Shown here in pieces: positions 1 to 64,000 of a stretch of 64,000 bases of DNA. Under the pieces are notes generated by a model, which worked only from the letters and a program-made list of their open reading frames with translations, made no database searches and had not been told where the DNA came from. Each line of letters begins with the position of its first letter. The stretch's first letter is position 1. The DNA is from Actinomycetes bacterium (lineage in GTDB: Bacteria > Actinomycetota > Acidimicrobiia > Acidimicrobiales > Aldehydirespiratoraceae), in NCBI GenBank assembly GCA_024276495.1, contig JAJRXC010000107.1, forward strand, positions 93,025 to 157,024. Direction: 5' to 3'. Position numbers and translations under genes: made by a program.

Positions 1-1
1 C

Positions 2-457
2 CAGCGACTCGACACGGTGATCGCTAACGTCCGCAAGGGCGAGATCGGGGAGCTCAAGTACACGGCCGAGGATGGTCTTCCCCGGTCGGCCACCGAGTAC
101 TTCCATCAGAACGTGTGGATCGGGGCGAGCTTCCCCGGGCCGGCCGACGCGGCGTGTCGCGAGATCATGGCCCCCGATCGGTTCATGTGGGGCAGCGACT
201 ACCCCCACGACGAGGGAACGCCCCCGTTCACCCGTGAGACGCTGCGCCAGGTCTTCCACGACGTCGAGGAGGCCGAGATGCGGCGGATCCTCGGCGAGAA
301 CGCGGCGAAGCTCTACGACTTCGACCTCGCCGCCCTCGCCCCGCTGGCCGAGCAGTACGGTCCGACCGTGGCGGAGATCCACGAGCCGCTGGTCGAATTG
401 CCCGAGAACCCCAACAGCGCGGTGCTCCGGGCCGCCGGTCTGGCCCAGATGGGCTGA
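2..457 (+). CDS. Amidohydrolase family protein, C-terminal part (truncated by window edge)
   Basis: This is the 3' end of a metal-dependent hydrolase of the amidohydrolase-2 (PF04909-type) family; the reading frame is open from base 2, so the start lies outside the window. The visible 151 residues contain the diagnostic late metal/catalytic Asp region MWGSDYPH followed by the helical tail ending in a GENAAKLYDF-type motif, as in decarboxylase/amidohydrolase proteins of actinobacteria that act on carboxylated or CoA-pathway intermediates. The N-terminal metal-binding His motif is not in view, so the substrate cannot be inferred. The stop is at 455-457 and the next gene is convergent. Confidence 0.8.
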   Translation, partial: QRLDTVIANVRKGEIGELKYTAEDGLPRSATEYFHQNVWIGASFPGPADAACREIMAPDRFMWGSDYPHDEGTPPFTRETLRQVFHDVEEAEMRRILGENAAKLYDFDLAALAPLAEQYGPTVAEIHEPLVELPENPNSAVLRAAGLAQMG

Positions 458-487
458 GGTGCCGGCGCTGCCGCGGCCGTCGCGCGC

Positions 488-505
488 CTCCGGTCGCGAG
501 TGACC
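488..505. terminator. Short hairpin between convergent genes
   Basis: A 6-bp perfect inverted repeat (CCGGTC, 6-nt loop, GACCGG) lies in the 111-bp gap between the amidohydrolase and the convergent methyltransferase. There is no T-run, so it is only a weak candidate for a bidirectional terminator. Nothing else is visible in the gap. Confidence 0.3.
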
Positions 506-568
506 GGTGGCATTCGTCGAGGCGACCGTCGACCGTGTCCTCCCCCTGCTGCGGGGCCGACCGAATGG

Positions 569-1201
569 TCAGGGAGCGGCCCAGCGGCGGATCCAGGCGT
601 GCATCGCGATTCCGGCGGCGACGCCGGCGTTGATGGAGCGGGTCGATCCGTACTGGGCGATGGAACACACCATCTCCGCCGCATCCCGGGCCTCGGGGGA
701 CAAGCCCGGCCCTTCCTGACCGAACAGGAGCACGCACCGTTGCGGGAGCTCGGTCGACTCGATCGCGACCGAACCGGGAAGGTTGTCGATGCCGATCACC
801 GGGAGACGCGCCCCGGCCGCCCAGGCGACGAGGTCCGCGATCGTCTCGTGATGGTGCACGTGCTGGTAGACGTCGGTCATCATCGCGCCTCGCTTGTTCC
901 ACTTGCGGCGCCCGACGATGTGGACCTCGGCGGCGAGGAACGCGTTGGCCGTCCGCACCACGGTGCCGATGTTGCGATCGTGTTCCCAGTTCTCGACCGC
1001 GACATGGAAGCCATGGCGGCGACGATCGAGATCGGCGACGATCGCGTCGACGCGCCAGTAGCGGTAGCGGTCCACGACGTTGCGACGATCACCTTCGGCC
1101 AACAACACCGGATCGAACCGGTCGTCGGCGGGCCAGGGTTCGTCATGGGGCCCGACGCCGACCCGATCGTCGGCCCCATCGTCGATCCGGTCGTCGTTCA
1201 C
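569..1201 (-). CDS. SpoU/TrmH family RNA 2'-O-ribose methyltransferase
   Basis: A 210-aa SPOUT-class methyltransferase that would transfer a methyl group from SAM to a ribose 2'-OH of tRNA or rRNA in the cytoplasm. The knotted-fold motifs are all present: an N-terminal Asn in the VENWEHDRNIGTVVRTANAF region, motif 2 FGQEGPGLS, and motif 3 GSTRSINAGVAAGIAMHAW near the C terminus. The start is taken as GTG at 1201 because GTG/TGA overlaps the stop of the upstream M48 gene by 4 nt, implying translational coupling. The frame stays open far upstream but only as antisense to other genes. The exact target nucleotide (TrmH-, RlmB- or TrmL-like) cannot be assigned. Confidence 0.85.
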   Translation of the reverse strand: MNDDRIDDGADDRVGVGPHDEPWPADDRFDPVLLAEGDRRNVVDRYRYWRVDAIVADLDRRRHGFHVAVENWEHDRNIGTVVRTANAFLAAEVHIVGRRKWNKRGAMMTDVYQHVHHHETIADLVAWAAGARLPVIGIDNLPGSVAIESTELPQRCVLLFGQEGPGLSPEARDAAEMVCSIAQYGSTRSINAGVAAGIAMHAWIRRWAAP

Positions 1202-2514
1202 CGGCGGCGGCGAGGCGGGCGGGGGAGTCGACTGCGGCGGGCGTGGGCCGGGGTGAGCGGGTTGCGATCGGGGATCCGATGGCGATGATCGCTCCATCCG
1301 GCGCCGTTCCAGTACCGCAGCGTCCCCGGTTCCCCCGACGGATCGGCATACCAGCCGGCCGGCGCGTGGTCGGGATCGTCGTCGTTCTCGGCGACCTCGC
1401 CCATGTCGGGGAAGATCTCGGCGAGGTCGACGCTCGTCAGCGCCGACCCGGCGGTGACCGGGCGCGGTCCGGCCGGCGACATGGCCCCGTCCGGATGCCG
1501 GCGATCGTCCTGCATCGTGCGCAGCGACTCGGCGATGGCGGGGTCGGGACCCTCGTAGGGTGCCAGGCCCTCCATGTCGCGCAGGATGTTGATGCGCTCG
1601 CTCAGCGGCGGGTGGGTTCGGAACATGTCGTTGAACCTGCGACCTCGGGCGTTGGTCTCGGTGTCGTCGGGCGACTCGATCCACAGGTGAGAGGTGGCGT
1701 GGGAGGTCTTGGCGACGACGGTGATGTCGGCATCGAGCTTCTCGAGCGCGCGACGGAGCCCGCTCGGGTAGCGGGTGATCTCGACCGCGGTGGCATCGGC
1801 CAACGACTCGCGTGACCGGCTCACCGCGGCCCGCAACAGCGCGGCGGCCAGGGGCGCGAGCACGGCGACCACGACGAGCCCGACGAGAACGAGCGGGTTC
1901 CCCCCGCCGTTGCCGCTGTCGTTTCGGCGTCGGTGGGAGGCGCCACCACCGGTGAGCGCGCCCCAGTAGAGCATCCGCCAGAAGATGTCGGCGATGAGGG
2001 CGATGGCACCGGCCGTGGCCACCGCCACCGTCATGACCAGGATGTCGCCGTTGCGGATGTGGGCGATCTCGTGGGCGAGCACTCCCTCCAGCTCCGTCCG
2101 GTTCATCTTGTCCATCAGCCCCGTGGTGACCGCGACGGCCGCGTGCTCGGTGTCGCGCCCGGTCGCGAACGCGTTGGGCGACGGGTCGTGGACGACATAG
2201 ACCCGCGGCGTCGGGATGCCCGTGGCGAGCGACACCTCGGCCACGAGATTGTGGAGTCGCGTGTACTCGGTCGGATCGGCGGGAACCGCGCGGGTGGAAC
2301 GCAGCGCCAACGTGTCGCTCTTGAAGTACGACGAGAACGTGAGACCGAACGAAACCACCAGCCCGAAGATCACACCGACGACGCCGCCGCCCAACGCCAA
2401 CGAGATCACCGACGCGACGATGCCGAGGAGCACGAAGAACGCGAACATCAGCAGCCAGGTCCGTCGCCGGTTGCTCGCGATGAGGTCGTAGAAATCGGGA
2501 CGTTCGCCGGCCAT
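1198..2514 (-). CDS. htpX: M48 family (HtpX-like) membrane metalloprotease with C-terminal DUF2510-like tail
   Basis: A 438-aa membrane zinc protease of the HtpX/M48B family, expected to degrade misfolded membrane proteins at the cytoplasmic face. Two transmembrane segments occupy about residues 19-62, the zinc motif HEIAH is at 148-152, and a second hydrophobic pair follows at about 160-215. The third zinc ligand lies in the SLADATAVEITR region. The C terminus is longer than in typical HtpX (about 290 aa) and ends with a GWYADPSGEPGTLRYWNGAGW-like segment that resembles the DUF2510 module common in actinobacterial membrane proteins. The ATG at 2514 has a TACGGT -10 element 7 nt upstream, so the transcript is probably leaderless. 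It is followed by the coupled SpoU methyltransferase. Confidence 0.88.
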   Translation of the reverse strand: MAGERPDFYDLIASNRRRTWLLMFAFFVLLGIVASVISLALGGGVVGVIFGLVVSFGLTFSSYFKSDTLALRSTRAVPADPTEYTRLHNLVAEVSLATGIPTPRVYVVHDPSPNAFATGRDTEHAAVAVTTGLMDKMNRTELEGVLAHEIAHIRNGDILVMTVAVATAGAIALIADIFWRMLYWGALTGGGASHRRRNDSGNGGGNPLVLVGLVVVAVLAPLAAALLRAAVSRSRESLADATAVEITRYPSGLRRALEKLDADITVVAKTSHATSHLWIESPDDTETNARGRRFNDMFRTHPPLSERINILRDMEGLAPYEGPDPAIAESLRTMQDDRRHPDGAMSPAGPRPVTAGSALTSVDLAEIFPDMGEVAENDDDPDHAPAGWYADPSGEPGTLRYWNGAGWSDHRHRIPDRNPLTPAHARRSRLPRPPRRRR

Positions 2515-2521
2515 GGCCGCA

Positions 2522-2598
2522 ACCGTACCGGTGCACCCGCTGACGGCGGTGCCGCGCCCCGCCCGATCACACCCGCGCGGGGGTGGTCGGGATACGTT
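2522..2598. promoter_or_regulatory. Divergent leaderless promoters for the M48 gene and the MauE-like operon
   Basis: On the minus strand TACGGT (2522-2527) lies 7 nt before the M48 ATG. On the plus strand TACGTT (2593-2598) lies 6 nt before the MauE-like ATG. Both fit the TANNNT -10 consensus at the spacing expected when transcription begins at the start codon. No Shine-Dalgarno sequence is present for either gene. Confidence 0.6.
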
Positions 2599-2604
2599 CG
2601 AGCG

Positions 2605-3168
2605 ATGGATGTCGTCGTCGCTGTGCATGCCGCCGCCGCGCTGTTGTTGCTCGTCGCCGGCATCGCCAAGATCGTGCGTCCGGGACCGACCGCCGACCTC
2701 CTCGTCTCGCTCGGGCTGCCGGCCGACGAACGTCTCACGCGGGGGATCGGCGTGGTCGAGTCGGCGGTCGGGATCGTCGCGCTCGGCGTCGGTGGCCCGT
2801 GGCCGGCCGCGGCGACCGGCGGGTTCTACGTCGCGTTCGTCGTGGTCGTCGTGCGGGCAATCGGTGCGGGGGCGACGTCGTGTGGCTGCTTCGGTCGGGT
2901 CGACGCCCCGCCGTCGTGGATCCATGTGATCGGCAACCTGGTGCTCGCCGCGGTGTCGTTCGCCGCGATCGGTGGCGACACGGCGGTCGAGGTCATGGAC
3001 GGTCAACCGGCGGGCGGGATCGGGTTCGTGCTGCTCGTGGGCGTGCTCGCCGGTCTCTGCCTGGTGGCCTTCACCGCGCTGCCCGAGGCGCTCGGTGCAC
3101 GAAAGGGCGGCGCCACCCCGGTGGCGTTCCGAATCGACCCCCGCCACGACCCGGAGGACGCGTCGTGA
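2605..3168 (+). CDS. MauE/DoxX-like membrane protein
   Basis: A 187-aa integral membrane protein with four hydrophobic segments, resembling the MauE family. MauE is needed with MauD for disulfide formation during maturation of the methylamine dehydrogenase light chain. A Cys pair in the context TSCGCFGRVD at about residues 92-94 fits the conserved CGCFG signature of MauE-like proteins and may exchange electrons with the MauD-like thioredoxin encoded two genes downstream. It is the first gene of an operon in which most junctions overlap by 4 nt; its TGA overlaps the GTG of the next gene. The start is leaderless (TACGTT, 6 nt upstream). The family call is firm at the level of fold and motif, while the partner assignment is inferred from context. 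Confidence 0.75.
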   Translation: MDVVVAVHAAAALLLLVAGIAKIVRPGPTADLLVSLGLPADERLTRGIGVVESAVGIVALGVGGPWPAAATGGFYVAFVVVVVRAIGAGATSCGCFGRVDAPPSWIHVIGNLVLAAVSFAAIGGDTAVEVMDGQPAGGIGFVLLVGVLAGLCLVAFTALPEALGARKGGATPVAFRIDPRHDPEDAS

Positions 3169-4340
3169 GCCGCCGGGTCGTCGCCGCACTCAGCCGGGTC
3201 GTCGACCAGCGCGCGTCGCGGCGAGGGTTCCTGTCCCGCTCGGCGCTGGGTGCCACCGCGCTCGCCGTCGCGCCTGCGACGTTCGCGCTGCGGCCGACCA
3301 CCGCGCTCGCCGCGATCTGTGCCTGCGCGGGATCCGAATGCGATTGCGACGCCCGCTGCTGCGACGGCTACACCGACTTCTGCTGTCAGATGACCGGTGA
3401 GAACCTCTGTCCGCCCAACACGTTGGTCGCCGGGTGGTGGAAGGCCGACGGCAGCGGGTTCTGCGATGTCGACGGCAGGCCGCGGCCCCGCTACTACCTC
3501 GACTGCAACCTGATCTGCGACGACGGCTGCGGCTGCGGCGGCGCCGGGGTCTGCGCGTCGGAGTGCACATCGGCTCGGTGTCGTTGTCTCGACGGGTGCG
3601 ACTCGCGGGCCGTCGACTGCACCCGGTTCCGCTACGGACAGTGCAACCAGGATGTCGAATGTGTCGGACCGATCGCCTGCCGGATCGTGACCTGTGTCGT
3701 GCCGTGGCAGTGGGACCCGTCTTGCAAGGACGGCCCGAACCTGACCGACAACGGCACCCGCTTCCACGATCGACCCTGCCTCCACGACGGGTTCACCGAC
3801 GTCGCCCCGTCGGCGTTCTACACCGAGGCGGTCGCGTGGGCGACGGAGGCCGGTGTGGCCACCGGCTACAGCAGCGACATCTTCGGCCCGGGCGAGTTGG
3901 CCCCACGATCGCACATGGCCACCTTCTTGTGGCGGTACCGGGGGAGTCCGCGGCCCCTGCGACCGGCGCCGTTCACCGACGTCCCCGCCGGCGCCTGGTT
4001 CGCCGACGCGGTGGCGTGGATGGCCGAGACCGGCCTCACCACCGGCACCGCGACCGGCCGGTTCTCGCCCGGCCAGTTCGTCACCCGGGGCGAGGCGGTG
4101 ACGTTCCTCTGGCGCCTCGCCGGCTCGCCGGCACCGACGACGCACGCGATCCCGTTCGTCGACGTGCCCGACAACGCGTTCTACCGACGAGCGGTCGCGT
4201 GGGCGGTGGAGAACGGCATCACCACGGGCCTCAACGAATTCCTCTTCGGGGGAGGGTTCTGGATCGACCGGGCCCAGGTCGTGACGTTCCTGCACCGCTA
4301 CGAACTGCGTTTCGGTGCCCTCGTCGAGGTGTCGTCATGA
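3165..4340 (+). CDS. Tat-exported methylamine dehydrogenase light-chain-like Cys-rich protein with three SLH domains
   Basis: A 391-aa exported protein. A twin-arginine signal (RRGFLSRSALG, about residues 19-29) is followed by a hydrophobic stretch to the ALAA site near residue 50. Residues 51-190 form a very Cys-rich domain with over 20 Cys. Its spacing, and the segments LCPPNTLVAGWW and YYLDCN, resemble the methylamine dehydrogenase light chain (PF02975-type). Residues 208-382 hold three S-layer homology repeats (FTDVAP..., FTDVPAGAWF..., FVDVPDNAFY...), which bind secondary wall polymers and should anchor the protein outside the cell. The light chain normally carries a TTQ cofactor made from two Trp. 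The first has a plausible equivalent here (W91/W92), but the second position appears to be Gln in YGQC (158-160). No heavy chain or MauG is encoded nearby, so catalytic amine oxidation is doubtful. Flanked by MauE- and MauD-like genes with 4-nt overlaps. Confidence 0.75.
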   Translation: MSRRVVAALSRVVDQRASRRGFLSRSALGATALAVAPATFALRPTTALAAICACAGSECDCDARCCDGYTDFCCQMTGENLCPPNTLVAGWWKADGSGFCDVDGRPRPRYYLDCNLICDDGCGCGGAGVCASECTSARCRCLDGCDSRAVDCTRFRYGQCNQDVECVGPIACRIVTCVVPWQWDPSCKDGPNLTDNGTRFHDRPCLHDGFTDVAPSAFYTEAVAWATEAGVATGYSSDIFGPGELAPRSHMATFLWRYRGSPRPLRPAPFTDVPAGAWFADAVAWMAETGLTTGTATGRFSPGQFVTRGEAVTFLWRLAGSPAPTTHAIPFVDVPDNAFYRRAVAWAVENGITTGLNEFLFGGGFWIDRAQVVTFLHRYELRFGALVEVSS

Positions 4341-5065
4341 TCGTTCTCGTCATCGGGTTGACGATCGCGGTCGCCGTTCTCACGGTCATCGTGTTCGGGC
4401 TGCTGCGGACCCATGCCGAGATCCTCCGAGCGTTGGATCGGGCCGGCGTCGCCCTCGACGACGGCGAGGGGACCGCCGGTGCGGCCGGCCCGGTTCCGGT
4501 CGCGAACCCCCGATCGCGCACCGACGCGGTCGACGTCACCGGGACGGTGCCCGGGGGTGGGCCGGTGAACGTCTCGGTCGGCGGCGACCGCCACACCCTC
4601 CTCGCCTTCTTGTCGTCGGGATGTCGGACGTGCCAGGCGTTCTGGACGGAGTTCGCGTCGTCGTCGCTCGAACTGCCCGGACACGACACCCGACTCGTGA
4701 TCGTGGCCCAGGATCCGGCGCACGATTCCGAGAGCCGCCTGGCCGAGCTCGCGCCGCCCGGCGTGCGAATCGTGTGTTCCTCCGAGGCCTGGCACGCCTA
4801 CGAGGTGCCGGGGTCACCCTATTTCGTCCTCGTCGACGGCACGACCGGCCGGGTGTCGGGTTCGGGTACGGCCACCAGCTGGTCGCAGGTCCACGGTCTG
4901 TTGCGCCGTGCCCTCGACGACAGTGCCCTCGACGGCTCGACCTCCGGCGGCCGCGTCGATGCCGCGCTCGCCGCGTCGGGCATCGGTCCCGACCACCCGA
5001 GCCTCTACCCCGAGTCGGCGGGTCCACCGGCACCGATCACCGACCCGGACGAGGAGCTCGAGTGA
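4337..5065 (+). CDS. MauD/TlpA-like membrane-anchored thioredoxin
   Basis: A 242-aa protein with one N-terminal transmembrane helix (about residues 2-22), a Pro/Gly-rich linker to about residue 75, and a thioredoxin-fold domain facing the outside. The redox motif is C96-R-T-C99 (LLAFLSSGCRTC), and a cis-Pro equivalent is in VPGSPYF. This matches MauD, the thiol-disulfide protein required for methylamine dehydrogenase light-chain maturation. It probably forms or isomerises disulfides in the Cys-rich SLH protein encoded just upstream, with electrons passed through the MauE-like protein. ATG overlaps the previous TGA by 4 nt. After the fold an acidic Pro-rich tail of about 40 residues has no assigned role. 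Confidence 0.78.
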   Translation: MIVLVIGLTIAVAVLTVIVFGLLRTHAEILRALDRAGVALDDGEGTAGAAGPVPVANPRSRTDAVDVTGTVPGGGPVNVSVGGDRHTLLAFLSSGCRTCQAFWTEFASSSLELPGHDTRLVIVAQDPAHDSESRLAELAPPGVRIVCSSEAWHAYEVPGSPYFVLVDGTTGRVSGSGTATSWSQVHGLLRRALDDSALDGSTSGGRVDAALAASGIGPDHPSLYPESAGPPAPITDPDEELE

Positions 5066-5133
5066 GCCCGCCGTTCGTGCTCGCGCTGGTCGTCGGCGTC
5101 GCGGCCGCCGTTCGGGCCGCCTGGTCGCCTTGA
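5062..5133 (+). CDS. Putative 23-aa membrane micropeptide
   Basis: A GTG-started 23-codon frame overlaps the MauD-like stop by 4 nt (GTGA), exactly like the other junctions of this operon. It encodes a single hydrophobic helix (about residues 5-18, Val/Ala/Leu-rich) ending RAAWSP. It fills nearly all the gap to the next ATG at 5143, and its TGA sits in the region giving that gene's ribosome binding site (AGGGACG). Tiny single-helix proteins often stabilise membrane complexes. Conservation in relatives would be needed to prove it is translated. Confidence 0.4.
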   Translation: MSPPFVLALVVGVAAAVRAAWSP

Positions 5134-5142
5134 GGGACGTCG

Positions 5143-5727
5143 ATGCTCACCAGCATCACTCCGCTCGGGGAGCGGGGACGGGGACAGCGATGGGCCACCA
5201 CGTCGGCGTGGTTGATGGCCGGTCATCTCGTCGGCGGACTCGCCCTCGGTGCCGTGCTGGGAGGCGTCGGCGCCGTGGGCCGGCGGCTGGCCGCCCCGGT
5301 GGACGAGCCGATGTCCACTTCGATCATCGGGGTGGTGGTGATGCTGGCCGCGGGGTTCGATCTGGCGGGTCGGCGTCTTCCCGGCCGCCGGCAGGTCGAT
5401 GAACGCTGGTTGACCACCTATCGCGGCTGGGTGTACGGCGGCGGGTTCGGTGTCCAGCTGGGGTTCGGTCTCGTCACCGTCGTCAACACCGCCCTGGTCA
5501 TCGCGGTGCTGGTGGCCGGTGTGCTCCTCCCGTTCGGCGACGCCGTCGTGCTCGGGGTCGTCTACGGCGGCGTGCGGGGTCTCGGCGCCACGGCGACCGG
5601 ATGGGTGCGATCCGTTGCCGATGTGCGTCGGCTCCATCGGTGGCTGGACCACTCGGAGCGGGCGGCCCGATGGATCGTGGCCGGCCTCGGTGCCGCGAGC
5701 GCGATCGTGGCGGTGGCGTTGGCATGA
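5143..5727 (+). CDS. Polytopic membrane protein of the MauE/MauD-like operon
   Basis: A 194-aa Cys-free membrane protein with about five hydrophobic helices: roughly residues 23-47, 58-75, 100-125, 126-145 and 172-192. I do not recognise the family. Mau clusters contain MauF, a multi-spanning protein of unknown biochemical role, and this protein occupies an equivalent position, but length and motifs do not establish homology. The lack of Cys argues against a CcdA/DsbD-type electron carrier. It has an AGGGACG Shine-Dalgarno before ATG 5143, and its stop overlaps the next ATG by 4 nt. It is likely to act with the exported Cys-rich SLH protein, which is inference from operon structure only. Confidence 0.6.
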   Translation: MLTSITPLGERGRGQRWATTSAWLMAGHLVGGLALGAVLGGVGAVGRRLAAPVDEPMSTSIIGVVVMLAAGFDLAGRRLPGRRQVDERWLTTYRGWVYGGGFGVQLGFGLVTVVNTALVIAVLVAGVLLPFGDAVVLGVVYGGVRGLGATATGWVRSVADVRRLHRWLDHSERAARWIVAGLGAASAIVAVALA

Positions 5728-6182
5728 GGAGCGGCACCACGCTGGCGGCCAACGGGATCCGCGTCGCGGTCCGGCGCGGTTGGGAGGCCGAGTTCCGTGT
5801 TCTCGACCGTCGACCCGGTCAGCCGGAGCTGTCGGTCGTGCATCTCGCCAACTTCGGGCTGCCACCGGAGCGGGGTGACTACGGCTCCGGCGCGGTCGAG
5901 ACGATGGACAGCGGCGGCATTCTCGTGATCCTCACGGAGTTCGGCGCGGGGTCGCGCGATGCCGCGCTCTTCTCCGGCGGCGGGGTTCCCACCGGGCTCG
6001 ATGTCGGCGACTTCTCACCCGACTCGCTGCAACACCGCTTCCCGGGGCGCGCCGGCGTCCAACAGTTCTTCCGCGTCGCCGAGCGGGCCTTTGGGCTGCA
6101 TGTCGTGTTGGGCTCGGCCCGCGCCGCGCCATTGCTGGTCCCCGAGGTGAACCGCACCCTGGCCGGGGTCTCGATCCGCTGA
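5724..6182 (+). CDS. Hypothetical protein closing the MauE/MauD-like operon
   Basis: A 152-aa soluble protein with no signal peptide or membrane helix and no family I recognise. It has a beta-rich N-terminal half with an acidic segment near FGLPPERGDYGSGAVETM, and a C-terminal half containing FPGRAGVQQFFRVAERAFGLHVVLGS. The absence of Cys separates it from the redox proteins upstream. Its ATG overlaps the preceding TGA by 4 nt, so it belongs to the same transcript. A strong hairpin at the stop codon ends the operon. It may be a cytosolic partner of the membrane protein before it, but nothing in the sequence shows this. Confidence 0.6.
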   Translation: MRSGTTLAANGIRVAVRRGWEAEFRVLDRRPGQPELSVVHLANFGLPPERGDYGSGAVETMDSGGILVILTEFGAGSRDAALFSGGGVPTGLDVGDFSPDSLQHRFPGRAGVQQFFRVAERAFGLHVVLGSARAAPLLVPEVNRTLAGVSIR

Positions 6183-6202
6183 TCGAAGGGATCGATCAGC
6201 GG
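6176..6202. terminator. Bidirectional hairpin terminator
   Basis: An 11-bp perfect inverted repeat (CCGCTGATCGA, 5-nt loop AGGGA, TCGATCAGCGG) spans the stop codons of the convergent hypothetical gene and fpg. It has no long T-run but sits exactly where both transcripts should end. Confidence 0.6.
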
Positions 6203-7011
6203 GCCTGGCAGTTCGGGCACCAGGTGGTCGTGCGGGCATCGAGCTCGCGGCGCCGGAGGATGGTGGCGCATCGTTCGCAGGGTTCCCCGGCCCGTCCGTA
6301 GCAGTGGAGCTCGTGCTGGTTGGTGCCCGGTTCGCCGGATGAGTCGACATAGTCCCGAAGTGTGGTGCCGCCATGGTCGAGTCCCGACTGGAGGGCGAGG
6401 CGCACGGTGTCGACGAGGCGTTCGGCGCGGGCCCGCGACAGTCGGCGGGTCGCCGGGTTGATCCCCGCCATCCAGAGGGCCTCGTCGGCGTAGATGTTGC
6501 CGATGCCCGCCACCGCCCGCTGGGCGAGAAGGATCGTCTTGAGGTGGCGATCGCTCGACTTGACGAACGCGGCGAGGGCGGCACCGTTGAACTCGTCGTC
6601 GAAAGGCTCGGGCCCGAGCGCGGCCAGCGTCGGCAGTCCGGCGTGATCACCACGCTCGACCACGTGGATCCGGCCGAAGCGGCGAGCATCGTGGAACGTG
6701 AGGTGGTGCCGGTCGTCGAGGCGCCACCACGCCCGGAGGTGGGCATGGGCGAGGTCGGCGTGCCGCTCGACCGCGAGGCGGCCGGTCATGCCCAGGTGAA
6801 TGATCAGCTCGCGAGGGGTCTCGGCATCGTCGACGAGATCGAAGAGGAGGTACTTGCCGCGGCGGCGGAGCCCGACGATCTCGTGCCCGATCGCGTCGAG
6901 CGCCGGGGTGAACTTGGCCGACCAGTGCGAACCGGCGTCGACGATCTCGCGACCGTGGAGCTGCGGTTCGAGTTGACGACGGATCGTCTCGACCTCGGGG
7001 AGCTCGGGCAC
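6196..7011 (-). CDS. mutM: Formamidopyrimidine-DNA glycosylase
   Basis: A 271-aa Fpg/MutM base-excision repair enzyme that removes 8-oxoguanine and formamidopyrimidines and cleaves the abasic site. The N terminus is the catalytic PELPEVE motif (Pro2 nucleophile, Glu3). The conserved basic region RRGKYLLFDL, the helix-two-turn-helix RAVAGIGNIYADEALW, and the C-terminal zinc finger CERC...CPNC (C-x2-C-x16-C-x2-C) are all intact. Length is typical. The start codon is GTG at 7011 with TAGGGT 6 nt upstream, so it is probably leaderless. It is divergent from an unknown gene with which it shares overlapping -10 elements. Confidence 0.95.
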   Translation of the reverse strand: MPELPEVETIRRQLEPQLHGREIVDAGSHWSAKFTPALDAIGHEIVGLRRRGKYLLFDLVDDAETPRELIIHLGMTGRLAVERHADLAHAHLRAWWRLDDRHHLTFHDARRFGRIHVVERGDHAGLPTLAALGPEPFDDEFNGAALAAFVKSSDRHLKTILLAQRAVAGIGNIYADEALWMAGINPATRRLSRARAERLVDTVRLALQSGLDHGGTTLRDYVDSSGEPGTNQHELHCYGRAGEPCERCATILRRRELDARTTTWCPNCQAR

Positions 7012-7017
7012 GGTCGC

Positions 7018-7027
7018 ACCCTAGACT
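7018..7027. promoter_or_regulatory. Overlapping divergent -10 elements (fpg and unknown gene)
   Basis: TAGGGT on the minus strand (7018-7023) is 6 nt from the fpg GTG. TAGACT on the plus strand (7022-7027) is 10 nt from GTG 7038. The two hexamers share the central TA dinucleotide, so the two promoters cannot be occupied simultaneously. Confidence 0.5.
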
Positions 7028-7037
7028 CCGCTTCGCC

Positions 7038-8261
7038 GTGACCGAACCGTCTGCCTCCGATCCCGACGCCGGCCTCGACGAGCTGGTGGACGAGGTGCTC
7101 GCGCAGGTCCCGGAGATCCGCGGCCTCGACGGGCCCCGGGTCGAGGCGTGGGCGAGCGATGTGCTCGCGCTCGCGGCCGAGACCCTGACCGTCGACGACC
7201 CCGAGGCCGTGCTCGTCGCGGCCCTCGCCTCGGGCGGTGGCGACCCGGCCGCGACCGCTCTCGAGGCGCTCCGGCCGCTGGTCGACGACGTGACGATCCC
7301 GGATCGGACCGGCTCGGCGCCGGTCTGGGCCGACTCGATCGGCACGAGTGTGTGCGAGGGCGCGTGGCTGTTGGCGTCTCGGGGCGCGGCCTCGGCCGCG
7401 TTTCGGTTCGTCGACGCGGCCGACGTGCGCCATGTCGTGACCGTCGACTTGATCTCGGGTCCGCCCGAGCGGCTCGGCGAGGTCGTGATCGGACCCGGTG
7501 ACCTCCTCGACGCGCTCGATGAGGACGACGCCGACGTGTCGGCGACAGACGTCTCCGCCGTCGAGCTCGCGGGTCGCGTCGCCGCCGCCCTCGCCTCGAC
7601 GGATCGCCCCCGGGAGTCGGCGGTGGTGAACGGGCGGCTGCTCGTCGCCCGGCTCGCGTCGATCACCGGCGAGCTCCTGGCGCCGCCGGTGGCTGCCGCC
7701 GATCCCGTGCCGGAGGTTCCGGCTCGTGATCCCGACGACGACGCGTTCGCCCTGGAGATCCTCGACCGGGCGCTCCCTCGTCCCGACGCGCCGGTCGCAT
7801 GGGACGAGCTCGCGGCCGCGGTCCGGGACCGGGCGGCCGACCACGATCGACTTGCGGCCTGGCTCGCGGCCGGCGGTGAGGGTTTGGACGGTGCCGACGA
7901 CGCCCTCGCGTTGGCGCCGGTCGTCGCCGCGGTCGCCCCCGTCGACCTCGGCCCGCTCGATCCCTCCCGCCGCGATGCGGTCATGGCGCTCGAATGGGCC
8001 GACTGGCTCGGTGCCGTGATCGGACTGATCCGCGCCGGTGTGGGGACCCGGGTCGACGGCGAGACGCTGGTCGACCACGTCAATCGGTGTCCCGAGGTCT
8101 CCTCGACCATCCCGAAGAAGGATCGGGCCCGCATCGTCTGGGCCTTCGACGTCGTCAGCGAGTGTTGGGAGGAACTGGGCCTGACCGACGACGGTGCCCT
8201 CACCGCTCGGGGCCTCGTCGTCCTCCCGGCTGCCCTGCGGCGAGCCTGGGCCCCGGGGTGA
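7038..8261 (+). CDS. Hypothetical protein, 407 aa
   Basis: A soluble Ala/Asp/Glu-rich protein with no signal peptide, no membrane helix and no motif that I recognise. The C-terminal third is mostly helical, with a region AWDVVSE-like at FDVVSECWEELGLTDDGALTARGLVVLP suggesting a small winged-helix-like tail. The N-terminal 40 residues are acidic. GTG 7038 is the first start after the divergent promoter with fpg. Codon and GC usage are like those of the neighbours, so nothing suggests transfer. It ends 61 bp before an esterase lipoprotein with its own promoter. Function unknown. Confidence 0.65.
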   Translation: MTEPSASDPDAGLDELVDEVLAQVPEIRGLDGPRVEAWASDVLALAAETLTVDDPEAVLVAALASGGGDPAATALEALRPLVDDVTIPDRTGSAPVWADSIGTSVCEGAWLLASRGAASAAFRFVDAADVRHVVTVDLISGPPERLGEVVIGPGDLLDALDEDDADVSATDVSAVELAGRVAAALASTDRPRESAVVNGRLLVARLASITGELLAPPVAAADPVPEVPARDPDDDAFALEILDRALPRPDAPVAWDELAAAVRDRAADHDRLAAWLAAGGEGLDGADDALALAPVVAAVAPVDLGPLDPSRRDAVMALEWADWLGAVIGLIRAGVGTRVDGETLVDHVNRCPEVSSTIPKKDRARIVWAFDVVSECWEELGLTDDGALTARGLVVLPAALRRAWAPG

Positions 8262-8309
8262 GTCGCCGTCGTCTGCCGGACACGCCCCGACTAGGGCCCC
8301 GCCAGGCCG

Positions 8310-8315
8310 TAGGTT
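8310..8315 (+). promoter_or_regulatory. Leaderless -10 element of the esterase lipoprotein
   Basis: TAGGTT lies 7 nt before ATG 8323. No Shine-Dalgarno is present. Choosing this ATG also places a lipoprotein signal at the N terminus, which supports it over the earlier in-frame start at 8194. Confidence 0.55.
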
Positions 8316-8322
8316 CTCGCGG

Positions 8323-9093
8323 ATGAGGATCCTCGCCGGTGTGTTCGCCGCCACGTTGTTGATCTCCGCCTGCGGGTCGGAGAACCCGTCCGGGTCGTCG
8401 TCGGCCGCCTCGTCCACGGGCACCGTGCCCGCGGGTGCGACCGCGGGCACGCTCCCGGGAGGGGTCGACGCCGGCACGGTGACGATCGAGGGGATCGACA
8501 TCGACTACGTGACGGTCGTCCCCGACGGCTTCGAGATCGGTGACACCGCACCGGTGCTGCTCGCGTTGCCTCCCGGAGGCCAGGACCTCGCCGTCACCCG
8601 TTCGCTGGTCGAGGACACCTACGCCACCGAGGCGCGACGCCGTGGGTGGGTGGTGGTGAGCCCCGCGGCCCCGGGCGGGCAGAAGTTCTTCGATGGTTCC
8701 GAGGCGCTGGTGCCCGGCTTGCTCGACTGGATCGACACGTGGGTGACGCCTGACGGTGGCAAGCCCCATGTCGCGGGGGTGAGCAATGGCGGCATCAGCT
8801 CGTTTCGGGTCGCGGGACAGAACCCCGACCGCTTCCGGTCGATCCTCGTCTTTCCCGGTTTTCCGCGCAGCGAAGAGGATCGGGCCGCGCTGCGCGCCCT
8901 CGTCGACGTGCCGGTGCGGATGTTCGCCGGCGAGAACGACACCGGTTGGGTCGGCCCGATGCAAGACGCCCTGACGACGCTCACCGATCTCGGTGCCGAC
9001 GCCACGCTCGAGATCTTCCCGGGGGAGGGCCACATCATCGGCGCGTTGCGCGACGGAGTGCGGATCTTCGACGAGCTCGACGCGCTGCGGTAG
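8323..9093 (+). CDS. Secreted alpha/beta-hydrolase lipoprotein (esterase/depolymerase-like)
   Basis: A 256-aa lipoprotein: the hydrophobic signal ends with a lipobox LISAC (Cys17), followed by a Ser/Gly/Thr-rich linker to about residue 55. The remainder is an alpha/beta-hydrolase fold related to polyhydroxybutyrate-depolymerase/LpqC-type esterases. The nucleophile elbow is GVSNGG (Ser in HVAGVSNGGISS), the likely catalytic Asp is in FAGENDTGWVG, and the His is in GEGHIIG. The substrate is probably an ester or polyester outside the membrane. It is transcribed alone; 118 bp separate it from the topoisomerase gene. Confidence 0.75.
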   Translation: MRILAGVFAATLLISACGSENPSGSSSAASSTGTVPAGATAGTLPGGVDAGTVTIEGIDIDYVTVVPDGFEIGDTAPVLLALPPGGQDLAVTRSLVEDTYATEARRRGWVVVSPAAPGGQKFFDGSEALVPGLLDWIDTWVTPDGGKPHVAGVSNGGISSFRVAGQNPDRFRSILVFPGFPRSEEDRAALRALVDVPVRMFAGENDTGWVGPMQDALTTLTDLGADATLEIFPGEGHIIGALRDGVRIFDELDALR

Positions 9094-9170
9094 CGCGCGG
9101 GCGTGCGCCGCCGGTGCCGCCGTCGCCACTACGGTCGACACCGCCGGATCGTGTCGTCTCACCGACTGAC

Positions 9171-9176
9171 TACGCT
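9171..9176 (+). promoter_or_regulatory. Candidate -10 element of the topoisomerase A gene
   Basis: TACGCT lies 34 nt before GTG 9211, giving a short leader that contains GGAG (9201-9204) at correct Shine-Dalgarno distance. This supports GTG 9211 as the start rather than the upstream in-frame start at 9103. Confidence 0.45.
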
Positions 9177-9210
9177 GGCGAACATCCGTTCGAACGACCC
9201 CGGAGTCAAC

Positions 9211-11631
9211 GTGCCCCGACAGCTCGAATTCGAGCCCAACTACGCCCGCGAAGTGATCGACGTCCCCGTCGCCGACGAGATGAGCGAGTCGTTCCTCGCC
9301 TACTCGCTCTCGGTCATCACCGCTCGGGCCATCCCCGACGTGCGCGACGGTCTCAAGCCCGTCCAGCGCCGCATCCTCTGGTCGATGCTCCAGATGGGCA
9401 TTCGGCCCACCACGCCGTATCGCAAGTCGGCCCGCATCGTCGGCGACACCATGGGGCGTTACCACCCCCACGGCGATGCGGCGATCTACGACACCCTGAC
9501 CCGCATGGGGCAGGACTTCTCGCGCATGGTCCCGTTCATCGATCCGCAGGGCAACTTCGGTTCGCTCGACGATCCTCCGGCTGCGGCGCGCTACACCGAG
9601 TGTCGTCTCGCCGAAGCCGCGATGGACATGGTCCGCGAGCTCGACGAGGAGACGGTCGATCTCCGTCCCACCTACGATGGCGAAGGCGAGGAGCCGGTCG
9701 TTCTCCCGGCCGGGTTGCCGAACATCATCGTCAACGGCACCAGCGGCATCGCCGTCGGCATGGCCACCAACATGGCGCCGCACAACCTGCGGGAGGTCGA
9801 GAAGGCCATCAAGTTGGTGATGACCCGACGACGACCGAAGCCGACCGTCGACGAGCTGATGGAGGTCCTGCCCGGCCCCGACTTCCCTTCGGGCGGCATC
9901 GTGGTCGACGACAGCCTGCGAGAGGCCTACGAGACCGGGCGGGGGTCGTTTCGGATCCGGGCCAGGGCCCACGTCGAACAGGTCACGAAGTCGCGGCAGG
10001 CGATCGTGGTCACCGAGCTGCCGTATCTCGTGGGGCCCGAGCGGGTCCTGGGCCGGGTCCAGGATCTCGCCAACTCCGGGAAGATCGTGGGTGTGGCCGG
10101 GATCACCGACCTCAGCGACATGAGCGGTCTACGCATCCAGATCGACGTGAAGCCGGCGGTCAACCCCCAGGCCGTGCTCCAGGAGCTCTACCGGCTCAGC
10201 CCGCTCGAGGAGACGTTCGGGATCAACAACGTCGTGCTGGTCGACGGTGTGCCGACGACCCTCGGCATCTACGACCTGTGCCGTCACTTCATCGATCATC
10301 GCCTCGAGGTCATCGTCCGCCGTACCGAACACCGGCTGGCGAAGGCACAGGACCGGCTCCACATCCTCGAGGGTCTGCTGATCGCGCTCGACGCGATCGA
10401 CGAGGTCGTGGCGATCATCCGCAGCTCCCAGGATGTGCCCGAGGCCCGCGATCGGCTGGTGGCGCGCTTCGATCTCAGCGACATCCAGGCCGCCCACATC
10501 CTCGACATGCCGTTGCGGCGGCTCACCGCGTTGGCCACGCTCGACCTCGAGGAGGAGGCGGCCGGCCTGCGCGCCGACATCGCGGGCTACGAGCGGCTCC
10601 TCGGTTCGGAGACCCGGCGGCGCACCCTCGTGCTCAAGGAGCTGGCCGAGCTCGTCGAGAAGCACGGGGTCGAGCGGCGCGCCGAGATCATCTCGGCCGA
10701 CGACATCCCGGTCTTCGAGAAGCCGTCGGAGACGACGGCCCCGCTCGACCCGGATTCCGACGAACCCTGCATCGTCACCGTCTCGACCACCGGCAACATC
10801 GGTCGCATGCCGACGGAGGGAGCCAAGCGAGCCTCGGCCGGGCGCCACGACCTGCTCGTGGCCCAAGTCGTCACCTCCACCGGCTCACCGGTCGCCGCGG
10901 TCACCTCCGAAGGACGGGTCTTCGTCGTGCGGGGTTCGGAGGTCCCGGAGGCATCGGGACGCACCCGGGGCGGGCCGGCCGCCCAACTGCTGGGTCTCAA
11001 CAAGGGAGAACACGTGCTCGCCCTCGTGGCCGACGGCGAGGAGCCCCTCGTGCTGGTCACGGCGAGGGGGGTCGCCAAGCGGGTCGGTCGCGACGAGGTG
11101 ATGGGCACGAAGAACGCCAAGACGGTGATCGGGTTGAAACCCGGGGATCGGGTCGTCGCCGCGTTCCGGGCGCCGGAGGGGGTCGACATGGCGATCGTCG
11201 CGTCCGATGGCCAGATCCTCCGTCTTCCGGTCGACGCGGTCAGCGTGCAGGGTCGGGGGGCCGGTGGTGTCGCTGGAATGAAGCTCAGGGGCGACGCCGT
11301 GGTGGTCGGCGCCGGCGTGCTCATCGGCGATGGCGCGGCGATTATCGTCACCGACGCGGCGGGGATGAAGGCCACTCCCTACGAGGAGCTCCCGGTCAAG
11401 GGGCGCGGAGGTCAGGGTGTGCGGCTGGCGAAGCTCGGCGCGGGGGAGTCGGTCACGCTCGCCTGGTTCGGGGCGATGCCGGCCGATCTGCTCGCCCAGA
11501 TGGCCGCCGACGACGACCCGAGGAAGATCGATCCGAACCCGGTTCCCCTCGACCCCGAGCCGTCGGCCCGTGATCTCGTCCCGGTGCGGACCGAACGCCA
11601 GATCCTGGTGCTCGCGCCGGGGCGCTGGTAG
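9211..11631 (+). CDS. parC: DNA topoisomerase IV subunit A (type IIA topoisomerase)
   Basis: An 806-aa type IIA topoisomerase A subunit that cuts and religates DNA in an ATP-dependent complex with the B subunit encoded at 21843-23891. The N-terminal winged helix has the expected RYHPHGD region and the catalytic Tyr in AARYTECRLAE. The tower/coiled-coil domain and a C-terminal beta-pinwheel follow. The pinwheel lacks the QRRGGKG GyrA box needed for gyrase-type DNA wrapping; only degenerate blades such as KGRGGQG are seen. No dnaA or recF is nearby. These points favour topoisomerase IV (decatenation) over gyrase, with the true gyrase pair expected near the origin. The symbol parC is used on that basis. 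Confidence 0.75.
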   Translation: MPRQLEFEPNYAREVIDVPVADEMSESFLAYSLSVITARAIPDVRDGLKPVQRRILWSMLQMGIRPTTPYRKSARIVGDTMGRYHPHGDAAIYDTLTRMGQDFSRMVPFIDPQGNFGSLDDPPAAARYTECRLAEAAMDMVRELDEETVDLRPTYDGEGEEPVVLPAGLPNIIVNGTSGIAVGMATNMAPHNLREVEKAIKLVMTRRRPKPTVDELMEVLPGPDFPSGGIVVDDSLREAYETGRGSFRIRARAHVEQVTKSRQAIVVTELPYLVGPERVLGRVQDLANSGKIVGVAGITDLSDMSGLRIQIDVKPAVNPQAVLQELYRLSPLEETFGINNVVLVDGVPTTLGIYDLCRHFIDHRLEVIVRRTEHRLAKAQDRLHILEGLLIALDAIDEVVAIIRSSQDVPEARDRLVARFDLSDIQAAHILDMPLRRLTALATLDLEEEAAGLRADIAGYERLLGSETRRRTLVLKELAELVEKHGVERRAEIISADDIPVFEKPSETTAPLDPDSDEPCIVTVSTTGNIGRMPTEGAKRASAGRHDLLVAQVVTSTGSPVAAVTSEGRVFVVRGSEVPEASGRTRGGPAAQLLGLNKGEHVLALVADGEEPLVLVTARGVAKRVGRDEVMGTKNAKTVIGLKPGDRVVAAFRAPEGVDMAIVASDGQILRLPVDAVSVQGRGAGGVAGMKLRGDAVVVGAGVLIGDGAAIIVTDAAGMKATPYEELPVKGRGGQGVRLAKLGAGESVTLAWFGAMPADLLAQMAADDDPRKIDPNPVPLDPEPSARDLVPVRTERQILVLAPGRW

Positions 11632-11637
11632 CGGCGC

Positions 11638-12858
11638 TCAGGCCGGGACCGGGGCGCAATCGGCCAGCACGTCGAGGCAGGTGTCGATGTCGGCGTCGTC
11701 GATGACCAACGGGGGGCAGAACGCGATCGAGTCGACGATGCCCCGCACGATCACTCCCTTGGCGACCATCGCGTCACGCACCCCGACGGCGTCGGTGCCC
11801 CCACGGAGCCGGGCCGCCCACATGGCGCCGTGGCCGCGGTACGACTCGATCACTCCGTCGGCCTGGAGGGCCCGCAGGCCCGCCTGGAACCGTTCGCCGA
11901 CGACGGTGGCCCGGGCGACGAGCCCCTCCCGTTCGATGATGTCGATGTTGGCGAGGGCCGCCGCGGTCGAGGCGGGGTGGCCGCTGTAGGTGTAGCCGTG
12001 CATGAACACGTAGTCGGGGTCGGCTTCGAGCACGTCGCAGACGCGGCGGCTGCAGATCACGCCGCCCATCGGGAGGTAGCCGCTGGTGACCCCCTTCGCG
12101 AAGGTGATGAGATCGGGGGTGACGCCGTAGGTCTGGCTCGCGAACCACTCCCCGGTGCGGCCGAATCCGGTGATGACCTCGTCGAAGATCAACAACGCCC
12201 CGTTGTCGTCGCAGAGGGTGCGAAGCCCCTCGAGGTACCCGTCGGTCGGCGGGTGGACGCCTCCGGCGCCCTGGATTGGTTCGCAGATCACCGCCGCGAT
12301 GCGATCGCCGTGTTCGGTGAAGAGGCGGGCGGCCGACTCGATGTCGTCGCCGTCCATCTGCTCGAAGTGGGGGACGAGATCACCCCAGCCCTCACGATTC
12401 GCCGGGATGCCCTGGGCGGTCGTTCCCCCGAAGTTGACGCCGTGGTAGCCACGTTCGCGGCGGATGATCATCTGGCGTTCGGCCGAGTCCGAGAGTCGGG
12501 CGGTCACCCGGGCGATCTTCAACGCGGTGTCGACGGACTCCGACCCCGAACAGCACAGGAACACCCGCCCATCGGGATGCGGTGACAGGGACCGGATGCG
12601 GTCGGCGGCTGCTTCGGCGGGTCGGTTCGTCCAGGGCGCGAAGACGTTGTAGGCCGCGAGCGAACGCATCTGCTCGCCGATCGCGTCGATGATCTCGGTT
12701 CGTCCGTGACCGACCTGGCAGTACCACAGCGACGCGATCGCATCGATGTAGGACCTGCCGTCGGCGTCCCACAGTCGGCTTCCCTCGGCGCGAACGATCT
12801 CGGTGAACGTCTCGCGTGCGGGTGGGGCGAAGCAGTGCAGAAGGGCGGGAGTGGTCAC
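11638..12858 (-). CDS. Class III pyridoxal-phosphate aminotransferase (polyamine/omega-amino-acid type)
   Basis: A 406-aa fold-type I aminotransferase of the omega-amino-acid/putrescine group, which moves an amino group from a terminal amine to pyruvate or 2-oxoglutarate. Motifs seen: the phosphate-binding SGSESVDTALK, the aromatic YHG stretch, the DEVITGFGRTG Asp that contacts the pyridine nitrogen, and the Schiff-base Lys in TFAKGVTSGYLPMG. Length is a little short for the class (430-460 aa) but complete. GTG 12858 overlaps the stop of the upstream GNAT gene by 4 nt. The polyamine transporter, oxidase and ureohydrolase close by suggest it acts on putrescine or an aminoaldehyde/4-aminobutyrate intermediate. 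That substrate is inferred from context. Confidence 0.82.
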   Translation of the reverse strand: MTTPALLHCFAPPARETFTEIVRAEGSRLWDADGRSYIDAIASLWYCQVGHGRTEIIDAIGEQMRSLAAYNVFAPWTNRPAEAAADRIRSLSPHPDGRVFLCCSGSESVDTALKIARVTARLSDSAERQMIIRRERGYHGVNFGGTTAQGIPANREGWGDLVPHFEQMDGDDIESAARLFTEHGDRIAAVICEPIQGAGGVHPPTDGYLEGLRTLCDDNGALLIFDEVITGFGRTGEWFASQTYGVTPDLITFAKGVTSGYLPMGGVICSRRVCDVLEADPDYVFMHGYTYSGHPASTAAALANIDIIEREGLVARATVVGERFQAGLRALQADGVIESYRGHGAMWAARLRGGTDAVGVRDAMVAKGVIVRGIVDSIAFCPPLVIDDADIDTCLDVLADCAPVPA

Positions 12859-13523
12859 GGTGGGTCCTTCACGGAGGGTCGGGCCGGATCGATGTGGTCA
12901 GGATTGTGCCAGACGATGAACGACGCCCAGTTGTCGACGGCGGGATCGCGAAGATAGTTCTCGAGCACTCCCGGTGCTTCGAAACCGCTTTCGAGCTGAA
13001 AGCTCAGGGTGCGGTCGTAGAGCTCGCCGGCGACGACCTTGGCGACATAGTCGGCCGCGGACATCTCGTGTTTGTGATCGGCGTAGCCCGGGATCACTCC
13101 GCCGGCGATGATGCCGCGCAGGTTCAGCTCGGCGCAGACCTGTTTGCGCAGGGCGTAGAGGCGGGCGCCGATGCCGCGTCGGCGGTGGCTCGGGAGAACC
13201 GCGATGTCGGTGCCGTAGTACCACTCGCCGTCGGGGTCGTCGCCGCTGCCGCCGTCGTGGGGGAGCAGCTCCTCGTAGGTGTGTTGGTGGTCGTCGAGAT
13301 CGAACTTCACCCGAACTCCGCAACCCATCGCGACCGGTGTCGATCCGTCGAGCACGACGAAGCTGCCGTCGGGGAAGTCCTCGGCCAGCTCGCGCAGCGT
13401 CGCCGCGTCGTACAGGTCGGCGGGGTCGACCGTGGGAAAGCACGCGAGCTCGATGGCGGCCAGCTCATCGGCCCATCGAGCTTCGAGGCGGACGTAGCGC
13501 AGCGTGTCTCCTGGTTCTTCCAC
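12855..13523 (-). CDS. GNAT family N-acetyltransferase
   Basis: A 222-aa acetyl-CoA-dependent acetyltransferase. The acetyl-CoA pyrophosphate loop is RRRGIGARLY following a hydrophobic strand DIAVLPSH; a substrate loop YYGTD precedes it. It is co-transcribed with the polyamine-type aminotransferase (GTGA overlap), so it may acetylate a polyamine or its breakdown product. The N-terminal strand WADELAAIELACF is intact. I use GTG 13523, which has TACGAT 6 nt upstream. An in-frame start at 13577 would lie inside the divergently transcribed oxidase gene and upstream of both -10 elements. Confidence 0.75.
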   Translation of the reverse strand: MEEPGDTLRYVRLEARWADELAAIELACFPTVDPADLYDAATLRELAEDFPDGSFVVLDGSTPVAMGCGVRVKFDLDDHQHTYEELLPHDGGSGDDPDGEWYYGTDIAVLPSHRRRGIGARLYALRKQVCAELNLRGIIAGGVIPGYADHKHEMSAADYVAKVVAGELYDRTLSFQLESGFEAPGVLENYLRDPAVDNWASFIVWHNPDHIDPARPSVKDPP

Positions 13524-13529
13524 CCGGCG

Positions 13530-13539
13530 ATCGTATGAT
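13530..13539. promoter_or_regulatory. Overlapping divergent -10 elements (GNAT operon and oxidase)
   Basis: The minus strand has TACGAT (13530-13535), 6 nt before GTG 13523. The plus strand has TATGAT (13534-13539), 10 nt before ATG 13550. They share two base pairs, so RNA polymerase can open only one at a time. An alternative ATG at 13535 falls inside the plus -10 and would not be on the transcript. Confidence 0.55.
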
Positions 13540-13549
13540 CTCTGATCAG

Positions 13550-14926
13550 ATGACGCCCGAATACTCCGATCTGTCACTGTGGCTCGACACCCTTCCCGGC
13601 GGGCTCGAGCCCCGGGGCGCGCTCGACGGTGACACCGATGTCGATGTCGCGATCGTCGGCGGTGGCTTCACCGGGCTGTGGACGGCGTACTACCTGACCG
13701 AGCGCGATCCCGCCCTCCGGGTCGTCGTGATCGAGAGGGAGATCTGCGGGTTCGGCGCGTCGGGGCGCAACGGGGGTTGGGTCGTCGGTGAGCTTCCGGC
13801 CGGTGTCGACACCTATGCGGCGGGGGCGACCCACGATGCGGCGATGCGCCAGGCCCGCGAGCTGTTCGCCACCGTCGACGAGGTCGGCCGGGTCGCGGCC
13901 GCGGAGGGGATCGACTGTGGGTTCGCGAAGGGCGGGGTGATCCGGTGGGCCCGCAACGCCGCCCAGGCCGCGCGCCAGGTTCGCGAGATCGAACATGCCC
14001 GGACGGAAGGTTTCACCGAGGACGAGATTCGGCTGCTGCGCGCCGACGAGGCCCGCGCCTACGGCAACGCCAGCGATGTGCGCTCGGGAATCCACTTCGC
14101 CGCGTGCGCCGCCATCGACCCGGCCCGCCTCGTCCGGGGCCTGGCCGAGGTGGTCGAGCGTCGGGGGGTGCGCATCGTCGAACGAACCGCGGCCCTCGAG
14201 ATCGAGCCCGGCCGGGTCCGGACCGCCCGGGGCACGGTTCGCGCCGACATCGTCATTCGGGCGACGGAGGCCTACACGCGAGATCTTCCCGGTGAGAAGC
14301 GCATCCTGGTGCCCATCTACTCGCTGATGATCGCGACCGAGCCGCTCGACCGGGCGACGCTCGACGAGATCGGTCTCGCCACCCGTCCGACGTTCGCCGA
14401 CGACCGGTATCTCGTCGTCTACGGCCAGCGCACCGCCGACGACCGGATCGCGTTCGGAGGCCGGGGCGTGCCCTACGTCTACGGTTCGGGCATTCGCCCC
14501 GAGGTCGAGAAGGACCGTGCCGCCCACGACCTGATCCAACGCACACTCGTCGAGATCCTGCCGGCCCTGGCCGGAGTGGCGATCACCCATCGATGGGGTG
14601 GGGTGCTCGCGGCTCCCCGCAACTGGACGCCGTCGCTGTGGCTCGACCGGGCGACCGGCTACGGCAGCGCCGGCGGTTACGTCGGCGAAGGGGTCGCGGC
14701 GTCGAACCTGGCCGGTCGCACGATGGCCGACCTCGTCACCGGAACCGAGTCGGAGCTGGTGACCCTCCCGTGGGTCGGCATCCGTTCCCGCAAGTGGGAG
14801 CCGGAACCGGCCCGGTGGCTCGGCATCCGGGGCACCCGGGCGGTGATGGATCGCGCCGACGCCCACGAGTACTCCCACGAGAGCGAGTCGCGAGCCGGCC
14901 GGATCGCCTACGGACTGTTGCGCTGA
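13550..14926 (+). CDS. FAD-dependent amine/amino-acid oxidoreductase (DAO family)
   Basis: A 458-aa flavoprotein of the D-amino-acid-oxidase/PuuB-like family, which oxidises secondary or primary amines to imines. The dinucleotide-binding motif is VAIVGGGFTG near the N terminus, followed by an acidic strand end VVVIERE, the GASGRNGGW segment found in gamma-glutamylputrescine oxidase and glycine-oxidase relatives, and a C-terminal FAD loop around YGSAGGYVGEGVAASNLAGRT. Within the surrounding polyamine block it is a good candidate for oxidising putrescine or a gamma-glutamylated or acetylated derivative. Its 3' end overlaps the convergent ureohydrolase by 19 bp. Sole gene of its transcript. Confidence 0.8.
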   Translation: MTPEYSDLSLWLDTLPGGLEPRGALDGDTDVDVAIVGGGFTGLWTAYYLTERDPALRVVVIEREICGFGASGRNGGWVVGELPAGVDTYAAGATHDAAMRQARELFATVDEVGRVAAAEGIDCGFAKGGVIRWARNAAQAARQVREIEHARTEGFTEDEIRLLRADEARAYGNASDVRSGIHFAACAAIDPARLVRGLAEVVERRGVRIVERTAALEIEPGRVRTARGTVRADIVIRATEAYTRDLPGEKRILVPIYSLMIATEPLDRATLDEIGLATRPTFADDRYLVVYGQRTADDRIAFGGRGVPYVYGSGIRPEVEKDRAAHDLIQRTLVEILPALAGVAITHRWGGVLAAPRNWTPSLWLDRATGYGSAGGYVGEGVAASNLAGRTMADLVTGTESELVTLPWVGIRSRKWEPEPARWLGIRGTRAVMDRADAHEYSHESESRAGRIAYGLLR

Positions 14927-15870
14927 CGCTGCTCGGCGAGCAGACACAGCAGGTCGTGGCCGACGGTCGCCGCGGCCAGCGCGGTGATCTCCCCGTGGTC
15001 GTAGGCGGGGGCCACCTCGACAACGTCGAATCCGACGAGATCGAGCCCGGCGAGGCCCCGCAGGATCTCGAGGGCCTGGGCGGTCGACAGCCCGCCCGGC
15101 ACCGGCGTGCCCGTCCCCGGCGCGAACGCCGGGTCGAGGCAGTCGATGTCGAAGGTCAGGTAGACCCGATGGGATCCGACGACCCGTTCGATCTCCTCGA
15201 CGACCGCGGCCGGCCCGACCTCGTGGACCCATGGCGCGGTTCGCACCGTGAAGCCGTGGGTGTCGGGGTTGACCGTGCGGATGCCGATCTGGATCGAACG
15301 GGTCGGGTCGATCAGCCCCTCCCGCGAGGCCCGAAGCAACATCGAGCCGTGGTCGAGACGGTCGCCGTCGTCCGCCCAGGTGTCGCTGTGGGCGTCGAAG
15401 TGCACCAGTGACATCGGACCGTGGTGTCTGGCATGGGCCCGCAGCAGCGGGTAGGTGACGAAATGGTCGCCGCCGAACGTCAACATCTTGGTGTCGGTGG
15501 CGAGAATCGCGTCGGCGTGGGCCTCGATCACCGCGACCGCGTGGTGCTGGTACCCGAAGTCGAACTGGCAGTCGCCGTAGTCGACCACCTCCAACAGGTC
15601 GAACGGGTCGAAACCCCACGGAAACGCGTCGAGCTCGGCGACCATCGACGACGCGGCCCGGATCGCCCTGGGTCCGAGCCGCGCCCCCGGCCGGTTGCTG
15701 GTGGCCGAGTCGAACGGAATGCCCGACACGGCGACGTCGACCCCGTCGAGGTCGCGGCTGTAACGCCGGCGAAGAAAAGAGAGCGCGCCGCCGTAGACCA
15801 TCTCCGGCCACTTCGGTTGGCCGGGACGGCCCCGGAAGGCGTAGTCGCCCTCCGGCGGTGTGTCGGTCAT
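14908..15870 (-). CDS. speB: Agmatinase/ureohydrolase family protein
   Basis: A 320-aa binuclear-manganese ureohydrolase of the arginase/agmatinase/guanidinobutyrase family. All metal motifs are present: GGDH (in KMLTFGGDHFVTYP), DAHSDT, and DIDCLDP, plus the HHGPMSLVHFDAH core. Agmatinase would convert agmatine to putrescine and urea; guanidinobutyrase or related activity is equally compatible with the motifs. It is the last gene of a minus-strand operon after PotABCD (17 nt after potD), so imported agmatine or a guanidino-amine is a sensible substrate. The symbol speB is by family and context, not proven specificity. Confidence 0.8.
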   Translation of the reverse strand: MTDTPPEGDYAFRGRPGQPKWPEMVYGGALSFLRRRYSRDLDGVDVAVSGIPFDSATSNRPGARLGPRAIRAASSMVAELDAFPWGFDPFDLLEVVDYGDCQFDFGYQHHAVAVIEAHADAILATDTKMLTFGGDHFVTYPLLRAHARHHGPMSLVHFDAHSDTWADDGDRLDHGSMLLRASREGLIDPTRSIQIGIRTVNPDTHGFTVRTAPWVHEVGPAAVVEEIERVVGSHRVYLTFDIDCLDPAFAPGTGTPVPGGLSTAQALEILRGLAGLDLVGFDVVEVAPAYDHGEITALAAATVGHDLLCLLAEQRQRNSP

Positions 15871-15887
15871 CGGCGGCGGGGGCCGAC

Positions 15888-23913: not shown

Positions 23914-25257
23914 TCAGCGGCGACCGATCCGGGCGCGGAGCCGGTTGACACCGAGGCGGACCCTGGCGCCGGTCGATGTGTCGCCGGGCCGGAATCCGAG
24001 CTGCCTCGTTACGACGGCGGTGTCGAAGACCTCGTCCACCCGCACGACGTGGCCGTTCTCGACCCGAACGAAGCAGGCCACATCGATGTCGAGCACGCGG
24101 CCGTTGGGCTCGTGGCCCGCCCACGGGGCGCCGGTGAACGTGCCGGAGAGTCGGTAGCGCACGGTTGCCTCGTCGCCTCGACCGGCGGGCGGCTCGGCGT
24201 CGACGGTGAGGTCCGGAAACGACGCGAAGAGATCGGTGAGGTGGCGGTCGAGGTGTTCGGGCACGGTCAGCTCACCGAAGAGCGGGTGGTGCCAGACGCC
24301 GTGTCGATGCCACGTCGCCAACATGGCGTCGATGTCGCCGTCGTCGAGCGCGGCGACGACCCGCGCGGTCGCGACGATTCCCGATTCGGCCCGGGCGTCG
24401 GGGTCCTCCAGCCCGCTGCGGATCCGCCAGGCACGCTCGGCGAGCTCGGCGTCGAGCTCGGCACCGACGATGACGGCGAGGGCCGAGAGCTGGAACCACA
24501 ACAACAACACGATGATCGTCGCCAGCGGGCCGTAGGTCTCCCCGTAGCTGCCGAGGTTGGCGGTGTAGAAGCTGAACAGGGCGGACAGCACGACGAAGAG
24601 GATGGTGGCGACGAGCCCGCCGGCGGTGAACAGTCGGGGCGACAGCGGCTTGTCGTTGCCGTCGTGGTCCGGTCCGAGGCGGTAGAGCATCGAGAGCGAC
24701 GACGCCATCACCAGTCCGAGCGCCGGATACCGCCCGAGGTTGAGCGCGAGTCGGGCGGCGTCGCCGAGACCCCACCGGGTGAGGATCGCGGGAAGGGCCG
24801 CGGTGAGGAACATGACGACGCCGAGAACCAGGATCGAGCCGATCATGAGGCCGAGCGCCGTGCCGCGCAGCTTCCACGGCGTCCGGGTCTCCTCGATCTC
24901 GTAGGCCACGTTGAGCGACTTGAGGAGGTTGGCGACCGCCCCAGACGCGCTGAAGATGGCGATCAGGAGGCTGAGCCCGACGCTGAAGCCGAGCACACCC
25001 GAGCTACCGGCCGCGATGTCGGTCATCTGCTCGACCAGGAACTCCCGGGTGGAGTCGGGGGCCCGGGCCAGCGCGTCGGTCAGTTGCCGGGTCACGTCGT
25101 TCGGGTCGGCGACGAGCCCGTAGACACCGATCACCGCGGTGAGGGCCGGGATCAACGCGAGGAAGGCGAAGAAGGCGATCGCCGCCGCGAAGATCGGTGC
25201 GTTGTGGCGGGTGACACGATTCTTGAGGGTCCGCACGATGTCGATCGTTTCCGTCAC
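23914..25257 (-). CDS. YihY/BrkB-family membrane protein fused to a SnoaL-like domain
   Basis: A 447-aa protein. Residues 1-285 are a YihY/virulence-factor-BrkB domain with six membrane helices and the family regions NAPIFAAAIAFFAFLALIPA, LLWFQLSALAVIVGAELDAE and LKSLNVAYEIEETR. Residues about 300-425 form a soluble SnoaL-like (NTF2-fold) domain: a helix VVAALDDGDIDAMLATWH, a conserved Trp-His patch and a beta-sheet ending in VENGHVVRVDEVFDT. SnoaL-like domains bind small hydrophobic ligands and can be enzymatic. The fusion is unusual and suggests ligand sensing or processing at the membrane. Start GTG 25257 has TACGCT 7 nt upstream (leaderless). The exact role of BrkB proteins is not established. 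Confidence 0.82.
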   Translation of the reverse strand: MTETIDIVRTLKNRVTRHNAPIFAAAIAFFAFLALIPALTAVIGVYGLVADPNDVTRQLTDALARAPDSTREFLVEQMTDIAAGSSGVLGFSVGLSLLIAIFSASGAVANLLKSLNVAYEIEETRTPWKLRGTALGLMIGSILVLGVVMFLTAALPAILTRWGLGDAARLALNLGRYPALGLVMASSLSMLYRLGPDHDGNDKPLSPRLFTAGGLVATILFVVLSALFSFYTANLGSYGETYGPLATIIVLLLWFQLSALAVIVGAELDAELAERAWRIRSGLEDPDARAESGIVATARVVAALDDGDIDAMLATWHRHGVWHHPLFGELTVPEHLDRHLTDLFASFPDLTVDAEPPAGRGDEATVRYRLSGTFTGAPWAGHEPNGRVLDIDVACFVRVENGHVVRVDEVFDTAVVTRQLGFRPGDTSTGARVRLGVNRLRARIGRR

Positions 25258-25264
25258 GCTTCGT

Positions 25265-25270
25265 AGCGTA
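25265..25270 (-). promoter_or_regulatory. Leaderless -10 element of the BrkB-SnoaL gene
   Basis: TACGCT lies 7 nt before GTG 25257 on the minus strand. The divergent nuclease gene starts at 25309 and has no equally good hexamer. Confidence 0.5.
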
Positions 25271-25308
25271 CGACGCGGCTGTCACAGGCGTGCGGTAGAA
25301 CTACAACC

Positions 25309-26217
25309 GTGGAACTCGATCCTGATGCCATCGGTCTGGCCGACCCCGTCGACCCCGCGTCGCTCGATCTCGAAGGGGGAGTGCGAGAAGTCGGTGTGCC
25401 CACGCCACCGCCCCGCCTGTCGCCATCGGGCGCCGGCACCTTCGAGCAGTGTCCGCGCCGCTGGCGTCATCGCTATGTCGACCGCCTGCCCGACCCGCCC
25501 GGCGAAGCCGCGCTGGCCGGGAGCTTCGCCCACCGGGTGCTCGAGTTGTTGATGCAACGCGAGCCGGCCGCGCGCACCCGGGACGCAGCCCGGATGATCG
25601 CCCGCCAGGAATGGCCCGAGACCGAGGCCACCGCCGACTACGCCGCGTTGGCGTACGGCGAGCACGAGGGTCGGAAGTTCCGGTGGAAGGCGTGGCAGGC
25701 CATCGAAGGGCTCTGGAAGCTCGAGGATCCGGCTGATGTCGAGGTCGAGGCCACCGAACGAGACATCGAAGCGGAGCTCGCCGGTGTGCCGTTTCGGGGC
25801 ATCGTCGATCGTCTGGAGCGTGAGGGCGACGGGCTCGTGGTGACCGACTACAAATCGGGTCGGGCGCCGTCACCGCGGTATCGACGGGGTCGGCTCGATC
25901 AGGTCCTGCTCTACGCTGCCGCGGTCGAGGTCGACACGGGGGAGATGCCGGTTCGGGCTCGTCTGCTGTACCTCGGCCAGCGTCCGGTGGGGATCGATGT
26001 GACCCGCAAGGAGCTCGATGTGGTCACCGAGAAGCTCGCCGCCACCTGGACCGACATCAACACCGCGTGTGCGTCCGACGAGTTCGAACCCCGCACCGGT
26101 CCCCTGTGCGGCTGGTGTCCCTACATCGATCGCTGTCCGGAAGGTGCTGCCGCGGTCGAGAAACGAGACCGGGCGAAAGCAAAGTCCGACGAGGCGATGA
26201 TGCCGGCCGCCGGCTGA
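25309..26217 (+). CDS. RecB/Cas4-like PD-(D/E)XK nuclease with Fe-S cluster ligands
   Basis: A 302-aa stand-alone nuclease of the RecB/AddB/Cas4 superfamily. After a 35-residue lead, the first Fe-S Cys is C48 in TFEQCPRRW. The PD-(D/E)XK core includes GIVDRLE, then VTDYKSG (metal Asp and catalytic Lys), and a QVLLYAAAVE helix. The remaining ligands C267-x2-C270-x5-C276 (LCGWCPYIDRC) complete a 4Fe-4S site as in AddB and Cas4. No helicase domain is attached and no CRISPR repeats or cas genes are nearby, so a DNA-repair exonuclease is more likely than an adaptation protein. GTG 25309 is used. Confidence 0.8.
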   Translation: MELDPDAIGLADPVDPASLDLEGGVREVGVPTPPPRLSPSGAGTFEQCPRRWRHRYVDRLPDPPGEAALAGSFAHRVLELLMQREPAARTRDAARMIARQEWPETEATADYAALAYGEHEGRKFRWKAWQAIEGLWKLEDPADVEVEATERDIEAELAGVPFRGIVDRLEREGDGLVVTDYKSGRAPSPRYRRGRLDQVLLYAAAVEVDTGEMPVRARLLYLGQRPVGIDVTRKELDVVTEKLAATWTDINTACASDEFEPRTGPLCGWCPYIDRCPEGAAAVEKRDRAKAKSDEAMMPAAG

Positions 26218-26228
26218 GCGCGGTGGCG

Positions 26229-26522
26229 CTACGCCTGCTCGGCGGAGGCGGGCCGCGAGCGGCGACGCCGCTTCCACAGTTGACGGAGGCCGAGCAGGGT
26301 GACGATGGCGCCGCCGACGGCGACGAGACCGGTGTTGATGAGCACGGTGTCGGACGGCGGATCCGCTGGTGCCGGGGTCACCGACGGGGTCGGCGGTGGA
26401 TCGTCGACCACCGGGGATCTGGGGGAGGTGGCGGTCGGCACGCCGAGCAGCGCGTCGACCGGGGCGGGATCATCGGCCACCGGCCGGGGTCGCCGACGAT
26501 TGGCCTGCGGGTCATACCCCAT
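26229..26522 (-). CDS. Small Pro-rich membrane protein coupled to ParA
   Basis: A 97-aa protein: about 60 residues of Pro/Asp-rich cytosolic sequence, one helix (about residues 64-82, VLINTGLVAVGGAIVTLLGL), then a strongly basic tail RQLWKRRRRSRP. The ATG at 26522 lies inside the 3' end of the parA-like gene, overlapping it by 11 bp. I do not recognise the family. A basic, membrane-attached partner next to a ParA ATPase suggests an anchoring role, which is inference. Confidence 0.55.
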   Translation of the reverse strand: MGYDPQANRRRPRPVADDPAPVDALLGVPTATSPRSPVVDDPPPTPSVTPAPADPPSDTVLINTGLVAVGGAIVTLLGLRQLWKRRRRSRPASAEQA

Positions 26523-27300
26523 GGGCCACCTCCATCGGCAGAACGAGATCGAAAAGACGGTCGAACTCGGCGGCTGCCTCCTGGGCGCCGGGTCGACTCC
26601 CGAGCGCATGGATCGGGAGCGAACCGGCGGAGGCTTCGGGCACGGCCGCGCGTAGATGAACCGCCGGCAGCACGATGTCGCCGTGGTCGGCGCGGAGCTG
26701 TTCATCCCAGTAGCGGGCATCGCGGGTACGGCCCAGCCGATTCACCGCGACACCGGCGACGGTGAGGGGTTGGGAACGACGGGCCGCAATTCGTTCGACC
26801 GTGCGCAGGATCTGGCCCACCCCGTCGGAAGCCCAGGCGCCGGGTTCGGTGACGATCAGGGCCCGGTCCGCGGCAAAGAGCCCGTTGACGGTCAACAGCC
26901 CGAGCGACGGTGGACAGTCGATGATGACCACGTCGTGTCGAACGCCGGACAGGGCCACCGCGAGCCGGTCGTTGGCCCCGATCGGGTCGGTGAGGAGCTG
27001 CGGTTCGCGTGCGGCCAGCGCGGCTGTGGCGGGGACGACCGATGGCGGTCGGCCGCCGTCGGTCGGCCAGCCGGAGGTGACCCGGAGACCGGCGATCGAG
27101 CCGGGCCGCTCTTCGGCCAACGCCTGGTCGACACTGAACGGCGGATCCCACACGCCGAGCCCGGTGGTGGCGTTTCCCTGGGGATCGAGGTCGATGACGA
27201 GGGCATCGAGGCCGCGGGACCAGGCGGTTGCGGCCAAGCCGAGCGCCACCGTCGTCTTGCCGACCCCACCTTTTTGATTGACCACCGCGAGGACTGCCAC
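26512..27300 (-). CDS. ParA/MinD-family ATPase
   Basis: A 262-aa ATPase of the ParA family, dimeric when ATP-bound and used for chromosome, plasmid or protein positioning. It has the deviant Walker A KGGVGKTT (NQKGGVGKTTVALGL), Walker A' DLDPQGN and Walker B VIIDCPPSLGLL. GTG 27300 is preferred: TACGTT lies 6 nt upstream, matching the leaderless pattern, and it puts the Walker motif at the usual distance from the N terminus. There is no ParB or parS nearby; its only partner is the small membrane protein it overlaps, so it may position a membrane-bound cargo rather than chromosomes. Confidence 0.85.
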   Translation of the reverse strand: MAVLAVVNQKGGVGKTTVALGLAATAWSRGLDALVIDLDPQGNATTGLGVWDPPFSVDQALAEERPGSIAGLRVTSGWPTDGGRPPSVVPATAALAAREPQLLTDPIGANDRLAVALSGVRHDVVIIDCPPSLGLLTVNGLFAADRALIVTEPGAWASDGVGQILRTVERIAARRSQPLTVAGVAVNRLGRTRDARYWDEQLRADHGDIVLPAVHLRAAVPEASAGSLPIHALGSRPGAQEAAAEFDRLFDLVLPMEVAHGV

Positions 27301-27306
27301 CCCGAC

Positions 27307-27312
27307 AACGTA
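27307..27312 (-). promoter_or_regulatory. Leaderless -10 element of the ParA-like gene
   Basis: TACGTT lies 6 nt before GTG 27300 on the minus strand, fixing the start and excluding the upstream frame extension. Confidence 0.5.
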
Positions 27313-27360
27313 GCGAACGATTCCCACTCCCGGCCATGCGCGCCCGTGCCCGGGTGGTGC

Positions 27361-28704
27361 TCAGCTCGCGATCAGCCCGGCGATCGGCGTCGGTCGGTTC
27401 GGGACGACCTCGTCGGCCGGAATTCCCAACCAGCTCTCGGCCAGCGTCGCGTGATAGTCCTCGAGCATCGTGGTTGCGACGAGGTTGCCGTCGCCGTCGA
27501 GCCGTTCGAGCCGGGGTGTGTCGCCGAGCAGCCCGGGAGTCACCGGGCCGCAGAGCAGCATCGGTGCCGCGGTGCCGTGGTCGGTGCCGCTGCCGTTTTG
27601 TTCGGGTCGGCGGCCGAACTCGCTGGTGGTCGCGATCAGGACCCGATCGGCGATGCCGCGTGCGCTCAGGTCGTCCTGAAGGGCGGCGACGGCGGCGCCG
27701 AGCTCGCCCATGAGTCGATCGTGTTGGCCGCGTTGCTCCTCGTGGGTGTCGAATCCCCCGAACGGGACATGAACGACCCGCACGCCGACATCGCCGGCGA
27801 GCAATCCGCCGGCGAGGCGAAGCTGCCGGCCGAGGTCCGTTTCGGGGAAGCCACGATCGGTCTCGTCGTCGACCGAACGGAGCAGGGCGGCGAAGGAGAG
27901 GGCGTCGTCGAGCCCCCGTCGTGCGGCGGTCATTCGGGTCGACTCGCCCGGCCGGCGGGCGCCGAGTGAGCGGAGCCCGCGACGCAGATTGTCGTACCAG
28001 GGATCGTCGTCCTCGGTCAGGAACCAGGCCGCGTACGGGTCGGGGAGGCCGATCGTCGTCGCGTCGGCGGCCCGCAGCGCCGGGGTGGCTCCGGCGCCGA
28101 CCGACACGCCGGCCACCGCGACGTCCGCGGCGATCGTGTCGCAGATCCGGCCGAGGAACCACGTCGCGCCGCGGTCCCGGCCGGTGCCGTCACCGGACCA
28201 CCACCGTCGTTCCATCTCGAAATGCGACCCGTCGGGATCTCGCGTTCCCACCCCCTGGAGCACGGCGAGTCCGCGATCTCGCAGCGGGGCCAGACCGGCG
28301 TGGAGCCGGGTGCCGGCCTCGAAGTCGACCCCGGCGGCATCGTCGGAGAGGAGCCCCGGCCGCAGGTCACGGAGTCGGCCGGCCTCGGGGATGACCGTGG
28401 CCAGGCCGTCGTTGCCACCGTTGAGCTCGATCACGAGCAGTTGGCGTCGTTCGACGGTGGCGGCCGCGGTGAGGGAACGAGCCGGCATCGACGACGTGAG
28501 CGGGCGGGCCTGCGGAGGCCACGTGGTGCGCTCGGTGCCCCGCGGGTTCGTGAGCCGTACGAGGCCGTAGCCCGACGCGGCCGCGACCCCGCCGATGCCG
28601 AGCAGGCCGAGGACCTGGCGTCGGCTCGGTCCGGTCGAAGCCCGGGACGAATCGGCGTCGGGGGCCGAGTGGATGGACGGGTGATCCTCGGGCTGGTCAG
28701 GCAA
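27361..28704 (-). CDS. DUF1501 family Tat-exported protein
   Basis: A 447-aa exported protein of the DUF1501 family, distant relatives of the alkaline-phosphatase/sulfatase fold. The N terminus carries a twin-arginine signal (SRRQVLGLLGIGGVAAASG) after about 25 residues. The mature part has LLVIELNGGNDGL near its start, a DGSHFEMERRW segment, and FGRRPEQNGSGTDHGTAAPMLL toward the end, all family hallmarks. The start is TTG 28704: a GGAG lies 6-7 nt upstream inside the DUF1800 gene, with which it overlaps by 8 bp. DUF1501 and DUF1800 proteins are regularly encoded as a pair, and their function is unknown. Confidence 0.85.
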   Translation of the reverse strand: MPDQPEDHPSIHSAPDADSSRASTGPSRRQVLGLLGIGGVAAASGYGLVRLTNPRGTERTTWPPQARPLTSSMPARSLTAAATVERRQLLVIELNGGNDGLATVIPEAGRLRDLRPGLLSDDAAGVDFEAGTRLHAGLAPLRDRGLAVLQGVGTRDPDGSHFEMERRWWSGDGTGRDRGATWFLGRICDTIAADVAVAGVSVGAGATPALRAADATTIGLPDPYAAWFLTEDDDPWYDNLRRGLRSLGARRPGESTRMTAARRGLDDALSFAALLRSVDDETDRGFPETDLGRQLRLAGGLLAGDVGVRVVHVPFGGFDTHEEQRGQHDRLMGELGAAVAALQDDLSARGIADRVLIATTSEFGRRPEQNGSGTDHGTAAPMLLCGPVTPGLLGDTPRLERLDGDGNLVATTMLEDYHATLAESWLGIPADEVVPNRPTPIAGLIAS

Positions 28705-29914
28705 GGGAGAACTCCGGTGAGGTGAGGGCGAGAACGAAGAGCAGCTCGAGGCCGTGGTCGTACTCGGACTGTCGTCGGATGGCGTCGTCGAGGACCGAGC
28801 GGGTCGTCGACGACACGTCCCACAGGCCGCAACGGGCGAGGACCGTGTCGACGTCGGGTTCGACGTCCAAGTCGATCCGTTCCTGCCATCCGAGTTCGAG
28901 CAACCGGTTGACCCGGTCGAGGATCTGGCTCCCATCGACCCACCGGTCGTCGTCGGGCCAGCCCGCGACGTTCGGCGGGTGGAACGGGAGCTGTCCCGCG
29001 GCGGAAAGCGACCACATGTCGATCTCGATGTCGCCCACGCCGAGCGCCGCCAACGCGGCGATCAGCCATTCGATCGGCTGTCGGGGTCGGGTGCGGCGGC
29101 CGGCGGCGAAGGCAGGGCTTCTCACGATCGCGTCGATGAGAGGGACGATCTCCAGGTCCGCCTCGCGAAAGACGGCGGCGAGAGACTCGAGTTGGGCGGG
29201 GTCCGGGTCGAGCCCGACCAGGTGGCGGTGCAGCCGGCTGGTGACATGGCGGGCACAGGCGGGGTGGGCGGTGATGGTGGCGACGACCGAGTCCACGTCG
29301 TGGCGGGCCCGGACGCCGAGGAAACGGACGGGACGGTCGTAGTGGTCGTCCTCCTCGAAGTAGACCTCGCTGGTGTCCCAGTCGACCCAGTAGCCCGAGA
29401 GGGCCCGCGCCCCTGCCTTCACGTCGTCCTCGGTGTAGTTGCCGACGCCGAGGGTGAACAGTTCCATGAGCTCGCGGGCGAGGTTCTCGTTGGGATGTTC
29501 ACCGGTCGAGCCGGCGCCGTCGAGATACACGAGCATCGCGGCGTCGGTGAGCATCGCCCGGGTGAAGTCGCGGAAGTTGCCGAGCGCGAAGCGACGGACG
29601 AGCTGGTGTTGGCGCCACATCATGTCGCCGGTGACCTGGTCGAGGTTCGTCGTGAAGTGGCCGTGCCAGAACCAGACCATTCGTTCGTGGATGCCGGCGC
29701 GGGGATCGCGGAGTCGATCGAGCCACCAGCCGACCAGCGCGTCGTCGTCGCCGGCCACGTTCGGCGGCGTCACGTCGATCGACTGGTCACCGCGGTCTTC
29801 GAGGATCTCGGTGATCAGGTCATCGAGGTCGCGGCCCATCAGGCGTTCGACGGCGCCGGGAACCGGACCGAACGTGGTGCGGCGGAGGAGGTGGGCAACC
29901 GTTTCGTGGTCCAT
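28697..29914 (-). CDS. DUF1800 family protein
   Basis: A 405-aa helical protein of the DUF1800 family. It shows the family-specific start HLLRRTTFGPVPG, MVWFWHGHFTTNLDQV, the ENLARELMELFTLGVGNYTEDDV block and FHPPNVAGWPDD near the end. It is translated upstream of, and overlapping, DUF1501; the two products probably act together at the cell surface or in storage of a secreted product. ATG 29914 has TACGGT 6 nt upstream; 26 extra codons to a GTG at 29992 are disregarded. Function unknown. Confidence 0.85.
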   Translation of the reverse strand: MDHETVAHLLRRTTFGPVPGAVERLMGRDLDDLITEILEDRGDQSIDVTPPNVAGDDDALVGWWLDRLRDPRAGIHERMVWFWHGHFTTNLDQVTGDMMWRQHQLVRRFALGNFRDFTRAMLTDAAMLVYLDGAGSTGEHPNENLARELMELFTLGVGNYTEDDVKAGARALSGYWVDWDTSEVYFEEDDHYDRPVRFLGVRARHDVDSVVATITAHPACARHVTSRLHRHLVGLDPDPAQLESLAAVFREADLEIVPLIDAIVRSPAFAAGRRTRPRQPIEWLIAALAALGVGDIEIDMWSLSAAGQLPFHPPNVAGWPDDDRWVDGSQILDRVNRLLELGWQERIDLDVEPDVDTVLARCGLWDVSSTTRSVLDDAIRRQSEYDHGLELLFVLALTSPEFSLA

Positions 29915-29920
29915 GACCCG

Positions 29921-29926
29921 ACCGTA
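29921..29926 (-). promoter_or_regulatory. Leaderless -10 element of DUF1800
   Basis: TACGGT sits 6 nt before ATG 29914 on the minus strand. The divergent response-regulator gene at 30000 has only CACACT 6 nt before its ATG. Confidence 0.5.
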
Positions 29927-29999
29927 CGAATCGGCGCGTGGGGTGAAGATGAAGCCGATCTTCACGTGCCCTTCATGAAACTCGGGCCACACTGGTTCG

Positions 30000-30677
30000 A
30001 TGCGGCTTCTCCTGGTCGAAGACGACCTCTCGTTGTCGACGATCGTCGAGCGCGGACTTCGTGAGGATGGCTACGCGGTCGACACGGCGAACACGGTGCT
30101 CGATGCCCGTCACGAGTTGGAGGTCAACGACTACGACCTGGTGATCCTCGACCTTGGTCTTCCCGATGGCAGCGGTCTCGAGCTGTGCCGGGAGATCCGG
30201 TAGGCCGGCCGGCATCTGCCGGTCCTGATGCTCACCGCCCGCGACGGGCTGTCGGACAAGGTCGCGGGTCTCGATGCGGGGGCCGATGACTATCTGACGA
30301 AGCCGTTCGACTATCCGGAGTTGACCGCCCGCATTCGTGCGCTTCTGCGCCGTCCTCCCGATGCGCACCGTCCAGTGCTCGAGGTCGGTGACGTCCGGCT
30401 CGATCCGGCGTCTCGGGTGGTGTGGCGGGGGGCCATCACCGTGCCGCTCACCGCGAGGGAGTTCGCCCTTCTGGAGTTCCTGCTCCGTCATCCCGGTGAG
30501 GTCGTCACCCGCGAGCAACTGCTCGAGCACGTCTGGGACAGCAACTACGACGGCCTCTCCAACGTGGTCGACGTCCACATCGCGAACCTGCGCCGGAAGT
30601 TGGGGAGCCCCGATGGCCCCGATCCGCTCGTCACCGTGCGAGGGGCCGGCTATCGGATCGGACCCGAGCCGTCGTGA
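30000..30677 (+). pseudogene. OmpR-family response regulator interrupted by an in-frame amber codon
   Basis: A two-component regulator of 225 codons with receiver (residues 1-120) and OmpR/PhoB winged-helix domain (about 130-222: LTAREFALLEFLLRHPGEVV, VDVHIANLRRKLG, VRGAGYRIG). Receiver residues are intact: VEDD acidic pair, phospho-Asp 51 in VILDLGLPD, Thr in LTARD, and Lys in TKPFD. Codon 68 (30201-30203) is TAG, in the turn between CREIR and AGRHLPVLM, where a Gln (CAG) is plausible; a single C-to-T change would explain it. Translation would stop at 67 aa; reinitiation at ATG 30228 would give a DNA-binding half lacking the phospho-Asp. A sequencing error cannot be ruled out. The stop overlaps the kinase GTG by 4 nt. 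Confidence 0.75.
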
Positions 30678-31852
30678 ACCTCCATCGCACCCGCCTCCAT
30701 CTCACCCTGATCTACGGGGTCCTGTCGGCCCTCGCCGTCGTCGCGATCAGCTGGTACGCGGTCCGCACCGCGACCGCCGGCATCTACGACTCGGCCGAGC
30801 GCGAAGCCGAGCGGGTGGTGCAGGAGCTCGGGTTGCATGCGTTCGACCCGGCGGCCGAGGATGCCCCGGCCAACACTTGGCGGGTGAACCTGGCGGAGGA
30901 GTGGGACTACCCACTCGGTGAGGTCTGGCTCGAACCGCCTCTCTACACGATCGCGGAGGAGTCGTACGGATCGCCGGATTTCGGCCGATTCGAGTACGCC
31001 GACGTCACCTATCTGTCCTACGCGGTGCCGCTCGACGTGAACGGGGACGACGTGTTGGTGACCGCGCTCGACCTCACCGAGTTCGACAATGACGCGTCCT
31101 CGACCCGTCTACGGATCTGGCTGGCCGCGGCCGGTTCGATCGCGGCCGCGTCGCTCGCCGGGTACTGGGTGGCCGGCCGTTCGCTGCGGCCGGCGCGCGC
31201 CGCCCAACAACAGCAGCGCGACTTCATCGCCGACGCGGCCCACGAGTTGCGTACTCCTCTGGCCGTGATCCAGGCGTCGGCCAGCCACACGTTGTCGCGC
31301 CCCCGAGACGGTGACGCGTATCGGCGATCGCTGGAGGAGATCCGTACGGCGGCGGAACGAGCGGGAATCGGGGTGGCCGAGCTGCTCGAGCTGGCGAGGC
31401 TCGAGGCGGGTCAGGCGAACCCGCGGTTGGCGCCGCTCCGTCTCGACTTGTTGACCGAGGAGGTCGCTGCCGCGATCCGTTCCGACGACACCCTCGTCGA
31501 GGCGACGCCGGGAGAGGCCCTGGTCGTCGACGCCGACTACGGTTTGTTGCGTCAGGTCGTCGAGACTCTCACCCGCAACGCGGCCGCGCGGGCGTCTCAC
31601 GTGTGGTTGACCACGGCGCCCCACGACGACGGTGTCGTCTTGGACATCGTCGACGACGGTCCGGGTTTCGATCCGGAGATCCTGCCTCACGTGTTCGACC
31701 GGTTCCGGCGGGGTGACGCCGGAGGTTCGAGCGGTCTGGGTCTCGCGATCGCCCGCCGAATCGTCGAGTCGCACAAGGGTCGAATCGAGGTGACGAATCG
31801 TCGCGAGGGCGGGGCGCTCGTGCGGGTCGTGTTGCCGAGACATCGCGGCTAG
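30674..31852 (+). CDS. Sensor histidine kinase
   Basis: A 392-aa membrane kinase partner of the preceding regulator. Two membrane helices (about 12-30 and 147-166) flank an extracytoplasmic sensor domain of about 115 residues. The dimerisation/phosphoacceptor helix has DFIADAAHELRTPLAV (His190). The catalytic domain has the N-box LTRNAAARA, G1 DDGPGF, F-box HVFDRFRRGD and G2 GSSGLGLAIA. GTG 30674 overlaps the regulator stop (GTGA). The signal is unknown. If the regulator amber codon is real, the kinase would lack an intact cognate regulator in this cell. Confidence 0.88.
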   Translation: MNLHRTRLHLTLIYGVLSALAVVAISWYAVRTATAGIYDSAEREAERVVQELGLHAFDPAAEDAPANTWRVNLAEEWDYPLGEVWLEPPLYTIAEESYGSPDFGRFEYADVTYLSYAVPLDVNGDDVLVTALDLTEFDNDASSTRLRIWLAAAGSIAAASLAGYWVAGRSLRPARAAQQQQRDFIADAAHELRTPLAVIQASASHTLSRPRDGDAYRRSLEEIRTAAERAGIGVAELLELARLEAGQANPRLAPLRLDLLTEEVAAAIRSDDTLVEATPGEALVVDADYGLLRQVVETLTRNAAARASHVWLTTAPHDDGVVLDIVDDGPGFDPEILPHVFDRFRRGDAGGSSGLGLAIARRIVESHKGRIEVTNRREGGALVRVVLPRHRG

Positions 31853-31871
31853 TCGGCCGCGGCGGCCGGGG

Positions 31872-32180
31872 TCAGGCGGCAAGTGAGCGGGTGGCGACCC
31901 GCACGATGTCGTCGAGGGCGTCGACCAGCTCGGGATTCTCGGTGAAGAGTCGGTCGACCGCCGGTCCGCTCCACGGGCGGCAGAGCTCGTGGGGGTCGAG
32001 ACCGGCCCGTGTCCACGCGGTGGCGATTCGACGGATCGCGCCGTCGACGGTCGGGTCGGCTGCGGTCACCGATTGGTTCGCCATCCGGTCGAGATCCCAG
32101 TCGCCGTCGTCGATCAGCGGGCCCCGCACGAGGTTCAGCCGGTACCGGAGCGCTTCGGCGGTGATCCTCGTGTGGTTCAC
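31872..32180 (-). CDS. Hypothetical protein, 102 aa
   Basis: A small soluble, mostly helical protein of unknown family, with the block EALRYRLNLVRGPLIDDGDWDLDRMAN in its N-terminal half and an acidic C-terminal helix. The start is GTG 32180, set by a strong Shine-Dalgarno (AGGAGGGG) just upstream. An in-frame ATG at 32249 has none. It is convergent with the histidine kinase gene (18-bp gap). The 128 bp upstream, to the ferrochelatase end, hold nothing recognised. Confidence 0.5.
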   Translation of the reverse strand: MNHTRITAEALRYRLNLVRGPLIDDGDWDLDRMANQSVTAADPTVDGAIRRIATAWTRAGLDPHELCRPWSGPAVDRLFTENPELVDALDDIVRVATRSLAA

Positions 32181-32308
32181 TTCGGGTTCCCCTCCTGCCC
32201 GAGTCGTACCTGCGAACGGCATCCCTGTGGATAACTTTCGATGGAGCATACGAAATCACGCGCGGTCGGAGGTGGATCCCCCGCCGATCGCGCGAACAGT
32301 GACGTTCG

Positions 32309-33316
32309 TCATGCCGTGCGTGAGGGCGGCGGGCAACAGGTCGGACGACACGGGGTGGGCCGTGGGGCCAGGTCGCTCAGGGCGACGCGGGGACCCCCGC
32401 ACAGACGTTCCTCGATCAGTTCCCGCCACATCGTGACGAAGCGGGGGTCGGGTCGGGTGCCGGGGCTGATGGCCCGGGAGATCCGAAGGCCGAGCGACGC
32501 GGCGGTCGACGCCGCCTCGTGGTCGAGGTCCCACACGACCTCCATGTGATCGGACACGAACCCGATCGGCGCGATCAACGCGGTGTCGTTGCCGGCGGCG
32601 GCCAGAGCCCGAAGGTGGTCGTTTACATCGGGCTCCAGCCACGGGACCTCCCGAGGCCCGGAACGACTCTGCCAGACCAGGTCCCAGGGCGAAGCGGGAG
32701 AGGCCTCGGCCACGAGCGCCGCGGTGGCCCGGAGCTGTTCTTCGTACTCGCAGGTGGCCGCCATCGCGACCGGGATGGAATGCGCGGTGAACACGATCGG
32801 CGGGCACGGATCGCCGAGCCCACGACGGGCCTCGGCCAGCGCGTCACGGAACGGTTCGACGAAACCGGGATGGTCGAAGTACGGACGGATCTTCTCGATC
32901 GACGGTGCGCGGTCGCCGACTCCCGCGCATGCCGCGTCGATGTCGTCGAGATACTGCCGGCACGCCGAATAGGAGCTGTAGGCGGAGGTGACGATCGCGA
33001 GCGCCGACCGGATGCCGTCGTCGGCCATCCGGGCGATCGTGTCGGTGAGGTACGGTCGCCAGTTCCGGTTTCCCCAGTAGACCGGCAACTCGTGACCGTG
33101 CGCGGCCAGCTCGGTGCCAAGGGCGGCTTGGAGCCGGCGGCACTGGGCATTGATCGGGCTGATCCCTCCGAGCCGGGCATAGTTCGCGGCGACCTGCTCG
33201 AGCCGGGCAGGAGGAATCCCGCGGCCCCGCGTGACATTGGCGAGGAACGGCAAGACGTCGTCGGGCCCCTCGGGGCCCCCGAAGGACACGATCAGCACCG
33301 CGTCGAAGTCCGTCAC
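32309..33316 (-). CDS. hemH: Ferrochelatase (coproporphyrin III type) with [2Fe-2S] cysteine tail
   Basis: A 335-aa ferrochelatase that inserts iron into (copro)porphyrin. Family motifs: VSFGGPEGPDDV at the N terminus, VTSAYSSYSACRQY (one cluster Cys), TAHSIPV (catalytic His) and IAPIGFVSDHMEVVWDLD. The C terminus ends CRPTCCPPP, a Cys cluster which, with the internal Cys, matches the [2Fe-2S] ligands known in actinobacterial ferrochelatases. Actinobacteria use the coproporphyrin route, so CpfC activity is likely. GTG 33316 has TACCCT 8 nt upstream. No other haem genes are in the window. Confidence 0.9.
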   Translation of the reverse strand: MTDFDAVLIVSFGGPEGPDDVLPFLANVTRGRGIPPARLEQVAANYARLGGISPINAQCRRLQAALGTELAAHGHELPVYWGNRNWRPYLTDTIARMADDGIRSALAIVTSAYSSYSACRQYLDDIDAACAGVGDRAPSIEKIRPYFDHPGFVEPFRDALAEARRGLGDPCPPIVFTAHSIPVAMAATCEYEEQLRATAALVAEASPASPWDLVWQSRSGPREVPWLEPDVNDHLRALAAAGNDTALIAPIGFVSDHMEVVWDLDHEAASTAASLGLRISRAISPGTRPDPRFVTMWRELIEERLCGGPRVALSDLAPRPTPCRPTCCPPPSRTA

Positions 33317-33324
33317 GAACTCCG

Positions 33325-33330
33325 AGGGTA
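33325..33330 (-). promoter_or_regulatory. Leaderless-type -10 element of hemH
   Basis: TACCCT sits 8 nt before GTG 33316 on the minus strand, supporting that start over the long upstream open frame, which lies antisense to the Rpf-like gene. Confidence 0.4.
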
Positions 33331-33425
33331 GCCAGCGCGCGGCTTTCCTTCGGCCGGGGTTCGTGGATAGGGTCCCCGGGGTCCACCGGGTGGAGTCGGT
33401 CTGACGACCGCGCCGACGCGCACGC

Positions 33426-34349
33426 GTGCTCCGACGATGGTCAATCGCGATGCGTTCCTTCCCGTCTTCCGCTTTCCGCCGCCGCCGAACCGGTGTGGTG
33501 CTCGGAACGGTCGCGCTCGGGCTGCTCGCCACGTGGGGATCGTTCGCCGCCGCCGACGAGATCGAGGATCTGCGCGGCGGAATCCCCACCGGCGAGGAGA
33601 TCCGCGAGGAGATCGCCCGATTGTCCTCGGATCGTGACGATCTTCTGACCGCGCTCAACACGGCCGAAAGCGACCTGACGGCCACCCTCGATGCCCGGGA
33701 CCGACTCGACGACGAGCAGCGGAGGCTGGCCGCCGAGATCGAGGCGGCGACCGACCTGCTCCGATCGGTGGCCGTTCGGGCCTTCATCACGGGAGGGTCC
33801 GTCAGCGATCTCGAACTGTTGTTGAGTGTGCGTGACGCGTCGGACCTGAGCTGGCGCCGTGATCTCCTGCGGAACCACGCCGGGTCATCCGAGATCGCGC
33901 TGAGTCGACTGCGTGATCTTCGGGCCCGCGCGTCCGACGAGGTCCGCGAGAGCATCGAGCAGGCGGCTCGCCTTCGCGCGGAGATCGAGCGCCTCGAGGC
34001 CGACATCGGTGCGATCGAGGAGAAGATGAACGACGCGCGGGCGATCGAACCGCTGGCGGACGCCTGGGATCGGGCCGCGATCGCGATCGTCGAGGGCAGC
34101 TACGGCATCGCGCCGGCCGAGAAGTGGGCGAAGCTCCGATTCTGCGAGTCGACCGACAACTATCAGGCGGTCAACTCGAGCGGAAAGTACCGCGGCGCGT
34201 ACCAGTTCGACGTCGCGACCTGGCAGACCGTGGGAGGCACCGGCGACCCCGCCGCGGCGCCGCCCGCCGAGCAGGACGCCCGGGCCCGGGAGCTCTATGC
34301 CCGGCGGGGAAGCGCCCCCTGGCCCGAGTGCGGGTTCTATCTGGAGTGA
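33426..34349 (+). CDS. Rpf-like muralytic protein with coiled-coil N-terminal domain
   Basis: A 307-aa secreted protein. The signal peptide has a basic n-region RRRR, a hydrophobic core and a likely cleavage near FAAADE. Residues about 45-210 are a long coiled coil (repeating Leu/Glu/Arg heptads) resembling PcsB/FtsX-partner domains. The last 85 residues form a transglycosylase-like Rpf domain: EKWAKLRFCESTDNYQAVN with the catalytic Glu, GAYQFDVATWQTVGG, and a second Cys in PWPECG for the expected disulfide. Such proteins cleave peptidoglycan during resuscitation or division. GTG 33426 is given, but the in-frame ATG 33450 would give a more usual signal peptide length. Confidence 0.82.
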   Translation: MLRRWSIAMRSFPSSAFRRRRTGVVLGTVALGLLATWGSFAAADEIEDLRGGIPTGEEIREEIARLSSDRDDLLTALNTAESDLTATLDARDRLDDEQRRLAAEIEAATDLLRSVAVRAFITGGSVSDLELLLSVRDASDLSWRRDLLRNHAGSSEIALSRLRDLRARASDEVRESIEQAARLRAEIERLEADIGAIEEKMNDARAIEPLADAWDRAAIAIVEGSYGIAPAEKWAKLRFCESTDNYQAVNSSGKYRGAYQFDVATWQTVGGTGDPAAAPPAEQDARARELYARRGSAPWPECGFYLE

Positions 34350-34370
34350 CGGGTCGCGGTTCGCTGCGTC

Positions 34371-34706
34371 TCAGCCGCCGAGGAGGCGACGGGCGGCGCC
34401 GGCGAGACGGCCCGGTTGTGGTGGCTCCCAGTCATCGGGAACCAGGTGGGGAGCGGTGGACGCGAGCACCTGCATCACGTCGTCGGCCGAGGGGTTGACG
34501 AGGCCGACGTCGCCGATCACGACGGTGGGGACCGTCTCGTTGCCCCGGGCCCACTTGCGGACCTCCGCGGCGTGATCGGGATCGTCCCAGATGTTGTGCT
34601 TGTGCAACACGACACCCGCTCGGGACAGGGTCCGATCGAGGCGCATGCAAAAGCCGCATCCGGGTCGCCAGTAGAAGTCGACACCGTCGATGTTCTCGTC
34701 GCTCAT
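34371..34706 (-). CDS. Glutaredoxin/mycoredoxin-like protein
   Basis: A 111-aa thioredoxin-fold protein with a glutaredoxin-type motif C17-G-F-C20 (YWRPGCGFCMRL), as in mycoredoxin-1, which reduces mycothiol mixed disulfides in actinobacteria. The cis-Pro is in TVPTVVIGD. After the fold a short basic tail GAARRLLGG follows. ATG 34706 has GAGGA at the right distance; a start 11 codons upstream has none. The mycothiol link is by family and is not shown here. Confidence 0.78.
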   Translation of the reverse strand: MSDENIDGVDFYWRPGCGFCMRLDRTLSRAGVVLHKHNIWDDPDHAAEVRKWARGNETVPTVVIGDVGLVNPSADDVMQVLASTAPHLVPDDWEPPQPGRLAGAARRLLGG

Positions 34707-34769
34707 GGGTCCTCGTTCAGGAGATGGGTCCAGCCACAAGAACCGGGCCGGGGACGGTTTTCTTCCCGG

Positions 34770-35471
34770 TCAACCATCGGCGACGTGGAATCGGCCCATG
34801 TCGGCGTCGAGCGTGGCCATCACGTGATCGATCGTCGCCTGGCGAACGTTCACCCGGGTCTCGGCGAAGGCCGACGCGTCGAGGGCGTCGGCGTGAAGCC
34901 GGGCCGCTTCGAGGACGGTCGACTCGAGCTCGGCCGAAGGAACGATCCGGTCGAGATAGCCCACTGCCCGTGCCTCTTCGGGCCCGTAAAGGGTCCCGAG
35001 CAGGGTTGCCGCCATGAGGTCGCGTGGGGAGAGCCGGGCGCGGGCGAGCTCGGTGCCGAAGACGGGGAGCGGCATGCCGATCGTCGTCTCGGGAAGGCCG
35101 ATCTTGCCGGGAGTGTCGCTTCCGATCCGCACGTCGCACGACAGCAGCACGAGGGCGCCGGCGGCGAGGGCATGGCCATCGGAACCGGCCAGGACCGGCC
35201 TCGGGAAGCCGTAGAGCCGCATGCACAGCTCGGCCCCTTTCCGCACCATCGCCTGGGCGGCAGCGGGTCCGTCCTTCATCACCGCGAGGTCGAAGCCGGC
35301 GCTGAACTTTCCCGGTCGCCCGAAGACCACGACGGCTTTGGCTTCGATGGCCCGGTCGAGGGCGTCGTTGATCCCGTCGAGGGCGGCATGGCCGAGCGCG
35401 TTCGCCTTCCCGTCGTCGATGCGAATGATCGCGATGTCGTCGGTGACGTCGAGGCTGACCGGAGTGCTCAT
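34770..35471 (-). CDS. Enoyl-CoA hydratase/isomerase family protein
   Basis: A 233-aa crotonase-fold protein. The oxyanion-hole residues are supplied by the FSAGFDL loop and the SDGHALAAGAL segment. The usual catalytic Glu pair of true hydratases is not clear: the second position falls in IGLPETTIGMPLP, where one Glu is present. The substrate could be an enoyl-CoA of fatty-acid degradation or another acyl-CoA. ATG 35471 overlaps the upstream SGNH hydrolase stop by 4 nt. A 63-bp gap precedes the mycoredoxin start. Confidence 0.78.
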   Translation of the reverse strand: MSTPVSLDVTDDIAIIRIDDGKANALGHAALDGINDALDRAIEAKAVVVFGRPGKFSAGFDLAVMKDGPAAAQAMVRKGAELCMRLYGFPRPVLAGSDGHALAAGALVLLSCDVRIGSDTPGKIGLPETTIGMPLPVFGTELARARLSPRDLMAATLLGTLYGPEEARAVGYLDRIVPSAELESTVLEAARLHADALDASAFAETRVNVRQATIDHVMATLDADMGRFHVADG

Positions 35472-36238
35472 GCGTCGACGGTATCGGCCTCGCCCGCGTG
35501 CCGCGAAGGTCGGCCGGGGCGGGGATCCCATGTGTCGGGGACCGATTCGGCCGCGAGACCGAGGGCAAGCCGGTACGCCTCGACCCAGGCGCCGTAGCCG
35601 AGATCGGACGGGTGGAAGCGATCTCCGGCCCATCCTCGCCGGCTCATGATCAGATGAGGGGTGATGTCGGCGACCGGAAGGCCGCGGCGGGCGGCGCCGC
35701 GACGGATCGAGCGGTTGACCCAACGGCCCGGCGGGTTGATCGACGGTGTGGGCAGCGTCGAGACGATCGTTCCCGCCGGCACCGCACCGATCAGTTCGTC
35801 GATCCGGGCGGCCACCACGGGAGGGTGCGGATTGCGCATCACGTCGTTGCTGCCGACCCCGCAGGTGACCAGGGCGGGCGGTCGGCCGAGCTTGTCCAGC
35901 AGTGGCACTTGGCGGTACCGAACCTGACGGCTGCGGGCCCCGCTGCGGCTGAGGTTGAGGATCGCGTGGGGGCGCCCTTCCGCGACGAGCGCACCGGCGA
36001 TGCGGGCGACCCAACTCCGGGAGATGTCGGTCGCCCCGACACCCTGGGCGATCGAATCGCCGAGCACGACCCACAGCGGCAGGTCGCCGGCGAGGGCGGC
36101 TGCTCCGATCTCGCGCCATTGGTGCTCGCGGGGGTTCACCTGCTCGGCGACGGCCCTGGTCCCCGCGCTCACCCGGCTGATCGTTCGGGTGAACGGCCGC
36201 GGCTCCCACGGCGCCCGTTCGTGCAGCGCACGGATCAC
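35468..36238 (-). CDS. SGNH/GDSL hydrolase
   Basis: A 256-aa esterase/lipase of the SGNH superfamily. Block I is VVLGDSIAQGVGA (Ser nucleophile), block II Gly is in NLSRSGARS, block III is CGVGSNDV (Asn) and block V is GDRFHPSDLGY (Asp-x-x-His). No signal peptide is evident, so an intracellular acyl-ester is likely. GTG 36238 is the first start downstream of the divergent ABC-F promoter. Coupled to the enoyl-CoA hydratase (ATGA). Confidence 0.82.
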   Translation of the reverse strand: MIRALHERAPWEPRPFTRTISRVSAGTRAVAEQVNPREHQWREIGAAALAGDLPLWVVLGDSIAQGVGATDISRSWVARIAGALVAEGRPHAILNLSRSGARSRQVRYRQVPLLDKLGRPPALVTCGVGSNDVMRNPHPPVVAARIDELIGAVPAGTIVSTLPTPSINPPGRWVNRSIRRGAARRGLPVADITPHLIMSRRGWAGDRFHPSDLGYGAWVEAYRLALGLAAESVPDTWDPRPGRPSRHAGEADTVDA

Positions 36239-36264
36239 GGGATGGTGATCGGTCGTACGGGCTT

Positions 36265-36270
36265 TAGTCT
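36265..36270 (+). promoter_or_regulatory. Leaderless -10 element of the ABC-F gene
   Basis: TAGTCT lies 7 nt before GTG 36278. No Shine-Dalgarno is present, and the upstream open frame is antisense to the SGNH hydrolase. Confidence 0.55.
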
Positions 36271-36277
36271 GCGCCAC

Positions 36278-38020
36278 GTGATCCTCGTCGATGTCGAACG
36301 TGTGAGCATGAGCCGCCCGAATCGACCGCTCTTCACGGACGTGTCGGTGACGGTGTCGGCCGGCGACCGGCTCGGGGTGGTCGGGATGAACGGTACCGGC
36401 AAGTCGACGCTGCTCTCGATCATTGCCGGTACCCGTGTTCCCGAGGGCGGCACGATTCGGCGCGGCAGGGGTGTCACGGTCGCCGCGCTCGATCAGGTGA
36501 CGAGACTGCCCGAGGGCACGGTGCGTGACGCCGTCGGGGCCGGGTGGCGGGGGGAAGCGGTGCTCGACCGGCTCGGAGTCGGTGACCTTCTGGATCGCTC
36601 GACGACCGAGCTCTCCGGCGGGCAGGAGAAGCGGGTGGCCCTCGCCCAGGCGCTGGTGTCCGACGCCGACCTGTTGGTGTTGGACGAGCCGACGAACCAT
36701 CTCGATGTCGACGCGATCGAATGGTTGGAGAGCGAGCTCGCGTCGTTCAGGGGCGGCCTCGTGCTCGTGACCCACGACCGTGTGGTGCTCGATCGTCTGA
36801 CGACCCGAATCCTGGAGCTCGACCGTGGCGCATCGTATGTGCACGACGGCGGCTACGCCGGCTATCTCGAGGGTCGGGCCGCTCGTGAGGAGCTGGCCGC
36901 GGCCAAAGAGTCGACCCGTCGAAATCTCGCTCGGCGGGAGCTCGCCTGGCTGCGGACCGGCGCGAAGGCCCGTACCCGAAAAAGTCGGTCACGGATTCAA
37001 CGGGCCAACGAGTTGATCGCCGGCGGCCCGCAGGCCGCGGCTCGCGACGGCGACCTCGATCTGGCCGCGCTGCACGAGGGAACGCCCCGTCTCGGCGACC
37101 AGGTCGTGGAGCTCCACGACGTCAGCATCGGATTCGACGGGTTCGCACCCCTCGTCGAAGGGCTCGACCTCCTCCTCGATCGTCGCGAACGACTCGGGAT
37201 CGTCGGTGCCAACGGAAGTGGGAAGTCGACGTTGCTCGACGTGATGGCGGGTCGCCGCGAGCCGACGGCGGGGCGGATGGTCGTCGGCCCGACGGTGTCG
37301 GTCGGGCTCCACGACCAGCGCGGCCGTGATCTGCCACCGACCGCTCGGGTCCGTGATCTGATCGCCGGCGACGGGGAGCCCGACTGGTGGGATCTGGCGC
37401 TCCTCGAGCGGTTCTGGTTCGACACCGACACGCAACGCGCCCCGATCGAGTTGCTGTCGGGCGGGGAGCGGCGCCGGATCCAGCTGGTGCTGACCCTCGC
37501 CGAGAAGCCCAACGTGCTCCTCCTCGACGAACCCACCAACGATCTGGACCTCGACACGCTGCGGGCCCTCGAGGACTTTCTCGATTCCTGGCCCGGCGCG
37601 GTCGTGGTCGTCAGCCACGACCGGGCGTTTCTCGACCGAACCGTCGACGATGTGTTGGTCATCGACGGCGGCCGGGCCCGTCGCTGGCCGGGCGGCTACG
37701 AGCAATGGCTGGAGGATCGACGGACGACGGCGATCAAAGGATCGGTGGCGACCTCGCCGGCATCGGCGCCGCCGACGCGGACCTCGCGGGAGACCACGGG
37801 CCGTTCGCACAGCACGATCCGCCACGAGCTCAAGTCGGTCGAGAGACGCATGGCCGCGCTGCATGCCCGCCGCGAGGCGCTCGACGCCGAGTTGGCCGAG
37901 GCCGGCCGCGACCATCAGCGGCTGCGGGAGGTCGGCGAGGCGATCGGCGCGTGCGACGTGGAGATCGCCGAGGTCGAAGAGGTGTGGCTCGAATTGTCAG
38001 AGGAGCTCGAGAACCGATGA
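36278..38020 (+). CDS. ABC-F family ATPase (Uup-like)
   Basis: A 580-aa soluble protein with two ABC ATPase domains and no membrane part. Domain 1 has Walker A GMNGTGKST, signature LSGGQEKRVALAQAL and Walker B LLVLDEPTNHLD. The linker contains the basic RTGAKARTRKSRSRI block typical of Uup. Domain 2 has GANGSGKST, LSGGERRRIQLVL and VLLLDEPTNDLD. A coiled coil follows at about residues 500-575, as in Uup. ABC-F proteins act on ribosomes (translation factor or antibiotic protection) and Uup also affects DNA junctions. GTG 36278 is leaderless. Confidence 0.88.
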   Translation: MILVDVERVSMSRPNRPLFTDVSVTVSAGDRLGVVGMNGTGKSTLLSIIAGTRVPEGGTIRRGRGVTVAALDQVTRLPEGTVRDAVGAGWRGEAVLDRLGVGDLLDRSTTELSGGQEKRVALAQALVSDADLLVLDEPTNHLDVDAIEWLESELASFRGGLVLVTHDRVVLDRLTTRILELDRGASYVHDGGYAGYLEGRAAREELAAAKESTRRNLARRELAWLRTGAKARTRKSRSRIQRANELIAGGPQAAARDGDLDLAALHEGTPRLGDQVVELHDVSIGFDGFAPLVEGLDLLLDRRERLGIVGANGSGKSTLLDVMAGRREPTAGRMVVGPTVSVGLHDQRGRDLPPTARVRDLIAGDGEPDWWDLALLERFWFDTDTQRAPIELLSGGERRRIQLVLTLAEKPNVLLLDEPTNDLDLDTLRALEDFLDSWPGAVVVVSHDRAFLDRTVDDVLVIDGGRARRWPGGYEQWLEDRRTTAIKGSVATSPASAPPTRTSRETTGRSHSTIRHELKSVERRMAALHARREALDAELAEAGRDHQRLREVGEAIGACDVEIAEVEEVWLELSEELENR

Positions 38021-38035
38021 CCGTCGCTGCGTCGG

Positions 38036-38041
38036 TACGCT
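38036..38041 (+). promoter_or_regulatory. Leaderless -10 element of the NfuA-like gene
   Basis: TACGCT lies 6 nt before ATG 38048, only 15 bp after the ABC-F stop, so the two genes are likely separate transcription units. Confidence 0.5.
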
Positions 38042-38047
38042 GGGGCC

Positions 38048-38689
38048 ATGACTGAAACCGCGACCACCGAGGCGGAACCGGGCTCTGATGAGGTGCTGCT
38101 CGTCACCGACGCCGCGCGGGCCACCGTGTTCGAGATCCGGGCCAAGGAGGACGACGGCGACACTCTGGGCCTGCGGGTCGAGGTCACCGGAGCCTCCGGC
38201 GTCGACTACACCTACGATCTCTCGCTCGAACCGATCGACGAGGCGGCCGACGACGACCACATCCGCGAAGACCACGGCCTCACGATCATCGTTCCGGCCA
38301 ACAGCGTGGCGGCGCTGACCGGCGCCACCCTCGACCTTCCGTCGATCGCGGGCCAGGGCGGTCTCGTCATTCGCAACCCGAACCGGCCGAACCCGTTGGG
38401 TGATCTCGGCCAGCTCGAGCTGAGCGGCGACACCGCCAACAAGGTCACCATCCTGCTCGCCGAGCGCATCAACCCCGCGCTCGCGTCCCATGGTGGTTTC
38501 GCCGAGCTCGTCGGCGTCGAGGACGACAAGGTGTTCGTGACCATGGGCGGCGGTTGCCAAGGCTGCGCCTTGAGCGCCGCCACGCTGCGCGAGGGCATCA
38601 CCAAGGCGATCCTCGAGGCGATCCCGGAGATCTCCGAGGTGATTGACACCACCGATCACGATCTCGGTGAGAACCCGTACTACAGCTGA
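38048..38689 (+). CDS. NfuA-like iron-sulfur cluster carrier
   Basis: A 213-aa protein: a degenerate A-type (HesB-like) domain occupies about residues 15-115, and a C-terminal NifU-like domain holds the cluster-binding GGGCQGCALSAATLREGI (C-x2-C). NfuA proteins bridge a 4Fe-4S cluster across a dimer and pass it to client enzymes. Clients within this window include MoaA and the RecB-like nuclease. The N-terminal domain lacks the three A-type Cys, as in NfuA. The stop at 38687-38689 is followed by a 6-bp hairpin (CGACCG, loop GTT, CGGTCG; 38708-38722). Confidence 0.85.
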   Translation: MTETATTEAEPGSDEVLLVTDAARATVFEIRAKEDDGDTLGLRVEVTGASGVDYTYDLSLEPIDEAADDDHIREDHGLTIIVPANSVAALTGATLDLPSIAGQGGLVIRNPNRPNPLGDLGQLELSGDTANKVTILLAERINPALASHGGFAELVGVEDDKVFVTMGGGCQGCALSAATLREGITKAILEAIPEISEVIDTTDHDLGENPYYS

Positions 38690-38756
38690 CCTCGAATCCG
38701 CCGGGCCCGACCGGTTCGGTCGTCGCAGGCCGGTGTCCGAATCGAGTGCGGCGTAG

Positions 38757-38858
38757 GTGGTGCTCGGCGGGTGGGGAGACCCCGATTGGTGTATCTATCG
38801 GGATGAGGATGGCCGGGAGCTCGGAAAGATGCTGCTGGCCGGTCCGATCCCCGACTGA
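38757..38858 (+). CDS. Possible 33-aa peptide or gene remnant
   Basis: A short GTG-started frame in the otherwise gene-free 38690-39077 stretch encodes a protein-like sequence with WCIYRDEDGRELGKMLL near its middle. Amino-acid composition looks like coding sequence rather than random GC-rich translation. No Shine-Dalgarno or neighbouring partner is seen. It may be the 3' fragment of a decayed gene; the adjacent degenerate dxs copy shows this area has rearranged. Confidence 0.2.
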   Translation: MVLGGWGDPDWCIYRDEDGRELGKMLLAGPIPD

Positions 38859-38982
38859 TGGCCGCGTTCCGTCGAGAAGTTTGCGACCGAGCCGTCGCCG
38901 GCGCGCACCATGCGGGGCGTGCAGACGGTCATCTCCGGACGGGCTGGTCGTGGAGGCCGACGCCGAGCCTGACCATCGTCCC

Positions 38983-39058
38983 GTTCGGCCGGCGCGTCGC
39001 CGCGGCCCTTCTGGGTGAGCACATGGACCACGACCGAGCCGTCGAGCTAGGCCGCGTT
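38983..39058. repeat. Degenerate partial copy of an internal dxs segment
   Basis: About 75 bp here match dxs at about 41346-41420 with roughly five mismatches, in the same orientation as dxs. On the minus strand it encodes HVLTQKGRG-APAE, the same peptide as the dxs loop following the thiamine-binding region, before the similarity ends. The flanks are unrelated to dxs. It is therefore a short duplicated fragment about 2.3 kb from its parent. Confidence 0.8.
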
Positions 39059-39077
39059 CGGCGGCTCACAGCCCTGT

Positions 39078-39269
39078 TCAGTCGACGGGGTCGATCACGT
39101 CTCCGTCGTGCACGATGCCGTCGAGGTGCGCGGGCGTTTCGACATCGGGCATCGTGAACGGGTCGCCGGCCCCGCTGATGTCATCGAGGTCGGGCATCGT
39201 GAAGTCGGATTGGTACTCGTCGGTGCCCTCGGGGTTGACCTCGCTCCCGAGGGTCGCATCCACCTTCAT
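39078..39269 (-). CDS. C-terminal piece of an acidic hypothetical protein (probable frameshift product)
   Basis: A 63-aa acidic segment containing two copies of FTMPD (SDFTMPDLDD and DPFTMPDVET). ATG 39269 overlaps the stop of the upstream 331-codon frame by 4 nt, so it could be a coupled second gene. Reading this frame further upstream gives convincing sequence (EDPLVQRADYQQDYLDMKVD) that overlaps the end of the first frame. Therefore a one-base indel near 39310-39330 that split one gene of about 390 codons is at least as likely. Confidence 0.5.
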   Translation of the reverse strand: MKVDATLGSEVNPEGTDEYQSDFTMPDLDDISGAGDPFTMPDVETPAHLDGIVHDGDVIDPVD

Positions 39270-40261
39270 GTCGAGGTAGTCCTGTTGGTAGTCGGCGCGT
39301 TGAACCAGCGGGTCCTCTCCGTCGACAGGTCCTCTGTGACCTGCTCGGGCTTGTCGTCTTGCGTCGTGGTCTCGTCGGTCTTGGCCGCACCCCGGACGAC
39401 GAACGTCCGTCCGTGCCTGTTGATGTCCACGGTCTCGTCCGGCCCCAGATTCTGTTTGGCGGCGGCGATGTCGTCGGCGAGCTTGGTGACTTCTTCGGCG
39501 GTGAGCTCGGGCATTCCGGACTGAGACGGCGTGTCAGGGGTGCTCGGTCCGGTGTCGGTGCCCGCGGAGCTGCCCGATCCGGTACCGGCTGATCCTTCAC
39601 CGGCGGACTCTTGGCTGCCGTCGCCATCGACACCATCGGCGTCGGAGGCCGCCGCCGCCTTCCCGTGTTCGATCGTCCCGCTGACCTGCCCGATCCCGTC
39701 GTCCACCTGGTTGAACTGTCGGTTCTGTTCGATGTTGCCACCGGCGGCGAGCCCGGCAGCAAGATCACGCACCGCGCCCACGGGATCGTCGAAGAAACCC
39801 CCGGCCGACGACTCGTCGAGGGTGGAGCCGCTTGGCCGGCCGCTGTCGAGATTGTCGAGGAGGTCGTTCGCCGGGTTGAACGTGCCGTCGGGATTCAGCT
39901 CCAACCCCGGCTCGTCGAGCCCGATCGGGTCGTTGCCCGTCGGGTCGATGCCCAGGTCGTCGCCCTCGCCGAGTCCACCGACATCTGGACGAGAGCGAAG
40001 ATCGCCGCTCACATCGTCGAGCTGCGCGGGGTCGGTACCGATCCGCGACCGGTCATCGGCCATCGTTGCCGGATCGAGGTCCGCGACGGGTTCGGCCGGT
40101 GCATCTCGCAGGGATGGTTCGTCGAGCAGCGCGGGATCGTTCAGGTCGGTCGGTGTTCGGGTGGAAGGCTCGGCGACCTCGGGTTCGGGGTGCTCGGCTC
40201 TTCCGCTCGACCCGGTTCTCGTCGGGTCGGGAACGAGCTGGTTGTCGTTGCGCCATGGCAC
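39266..40261 (-). CDS. Low-complexity acidic Asp/Ser/Gly-rich hypothetical protein
   Basis: A 331-aa soluble protein dominated by Asp, Pro, Gly, Ser and Thr, with no signal peptide or recognised domain; one helical block, ELTAEEVTKLADDIAAAKQNL, lies near residues 250-270. The N terminus VPWRNDNQLVPDPTRTG follows a GAGGAG Shine-Dalgarno, fixing GTG 40261. The last 20 residues (RTRWFNAPTTNRTTST) are unlike the rest and appear to be read after a frameshift. Composition differs from the neighbouring genes. Function unknown; it may be a structural, disordered or secreted-substrate protein. Confidence 0.55.
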   Translation of the reverse strand: MPWRNDNQLVPDPTRTGSSGRAEHPEPEVAEPSTRTPTDLNDPALLDEPSLRDAPAEPVADLDPATMADDRSRIGTDPAQLDDVSGDLRSRPDVGGLGEGDDLGIDPTGNDPIGLDEPGLELNPDGTFNPANDLLDNLDSGRPSGSTLDESSAGGFFDDPVGAVRDLAAGLAAGGNIEQNRQFNQVDDGIGQVSGTIEHGKAAAASDADGVDGDGSQESAGEGSAGTGSGSSAGTDTGPSTPDTPSQSGMPELTAEEVTKLADDIAAAKQNLGPDETVDINRHGRTFVVRGAAKTDETTTQDDKPEQVTEDLSTERTRWFNAPTTNRTTST

Positions 40262-40271
40262 TTCCTCTCCT

Positions 40272-40299
40272 CACTGGTTTCGCCGATACCAGTGGCGAA
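40272..40299. repeat. Interlocking inverted repeats upstream of the acidic protein gene
   Basis: CACTGGT (40272-40278) pairs with ACCAGTG (40288-40294), and TTTCGCC pairs with GGCGAAA in the same segment, so two mutually exclusive hairpins or a composite operator can form. It lies just upstream of the ribosome binding site of the gene starting at 40261, with a TACGTT hexamer close by on the minus strand. Confidence 0.4.
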
Positions 40300-40380
40300 A
40301 AACGTAGTGGTCGACTGCCATCTTGTCCACGGCCCACTGATCAACTCGGGCTGAGGGCCGGCTGGGAGACCGGCCGGGGT

Positions 40381-42207
40381 TCAGTCGAGAAGTTCGCGCA
40401 CGCTGGTCGCGATGCCGTCGGCATCGAGGCCGAAGCCGGCGTGGATGTCGTCGGGATGGCCGTGGGGGACGTACTCGGTGGGCACACCGAGCACACGGAT
40501 GCGACACGCCGCGTCGCGGTTGCCGAGGGCATCACGGACCGCGGCGCCGGCTCCCCCGATGCGCAGGCCGTCCTCGACGGTCACGACCCGGTCGTGGGCC
40601 GCGAGATCGTCGATCATCGCGGGATCGAGCGGGATGACGACGCGGGGGTCGTAGACGGTGGCATCGATGCCGTCAGCGGCGAGTCGTTCGGCCGCCGCGA
40701 CGACCGCGGGGAGCATCTGTCCGAAGCCGAGGAGGGCGACGGTGCCGTCGCCGGTGCGCACCTTGCGGGACTGCAGACCGGCGCCGACCTGGTCGTGGGG
40801 GACGTGGGTGGCCTTCCCCCGGGACCAGCGGATGGCGACGGGGCCGTCGGTGAGGCCCATCGCGTCCTCCATCATCTGCTGGAGCTCCTGGTAGCTGGAG
40901 GGAGCGAAAACGGTCATCCCCGGAACCTTGGTCAACAAGACGAGATCGAGGATGCCGTGGTGCGAGGCGCCGTCGGGGCCGGTGATGCCGGCCCGGTCGA
41001 GACAGAAGATGACGGGCTGGCCGTGGAGGCCGACGTCGAGGTTGACCTGGTCGAAGGCGCGGGTGAGAAAGGTCGCGTAGACCGCGATCAACGGCCGCAG
41101 ACCACCCATCGCCATGCCCGCCGCGGCGGTGACCGCGTGTTGTTCGGCGATGCCGACGTCGATGCAACGGTCGGGGAACCGTTCGCGAAACGGGAGGAGT
41201 CCGGTCGAGTCCGGCATGGCCGCGGTGATCGCGACGAGCTCCGGATGCTGGTCGCCGAGCTTGACCATCGTCTCGGAGAAGGCGGCGGTGTAGGAGCCGT
41301 CCTTGACCGATCCGGTGTCGTGCATGTTCTTGACGTCGTCCTGCTCGGCCGGCGCGTAACCGCGGCCCTTCTGGGTGAGCACATGGACCACGACCGGGCC
41401 GTCGAACTCGGCCGCGTTCTCGAGCGCCTCCTCGACCGACGCGATGTCGTGGCCGTCGAACGGACCCATGTAGCGGATGCCGAGGTTCTCGAAGAACGCG
41501 GGGGGCTCCCACATCTCGCGGATCGCGGCCTTCGACATCTTCACGCCGCGACTGATCTGTTCGCCGACCCACGGGATCCGTTCGGCGATCTCCTCGATCT
41601 TGGCCTGGCGTCGCATGTAGGTCGGGTTGCTGCGAATCTTGACCAGGCTCTCGCTGAGCCGCGAGACCGTGGGCGCGTAGGAGCGGCCGTTGTCGTTGAG
41701 CACGATCACCACGTCGCGGCCGCTGTGGCCGAGATTGTTGAGCCCCTCGAACGCCATTCCACCGGTGAGGGCCCCGTCGCCGATGACCGCCACGACTCGT
41801 CGACGCTTGTCGTTGGCGTGAAACGCGGTCGCCAGGCCATGGGCGTAGGACAGCACGGTCGACGCGTGGCTGTTCTCGATCCAGTCGTGGACGGATTCGG
41901 CCCGCGACGGGTAGCCCGACAGGCCGCCGCCCTCGCGCAGCGTGCGGAACCGGGCGACCCGCCCGGTGAGCATCTTGTGGACGTAGGTCTGATGGCCGGT
42001 GTCCCACAGGATCGCGTCGTGGGGTGAGCGGAACACCCGATGCAGGGCGATCGTCAGCTCGACCGCGCCGAGGTTGGATCCGAGATGGCCGCCGTGCTCG
42101 TCGACCGCGTCGATGATCTCGTGGCGGATCTGCTCACACAGATCATCGAGCTCGGGGTAGCTCCGACCCTGCAGGTCGTCGGGTCCGTTGATGGCATCGA
42201 GCAACAT
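40381..42207 (-). CDS. dxs: 1-Deoxy-D-xylulose-5-phosphate synthase
   Basis: A 608-aa thiamine-diphosphate enzyme that condenses pyruvate and glyceraldehyde-3-phosphate, the first step of the MEP isoprenoid pathway. Seen: HLGSNLGAVELTIALH, the ThDP/Mg motif GDGALTGGMAFEGLNN, the catalytic-loop segment HVLTQKGRGYAPAE, DVGIAEQHAVTAAAGMA (conserved Glu) and DRAGITGPDGASHHG. Length is typical. It is the only gene of its transcript; a TACGCT hexamer lies about 65 nt upstream, followed by an 8-bp hairpin. Part of this gene has been copied to 38983-39058. Confidence 0.95.
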   Translation of the reverse strand: MLLDAINGPDDLQGRSYPELDDLCEQIRHEIIDAVDEHGGHLGSNLGAVELTIALHRVFRSPHDAILWDTGHQTYVHKMLTGRVARFRTLREGGGLSGYPSRAESVHDWIENSHASTVLSYAHGLATAFHANDKRRRVVAVIGDGALTGGMAFEGLNNLGHSGRDVVIVLNDNGRSYAPTVSRLSESLVKIRSNPTYMRRQAKIEEIAERIPWVGEQISRGVKMSKAAIREMWEPPAFFENLGIRYMGPFDGHDIASVEEALENAAEFDGPVVVHVLTQKGRGYAPAEQDDVKNMHDTGSVKDGSYTAAFSETMVKLGDQHPELVAITAAMPDSTGLLPFRERFPDRCIDVGIAEQHAVTAAAGMAMGGLRPLIAVYATFLTRAFDQVNLDVGLHGQPVIFCLDRAGITGPDGASHHGILDLVLLTKVPGMTVFAPSSYQELQQMMEDAMGLTDGPVAIRWSRGKATHVPHDQVGAGLQSRKVRTGDGTVALLGFGQMLPAVVAAAERLAADGIDATVYDPRVVIPLDPAMIDDLAAHDRVVTVEDGLRIGGAGAAVRDALGNRDAACRIRVLGVPTEYVPHGHPDDIHAGFGLDADGIATSVRELLD

Positions 42208-42235
42208 GGGGCCTCACAGACTCACGACGGCATCG

Positions 42236-42254
42236 CCGACCCGGGGCGGGTCGG
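42236..42254. terminator. 8-bp hairpin between the PAP2 gene and dxs
   Basis: CCGACCCG, loop GGG, CGGGTCGG forms a perfect 8-bp stem just after the PAP2 stop (42259) and before dxs. There is no T-run, so it is either an intrinsic terminator of the GC-rich type or a leader hairpin of dxs. Confidence 0.4.
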
Positions 42255-42258
42255 ACAT

Positions 42259-43116
42259 TCACCCGGGTTCGAGCGTAGCTTCGGTCTTGTTCGGATGATG
42301 GAAGTGACCGGGAAGAAGTCGGGACAACGGACGAGCGACGAGGAGGCCGACCCCCAACGCCGCGATGCCGCCGACGGCGTCGATCCAGAAGTGGTTGGCG
42401 GTCACGATGATCGCGAACAACGTGATGACCGGGTAAACCGCGATCGTCCGCTTCGCCCAACGGTTGCGAAGCACCGGGTAGAGGCCCACCGCGCACCAGG
42501 TCGCCCAGGCGATGTGCAGGCTCGGCATCGCCGCGTACTGGTTCGAGATCGACGCCACGGTCCCCGATTCGAACGACCACAGGCCGCCCGGGTCGACGAG
42601 AGTGTCGACGAACCCGAGATCGGCCCGACACGCCCCGTAGATCGTGTCGGGGAAACAGGCCGCCAGCAGCCGCGGCGGCATCAACGGGAAGAACGCGAAT
42701 CCGATCAGGGCGGTCGCGGTGGTGGCCGCGAGGGTGGAACGCATGAACATGTAGCGCTGGGGGAAGCGGCGGAACAGATACACCATCGCGAAGATCGTCA
42801 CCGCGAAGTGGAACGTGCCGTAGAAGACGTTCCAAAAGACGATGAACGCGTCGAGCTCGAGGAACTGTTGTTGGATCCACTCCTCGCGGTAGAGCCCGAT
42901 GGCCTGCTCGAAGTCGATGACCCTCGTCGCGTTGTCGAAGGCCCGGACGAGGATGTCGCCGCCCAGGGCCGAACCGAACTGGTTTCGGATGGCGGAGTAG
43001 ATCGCGTAGAAGACGAGCGTGATCAGGACCTCGACCCACCAGCGCAGGCCTCGTCGGTGCTCGGTGAGCACCGGTGCCGGCGTGGGCGGTGGGGAAGTCA
43101 TCGTCTGCGCGGTCAT
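42259..43116 (-). CDS. PAP2-superfamily membrane phosphatase / inositol-phosphotransferase-like protein
   Basis: A 285-aa membrane protein with six helices. The PAP2-type active site is split: PPRLLAA (KxxxxxxRP-like basic region), AMPSLHIAWA (PSxH) and TANHFWIDAVGG (the second catalytic His with downstream Asp). This pattern occurs in the AUR1/inositolphosphorylceramide-type subgroup. It probably dephosphorylates or transfers head groups of a lipid. ATG 43116 follows the thioesterase stop by 2 nt, so the two are one operon. Confidence 0.8.
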   Translation of the reverse strand: MTAQTMTSPPPTPAPVLTEHRRGLRWWVEVLITLVFYAIYSAIRNQFGSALGGDILVRAFDNATRVIDFEQAIGLYREEWIQQQFLELDAFIVFWNVFYGTFHFAVTIFAMVYLFRRFPQRYMFMRSTLAATTATALIGFAFFPLMPPRLLAACFPDTIYGACRADLGFVDTLVDPGGLWSFESGTVASISNQYAAMPSLHIAWATWCAVGLYPVLRNRWAKRTIAVYPVITLFAIIVTANHFWIDAVGGIAALGVGLLVARPLSRLLPGHFHHPNKTEATLEPG

Positions 43117-43118
43117 CG

Positions 43119-43499
43119 TCAGCCGGCCACCCGCTGAAGGAACCGGTCGCGGTCGACCAGCACACGAACAAGATGGCCTCGGGCAATGATCGCACGAGAA
43201 TCGCCGGCTTCGACCGCGAAGGTGAGTCGGCGGCCGTCGACCGCTTCGAGGACGGCAGAGATCGTGACCTCGTCCCCGACCGGCGTCGATTGCAGATGGT
43301 CGAGTCGGATCTCGGTGCCGACCGTGGTTTCGCCGGTCTTCAGGGCGTCGTCGAGCGCGGCGACACACGCCTCTTCCGCCCAGGCCACCAGGCGCGGCGA
43401 CGCGAGGACGGGTACGTCGCCGGATCCGAGGGCGCCAGCAGTGTCGAACTCGGTGACCTCACGCTCGATACGGGCGCGCAACCCGGCTTCGACGGACAT
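43119..43499 (-). CDS. Hotdog-fold thioesterase-like protein
   Basis: A 126-aa single hotdog-domain protein. It has the helix FDTAGALGSGDVPVLASPRLVAWAEEAC, with the Glu and active-site region typical of fluoroacetyl-CoA-thioesterase-like relatives, then strands around GTEIRLDHLQSTPVGDEVTI and HLVRVLVDRDRF. It should hydrolyse an acyl-CoA or other thioester. Start ATG 43499 has TAGGGT 6 nt upstream (leaderless). It heads the operon with the PAP2 protein. Confidence 0.75.
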   Translation of the reverse strand: MSVEAGLRARIEREVTEFDTAGALGSGDVPVLASPRLVAWAEEACVAALDDALKTGETTVGTEIRLDHLQSTPVGDEVTISAVLEAVDGRRLTFAVEAGDSRAIIARGHLVRVLVDRDRFLQRVAG

Positions 43500-43504
43500 C
43501 GAGA

Positions 43505-43511
43505 TACCCTA
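43505..43511. promoter_or_regulatory. Overlapping divergent -10 elements (thioesterase operon and tldD)
   Basis: TAGGGT on the minus strand (43506-43511) is 6 nt from ATG 43499. TACCCT on the plus strand (43505-43510) would start a transcript near 43517 with a short leader carrying GGAGG before GTG 43538. The two hexamers are offset by a single base. Confidence 0.55.
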
Positions 43512-43537
43512 GCGAACCCTCGGCCCTGGAGGTTTCC

Positions 43538-44929
43538 GTGATCGACCGTGACCTGATCAACCGCACCCTGGGCGCCGCGTTGCGCACCGGTGGCGAGTTC
43601 GCCGAGGTGTTCGTGGAGGACAAGCGCTCGTCGTCGGCGGTTCTCGACGACGGCCGGGTCGAGGAGCTGACCAGCGGTCGCAATCGTGGCGCCGGGATCC
43701 GGGTCGTCGTGGGTGACACCACCGGCTTCGCCCACACTGCGGACCTCTCCGCCGCGGGTCTCGCCGGCGCCGCCGAGGCCGCGGCGGCGGCGGCTCGCGG
43801 TGGCGGTGGCGGGGTCCGGGAGGTCTCGGTCGATCGGGTCGACGGTTCTCGTCCGATGCCGGTTCGCATCCCGCCCGAGGATGTCGCGAAGGCCACCAAG
43901 GTCGATCTCCTCACGATGGCCGACGCGGCCGCTCGGGGGGAGGGATCCGCGATCAGCCAGGTGACCGCCCGGTACGGCGACAGTCGGCGCCGCATCCTGG
44001 TCGCCAACAGCGACGGCCTGCTCGCCGAGGACGACCAGGTCCGCACCATGTTCTCGGTCTCGTGCGTGGCGACTGGCGACACCGGTTTGCAGACCGGTCG
44101 GGAGTCGACGGGCCGCACCATCGGCTTCGAGCTCTTCGACGAGGCCGACGTCGAGGACATGGCCCGCCGGGCTGCCGGTCGGGCGCTCACCAAGCTCGGA
44201 GCCCGTCCCGCCCCGTCCGGCGCGATGCCGGTGGTGGTCGGACCCGGAGGCGGTGGCGTGCTGTTCCACGAGGCGTGCGGACATGGTCTCGAGGCCGATC
44301 TCGTCGCCAAGTCGGCCAGCGTCTTCGCCGGCCGGGTCGGTGAGCAGGTGGCCACTGCGCTGGTGACCCTCATCGACGACGGCACGATGGCCGGCGAATG
44401 GGGCCATTTCGCCATCGACGACGAGGGCCGACCGGCCGGCCACAACGTGTTGATCCGCGACGGGATCCTCACCGACTACATGTGGGACCACCTCCGGGCC
44501 CGCAAGGAGGGCCGTCGGAGCTCCGGCAACGGCCGTCGGCAGAGCTACCAGCACCTCCCGATGGTGCGCATGACCAACACGTTCATCTCCAACGGGAGCG
44601 ACGATCCCGCCGACATCGTCGCCGGCACCGAGCGGGGCGTCTATGTCGCGCAACTCGGCGGCGGCCAGGTCAACACCGCCACCGGCGACTTCGTTTTCGG
44701 CATGACCGAGGCGTATCTCATCGAACACGGCGAGATCACCGAGCCGATCCGGGAGGGCAATCTCATCGGCAACGGTCCCGATGTGCTCACCCGCATCGAC
44801 GCGGTGGGCAACGACTTCGCGATGGGGTCCCCGGGCACCTGTGGCAAGGACGGCCAGGGCGTCCCGGTCGGCGACGGCACCCCGACCCTTCGAGTGACCA
44901 GCCTCACCGTCGGCGGCACCGCGGCGTAG
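43538..44929 (+). CDS. tldD: TldD metalloprotease subunit
   Basis: A 463-aa TldD: the zinc motif HEACGH (His244, Glu245, His249) is intact in LFHEACGHGLEADLV, and the C-terminal region GGGQVNTATGDFVFGMTEAYL supplies the third ligand area. TldD acts as a heterodimer with TldE (PmbA) to degrade unfolded peptides or trim modified-peptide (RiPP) precursors and antitoxins. Here it is followed by two TldE-type genes in the same direction. GTG 43538 has GGAGG at the correct distance. Confidence 0.93.
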   Translation: MIDRDLINRTLGAALRTGGEFAEVFVEDKRSSSAVLDDGRVEELTSGRNRGAGIRVVVGDTTGFAHTADLSAAGLAGAAEAAAAAARGGGGGVREVSVDRVDGSRPMPVRIPPEDVAKATKVDLLTMADAAARGEGSAISQVTARYGDSRRRILVANSDGLLAEDDQVRTMFSVSCVATGDTGLQTGRESTGRTIGFELFDEADVEDMARRAAGRALTKLGARPAPSGAMPVVVGPGGGGVLFHEACGHGLEADLVAKSASVFAGRVGEQVATALVTLIDDGTMAGEWGHFAIDDEGRPAGHNVLIRDGILTDYMWDHLRARKEGRRSSGNGRRQSYQHLPMVRMTNTFISNGSDDPADIVAGTERGVYVAQLGGGQVNTATGDFVFGMTEAYLIEHGEITEPIREGNLIGNGPDVLTRIDAVGNDFAMGSPGTCGKDGQGVPVGDGTPTLRVTSLTVGGTAA

Positions 44930-44952
44930 GCCGTTCCTTTCCGGGAGATGAC

Positions 44953-46296
44953 ATGAGTGAGCTGATCGACATCGCCAGCCGGGTCGCCGGGTGGGCCGAC
45001 GAGGGGGAACAGGTCGAGGCCTTCGTCGTGCACGAGCACGAGACCGAGATCCGGGCTTACGAGGGAGAGGTGGAGTCGCTGACGTCCGCCGAGAGCCAGG
45101 GCATCGGTGTGCGGGTCGTGGCTGCGGGCCGCCAAGGCTACGCCTACGCCGGAACGCTCGAGGATTCGGCGTTGCGTGAGACCCTCGACGAAGCCCGTGA
45201 CAACGCCGCGTTCGCCCAGGCCGACGAGTTCAACGGAGTGGCCGAGCCCGACGGCGTCGCCACGGCCGACCTCGATCTGTTCGATCCGGCGATGGTCTCG
45301 TTCTCGACCGACGACAAGGTCGCGCTCGCGATCGAGCTCGAGCGGGCGACGCGGGCCGCGGACCCACGTATCTCGGGGATCGAATCGGCGGAGTACGTCG
45401 ACACCCTTTTCGAATCCGCCGTCGCCACCTCCACCGGCATCGCTTCGTCGACTCGGGAGACCGGCTGCTACCTGTCGGCCTACGCCCTCGCCGAAGGCGA
45501 CGACGAGACCCAGACGGGATTCGGGTTCTCCCTCGGCCGTGGTCCCGGCGCGCTCGACCCGACCGAGGCGGCGTCCGACGCGGCCGAACGGGCGACTCGG
45601 CTGCTCGGCGCGACCAAGCCCGCCACGAGCCGGCTCACCGTCGTCCTCGATCCCTGGGTGACGGCTCAGATGCTCGGCATCATCGGCCACACACTGACCG
45701 GCGACGCGGTCCAGCGTGGGCGATCCCTGTTCGCCGAACGGCTGGGAGAGCAGGTCACCGTCGCCGATCTGACCCTCGTCGACGACGCCACCGACCCGGC
45801 GGCGTTCACCGCGTCGATGGTCGACGGCGAGGGTCTGGCCACCCGTCGCACCGCCCTGATCGAAGACGGCACGTTGACGGGGTTCCTGCACAACTCCTAC
45901 TCGGCCCGCCGTGGGGCGACGACATCCACCGGCTCTGCGGTTCGTCCCGGCTTCAAGGGCGCGCCGGGGGTGGGAGCCCAGGCGCTGAGCCTGCGGCCCG
46001 GCTCATCGACCCAGGCAGAACTGATCGCGGGCATCGACGACGGCCTTCTCGTCCAGGAGGTCTCCGGTCTGCACTCCGGCGTCAACCCCGTCTCGGGTGA
46101 CTTCTCCACCGGCGCCGAGGGCCTGCTCATCCGAGGGGGTGAGCTCGCCGAACCGGTCAGGGAGATCACCATCGCGTCCACGATCCAGCGGCTGCTCCTC
46201 GACATCGTGGGCATCGGTTCGGACCTCCAGTGGCTGCCGATGAGCGCGGCCGGCGTGTCGCTCGTCGTCACCGACGTCACGATGTCGGGCGCCTGA
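44953..46296 (+). CDS. pmbA: TldE/PmbA-type subunit, first copy
   Basis: A 447-aa TldE/PmbA paralogue. The TldD-like fold is recognisable (LTSAESQGIGVRVV, SGLHSGVNPVSGDFSTGAEG), but the zinc-binding HExxxH is replaced by PWVTAQMLGIIG, as expected for the non-catalytic partner that shapes the substrate channel. ATG 44953 has GGGAGA upstream; it follows tldD by 23 bp. With the next gene it forms a tldD-tldE-tldE cassette. Confidence 0.9.
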   Translation: MSELIDIASRVAGWADEGEQVEAFVVHEHETEIRAYEGEVESLTSAESQGIGVRVVAAGRQGYAYAGTLEDSALRETLDEARDNAAFAQADEFNGVAEPDGVATADLDLFDPAMVSFSTDDKVALAIELERATRAADPRISGIESAEYVDTLFESAVATSTGIASSTRETGCYLSAYALAEGDDETQTGFGFSLGRGPGALDPTEAASDAAERATRLLGATKPATSRLTVVLDPWVTAQMLGIIGHTLTGDAVQRGRSLFAERLGEQVTVADLTLVDDATDPAAFTASMVDGEGLATRRTALIEDGTLTGFLHNSYSARRGATTSTGSAVRPGFKGAPGVGAQALSLRPGSSTQAELIAGIDDGLLVQEVSGLHSGVNPVSGDFSTGAEGLLIRGGELAEPVREITIASTIQRLLLDIVGIGSDLQWLPMSAAGVSLVVTDVTMSGA

Positions 46297-46299
46297 GCC

Positions 46300-47649
46300 T
46301 TGGGCGATCTTCCCGAGCTCGCCCGGGCGATTCTGGCCGGTGCCACCGACGCAGAGTCCGTCGAAGTCTGTGTGGGCCGCGCCGTGGAGACCACGGTGCG
46401 GGTCCACGGTGGGGTGGTCGTCGAGTCGCTGACCACCGCCGAGTCCCACGGCGTCGGTGTTCGGGTGGTCGTCGGTGGGCGCGAGGGTGTCGCCCACGCC
46501 GGTAGCTTCGACGCCGACGTGGTCGACGGGCTCGTGGCCGAGGCGCGGGACAACGCCGTCTTCGCCGAACCCGATGAACGGGTCGGGATCGCGGCGCCCG
46601 ACGGTGTCGCGGTGGTGCCGGTGGATCGATCCGACGATTCCGTCGCGGCGACCTCGATCGACGACAAGATCGCGCTGGCCCGCGACCTCGAAGCCGCGGC
46701 CCTCGCCGCCGATCCGCGGGTGCGGGGTGTGCGAACCGCCATCTACGGCGACACGCGGAGCGAGACCGCCATCGTCAACACGCTCGGCATCGCCGCGTCG
46801 ACAACCGCGACCGTTGCCTCGTTGTCGACCAGCGTGCTGGTCGACGACATCGACGGGGGCACCCGCACGGGCGGAGCCGTCGACGCCGCCCGTGGCCCCG
46901 CGGGCCTCGACGTGGCGAAGGTCGCGGACCTCGCGGTCGGTCGGGGCCTGCAGCTTCTCGGCGCGGGACCGCCGGCGACGGGGCGCCCGCTCGTCGTGCT
47001 CGAGCCGCGTTTCGCGGCGACCGTGCTCTCCATCATCGCCGGCATGCTGTCGGGTGAGCGGGTCGTCAAGGGGCGAACGCCGTTTGCCGATCGGGTCGGC
47101 GAAGAGGTGGCCGCCGGGTTGCTGACGATGTTCGACGACCCCACCGACGCGGATTCGCTCACGGCCGCGGCCACCGACGGAGAGGGGCTCGCCTGTCGGC
47201 CCGTGCCACTGATCACCGACGGGATCCTGCGGGGCTTCCTCCACGACAGCCGCAGTGGACGTGGGCTCGGCGTCGCGTCGACAGGATCGGCGCTGCGCTC
47301 GGTCAGAGGGGGCCCGACTCCCGGCCACCGATCGCTTCACGTGGCGCCACGGTCGGGTGATCTCGACGCCTTCGTGGGCGACATCGACGACGGCCTGCTC
47401 GTCGCGTCGCTCCAGGGTCTGCATTCGGGGGTCAATGCGGTGAGCGGCGACCTCTCGGTCGGCGTCGAGGGTGTGATGATCCGCAACGGCGAACTGGCCG
47501 AACCGATCAGGGAGGGCACCCTCGCCGGTGCGATCCCGCGGATGGTGCACGACATCGTGTCGGTCGGGGCCGATCTCGAACGACAACCGGGCGGTGCCAT
47601 CGTGCCGTCGCTCGTGATCGACGGTCTGACCCTCGGCGGCGGTGGCTGA
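46300..47649 (+). CDS. TldE/PmbA-type subunit, second divergent copy
   Basis: A 449-aa paralogue of the preceding gene, sharing TTAESHGVGVRVV near the start and SLQGLHSGVNAVSGDLSVGVEG near the end, again without HExxxH (LEPRFAATVLSIIAG at that place). Most of the rest is strongly diverged. Starts with TTG 46300 immediately after the previous stop, without a clear Shine-Dalgarno, so it is probably coupled. Two TldE-type proteins with one TldD imply alternative heterodimers or a heteromeric complex. The substrate is unknown, as no RiPP precursor is obvious nearby. Confidence 0.85.
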   Translation: MGDLPELARAILAGATDAESVEVCVGRAVETTVRVHGGVVVESLTTAESHGVGVRVVVGGREGVAHAGSFDADVVDGLVAEARDNAVFAEPDERVGIAAPDGVAVVPVDRSDDSVAATSIDDKIALARDLEAAALAADPRVRGVRTAIYGDTRSETAIVNTLGIAASTTATVASLSTSVLVDDIDGGTRTGGAVDAARGPAGLDVAKVADLAVGRGLQLLGAGPPATGRPLVVLEPRFAATVLSIIAGMLSGERVVKGRTPFADRVGEEVAAGLLTMFDDPTDADSLTAAATDGEGLACRPVPLITDGILRGFLHDSRSGRGLGVASTGSALRSVRGGPTPGHRSLHVAPRSGDLDAFVGDIDDGLLVASLQGLHSGVNAVSGDLSVGVEGVMIRNGELAEPIREGTLAGAIPRMVHDIVSVGADLERQPGGAIVPSLVIDGLTLGGGG

Positions 47650-47709
47650 GCCCCGTCGTCGGGTGCCATAGGCTCACCGCGCTGATTCCCCTGCCGACCG
47701 GAGATGGTC

Positions 47710-48519
47710 ATGGACATCCTTCACGCCATCGTGCTCGGCATCGTGCAGGGCCTCTCGGAGTTTCTTCCGATCTCGTCGAGCGGGCATCTCGAACTGACCC
47801 GCTGGATCTTCGGATGGGACGCGCTCCCCGCCGACCTCGAGACCGCCTTCGACGTCGCCGTCCACATGGGCACTCTCACGGGCGCGATCGCCTACCTCCG
47901 CCGTGACGTGGCGAAGTACACGGCGGCCGGGCTCCGACCGCTGCGGCGGGAACCGCTCGGCACCGATGGCCGAATCGCCTGGTTTCTCGTCGCCTCGGCG
48001 GTGCCGGCCGGGGTCATCGGCGTGCTCTTGAAGGACCAGATCTCCGACCTCGACAGCATCGCGTTGATCGCAGTGATGTTGATCGTCTTCGGCATCCTGC
48101 TGGGGGTCGCCGACCGGCTTCCCCAGCGCCGTTCCCTCGACGAGTTCACCCTTCGCGACGCGCTGCTCATGGGTTTCGGTCAGGCGCTGGCGCTGCAACC
48201 CGGTGTCTCCCGTTCGGGAGCGACCCTCACCGTCACCCGCATGCTCGGCTTTCAGCGCGACGCCGCAGCCCGGCTCGTGTTCTTGATGAGCTTGCCCGTC
48301 ATCGGCGGTGCCGGTGTCGTCTCGCTGGTCGACGCGAGCATTCCGGGCGACTTCGTCGCCCCGTTCGTGTGGGCGGTGGCGGCGTCGATGCTCACCGGTT
48401 GGGTCGCGGTGTGGGGGACGCTCAAGATGGTGCAGACCCGCACCTTCACCCCGTTCGTGATCTATCGCGTCGTACTCGGCCTCGCCGTCCTCGCGATACT
48501 GGCGACCGACTGGCGTTGA
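47710..48519 (+). CDS. uppP: Undecaprenyl-diphosphatase
   Basis: A 269-aa membrane enzyme of the BacA/UppP family that recycles undecaprenyl diphosphate for peptidoglycan synthesis. It has the catalytic LSEFLPISSSGHL near the N terminus, QPGVSRSGATLT in the second half and eight hydrophobic segments. ATG 47710 is chosen because GGAG (47700-47703) is at proper distance; the in-frame ATG two codons earlier overlaps that site. Confidence 0.93.
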   Translation: MDILHAIVLGIVQGLSEFLPISSSGHLELTRWIFGWDALPADLETAFDVAVHMGTLTGAIAYLRRDVAKYTAAGLRPLRREPLGTDGRIAWFLVASAVPAGVIGVLLKDQISDLDSIALIAVMLIVFGILLGVADRLPQRRSLDEFTLRDALLMGFGQALALQPGVSRSGATLTVTRMLGFQRDAAARLVFLMSLPVIGGAGVVSLVDASIPGDFVAPFVWAVAASMLTGWVAVWGTLKMVQTRTFTPFVIYRVVLGLAVLAILATDWR

Positions 48520-48535
48520 GCCCGATCGGCGCGGC

Positions 48536-49159
48536 TCATCCGACGACCACGGGGACGACGTCGCCCGTCGTGAACGCACCGATGACGGCGGGGAGGTCGG
48601 CGGTCGCGATCGCGACGGTCGGCAGGTCGTCGTCGATCGAGACGACCTCGGCGCGGGCCGCGACCCGTTCGCCGTCGAGGCGCGCGTAGAGGTCGACCAC
48701 GTCCCCGACACGCAGATGGGGCGCCGGGGACTGCAGCCGGACGCCGCCGTGGTCGGCGGGGAGGAGCGCCACGAGGGTGCCGTCCGTGCCGTCGGTGAGT
48801 CGACCGATCCGGATGATCTCCCCCGCGGCGACCGCGTCGCGGAGTCGCCGACCGACCGGGTTCTCGGTCACCGGATCGCGGGGGAGCGCGGCCGACGGGA
48901 GTCGGGCCGGTCTCACATCGTCCGGCGTGATCTCGACGCCGGCATCGAGATCGGCGACCGCGACCCAGACCTCGTCGACCGGTCGCCACGCTCGTTCCGC
49001 CGCGTCGGCCGCGCCGATCGCGGCGTCGAGCCGAGCGCCGAGGAGGAGTGCGACGGCGAGCACGAGCAGGAGTCGGGGCCAGCGATGGCGGCGAAGGGCG
49101 GCACGGACCGCGAAGGGATCGAGGTGTCGGCGGACATCGGGTCGCGAAAAGTCGGACAT
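48536..49159 (-). CDS. SAF-domain protein (CpaB/FlgA-like)
   Basis: A 207-aa protein with a short basic cytosolic start (RRHLDPFAVRAALRRHRWPR), one membrane helix (about residues 29-47), then a SAF domain: VWVAVADLDAGVEITPDDVRPARLPSAALP resembles the linker domain of the pilus-assembly protein CpaB. No flp/tad pilus genes are in the window. ATG 49159 has AGGGAAG upstream. Possible roles are cell-wall polymer or pilus assembly; this cannot be resolved here. Confidence 0.65.
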   Translation of the reverse strand: MSDFSRPDVRRHLDPFAVRAALRRHRWPRLLLVLAVALLLGARLDAAIGAADAAERAWRPVDEVWVAVADLDAGVEITPDDVRPARLPSAALPRDPVTENPVGRRLRDAVAAGEIIRIGRLTDGTDGTLVALLPADHGGVRLQSPAPHLRVGDVVDLYARLDGERVAARAEVVSIDDDLPTVAIATADLPAVIGAFTTGDVVPVVVG

Positions 49160-49223
49160 GGGGCTTCCCTGGGGTCGGATGGTGCGGGGAAGCGCGGGGG
49201 AAGTCGGGTCGGGCGGTGAGGCG

Positions 49224-49559
49224 TCAGTCGGACGACGGGGAACGGCTCGCCGCGGAGTCGCTCTTGGTCGCCGAGGAGTCGGTCTTCGAGGAGCTCCCGT
49301 CGGAACCCCCCGAGGACTCCGAGGCCGCCGACGAGTCCGACGACCGACTGGCCTTTCCGGCGCCATGGTCGTTCTTGTAGAAGCCGTCGCCCTTGAAGGA
49401 GATCCCGACCTTGCTGAACACCTTCTTCACCGGCGCGCCGCATTCGGTCGACTCGCCCTCGTGAACCTGTGGACAGACGGTGAGGGCGTCGTCGGAGAAC
49501 GACTGCCACATCTCGAACATCTCCCCGGTTCGTCCGCATCGATAGTCATAGGTCGGCAC
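49224..49559 (-). CDS. FmdB-like zinc-ribbon protein with Ser-rich tail
   Basis: A 111-aa protein beginning VPTYDYRCGRTGEMFEM, the FmdB/CxxC regulatory-family start. Typical FmdB ribbons have two Cys pairs. Here the first knuckle has only one Cys (CGRTG), with single Cys at TVCPQ and ECGAP, so zinc binding may be impaired or altered. The last 45 residues are almost entirely Ser, Asp, Ala, Lys and Gly. GTG 49559 has TATCCT 8 nt upstream (leaderless-like). Function unknown. Confidence 0.7.
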   Translation of the reverse strand: MPTYDYRCGRTGEMFEMWQSFSDDALTVCPQVHEGESTECGAPVKKVFSKVGISFKGDGFYKNDHGAGKASRSSDSSAASESSGGSDGSSSKTDSSATKSDSAASRSPSSD

Positions 49560-49567
49560 GGTTGTGC

Positions 49568-49604
49568 AGGATACCGGTGTGACATTTGCGCGGCACCATA
49601 CGAT
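49568..49604. promoter_or_regulatory. Divergent -10 elements of the FmdB-like gene and plsY
   Basis: Minus-strand TATCCT (49568-49573) is 8 nt from GTG 49559. Plus-strand TACGAT (49599-49604) is 6 nt from GTG 49611. Both starts lack a Shine-Dalgarno. Confidence 0.5.
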
Positions 49605-49610
49605 GGACAG

Positions 49611-50168
49611 GTGCTCATGGTCGTGCTCGTGGTCGTCGCCTATGTGATCGGCATGTTCCCGACCGCGCAGATCGTGGGCCGTCGACTCGGGCTCGATCCG
49701 ACCCAGCAGGGATCGGGCAACCCGGGTGCGTCCAACGTGTACCGCCTCGGTGGGCGTCGAGCCGGCGTGATCGTCGGTGTGGTCGACATGTTGAAGGGAG
49801 CGGTTCCCGTCGGGATCACGTTGTTGATCGCCGACCGTCCCGAGGCCCACGCGGTGTGGGTCGCGGCCGTCGTCGGCCACGTCTGGCCCGCGACCCGCGG
49901 CCTTCGCGGTGGAAAGGGTGTCGCAACCGCCGGCGGGGGCGGTCTGGTCATCAACCCTCTGGTCGGGTTGGCGTGCGCCGGGCTGTTCCTCGTCACGGTC
50001 AAAGCGGCGCGGATCGCCGCGCTCGGCTCGCTCGGCATCGCGTTCGCGTTTCCGGTGATCGCGGCCCTCACCGGCGAACCCGGGTGGGAAGTGGCGGTTT
50101 CCGCGGGCGTCGCCGCGATTCTCGTCGTCCGCCACCAGTCGAACATTCGCACGTTGCTGAGGAGCTGA
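49611..50168 (+). CDS. plsY: Acyl-phosphate:glycerol-3-phosphate acyltransferase
   Basis: A 185-aa membrane enzyme that makes lysophosphatidate from acyl-phosphate. Motif 1 is SGNPGASNVYR, motif 2 is KGAVPVG, motif 3 is GHVWPATRGLRGGKGVAT. Five hydrophobic segments; length is typical. The leaderless start is GTG 49611; an in-frame ATG two codons later would also work. Confidence 0.9.
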   Translation: MLMVVLVVVAYVIGMFPTAQIVGRRLGLDPTQQGSGNPGASNVYRLGGRRAGVIVGVVDMLKGAVPVGITLLIADRPEAHAVWVAAVVGHVWPATRGLRGGKGVATAGGGGLVINPLVGLACAGLFLVTVKAARIAALGSLGIAFAFPVIAALTGEPGWEVAVSAGVAAILVVRHQSNIRTLLRS

Positions 50169-50292
50169 GGGTGCCGGGCCGCGCGCCTCGCCGGCCGGCG
50201 CTCAAATGTCGCGATCTTCGACCGATCAACCCTGTGTCGGTGCCGGTACATCCCGTATCGTGGCCACCGGGTGGGAATTGGATGGTCAGCGG

Positions 50293-51177
50293 ATGAGCAA
50301 ACGAGTTCGAACCGCGGTGATTCCGGCCGCCGGCCTGGGTACCCGCTTTCTGCCCGCGACGAAGTCGCAGCCCAAGGAGATGTTGACCGTCGTCGACCGG
50401 CCCGCGATCCAATGGGTCGTCGAGGAGGCCGTCGCCGCCGGCATCGACGACGTCTTGATCATCACCAGCCCCACCAAGAAGGGGGTCGAGGACCATTTCG
50501 ACCGCATGGCCGAGCTGGAGACGCTGCTCGAGGCGAAGGGCAAGGCCGACATGTTGGCGAAGGTCCGCCGGATCACCGAGATGGCGACCTTCCACTTCAC
50601 CCGGCAGGGTGCACCGCTCGGCCTCGGCCACGCGGTGTCGATGGCGGCGCGTCATGTTCGCGACGAGCCCTTCGCCGTGCTGCTCCCCGACGAGTTGCTG
50701 CCCGACGGTGGCGTGACGTTGCGGCGGATGATCGACGAGTGCGAGCGGACCGGATCGTCGGTCATCTCGCTGTTCGAGGTCGACGGCCCCGAGATCTCCA
50801 ACTACGGATGTGCGGGCTTCTCGCGTCGCGACGGCGACCTGGTCGAGATCGACGCCATCGTCGAGAAGCCGGCCTACGAGGACGCCCCGTCGAACCTGAA
50901 GGTCACCGGCCGCTACGTCTTCACGCCGGCGATCTTCGAGAAGCTCGAGGTCACCCAACCCGGGAAGGGTGGTGAGATCCAGCTCACGGACGCGATGGAG
51001 ATGCTGATCGGTGAGCCGGGCCTGCGCGGTCTCGTGATCAAGGACGCCGGTTACGACGCCGGCCAGAAACTCGACTGGTTGCGGGCCAACGTCGAGCTGT
51101 CGCTCGACGACCCGGTGGTCGGCGCCGAAGTGGCGACCATGATCCGCGAGATCATGAGATCTCGCGGCATCGACTGA
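50293..51177 (+). CDS. galU: UTP-glucose-1-phosphate uridylyltransferase
   Basis: A 294-aa nucleotidyltransferase making UDP-glucose. The nucleotide loop is AVIPAAGLGTRFLPATKSQPKEML, with VVEEAVAAGI and the late EIQLTDAM segment of the GalU family. It supplies UDP-glucose for envelope glycans. The 124-bp upstream gap contains TATCGT at about 50252-50257 as a candidate -10; ATG 50293 is the start that fits the family N terminus. Confidence 0.93.
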   Translation: MSKRVRTAVIPAAGLGTRFLPATKSQPKEMLTVVDRPAIQWVVEEAVAAGIDDVLIITSPTKKGVEDHFDRMAELETLLEAKGKADMLAKVRRITEMATFHFTRQGAPLGLGHAVSMAARHVRDEPFAVLLPDELLPDGGVTLRRMIDECERTGSSVISLFEVDGPEISNYGCAGFSRRDGDLVEIDAIVEKPAYEDAPSNLKVTGRYVFTPAIFEKLEVTQPGKGGEIQLTDAMEMLIGEPGLRGLVIKDAGYDAGQKLDWLRANVELSLDDPVVGAEVATMIREIMRSRGID

Positions 51178-51231
51178 GCGATCGGGGTCGCCGCGGTCGT
51201 TTCCTCGCGTGCGGTCTGGCACGCTGAGGCC

Positions 51232-52446
51232 ATGATCTCTCACGACGAAGCCCGCGTTCACGTTCTCGACCGGGTCGCGCCCGCCTCCCCGGCGACCATC
51301 TCGTTGGGCGACGCGGCGGGGCTCGTGCTCGCGGGTGATGTGGTGGCGACCGAGACGGTCCCACCGTTCGACAACACTGCGATGGACGGGTTCGCGGTCA
51401 TCGCCGCGGACACCGCCGCCGCGCCGGTCACCCTCGAGGTCCTCGGCACGGTCGCCGCCGGCGCCGCCGCCGACACCCGGATCGGCCCGGGACAGTGCAT
51501 GCGCATCATGACGGGCGCGCCGATGCCGCCCGGCGCCGACGCGGTGGTCATGGTCGAACGCACCCGCTACGACGAACCGGCGGCAACGGTCGAGATCGAG
51601 ATCACCGTCCCTCCGGGGAATCACGTGCGGGGGGCCGGGGAGGACGTCCGTCCCGGCGACGTGCTGTACACCGCGGGGACCGTGTTGTCGGCCGGTCACC
51701 TCGGAGTGCTCGCCAGCGTCGGCGTCGGCGCGGTCGAGGCCCATCCACGGCCGGTCGTCGGTGTGCTGTCCACCGGCGACGAGCTCGTCGACGACGGGCG
51801 CCCGCTGCGTCCCGGCGAGATTCGCGACTCCAACCGACGCACCCTGTTGACCATGCTCGGCGAGTCGGGGTTCGACGCGGTCGATCTCGGCATCGCCCGA
51901 GACGACGAGACCGAGATCGAGAAGGCGTTTCTCGACGGGGCCCGGCGATGCGACGCCGTGCTGTCCTCCGGCGGCGTGTCGATGGGCGCGTTCGACTACG
52001 TCAAGGTGGTGCTCGACCGAATCGGCGACATGCGGTGGATGCAGATCGCCATCAAACCGGCGAAACCGTTCGCGTTCGGGTTGATCGGCGACACCCCGAT
52101 ATTCGGGCTTCCCGGGAACCCGGTGTCGTCGATGGTCAGCTACGAGCTGTTCGCCCGCCCCGCCCTGCGCAAGATGGCCGGCCGGGCGACGCTGCACCGA
52201 CCGATCCGAGTCGCGCGGACCGAGGATCCACTCGGACGTCACGACGACGGCAAGACCCATTTCCTGCGGGTCGAGGGCGAGGCGGACCGCCACGGCCGGT
52301 GGCACATCCGCAGAGCCGGCGGGCAGGGATCGCATCAACTCACCGCCATGGCCCGGGCGACGGCCCTCGCGATCGTTCCCCCGGGCGTCGAGTACGGCGC
52401 CGGCGACGAGGTCGAGATCATCCCGTTGGGTACGGTGGACGGATGA
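51232..52446 (+). CDS. moeA: Molybdopterin molybdotransferase
   Basis: A 404-aa MoeA that inserts molybdate into adenylated molybdopterin. It has PFDNTAMDGFAV near the N terminus, MTGAPMPPGADAVVMVE, STGDELV in the MogA-like central domain, the SSGGVSMGAFDYVK phosphate loop and GLPGNPVSSMVSYELF. The C-terminal beta domain is present. First gene of moeA-moaA; ATG 51232 follows galU by 54 bp with CACGCT 6 nt upstream. Confidence 0.93.
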   Translation: MISHDEARVHVLDRVAPASPATISLGDAAGLVLAGDVVATETVPPFDNTAMDGFAVIAADTAAAPVTLEVLGTVAAGAAADTRIGPGQCMRIMTGAPMPPGADAVVMVERTRYDEPAATVEIEITVPPGNHVRGAGEDVRPGDVLYTAGTVLSAGHLGVLASVGVGAVEAHPRPVVGVLSTGDELVDDGRPLRPGEIRDSNRRTLLTMLGESGFDAVDLGIARDDETEIEKAFLDGARRCDAVLSSGGVSMGAFDYVKVVLDRIGDMRWMQIAIKPAKPFAFGLIGDTPIFGLPGNPVSSMVSYELFARPALRKMAGRATLHRPIRVARTEDPLGRHDDGKTHFLRVEGEADRHGRWHIRRAGGQGSHQLTAMARATALAIVPPGVEYGAGDEVEIIPLGTVDG

Positions 52447-53426
52447 CCGTGCCACTGATCGACGGATTCGACCGGATCCATCGCGACCTGCGGATATCGG
52501 TCACCGACCGCTGCAACTTCCGCTGCGCCTACTGCATGCCCGAAGAGGGGATGCAGTGGCAGGAGCGGGAGAAGCTGCTGACGTTCGAGGAGATCGAACG
52601 TGTCGCCCGGCTGATGGTCGAACGCTACGGCATCACCAGCATCCGACTGACCGGCGGGGAGCCGACGGTGCGGGCCCACCTTCCGGTGCTGGTCGGGAAG
52701 CTGGCCGCGCTCGGCGTCGACCTGGCGATGACGACCAACGGGGTCACGTTGCCCACGCTGGCCGCCGATCTGAAGATGGCCGGTCTGGCCCGGGTCAACA
52801 TCTCGCTCGATTCGCTCCAGGCCCCACGTTTCCGGGAGTTGACCCGCCGCGACGATCTCGAACGGGTCCTCGATGGCATCGAGGCGGCGAAGACGGCCGG
52901 GTTCGATCCGGTGAAGATCAACGTCGTCGTCATGAAGGGGATCAACGATGACGAGATCGTCGACTTCGCCCACTTCGGTCGTGACCGCGATGTCGTCGTG
53001 CGGTTCATCGAGTTCATGCCGCTCGACGCCGACGAGATGTGGAACAACGATCGGGTCATGACCCAGGCCGAGATCCTCGCGGCGCTCGACGACGAGTTCG
53101 ATCTCGAACCGGTCGCTCGCACCTCGGCCCCGGCGACCCGCTGGCGCCACCGCGACGGTCGCGGTGAGGTCGGCATCGTCGCCAGCGTCAGCGACTCGTT
53201 CTGTCACACCTGCGACCGGGTCCGGATCACCGCCGACGGGCAGTTCCGGAGCTGCCTGTTCGCCACCGAGGAGACCGATGTGCGGGCCCTGCTGCGCGAT
53301 GGATCCTCCGACGACGTGGTGGCCGCGGCGCTCGAACGCACCGTGGCCGCGAAATGGGAAGGTCACCGGATCAACCAGGTCCACTTCATTCGCCCCCGCC
53401 GATCCATGTCCGAGATCGGCGGTTGA
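52443..53426 (+). CDS. moaA: GTP 3',8-cyclase (molybdenum cofactor biosynthesis)
   Basis: A 327-aa radical-SAM enzyme catalysing the first step of molybdopterin synthesis with MoaC. N-terminal 4Fe-4S motif CNFRCAYC, SAM-binding TGGEPTVR, and the C-terminal second cluster C-x2-C-x13-C (FCHTCDRVR...FRSC). The C terminus ends in the family-typical GG (MSEIGG), needed for activity. ATG overlaps the moeA stop by 4 nt. Confidence 0.95.
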   Translation: MTVPLIDGFDRIHRDLRISVTDRCNFRCAYCMPEEGMQWQEREKLLTFEEIERVARLMVERYGITSIRLTGGEPTVRAHLPVLVGKLAALGVDLAMTTNGVTLPTLAADLKMAGLARVNISLDSLQAPRFRELTRRDDLERVLDGIEAAKTAGFDPVKINVVVMKGINDDEIVDFAHFGRDRDVVVRFIEFMPLDADEMWNNDRVMTQAEILAALDDEFDLEPVARTSAPATRWRHRDGRGEVGIVASVSDSFCHTCDRVRITADGQFRSCLFATEETDVRALLRDGSSDDVVAAALERTVAAKWEGHRINQVHFIRPRRSMSEIGG

Positions 53427-53452
53427 CCCGCGGGCGTCTCTTCTCGTTGTCG

Positions 53453-53458
53453 TAGACT
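53453..53458 (+). promoter_or_regulatory. Leaderless -10 element of moaC
   Basis: TAGACT lies 6 nt before ATG 53465, giving moaC its own start point just after moaA. Confidence 0.5.
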
Positions 53459-53464
53459 TCGGAG

Positions 53465-53944
53465 ATGTCGGATCACGGATTCACCCACCTCGACCCGCTC
53501 GGTCGGGCCCGGATGGTCGACGTCACCCCGAAAGAAGCGACGCATCGGCGGGCGATCGCCCGGGGCCGGGTCTCGATGTCGGCGGACACGGCGTCCGCGG
53601 TGGCCCAGGGTGCGATCAAGAAGGGCGATGTGCTGGCGGTCGCCCGCGTGGCGGGAATCCAGGCCGCGAAACGGACCTCCGATCTCGTCCCGTTGTGCCA
53701 TCCGCTGCTGGTCGGTGCCGTGACGGTCAACTTCGAGATACTCGACGCGAGCATCGAGATCGAGGCCCAGGTCGAGACGGTCGACCGAACCGGCGTCGAG
53801 ATGGAGGCGCTGATGGCCTGCAGCGTCGCCGCGCTCACGATCTACGACATGTGCAAGTCGAAGGACCGGGCGATGGTGATCGGGGAGATCGCGCTGTGGG
53901 AGAAGACCGGTGGGCGCAGCGGGCACTACCGGCGCGAGGGATGA
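53465..53944 (+). CDS. moaC: Cyclic pyranopterin monophosphate synthase
   Basis: A 159-aa MoaC, partner of MoaA. It contains MVDVTPKEATHRRAIARG, the KKGDVLAVARVAGIQAAKRTSDLVPLCHPL block, TGVEMEALMACSVAALTIYDMCK and GGRSG at the end, with the conserved Lys, His and Asp residues of the active site. Length is typical (about 160 aa). The missing genes moaD, moaE, moaB/mog are elsewhere. Confidence 0.95.
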   Translation: MSDHGFTHLDPLGRARMVDVTPKEATHRRAIARGRVSMSADTASAVAQGAIKKGDVLAVARVAGIQAAKRTSDLVPLCHPLLVGAVTVNFEILDASIEIEAQVETVDRTGVEMEALMACSVAALTIYDMCKSKDRAMVIGEIALWEKTGGRSGHYRREG

Positions 53945-54029
53945 GCGGGCGAGTGTGACATTCGCCGCCGGTGATTGCCCTCGTGTTGCATTCGTAGTAG
54001 AACCGTAACTTGGAGTACGGGCCCCCTTT

Positions 54030-54046
54030 CGAGGAGGCCTCGTTTT
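54030..54046 (+). terminator. Small hairpin with T-run (possible attenuator)
   Basis: CGAGG, loop AGG, CCTCG followed by TTTT in the leader of the next membrane protein gene. The short stem makes it weak, but its position before the start codon would allow regulation by early termination. Confidence 0.3.
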
Positions 54047-54087
54047 CGGTGCACCGCCGCACCGCACCCTGGAGGAGACCTCAGCCG

Positions 54088-54549
54088 ATGAAGGAGTCGA
54101 TCGTTCTCCTGGTTCTTGGCGCTTGTTGGGCCGGCTATCTGGGCTGGTACTGGCGTGAGAACCGGCGAACCGTGCATCATCGATCCAATGGCATCCGTGC
54201 CTTCTCGAGCAGCCTCGGCTCGCTCGGTGGATCGACCACTCGTTCCCTGTCCGGTGCATCGATGGCCGTGTCGCTCGCTCCCCGCAGCGCCCGCGACGCC
54301 GCCCGTCGCCGCCGTGAGGTGCTGATCGTCTTGTCGATCGCCGCCGTGCTCACCCTCTTCGCCGCCATGGGAATCGGTGGCGTCGCGGTGATCGTCAACG
54401 TGATGGTCGACCTCGCGCTGGTCGCCTACCTCTTCGCGCTGGTGCAGCGTCGCAACGACGAAGCGGAGCGTGAGATCAAGGTCCACATGCTCTATCCCGA
54501 GCGGGTCCGCGAGCTCGAACGTGCCCCCGCCCGCGCCGTCAACGGCTGA
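54088..54549 (+). CDS. Hypothetical two-helix membrane protein
   Basis: A 153-aa protein: an N-terminal helix (about residues 4-22) bearing WAGYLGWYW, a Ser/Arg-rich cytosolic loop of about 50 residues, a second hydrophobic segment (about 73-112, VLIVLSIAAVLTLFAAMGIG...), and a charged tail REIKVHMLYPERVRELE. The family is not recognised; similar small proteins are common in actinobacterial genomes near divisome genes, but nothing here confirms that. ATG 54088 follows GGAGGAG by about 12 nt. Confidence 0.6.
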   Translation: MKESIVLLVLGACWAGYLGWYWRENRRTVHHRSNGIRAFSSSLGSLGGSTTRSLSGASMAVSLAPRSARDAARRRREVLIVLSIAAVLTLFAAMGIGGVAVIVNVMVDLALVAYLFALVQRRNDEAEREIKVHMLYPERVRELERAPARAVNG

Positions 54550-54589
54550 GTTGATCGTCGGTACGATCCGCTACCATGGCGGGCCCAGC

Positions 54590-54662
54590 GGGGGTGTAGC
54601 TCAGTTGGTAGAGCGCCTCGGTCGCATCGAGGAGGCCAGGAGTTCAATTCTCCTCACCTCCA
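54590..54662 (+). tRNA. tRNA-Ala (anticodon CGC)
   Basis: A 73-nt cloverleaf: acceptor GGGGGTG pairs with CACCTCC and has the G3:U70 wobble that identifies alanine tRNAs. D-arm GCTCAGTTGGTAGAGC; anticodon stem CCTCG/CGAGG with loop GTCGCAT, anticodon CGC (reads GCG). T-arm AGGAG-TTCAATT-CTCCT. Discriminator A73. The 3' CCA is not encoded, as in many bacteria. GCG is a frequent codon in this DNA. Confidence 0.95.
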
Positions 54663-54677
54663 CCCCGTGACGAACCC

Positions 54678-54719
54678 ACGAGACGTCCCGATCAATCGGT
54701 CGGGACGTCTCGTCGTTTT
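54678..54719 (+). terminator. Strong intrinsic terminator after tRNA-Ala
   Basis: A perfect 14-bp stem (ACGAGACGTCCCGA with TCGGGACGTCTCGT), 8-nt loop, then TTTT at 54716-54719. It lies 15 bp after the tRNA and also just downstream of the convergent binding-protein gene, so it may serve both. Confidence 0.85.
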
Positions 54720-54747
54720 CGAGGCCGACTCGAGCGGCGCGAACGGA

Positions 54748-56373
54748 TCAGCGGGGTGCCGGACGGAAATCGCCGCGTCCGGTGATGCACACGGGATCCC
54801 CGGCGGCTCGCGTGTAGGGGAGGGGCAGCGTGCACGGGAAGCTGAAGTCGAGGGTCTGGATCACATCGGCCGACTGGGTCTTCCCCGGCCGGATCGAGGC
54901 CGGGGCCAGCGCGTTGTTGTCGATCGGGCCGAGGTGAGCGAGGGCGGTTTGGATGTCGGCGACCGTCGGATTCTCGCCGGCGTCGTAGATGGCCCGAGCG
55001 GCGATGCGCACGATGCTGCAGACGCTGCCGACCATCCCATACGCCGAGTCGCCCTCGTCGGTCCAGTCGTGGCCGGCCCCGGACGGGCTGTTGGCCGAGT
55101 AGACCTCGTTGCACGCGACGGCGAACGGGTTCGGTTCGTAACCGGGATCTCGATACTCGCCGGTCGTGCGGAAGTCGATGATGATCGCGCCGTCGTAGAG
55201 CTCACCGGCGGCGACGTTGTTGGCGATCTGCCCGGAGACGAGCTCGGAGGTCTGTGAGTTGAAGTCGGTGGCGTAGAACTGCACGTCGCCGGGCTCGTAG
55301 CCCTGATTGACCATCTCGGCGATGTAGCCGGGGGCGGTGAGGATGTTCATGACGTTGAAGAACACGTCGACCTCGGCCTCCACCATGTTGGTCACCGACT
55401 GGGGAACACCGCCGGTGCAGATCGTTCCGCCCTGGCAGTCGATCACGTCGAACACCGGATCGAAACCGGCATCGCGAAGCACGTCGACCAGGCCCTCCTC
55501 GACGGCTTCGGCCTGGCCCGGGGTGTTGGGCGCGGCGACCCCGAGCGACTTGCCGTCCAGCGCGCCGGACGCGATGAGGTCCTCGGCCATGAAACGCAGG
55601 CTCTCCTCGAGCGTCATCGACAACGAGATCAGCCGGTCCTCACCCCGGGCCATGAACTCCTCGGTCTGGCCCTGGGTCGAGATGAACGCCGTCTCCTCCT
55701 CCTCGACGATGCACAGGTTGGCCGAACCCTGGAATCCGGAGCTGTTCATCACGATCACCGAGTTGAAGTCCGCGGTCATCGCGAGGCAGGCCGCGTTGCG
55801 GCTCGCCTCGACATCGGCACCGAGCAGATCGGCTTCGGCGTAGCCGAGGTCGAGCATGCGGCCCCGGATGCCACCGCACTCGGTGTTGATGTAGTCGACG
55901 AAGACCTCGAACATCTCCTTGGGGTCTCCGACCGGGATGCCGAAGCCGAGGCTCACCGCGTCTTCCAGCCGGCTGCGGATGTGGCCGATCGCGACCGTGT
56001 CGGCGGTGATCCCCGCATCGGTCGCCACCCGATCCGGTGCGGGTTCGTTGAACAGGCACACCGCGTCGACCTGCTGGAACGGATGATCGCCGCGGTCGTA
56101 TGTCTGTTGGAACTCGGTGAAGATCCCGCCGCGGGGATCGTCGTAGATGTTGGGGCCGCCATCGGCGTCCCCGTCGTCCTCGGTGCCGTCGTCGGCAGCG
56201 GTCGTACCCTCCGCCGGGGCGGCGTCGTCGCCGCCCGCGTCGTCGCGGTCGTCCGCCTCGGTCACCGTGTCGTCACCGACTTCGGCGTCGTTGCCGACCT
56301 CGCCGCTGCATGCGGTGGCGACGAAAGCGAAGGCGAGCATGATGGCGAGCCATCGGAGCTTGAGGTCGAGCAT
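54748..56373 (-). CDS. ABC transporter substrate-binding lipoprotein (branched-chain-amino-acid/amide type)
   Basis: A 541-aa Liv-type periplasmic-binding-fold lipoprotein. The lipobox is FVATACSG (Cys about residue 22), followed by a long acidic linker (Asp/Glu/Thr) to about residue 75. The two-lobed domain includes VAIGHIRSRLEDAVSLGFG and FVDYINTECGGIRGR near the ligand site, and later Cys residues that may form disulfides. It is divergent from the fused transporter genes at 56556-61621 and is presumably their ligand binder. ATG 56373 has GGAG upstream. Confidence 0.8.
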   Translation of the reverse strand: MLDLKLRWLAIMLAFAFVATACSGEVGNDAEVGDDTVTEADDRDDAGGDDAAPAEGTTAADDGTEDDGDADGGPNIYDDPRGGIFTEFQQTYDRGDHPFQQVDAVCLFNEPAPDRVATDAGITADTVAIGHIRSRLEDAVSLGFGIPVGDPKEMFEVFVDYINTECGGIRGRMLDLGYAEADLLGADVEASRNAACLAMTADFNSVIVMNSSGFQGSANLCIVEEEETAFISTQGQTEEFMARGEDRLISLSMTLEESLRFMAEDLIASGALDGKSLGVAAPNTPGQAEAVEEGLVDVLRDAGFDPVFDVIDCQGGTICTGGVPQSVTNMVEAEVDVFFNVMNILTAPGYIAEMVNQGYEPGDVQFYATDFNSQTSELVSGQIANNVAAGELYDGAIIIDFRTTGEYRDPGYEPNPFAVACNEVYSANSPSGAGHDWTDEGDSAYGMVGSVCSIVRIAARAIYDAGENPTVADIQTALAHLGPIDNNALAPASIRPGKTQSADVIQTLDFSFPCTLPLPYTRAAGDPVCITGRGDFRPAPR

Positions 56374-56442
56374 GGATCCATCTCCGGGTCTGTGCCGTCC
56401 GTGGCCACGAGACGGTGGCAGAATTGTCCCTTCCCGCCAGGC

Positions 56443-56467
56443 GTGACACAAGTCACGATCTCGTGAC
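56443..56467. promoter_or_regulatory. Possible regulator-binding repeats between the binding protein and transporter genes
   Basis: GTGAC (56443-56447), 4 nt, GTCAC (56452-56456) forms an inverted pair, with another GTGAC at 56463-56467, in the 182-bp divergent region. The half-site resembles those of Crp/Fnr-type regulators, but the spacing is shorter than usual. No clear -10 was assigned in this gap. Confidence 0.3.
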
Positions 56468-56555
56468 GATGCGCCGGGTCGCTGGCGAGCCGCGGTGTCG
56501 AGCGCCACAATGTCCCCTCGGCAGGGTCTCCTCGGGACGGCGACCTGGGGGGACC

Positions 56556-58769
56556 ATGACGACTGAGGAGGACGACGGCATCGAAGCGGGTGCGGCCGCG
56601 TCGCTCGCCGCCGCGGTCCTCGACGAGGAGGCCCGACGGCGAGACGTGCAGGCGGAACGGGATCAGGCCGTCGTCTTGCCCGACGACCTGCTGCCCGGCG
56701 TGGGTGGCACGCCCATGACGCTGAAGCAGGCGATGGCGGCCGGAGGCAGGACGACCGTCGTCATGTTGTTCTTGTTGAACCTCATCGACGAGCTCCCCCG
56801 CACCCTGCGGGTGCTCGCCCCCGACATCCAGAACACGCTCGGCATATCCGACACCGTGCTGCTCGGGGTGCTCGGCTTCGGTGGCGTCGCGCTGGTCCTC
56901 GGGGCGGTGCCCATGGCGGCGCTGGCCGATCGGGTCACCCGCGTCGCGATCATTCCCGCGATGTCGCTGTTTTGGGCGGCGACCACCTTCTTGTCGGCGC
57001 TGGTCGTCAACCCGTTCCAGTTGTTCTGGACCAACGCCGGAACCGGGCTCGGGCAGGCCTATCGGATTCCCGTGTCGAACTCGTTGATCACCGACACCTA
57101 CCCGATCCAGGCCCGTTCGCGGATCTTCGCGTTCGAAGGGATCGGCCGACCGGTCGGGCAGCTCATCGGTCCGTTGCTGGTCGGCGGCATCGCGACCTGG
57201 GTCGGCGGTGACGAAGGATGGCGCTGGGCCTTCGTGGCGGTGTCCATCCCGCCGGTGATCGTGGGTCTCGCCGCCCTGCGCATGAAGGAGCCGCCGAGGG
57301 GCCGGTTCGAGCAGGAGGAGCTGCTCGACGAGGGAGCGCTCGAGGTCGAGGAGCTCGAACCGTCGATGAGCACCGCCCTGGCCCGGCTCCGGAAGATCCG
57401 CACGTTCTACTTCCTGGCGACCGGGGTCGGAGTGCTCGGCTTCGCGCTCATCGCCATCCCCGCCCAGTTCAACCTGCTGCTCGAGGACAAGTACGCCCTC
57501 GACGCCCTCGACCGCGGAATCGTCGAGTCGCTGATGTGGGTCGCGTCGCTCGTGACGATCCCGGTGGCCGGCCGGATCTTCGACCGCAAGTTCCGCGAAG
57601 ATCCGGAGGTCATGGTCAGGTTCACGGGGGCGCTCATCATGTCGGCCGGAGGGATCTACCTGATCGCCCTGCCGATGAAGCCACTCTGGTTGTTGATCAC
57701 GTTGCTCGCGATCTCCCAAGCCCTCATCTCCGCCTCGTTCGTCGCGGCGCCGACGATAATCGCCGCCGTCTCCCCGTATCGGATCCGAGCCCAGGCCTTC
57801 GCGCTGCTTCCCGTGTTCATCTTCTTGATGGGTGGCTTCTTCGGCGGACTCATCAGCGGCCAACTGTCGGACGCCTACAACAACCGCACCGCGATGTTGA
57901 TCATCGCGCCGCCCGCCGCATTGGCGGGTGGTTGGCTGATCCGCCGGGGCGCCCACCACATCCGGCGCGACATCTCCCTCGCGGTCGAGGAGCTCCTCGA
58001 GGAGCAGCAGGAGACCCGCAAGATCGTCGACGCGCCCGAGGAGGTTCCCGCGCTGCAGGTGCGCAACCTCGATTTCAGCTATGGACCCGTCCAGGTTCTC
58101 TTCGATGTCGAGATCGAGGTGGCCAAGGGCGAGGTCGTCGCGTTGCTGGGCACGAACGGCGCCGGAAAGTCGACCCTGCTCCGGGCGATCTCCGGCCTCG
58201 GCATACCAGACCGAGGAGTCGTCCGGCTCAACGGCCGGACCATCACCTACGCCGAAGCCGAGACCCGCTTTAGGGTCGGAATCGTGCAGTTGCGGGGAGG
58301 GGCGGGGATCTTTCCCGACCTCACCATCGGTGAGAACCTCCGGGCCGCCCTGCTCGGCAGTCGAATCGAGCCGGCAGAGGCCGACCGTCGGGTCGCGACC
58401 GCGATCGAGATGTTCCCCGCTCTCGACGGGCGACTCGGCGAAGCGGCCGGTGACCTCTCGGGTGGCCAGCAGCAGATGCTGGCGTTGGCGATGGCGCTCA
58501 TGCACGAACCAGAGGTGTTGTTGATCGATGAGCTGAGCCTCGGTCTGGCTCCCGTCGTCGTCCAGGAGTTGCTGCGGGTGGTCGAGAACCTCAAGGCCAG
58601 GGGTCAGACGATGGTGATCGTCGAGCAATCGCTCAACGTCGCGCTGGCGTTCGCCGACCGGGCGATCTTCATGGAGAAGGGCGTCGTGCGGTTCGAGGGC
58701 CCGGCCCGGGAGCTGGCCGAACGTGACGACCTGGCTCGAGCCGTCTTCCTCGGCGGTGAGGGCGGATGA
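56556..58769 (+). CDS. MFS-type transporter domain fused to a LivF-type ABC ATPase
   Basis: A 737-aa fusion. After about 60 polar residues, a 12-helix major-facilitator domain spans about residues 65-480 (VLGFGGVALVLGAVPMAALADR is the motif-A-like loop between helices 2 and 3). A linker then leads to an ABC ATPase (about 497-737) of the LivF type: Walker A GTNGAGKST near residue 531, signature LSGGQQQ, Walker B VLLIDELSLGLAP. A secondary transporter joined to an ABC ATPase is mechanistically unusual. The next gene supplies LivH, LivM and LivG in one chain, so the ATPase half completes the Liv importer. ATG 56556 has GGGGGG upstream; the stop overlaps the next ATG by 4 nt. Confidence 0.85.
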   Translation: MTTEEDDGIEAGAAASLAAAVLDEEARRRDVQAERDQAVVLPDDLLPGVGGTPMTLKQAMAAGGRTTVVMLFLLNLIDELPRTLRVLAPDIQNTLGISDTVLLGVLGFGGVALVLGAVPMAALADRVTRVAIIPAMSLFWAATTFLSALVVNPFQLFWTNAGTGLGQAYRIPVSNSLITDTYPIQARSRIFAFEGIGRPVGQLIGPLLVGGIATWVGGDEGWRWAFVAVSIPPVIVGLAALRMKEPPRGRFEQEELLDEGALEVEELEPSMSTALARLRKIRTFYFLATGVGVLGFALIAIPAQFNLLLEDKYALDALDRGIVESLMWVASLVTIPVAGRIFDRKFREDPEVMVRFTGALIMSAGGIYLIALPMKPLWLLITLLAISQALISASFVAAPTIIAAVSPYRIRAQAFALLPVFIFLMGGFFGGLISGQLSDAYNNRTAMLIIAPPAALAGGWLIRRGAHHIRRDISLAVEELLEEQQETRKIVDAPEEVPALQVRNLDFSYGPVQVLFDVEIEVAKGEVVALLGTNGAGKSTLLRAISGLGIPDRGVVRLNGRTITYAEAETRFRVGIVQLRGGAGIFPDLTIGENLRAALLGSRIEPAEADRRVATAIEMFPALDGRLGEAAGDLSGGQQQMLALAMALMHEPEVLLIDELSLGLAPVVVQELLRVVENLKARGQTMVIVEQSLNVALAFADRAIFMEKGVVRFEGPARELAERDDLARAVFLGGEGG

Positions 58770-61621
58770 TCGAGATTCTCGGCATCGATGTCGGCCAACA
58801 GATGGTCGTCATCGGATTGATCACCGGCCTGACCTACGCCGCGCTCGCGGCCGGATTCGTCCTCGTGTATCGGTCGACGGGCGTGCTCAACTTCGCCCAC
58901 GGCGAGATGGGGGTCTTCGGCCTCGCGATCTTCGTGATGATGATCGTCAACTACGACCTCAACTGGTGGCTCGCGTTCGCGCTCGCCGTGATGGGGACGG
59001 CCCTGATCGGCATGGTCGTCGAACTGATCGTTGTTCGCCGTCTTTTCACGTCGCCCCGCCTCGTCGTGCTGATCGCGACGATTGGCGTCGGTCAGATCCT
59101 GACCCTCGCCCGGGTCTCGTGGATTCCCGACATCAACGCCGGCGGCAACATCCCGACCGCGTTCGAGCTCACCTGGACCCCCACCGACGACATCCGGCTG
59201 CAGGCCCGCGAGCTGACGGTCATCTTGGTCGTACCCGCCCTCGTCGCCCTACTCGGCCTTTTCATGACCCGGACCCGTTTCGGCCTGGCCGTACGCGCCT
59301 CGGCCGACAACCCCGACACCGCTCGGGTCTTCGGGACGTCACCCCGGCGGGTGTCGACCATCGTGTGGACGATCGCCGGCGCGTTCGCGGCGGCGACCGC
59401 GATCCTCACCGCGCCGCTGCAGGGCATCCAGGCCGCCACGGTCGACGACACGGGCAATCTCCTCGTGGAGCAACTGCTCCTGAAGGTCCTCGTGGTGTCC
59501 CTGCTCGCCCGCATGCGGTCGCTTCCGGGTGTGGTGTGGGCCGGACTCGGGGTCGGACTGGTCGAGAACATCGTGCGCCAGAACGTCGACTCGACGAATC
59601 AGTCGATCGTCAACGTGTGGTTCTTCGTGACCGTTCTCGTGGTCGTGTTGTGGTTCGTGCGCAGCGGCCGCCAGGACGGCTGGTCGTTGTCGCCGACGGT
59701 GCGCCCCGTACCCGAACGACTTCGCCGGATCTGGTGGGTTCGCAACCTCAACGGGTTCGGATTCCTGCTCCTCTTCGGTTTCCTCGCGATCATCCCGCTC
59801 TTCGTCACCACCTCCGCGGGGATCCTCGCGTGGACCAACATCTTGTTGTTCGCGATGGTCGCCCTGTCGCTCACGATCCTCACCGGCTGGGCCGGCCAGC
59901 TCTCCCTCGGCCAGTTCGCGTTCGTCGGGCTCGGTGCGCTGAGCACGCTCGCGCTCACCCGCGGCCACGACCTTCCGGTTCCCTTCGACCTGTTCGACGC
60001 CAGTGTGCAGTTGCCGTGGGGCGTCGCGGTCGTCCTGGCCACCACGGTCGGCGTGGCCGCCGCGTTGCTGATCGGGCTTCCGGCCCTGCGGGTCCGAGGG
60101 CTCTTCCTCGCCGTCACCACGCTGGCGTTCGCGGTCGCCGCCGGCACGTGGATGTTCACCCAGGACGTCTTCACCGGTGGGACCAGCGCCCCCCGCCCGG
60201 CTCGGGCCCCGTCGTTTCTCGGCATGGACTTCGCCGAGTCGCGGCGCAGTCTCTACCTCCTCTGTCTCGTCGTCTTGATGGCGATGTCGTGGATCGCCGC
60301 GAAGATCCGGGCGTCGGGGATCGGACGCACCCTCATCGCGGTGCGCGACAACGAGGACATGGCGGCTGCGTCGACCGTCTCACCGGCCCGGGCGAAGTTG
60401 TCGGCGTTTGCCGTCGCCGGCGGGATCAGCGCCCTGGCCGGATCCCTGTTCGTGGTCGTCCAACCCTCCCTGTCGCCGGGTATCCAGTTCGCGCCGGCCG
60501 AGTCGATCCGGGTGATGGTCATCGCGATCATCGGCGGGTTGGGATCGGTGGCCGGGCCCGTTCTCGGCTCGCTGTGGGTTCTCGGGATCCGCGAGGTCAC
60601 CCCCGACGGACTGCGCGACCTGCAGCAGTTGTTCACCTCCAACATCGGTCTGTTGGTCTTGTTGATGTACTTCCCCGGCGGACTGCTCCAGATCGTCTAC
60701 AACGTGCGCAACGCCCTCCTTGACGAGGCCGAACGCCGCTACCGGACCGATGACGACTCGGCGGCCGGTACCGACACGGCCGCCGCGGTCCCGGCGCGGG
60801 TCCGGGCTCCCGCAACGGCGACCGAGACCGGCCCGGCGTTGGCGGTACGGGACCTCACCGTGCGATTCGGGGGCAACGTGGCCGTCTCCGACGTCGAGTT
60901 CGACGTGCACCCCGGCGAGCTGGTCGGCCTGATCGGCACCAACGGAGCCGGCAAGTCGACGCTGCTCAACGCAGTCAGCGGCTTCGTCCCGTCGCAGGGG
61001 TCGGTCCGTGTGCTCGGCGTCGACGTGTCCGATCGGAGCGCAGCGGCCCGCCACCGCATCGGCCTCGGGCGCGGCTTCCAGGCCGCCCGCCTCTATCCCG
61101 ACCTCACCGTTCGCGAATCGCTGATGGTCGCGTTGGAAGCCCGCAGTCGGTCGCGACTGGTTCCGTCGATGCTCGGGGTGCCGCCGTCTCCCGGAGACGA
61201 GCGCACCAAGCGGGCCGAGGCCAACGAGATCGTCGACTATCTCGGACTCGGACGCTACGCCGACCAGCTCATCGGCGCGCTGTCGACCGGAACCCGGCGG
61301 ATCGTCGAGCTCGGCAGCCTGCTCGCCGTCGATGCCCGGATCCTGCTCCTCGACGAGCCCACCGGTGGCGTCGCGCAACGAGAGACCGAGGCCTTCGGTC
61401 CGCTCATCAAACAGATCCAGGCCGAGCTCGGTGCCTCGGTCGTCGTCATCGAACACGACATGCCGCTGGTCATGAGCATCAGCGACCGGGTGTACTGCCT
61501 CGAGTCAGGTCAGGTCATCGCCCACGGAACCCCCGACCAGGTCCGCAACGACCCGCTGGTGATCGCGAGCTATCTCGGAACCGACGAACGGGCCATCCAG
61601 CGGTCCGGCACCGCCGACTGA
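58766..61621 (+). CDS. Triple fusion LivH-LivM permeases and LivG ATPase
   Basis: A 951-aa single chain holding three normally separate subunits of a branched-chain amino acid/amide ABC importer. Residues about 1-300 are LivH (FVLVYRSTGVLNFAHGEMG, VRASADNPDTARVFG). About 320-650 are LivM (SLTILTGWAGQLSLGQFAFVG and AVRDNEDMAAAS). About 695-945 are LivG (Walker A GTNGAGKST near 724, a non-standard signature LSTGTRRIVELG, Walker B ILLLDEPTGGVA, H-loop VIEHDM). With the preceding LivF-containing protein, the full transporter needs only two polypeptides plus the binding protein encoded divergently. ATGA overlap with the previous gene. Confidence 0.88.
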   Translation: MIEILGIDVGQQMVVIGLITGLTYAALAAGFVLVYRSTGVLNFAHGEMGVFGLAIFVMMIVNYDLNWWLAFALAVMGTALIGMVVELIVVRRLFTSPRLVVLIATIGVGQILTLARVSWIPDINAGGNIPTAFELTWTPTDDIRLQARELTVILVVPALVALLGLFMTRTRFGLAVRASADNPDTARVFGTSPRRVSTIVWTIAGAFAAATAILTAPLQGIQAATVDDTGNLLVEQLLLKVLVVSLLARMRSLPGVVWAGLGVGLVENIVRQNVDSTNQSIVNVWFFVTVLVVVLWFVRSGRQDGWSLSPTVRPVPERLRRIWWVRNLNGFGFLLLFGFLAIIPLFVTTSAGILAWTNILLFAMVALSLTILTGWAGQLSLGQFAFVGLGALSTLALTRGHDLPVPFDLFDASVQLPWGVAVVLATTVGVAAALLIGLPALRVRGLFLAVTTLAFAVAAGTWMFTQDVFTGGTSAPRPARAPSFLGMDFAESRRSLYLLCLVVLMAMSWIAAKIRASGIGRTLIAVRDNEDMAAASTVSPARAKLSAFAVAGGISALAGSLFVVVQPSLSPGIQFAPAESIRVMVIAIIGGLGSVAGPVLGSLWVLGIREVTPDGLRDLQQLFTSNIGLLVLLMYFPGGLLQIVYNVRNALLDEAERRYRTDDDSAAGTDTAAAVPARVRAPATATETGPALAVRDLTVRFGGNVAVSDVEFDVHPGELVGLIGTNGAGKSTLLNAVSGFVPSQGSVRVLGVDVSDRSAAARHRIGLGRGFQAARLYPDLTVRESLMVALEARSRSRLVPSMLGVPPSPGDERTKRAEANEIVDYLGLGRYADQLIGALSTGTRRIVELGSLLAVDARILLLDEPTGGVAQRETEAFGPLIKQIQAELGASVVVIEHDMPLVMSISDRVYCLESGQVIAHGTPDQVRNDPLVIASYLGTDERAIQRSGTAD

Positions 61622-61678
61622 ATCCGACGGAATTCGTCAATCTCGGACGGATTCGGTCGACAGGAGCCCCACGGGATC

Positions 61679-63052
61679 ATGAGGCCACGCGCCTCGGGGA
61701 GAGTTGTCGTGACGAGCGGTACAGAGAGCGACAAGGGGCTACGGCCCCCGAAGTCGACCGAGGACCTCGGTGTTCCCTACGCCCTCGTCTCCGATCTCGT
61801 CCTCCGCCGATGCCTGCTCGAGGGGAGAACGAACGTCACCGGACTCTCACAGGCCCTCGCGATGACCGCGGGACTGGTCGACAAGATCGTGCAGGAGCTC
61901 AGGGAGAAGAAGGAGATCGAGGTTCTCGGGATGGTCGGGCGTGACTACACGCTTGCCCTCACCAGCCTGGGCCAAAAGCACGCCACCGACCGGATGGCGC
62001 AGTCCCGCTATGCCGGTGCCTGCCCGGTCTCGCTGGATCTCTACCGGGAGGTCGTCGCGAAGCAGCGACTCGCGGTCTACGTCAACCGGGAGATACTGAA
62101 GACCGCGTTCTCCGATCTCGTGATCTCCGACGAGCTGTTCGACGAGCTCGGACCGGCGCTCAACGCGAACGGCGCGATGTTCCTCTACGGTCCGCCCGGC
62201 ACCGGCAAGACGTCGATTGCCGAACGGGTCGTGCGGATCAGCCCAGATCTGGTGCTCGTCCCCCGGGCCGTCGAGGTCGACGGCCAGATCATCAGCGTCT
62301 TCGACTCGACGGTTCACATTCCGGCCGATTCCCAACCCGACGACCTCGATCCTCGTTGGGTCCTGTGTCACCGGCCCCGGGTCGTCGTCGGTGGCGAGCT
62401 CACCGCCTCGATGCTCGACCTGAGCTTCGATCGCACGAGCGGTGTCTATCTCGCTCCGCTCCAGATGAAGGCCAACAACGGAGTCATGATCATCGACGAC
62501 TTCGGCCGCCAGGTGCTGACCCCCGATCAGCTCCTCAATCGGTGGATCGTGCCGCTCGACCGTCGCGTCGACTACCTGTCGCTCAACTACGGCGTCAACT
62601 TCGAAGTGCCCTTCGACGTGAAGGTCGTTCTCTCGACGAACCTCGATCCCAGCGATCTGGGTGACGAGGCGTTCTTCCGGCGGATTCAGACCAAGATCTA
62701 CGTCGGGGCGATCTCCGAGGATGCCTTCGACTGGATCCTCGCCCGGGTCGCCCACGCGATGGGGGTCGGATGTGACGGCGAGTCGGCGGCCTACCTGCGC
62801 ATGCTGTGCATTCGCGAGGGTGGCGATCTGCGCCCGTACCTACCGGCCGATGTCTGCAAGCTGGTCAAGGCGCTCGCGCTCTACGAAGGTGTCGCGCCGG
62901 TGCTCGATCGTCATTCGATCGACCGGGTGCTGAGCCTCTACTACACCAACGGCGTCAGCGCGCCGGGGGCGGATGAGGCGATGAACGGCCCGGGCCCCGT
63001 CGATGCCGTGCCCGTGGTCGGTGAACAGTCGACCCAGGTCAGCACCTTCTGA
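61679..63052 (+). CDS. AAA-family ATPase with N-terminal winged-helix-like domain
   Basis: A 457-aa protein. Residues about 35-115 form a helix-turn-helix-like region (LSQALAMTAGLVDKIVQELREKKEIEVLG), suggesting DNA or protein binding. The AAA domain has Walker A GPPGTGKTS, Walker B IIDDFG (Asp-Asp, without the usual catalytic Glu), sensor 1 VVLSTNLD and a C-terminal lid around RPYLPADVCKLVKAL. Substrate or target unknown; similar stand-alone ATPases occur near pilus and secretion genes. ATG 61679 follows an AGGAG; a downstream GTG start is possible. Not obviously part of the Liv operon (58-bp gap). Confidence 0.7.
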   Translation: MRPRASGRVVVTSGTESDKGLRPPKSTEDLGVPYALVSDLVLRRCLLEGRTNVTGLSQALAMTAGLVDKIVQELREKKEIEVLGMVGRDYTLALTSLGQKHATDRMAQSRYAGACPVSLDLYREVVAKQRLAVYVNREILKTAFSDLVISDELFDELGPALNANGAMFLYGPPGTGKTSIAERVVRISPDLVLVPRAVEVDGQIISVFDSTVHIPADSQPDDLDPRWVLCHRPRVVVGGELTASMLDLSFDRTSGVYLAPLQMKANNGVMIIDDFGRQVLTPDQLLNRWIVPLDRRVDYLSLNYGVNFEVPFDVKVVLSTNLDPSDLGDEAFFRRIQTKIYVGAISEDAFDWILARVAHAMGVGCDGESAAYLRMLCIREGGDLRPYLPADVCKLVKALALYEGVAPVLDRHSIDRVLSLYYTNGVSAPGADEAMNGPGPVDAVPVVGEQSTQVSTF

Positions 63053-63120
63053 CGCACCCACGGCGCCGGGTGTCCGCGCCGGCGCTCGACGCGCCGGTCT
63101 CGGCGGTCGTGTCGGGGGGC

Positions 63121-63627
63121 TCAGACGTCGCTCACCCGGTGGCGGGCGTCCTCGGCGCTGACCACCGGCGGTTCGCTCGACCAGGGGAAGTTGATCCACT
63201 GGTCGGTCCGCTTCCACACGTAGTCGCATTTGACCAGGGAATGGGACTTCTCGTAGAGAACCGCGGTGCGGACCTCGCCGACTCGTTCCAGACAGAAGTC
63301 GTTGACCATCTTGAGGGTGTGGCCGGTGTCGGCGACGTCGTCGACGATCAGGACCGTGGCGTCGTCCATGTCGACGAAGTCGACGTAGGGCGGGAGCATC
63401 ACCGGCACCGGGAGACGTTCGTCGACCCCGGTGTAGTACTCGCAGTTCATCACGTAGATGTTCTTGACCGAGAGGGCGTAGCCCAACGACCCGGCGACGA
63501 AGAGCCCACCCCGGGCGATCGACAGGATCATCTCCGGGCGGTAGCCGGCGTCGCCGACGAGGGTGGCCAGGTCACGTACGGCCGTGCCGTAGGTGGACCA
63601 GTCGAGGATCTCACGCTCTTCGCTCAT
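63121..63627 (-). CDS. Phosphoribosyltransferase family protein
   Basis: A 168-aa type-I phosphoribosyltransferase. The PRPP-binding motif is VLIVDDVADTGHTL; upstream IARGGLFVAGSLGYAL contains the early loop, and the hood carries EYYTGVDE. Similar to xanthine/hypoxanthine-type PRTases of actinobacteria, but the base is not determined. ATG 63627 has TAGGTT 6 nt upstream (63634-63639), so it is leaderless. Confidence 0.8.
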   Translation of the reverse strand: MSEEREILDWSTYGTAVRDLATLVGDAGYRPEMILSIARGGLFVAGSLGYALSVKNIYVMNCEYYTGVDERLPVPVMLPPYVDFVDMDDATVLIVDDVADTGHTLKMVNDFCLERVGEVRTAVLYEKSHSLVKCDYVWKRTDQWINFPWSSEPPVVSAEDARHRVSDV

Positions 63628-63633
63628 CGTCGC

Positions 63634-63639
63634 AACCTA
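63634..63639 (-). promoter_or_regulatory. Leaderless -10 element of the phosphoribosyltransferase
   Basis: TAGGTT sits 6 nt before ATG 63627 on the minus strand. Confidence 0.5.
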
Positions 63640-63695
63640 GCCGCACCTGGCCGTCCTCCACCCCCCGCCCCCGCCCCCCGCCCTCGGCCCCGCCT

Positions 63696-63754
63696 CCCTG
63701 CTTTTCTGACGCGTTGATCGCGAATAGCGCGACGAACGCGTCAGAAAAGCAGGG
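63696..63754. repeat. Large palindrome with 20-bp perfect arms
   Basis: Left arm 63696-63715 (starts CCCTGCTTTTCTGACG) and right arm 63735-63754 are perfect reverse complements of 20 bp; the 19-nt centre adds a further 5-bp pairing (TCGCG with CGCGA) around AATAG. Flanks are C-rich on the left and G-rich on the right. It lies between two minus-strand genes. There is no T-run, so an ordinary intrinsic terminator is not certain; it could be a repeat-family member or a protein-binding site. Confidence 0.8.
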
Positions 63755-63774
63755 GAGGGGGAGGGGGGAAAGGC

Positions 63775-64000
63775 CTAGACGTCGCGGACGTTGACGCGGA
63801 TGGCGTGCCAGCCTTCGGCGCCGTCGGGAGCGACGTCCTTCGGGCCGATCGGCTGGAGCTGTCCGTCGCCGTCGACGGCGCGAACCCGAAGGACGTGTTG
63901 TCCGGGGGTCGCGTCCCAATCGGTACGCCACTGGACCCAGGTCTCATCGCTGCCCGGTGCGGCGATCTCACACGACACCCAGTTGTCGCTCTCATCGACC
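63775..64000 (-). CDS. C-terminal end of a molybdopterin-dependent sulfite-oxidase-type oxidoreductase (truncated by window edge)
   Basis: The visible 74 residues match the immunoglobulin-like Mo-co oxidoreductase dimerisation domain found after the molybdenum domain of sulfite-oxidase-family enzymes: WVQWRTDWDATPGQHVLRV, RAVDGDGQLQPIGP and GWHAIRVNVRDV at the end. The catalytic part lies outside the window. Molybdenum-cofactor genes at 51.2-53.9 kb fit a need for such an enzyme. Confidence 0.6.
   Translation of the reverse strand, partial: VDESDNWVSCEIAAPGSDETWVQWRTDWDATPGQHVLRVRAVDGDGQLQPIGPKDVAPDGAEGWHAIRVNVRDV

Follow-up and report, generated by a model that had tools for sequence, protein, structure and literature searches.

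Why should maturation proteins of the MauE and MauD type, known from methylamine dehydrogenase, be encoded beside a Cys-rich protein that is predicted to be exported to the cell wall? The question is raised by an operon at positions 2605-6182 of the + strand in a 64,000-nucleotide stretch of DNA from an Actinomycetes bacterium, hereafter the window. We consider it likely that the five genes of this operon serve the production of a single surface protein, into which MauD, MauE and a selenium-containing MauF would put disulfides, apart from any amine dehydrogenase. Selenocysteine is the rare 21st amino acid.

Operon content and recurrence

A sequence-only reading of the same DNA had proposed an operon of six frames, mostly joined by 4-nt overlaps. 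The operon, its coordinates and the overlaps hold, but the gene count is five since two of the frames are one gene. Once MauF is read in this way, all four junctions are 4-nt overlaps, with GTGA joining the genes of MauE and the Cys-rich protein. The features are:

2605..3168, +, CGC-containing, MauE-like protein of the membrane, 187 aa (PF07291)
3165..4340, +, Cys-rich protein, 391 aa, with a Tat-type leader, a Cys-rich domain and three SLH domains (PF00395, leader)
3303..3785, +, Cys-rich domain, residues 47-207 (motifs CC.GyteFCC, CPPgt..GWW, RYY.DC and FRYGQC)
3786..4337, +, three S-layer homology (SLH) domains (PF00395, three stretches, E 3.4e-24)
4337..5065, +, MauD-like membrane-tethered thioredoxin-like protein with a CRTC motif (TIGR02661 below cut-off; family profile)
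5062..5727, +, predicted Sec-MauF, a MauF-like polytopic membrane protein, 221 aa, U24 (MauF profiles in both directions, UGA readthrough)
5131..5133, +, in-frame UGA, the candidate codon for selenocysteine in WSP-U-G (TGA/Cys codon alternation)
5142..5157, +, conserved hairpin GATGCT-NNNN-AGCATC directly 3' of the UGA (pairing across loci)
5159..5177, +, candidate bacterial SECIS hairpin CTCCGCTC[GGG]GAGCGGGG, loop 33 nt past the UGA (bSECIS model)
5724..6182, +, F6, small protein with no obvious leader and a fold predicted as PsbP/Mog1-like (AlphaFold, Foldseek, VIA)

The assignment of the first gene as MauE-like is borne out by PF07291 (56.4 bits, above the cut-off of 27), and its SCGCFG sequence is mostly conserved in the family. 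That of the third gene as MauD-like stands in part: the CRTC motif, the TIGR02661 match (E 6.9e-5) and a profile of the family that matches six proteobacterial MauD proteins (35-52 bits) agree with it, but the 22.4 bits against TIGR02661 fall far below the equivalog cut-off of 188.6 bits. The Tat leader and SLH domains claimed for the Cys-rich protein were also recovered, the former as the twin-arginine sequence SRRGFL, read by eye, and the latter as the PF00395 match listed above.

Gene neighbourhoods were compared across 81 loci chosen by the Cys-rich domain, namely the window, 60 stretches from the same class and 20 from other genomes of the phylum, with two stretches sharing one genome. 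All five families lie inside the fetched stretch in 62 of these loci, and at least four of the five do so in 80, showing that the gene set recurs beyond chance across the phylum. The proposal that a MauE/MauD-type maturation set accompanies an exported, surface-type Cys-rich protein gains from this recurrence and from the addition of a third maturation protein, MauF. A conserved partner enzyme beside the cassette was not found; no neighbour family occurs in more than 11 of the 81 loci besides one present in 22. By eye, that one family is SLH-like.

Among 395 genomes of the class, the Cys-rich domain was matched in 89 at E<=0.001, three of these matches being short or weak. The Cys-rich protein, MauF and the fifth gene, F6, co-occur in 84 genomes and all three are missing from 296; because of this pattern, we take the three to be functionally linked. 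The co-occurrence also holds where MauF is located elsewhere in the genome. F6 itself accompanies the Cys-rich protein in 85 of the 395 genomes. Its AlphaFold model (pLDDT 93) tentatively matches PsbP/Mog1-like folds (best Foldseek E 0.0081; VIA Z 7.2, below 8, with an rmsd of 3.5 over 106). The F6 family has no member among 26 reference proteins, and a comparison with MauJ gave no match.

Relationship to the amine dehydrogenase light chain

The Cys-rich domain is long and strongly conserved, and many lineages fuse it to differing C-terminal regions. It had been described as light-chain-like, a claim that does not pass the PF02975 check: at E <= 1 the model found neither the window protein nor a single one of the 27 aligned domains. 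The PDB, searched by sequence with the protein and with the family profile, gave no match, and in HMMER the family profile misses MauA and the light chains of Thermomicrobium roseum. More sensitive comparisons point weakly in the claimed direction. In Foldseek, methylamine and aromatic amine dehydrogenase (MADH/AADH) light chains take rank 1 and 7 of the 50 best matches, none of them significant (best E 0.33), and hhalign against light chains gives probabilities of 2.5-13.7% (E 0.018, 0.0063 and 0.002). The hhalign score against two T. roseum light chains exceeds those of all 480 column-permuted controls. VIA-align found nothing at Z >=2 for the Cys-rich model, where an absent match is no proof of difference. 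The first Trp of the quinone cofactor TTQ is matched by GWW, whereas the position of the second seems to be taken by the Gln of FRYGQC, in an alignment made by eye beyond the CPPGT..W region.

These results make kinship with the light chain plausible. They also fit convergence, in which two unrelated Cys-rich Tat-type proteins came to use the same maturation proteins, and to this we give a little less than even weight. Convergence would account for the failed PF02975, PDB and HMMER searches, for the low hhalign probabilities and for the lack of a VIA match; what speaks against it are the light chains at the top of the Foldseek ranking (without significance), the permutation result for the T. 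roseum light chains and the presence of MauD, MauE and MauF in both systems.

MauF and the in-frame UGA codon

The sequence-only reading had treated positions 5062-5133 as a micropeptide and 5143-5727 as a separate polytopic membrane protein. They form a single frame whose sole break is the TGA at 5131-5133. Run against 26 reference proteins, a profile of the family to which this frame belongs (E5) picked out three: the MauF of Paracoccus (61.4 bits), the MauF of Indioceanicola (42.7 bits) and one protein of T. roseum (36.1 bits). The next best scored 2.6. In the reverse search, a MauF profile run over 12,906 ORFs gave 94 matches, of which the top 65 all belong to E5. From this reciprocal match and the shared W-S-P-C/U-G motif, gene 4 is identified at the sequence level as a MauF homologue. 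The homologues with Cys, including Paracoccus MauF, have WSP-Cys-G at the UGA site, and selenocysteine inserted at this UGA would be MauF's sole conserved redox residue. That the family has no second conserved Cys counts against the proposed redox role. WSPCG may resemble the SPC motif of CcdA; a search by motif for CcdA in the fetched loci, made in view of possible kinship of MauF with CcdA/DsbD, saw none.

We scanned 109 loci, demanding Cys or a stop at the site followed by Gly or Ala. TGA was found in 58, TGC or TGT in 24, and TAA or TAG in none; the remaining 27 lack such a site. The locus of Acidimicrobiia bacterium EGI L10123 is of the UGA form. A check without these conditions covered 87 MauF matches. 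W-S/A-P precedes the site in 75 of them; the codon at the site is TGA in 57 and codes for Cys in the other 18, and Gly follows it every time. The 421 other called genes of the UGA loci end in TGA (299), TAG (101) or TAA (21), and UGA is therefore also an ordinary stop there.

Downstream of the UGA, the six pairs of the GATGCT-NNNN-AGCATC hairpin are complete in 49 of the 58 UGA loci versus 2 of the 24 Cys loci. A strict bacterial SECIS model, taken from the legend to Fig 2 of PMC13188914, is passed by the window and by 50 of the 58 UGA loci, where 200 rounds of synonymous resampling gave 21.7 on average and 31 at most, compared with 4 of the 24 Cys loci (resampling mean 4.0). The eight UGA loci that miss it include T. 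roseum. The SECIS-like hairpin shows little covariation, 6 cells in 3 pairs, and its score of 0.060 is nearly equalled, at 0.054, when the structure is slid by 3 columns. The RNAalifold consensus is weak (-3.9).

Two genes, a hydrophobic micropeptide ending at a genuine UGA and a short MauF initiated from an ATG four codons downstream, are very unlikely in the light of these data. That ATG is retained in 57 of the 58 UGA loci and UGA is the commonest stop there, as two genes would have it; yet in the Cys homologues one protein crosses the site, with the Met kept in 21 of 24, TAA and TAG never appear, the Gly after the UGA is invariant (57/57) while drawing on all four Gly codons, and the SECIS-like hairpin exceeds coding needs.

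Selenocysteine machinery

The window's genome encodes SelA (394.9 bits, cut-off 267.9) and SelB (275.3 bits, cut-off 242.25) in adjoining genes. Its best match to tRNA-Sec (RF01852) has an E-value of 1.1e-12, the only measure of its strength, and none lies within the 19 kb stretch around selA. Among 60 genomes of the class in which the site is readable, a tRNA-Sec match at E <= 1e-10, a line chosen after the values were seen, is present in 34 of 39 UGA-type versus 6 of 21 Cys-type genomes (Fisher p 7.9e-6, a value that overstates the link because the tree holds just 2-3 independent U/C contrasts). At the cut-off set by Rfam itself, 280 of the 395 genomes have a match and the two groups are not separated. 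The 11 best loci among the matches at E <= 1e-10, the window's own aside, were given to ARAGORN, which called every one as tRNA-Sec with anticodon TCA.

Because TGA alternates with Cys codons and never with TAA or TAG, because the SECIS model separates UGA from Cys loci, and because SelA, SelB and the tRNA-Sec match are present, with strong tRNA-Sec matches commoner in UGA-type than in Cys-type genomes, we conclude that UGA 5131-5133 probably encodes selenocysteine, a feature that the earlier gene reading had overlooked. Readthrough that inserts another amino acid (Cys, Trp or a near-cognate one) is extremely unlikely. Selenium in MauF is a prediction from sequence, and five UGA-type genomes (G100, G210, G324, G345 and G359) lack a strong tRNA-Sec match; four of these are assemblies 68-94% complete in hundreds of contigs, but G324 reaches 93% completeness with some 40 contigs. 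Against such readthrough stand the machinery in the window's genome, the Cys, never Trp, found at the site in homologues, and the fit to the SECIS model.

Proposed maturation of the surface protein

We propose that the cell makes the Cys-rich protein in the cytosol and exports it through the Tat pathway, after which the SLH domains hold it in the wall. Its cysteines would be paired outside the membrane by membrane-tethered MauD (CxxC), MauE (CGC, in the membrane) and MauF. F6 probably acts in the cytosol as a dedicated partner and might, for example, chaperone the precursor in its reduced form. We likewise infer the disulfide installation and the direction of electron flow, as well as a surface function that may be structural or redox.

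It is highly improbable that the Cys-rich protein is the precursor of a RiPP-like modified peptide, a reading put forward for some MauE clusters of Streptomyces: candidates with mauE, and one with mauD, do adjoin Cys-rich precursors in the available part of PMC7794033, but the product here is a long, strongly conserved domain fused to varied C-terminal regions, and no additional gene family recurs widely beside its gene. We give almost no credence to a functional TTQ amine dehydrogenase in which the Cys-rich protein would be the small subunit and the partner would be encoded elsewhere. Although the MauD/E/F set is complete and T. roseum combines light chains and propeller-like proteins with a UGA-type MauF, a Gln seems to occupy the place of the second TTQ Trp of MADH (alignment by eye), the neighbour families apart from the one in 22 loci are each limited to at most 11, and neither MauG nor MauB was detected. 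The absence of MauG had been claimed before and is upheld: PF03150 has no match in the window's genome (97% complete), and the control matched in two genomes. PF06433 (MauB) and PF02975 also gave no match over the genome, with their controls silent too, so that absence is not demonstrated by these two.

Production of one disulfide-bearing surface protein is our preferred account of the operon. A bolder version, which we regard as doubtful, would have a selenocysteine-dependent disulfide pathway dedicated to this protein, with MauF the first selenoprotein of the methylamine dehydrogenase maturation set and the matured protein descended from the small subunit of the dehydrogenase; having lost partner and quinone, this protein would now have a new catalytic or electron-transfer role at the wall.

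If our reading is true, Actinomycetota (and T. roseum) have an additional family of selenoproteins whose genes are cut in two by standard gene callers, and the MauD/MauE/MauF trio is suggested to serve exported Cys-rich proteins in general, beyond amine dehydrogenase. For the little-understood MauF, the Cys/Sec of WSP(C/U)G would be a redox residue open to testing, and the 58 versus 24 loci would provide a natural U/C contrast on why a membrane thiol protein needs selenium. The carriers of the conserved gene set are a little-studied bacterial group.

Comparison with known systems

The available text of PMC7794033, PMC12013277, PMC9312934, PMC1088965 and PMC13188914 contains no MauF selenoprotein. 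The prokaryotic selenoprotein catalogue (PMC13188914) offers the bSECIS model and the same replacement of a redox Cys by selenocysteine, but its Table 1 has no MauF or WSPUG entry. The decRiPPter candidates of Streptomyces (PMC7794033) likewise have MauE, in one case with MauD, next to Cys-rich products that lie outside methylamine metabolism, while MauF, selenocysteine and a wall-anchored protein are not described in the accessible part of that study. Sec-MauF and the Cys-rich domain were also searched against plasmids, with no match for either.

The mau cluster of Paracoccus denitrificans shares MauE, MauD, MauF and a small Cys-rich protein of the Tat type with the operon. In contrast to that cluster, the operon lacks the large subunit, amicyanin, MauJ and MauG, its MauF is UGA-coded and shorter (221 versus 277 aa), its Cys-rich protein bears wall anchors, and F6 is additional. 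The cluster on the T. roseum megaplasmid has MauE, MauD, light-chain proteins (one matching PF02975 at 36.2 bits, cut-off 25) and a MauF with UGA in LWSP-TGA-G. It differs from the operon in three extra propeller-like proteins (Pfam matches weak, E 0.026-0.41, or none), in a long N-terminal addition to MauE and in light chains that retain the second Trp (NWC).

A conserved five-gene cassette

The operon lies at 2605-6182 within the window, in a genome of 4.33 Mb (111 contigs). A sequence-only reading had described it as six genes, listed here with the results of the present analysis (forward-strand coordinates):

2605-3168: MauE-like protein (PF07291, 56.4 bits against a cut-off of 27)
3165-4340: Cys-rich protein with an N-terminal twin-arginine leader (by eye) and three SLH domains at its C-terminal end
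4337-5065: MauD-like protein with a CRTC motif, scoring far below the TIGR02661 cut-off
5062-5133: micropeptide
5143-5727: membrane protein (family E5)
5724-6182: unknown protein (family F6)

This observation is partly confirmed: the MauE-like protein passed its family cut-off and the leader and SLH domains stand, while the micropeptide does not survive as a gene of its own. Neighbourhood comparison shows the cassette to be conserved, with all five families (MauE, Cys-rich, MauD, E5 and F6) present in 62 of 81 loci. These loci, all selected by the Cys-rich domain, are the window, 60 excised places of the class and another 20 from elsewhere in the phylum. In the incomplete sets only E5 is absent in 14, only MauE in three, only MauD in one, and both E5 and F6 in one, some of these absences being due to contig ends and runs of N. 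Gene orders include MauE-Cys-MauD-MauF-F6, MauD-MauF-F6-MauE-Cys and MauE-MauD-MauF-F6-Cys, where MauF is E5 (see below). A secreted family, SLH-like by eye, is found near the cassette in 22 of the 81 loci.

Across 395 genomes of the class, the Cys-rich domain is matched in 89 (E <= 0.001), three of which (G075, G099, G341) have short or weak matches, F6 in 89 and the MauF domain in 91. Counting weak fragments, the Cys-rich domain occurs with F6 in 85 genomes, with MauF in 84 and with both in 84, and 296 genomes have none of the three. Co-occurrence extends to G110, G190 and G346, where MauF is outside the operon and lies on one large contig with the Cys-rich domain, at least 300 kb away. The region C-terminal of the Cys-rich domain differs by lineage: kin of the window carry SLH there, further lineages have regions of other types (judged by eye), and five residues or fewer follow in L072, L075, L077, L089, L090 and L217-L219; the Cys-rich domain is therefore the core, and wall anchoring an addition.

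The membrane protein MauF and its in-frame UGA

The E5-family profile scored 61.4 bits against Paracoccus MauF, 42.7 against Indioceanicola MauF and 36.1 against a Thermomicrobium roseum protein, with the next of 26 reference proteins at 2.6. In reverse, a profile of two proteobacterial MauF proteins over 12,906 ORFs gave 94 matches at E < 10, of which 66, including the entire top 65, were E5. Pfam and NCBIfam models gave nothing above noise for either E5 or the MauF proteins. On these profile comparisons we identify E5 as MauF.

Where MauD is directly upstream of E5 (55 loci), a short frame ending in WSP and a stop is found in 53; of the other two, L214 is a 54th with the short WSP frame and L090 is of the Cys type. 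T. roseum has the same short frame. The corresponding stretch is uninterrupted in Cys homologues of the window's class (RSTWSPCGLSMLSTITP) and in Paracoccus MauF (STWSPCGYSSISLLRP). The supposed micropeptide was rejected as a separate gene because the Cys homologues read through it as one protein; it is the start of MauF, which in the window reads VSPP...VRAAWSP-U-GTSMLTSITPLGERGRG. The MauD/MauF and MauF/F6 junctions there have 4-nt overlaps.

A scan of 109 loci requiring Cys or stop at the site, then Gly or Ala, found TGA in 58, TGC/TGT in 24, TAA/TAG in none and no site in 27. Anchoring on the downstream domain alone recovered W-S/A-P in 75 of 87 MauF matches, with TGA in 57, Cys in 18 and nothing else, and Gly directly following in 75/75; the remaining 12 comprise six misplaced starts of Cys-type loci, two that are cut or contain N, and four paralogues (L239, L240, L244, L248). 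Another set of 80 loci, partly from the same contigs, gave TGA in 57, Cys in three and no site in 20. All 11 fetched MauF copies outside the operon (L229-L236, L243, L245, L246) have Cys, not UGA. In the paralogues L240, L244 and L248 the frame begins directly after a TGA preceded by a hydrophobic stretch, without WSP.

Evidence for selenocysteine

A change of genetic code is unlikely, since UGA is also an ordinary stop in these loci, ending 299 of 421 non-cassette genes (our own gene calls). We consider it highly probable that MauF is selenocysteine-coded at the UGA, the strongest new point of this analysis. In the genome of the window, SelA and SelB both score over their cut-offs, their matches lying 44 bases apart on one contig, and tRNA-Sec is matched at E 1.1e-12. 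Class-wide, tRNA-Sec matches occur in 394 of 395 genomes at E <= 0.001 and exceed the Rfam cut-off in 280, so neither threshold separates groups. In the 60 genomes of the class whose site could be read, E values form two groups (<=3.2e-11 and >=3.2e-9); at a line of 1e-10, chosen after the values were seen, a match is present in 34 of the 39 UGA-type genomes and in 6 of the 21 of Cys type (Fisher p 7.9e-6; G378, with both forms, entered as UGA), a p value that overstates the link because there are only 2-3 independent contrasts. On the tree, the U/C state requires four changes, at least three of them forced by supported branches (with long-branch warnings). ARAGORN called tRNA-Sec with anticodon TCA in all 11 of the strongest loci (of 30 fetched), including L261 from a UGA-type genome.

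Two hairpins lie 3' of the UGA. All pairs of the first (GATGCT-NNNN-AGCATC) are present in 49/58 UGA versus 2/24 Cys loci; its Ser codon is AGC in all 57 UGA loci having Ser there, but varies among Cys loci. The second (CCGCTC-GGN-GAGCGG; CTCCCC-GGTC-GGGGAG in one lineage) is complete in 34/58 versus 0/24. Its loop begins with GG about 29-33 nt after the UGA, which fits the bacterial SECIS model as excerpted from PMC13188914 (spacing 16-37 nt, G in the first two loop bases, loop of 3-9 nt, stem of 4-16 bp, energy at most -7.5). This strict model is satisfied by 50/58 UGA loci (synonymous resampling mean 21.7, maximum 31) and 4/24 Cys loci (mean 4.0). Covariation was assessed in 42 UGA loci, excluding T. 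roseum and 15 loci of one lineage, whose second hairpin differs: pairing is possible in 98.1% of pair cells, with both-sided changes in three pairs (reached by 4/500 shuffles) and 6 cells in total (0/500), but the covariation score of 0.060 is nearly equalled by the structure slid by 3 columns (0.054). In 22 Cys loci, 62.2% of pair cells form, with no excess. With RNAalifold, only the UGA loci yielded a consensus structure, and a weak one (-3.9); the Cys loci yielded none.

Folding energy below synonymous controls (SD), by length of sequence folded
42 bases: UGA loci 1.08, Cys loci 0.32
48 bases: UGA loci 1.10, Cys loci 0.44
54 bases: UGA loci only 0.65, Cys loci 0.42
60 bases: UGA loci 0.61, Cys loci 0.35

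The Cys-rich domain and F6

Invariant residues of the Cys-rich domain include FC, CP, GWW, RY, DC and FRYGQC, and by eye it resembles CPPGT...W...C...YRDC of the methylamine dehydrogenase (MADH) light chain. PF02975, the light-chain family proposed earlier, matched none of 27 aligned domains, and the top Foldseek match of the AlphaFold model (pLDDT 80) is MADH light chain 1mae_L, at a non-significant E of 0.33. MADH or AADH light chains occupy seven of the best 50 Foldseek rows, none significant, and VIA gave no light chain among the matches listed. With hhalign, proteobacterial light chains gave E 0.018, their combination with T. roseum 0.0063, and the two T. roseum chains by themselves 0.002 (probabilities 2.5-13.7%); runs with permuted columns attained the real score in 24/480, 8/480 and 0/480, respectively. 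Descent from an amine dehydrogenase light chain is somewhat favoured. Gln apparently replaces the second Trp of the TTQ cofactor, so that cofactor is unlikely here.

F6 matched no Pfam or NCBIfam family. Its model (pLDDT 93) is closest to PsbP, EagT6 and Tsi3 (Foldseek E 0.0081; VIA Z 7.2 for Tsi3), tentatively suggesting a PsbP/Mog1-like arrangement. As F6 has no leader, a chaperone role may be guessed.

Comparison with known systems

The earlier interpretation is partly supported. According to PMC7794033, Paracoccus requires MauD and MauE to metabolise methylamine, and MauE is believed to aid disulfide formation in the MADH small subunit. Here, the MauD/MauE pair and MauF accompany a different Tat-type Cys-rich protein, from which we infer that the three would install its disulfides; the set as a whole is likely to work as a disulfide pathway. 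The selenocysteine of MauF may act in the membrane or close to it, as a redox residue that is fast and reversible. The proposed disulfide role of the trio is supported by L239 (5550-7735), where a protein that is MauE-like by place and eye and a MauD-like protein lie together with yet another Tat-type Cys-rich protein, of 136 residues with 18 Cys, and with a MauF paralogue whose frame starts immediately after TGA; this would be a second Cys-rich client for a trio of this kind. In T. roseum (L220 1-9325, NC_011961), two light-chain-like proteins and three that look propeller-like, these three on weak Pfam matches only, are found with MauD, a MauE with a long N-terminal addition, and a MauF with UGA at LWSP-TGA-G.
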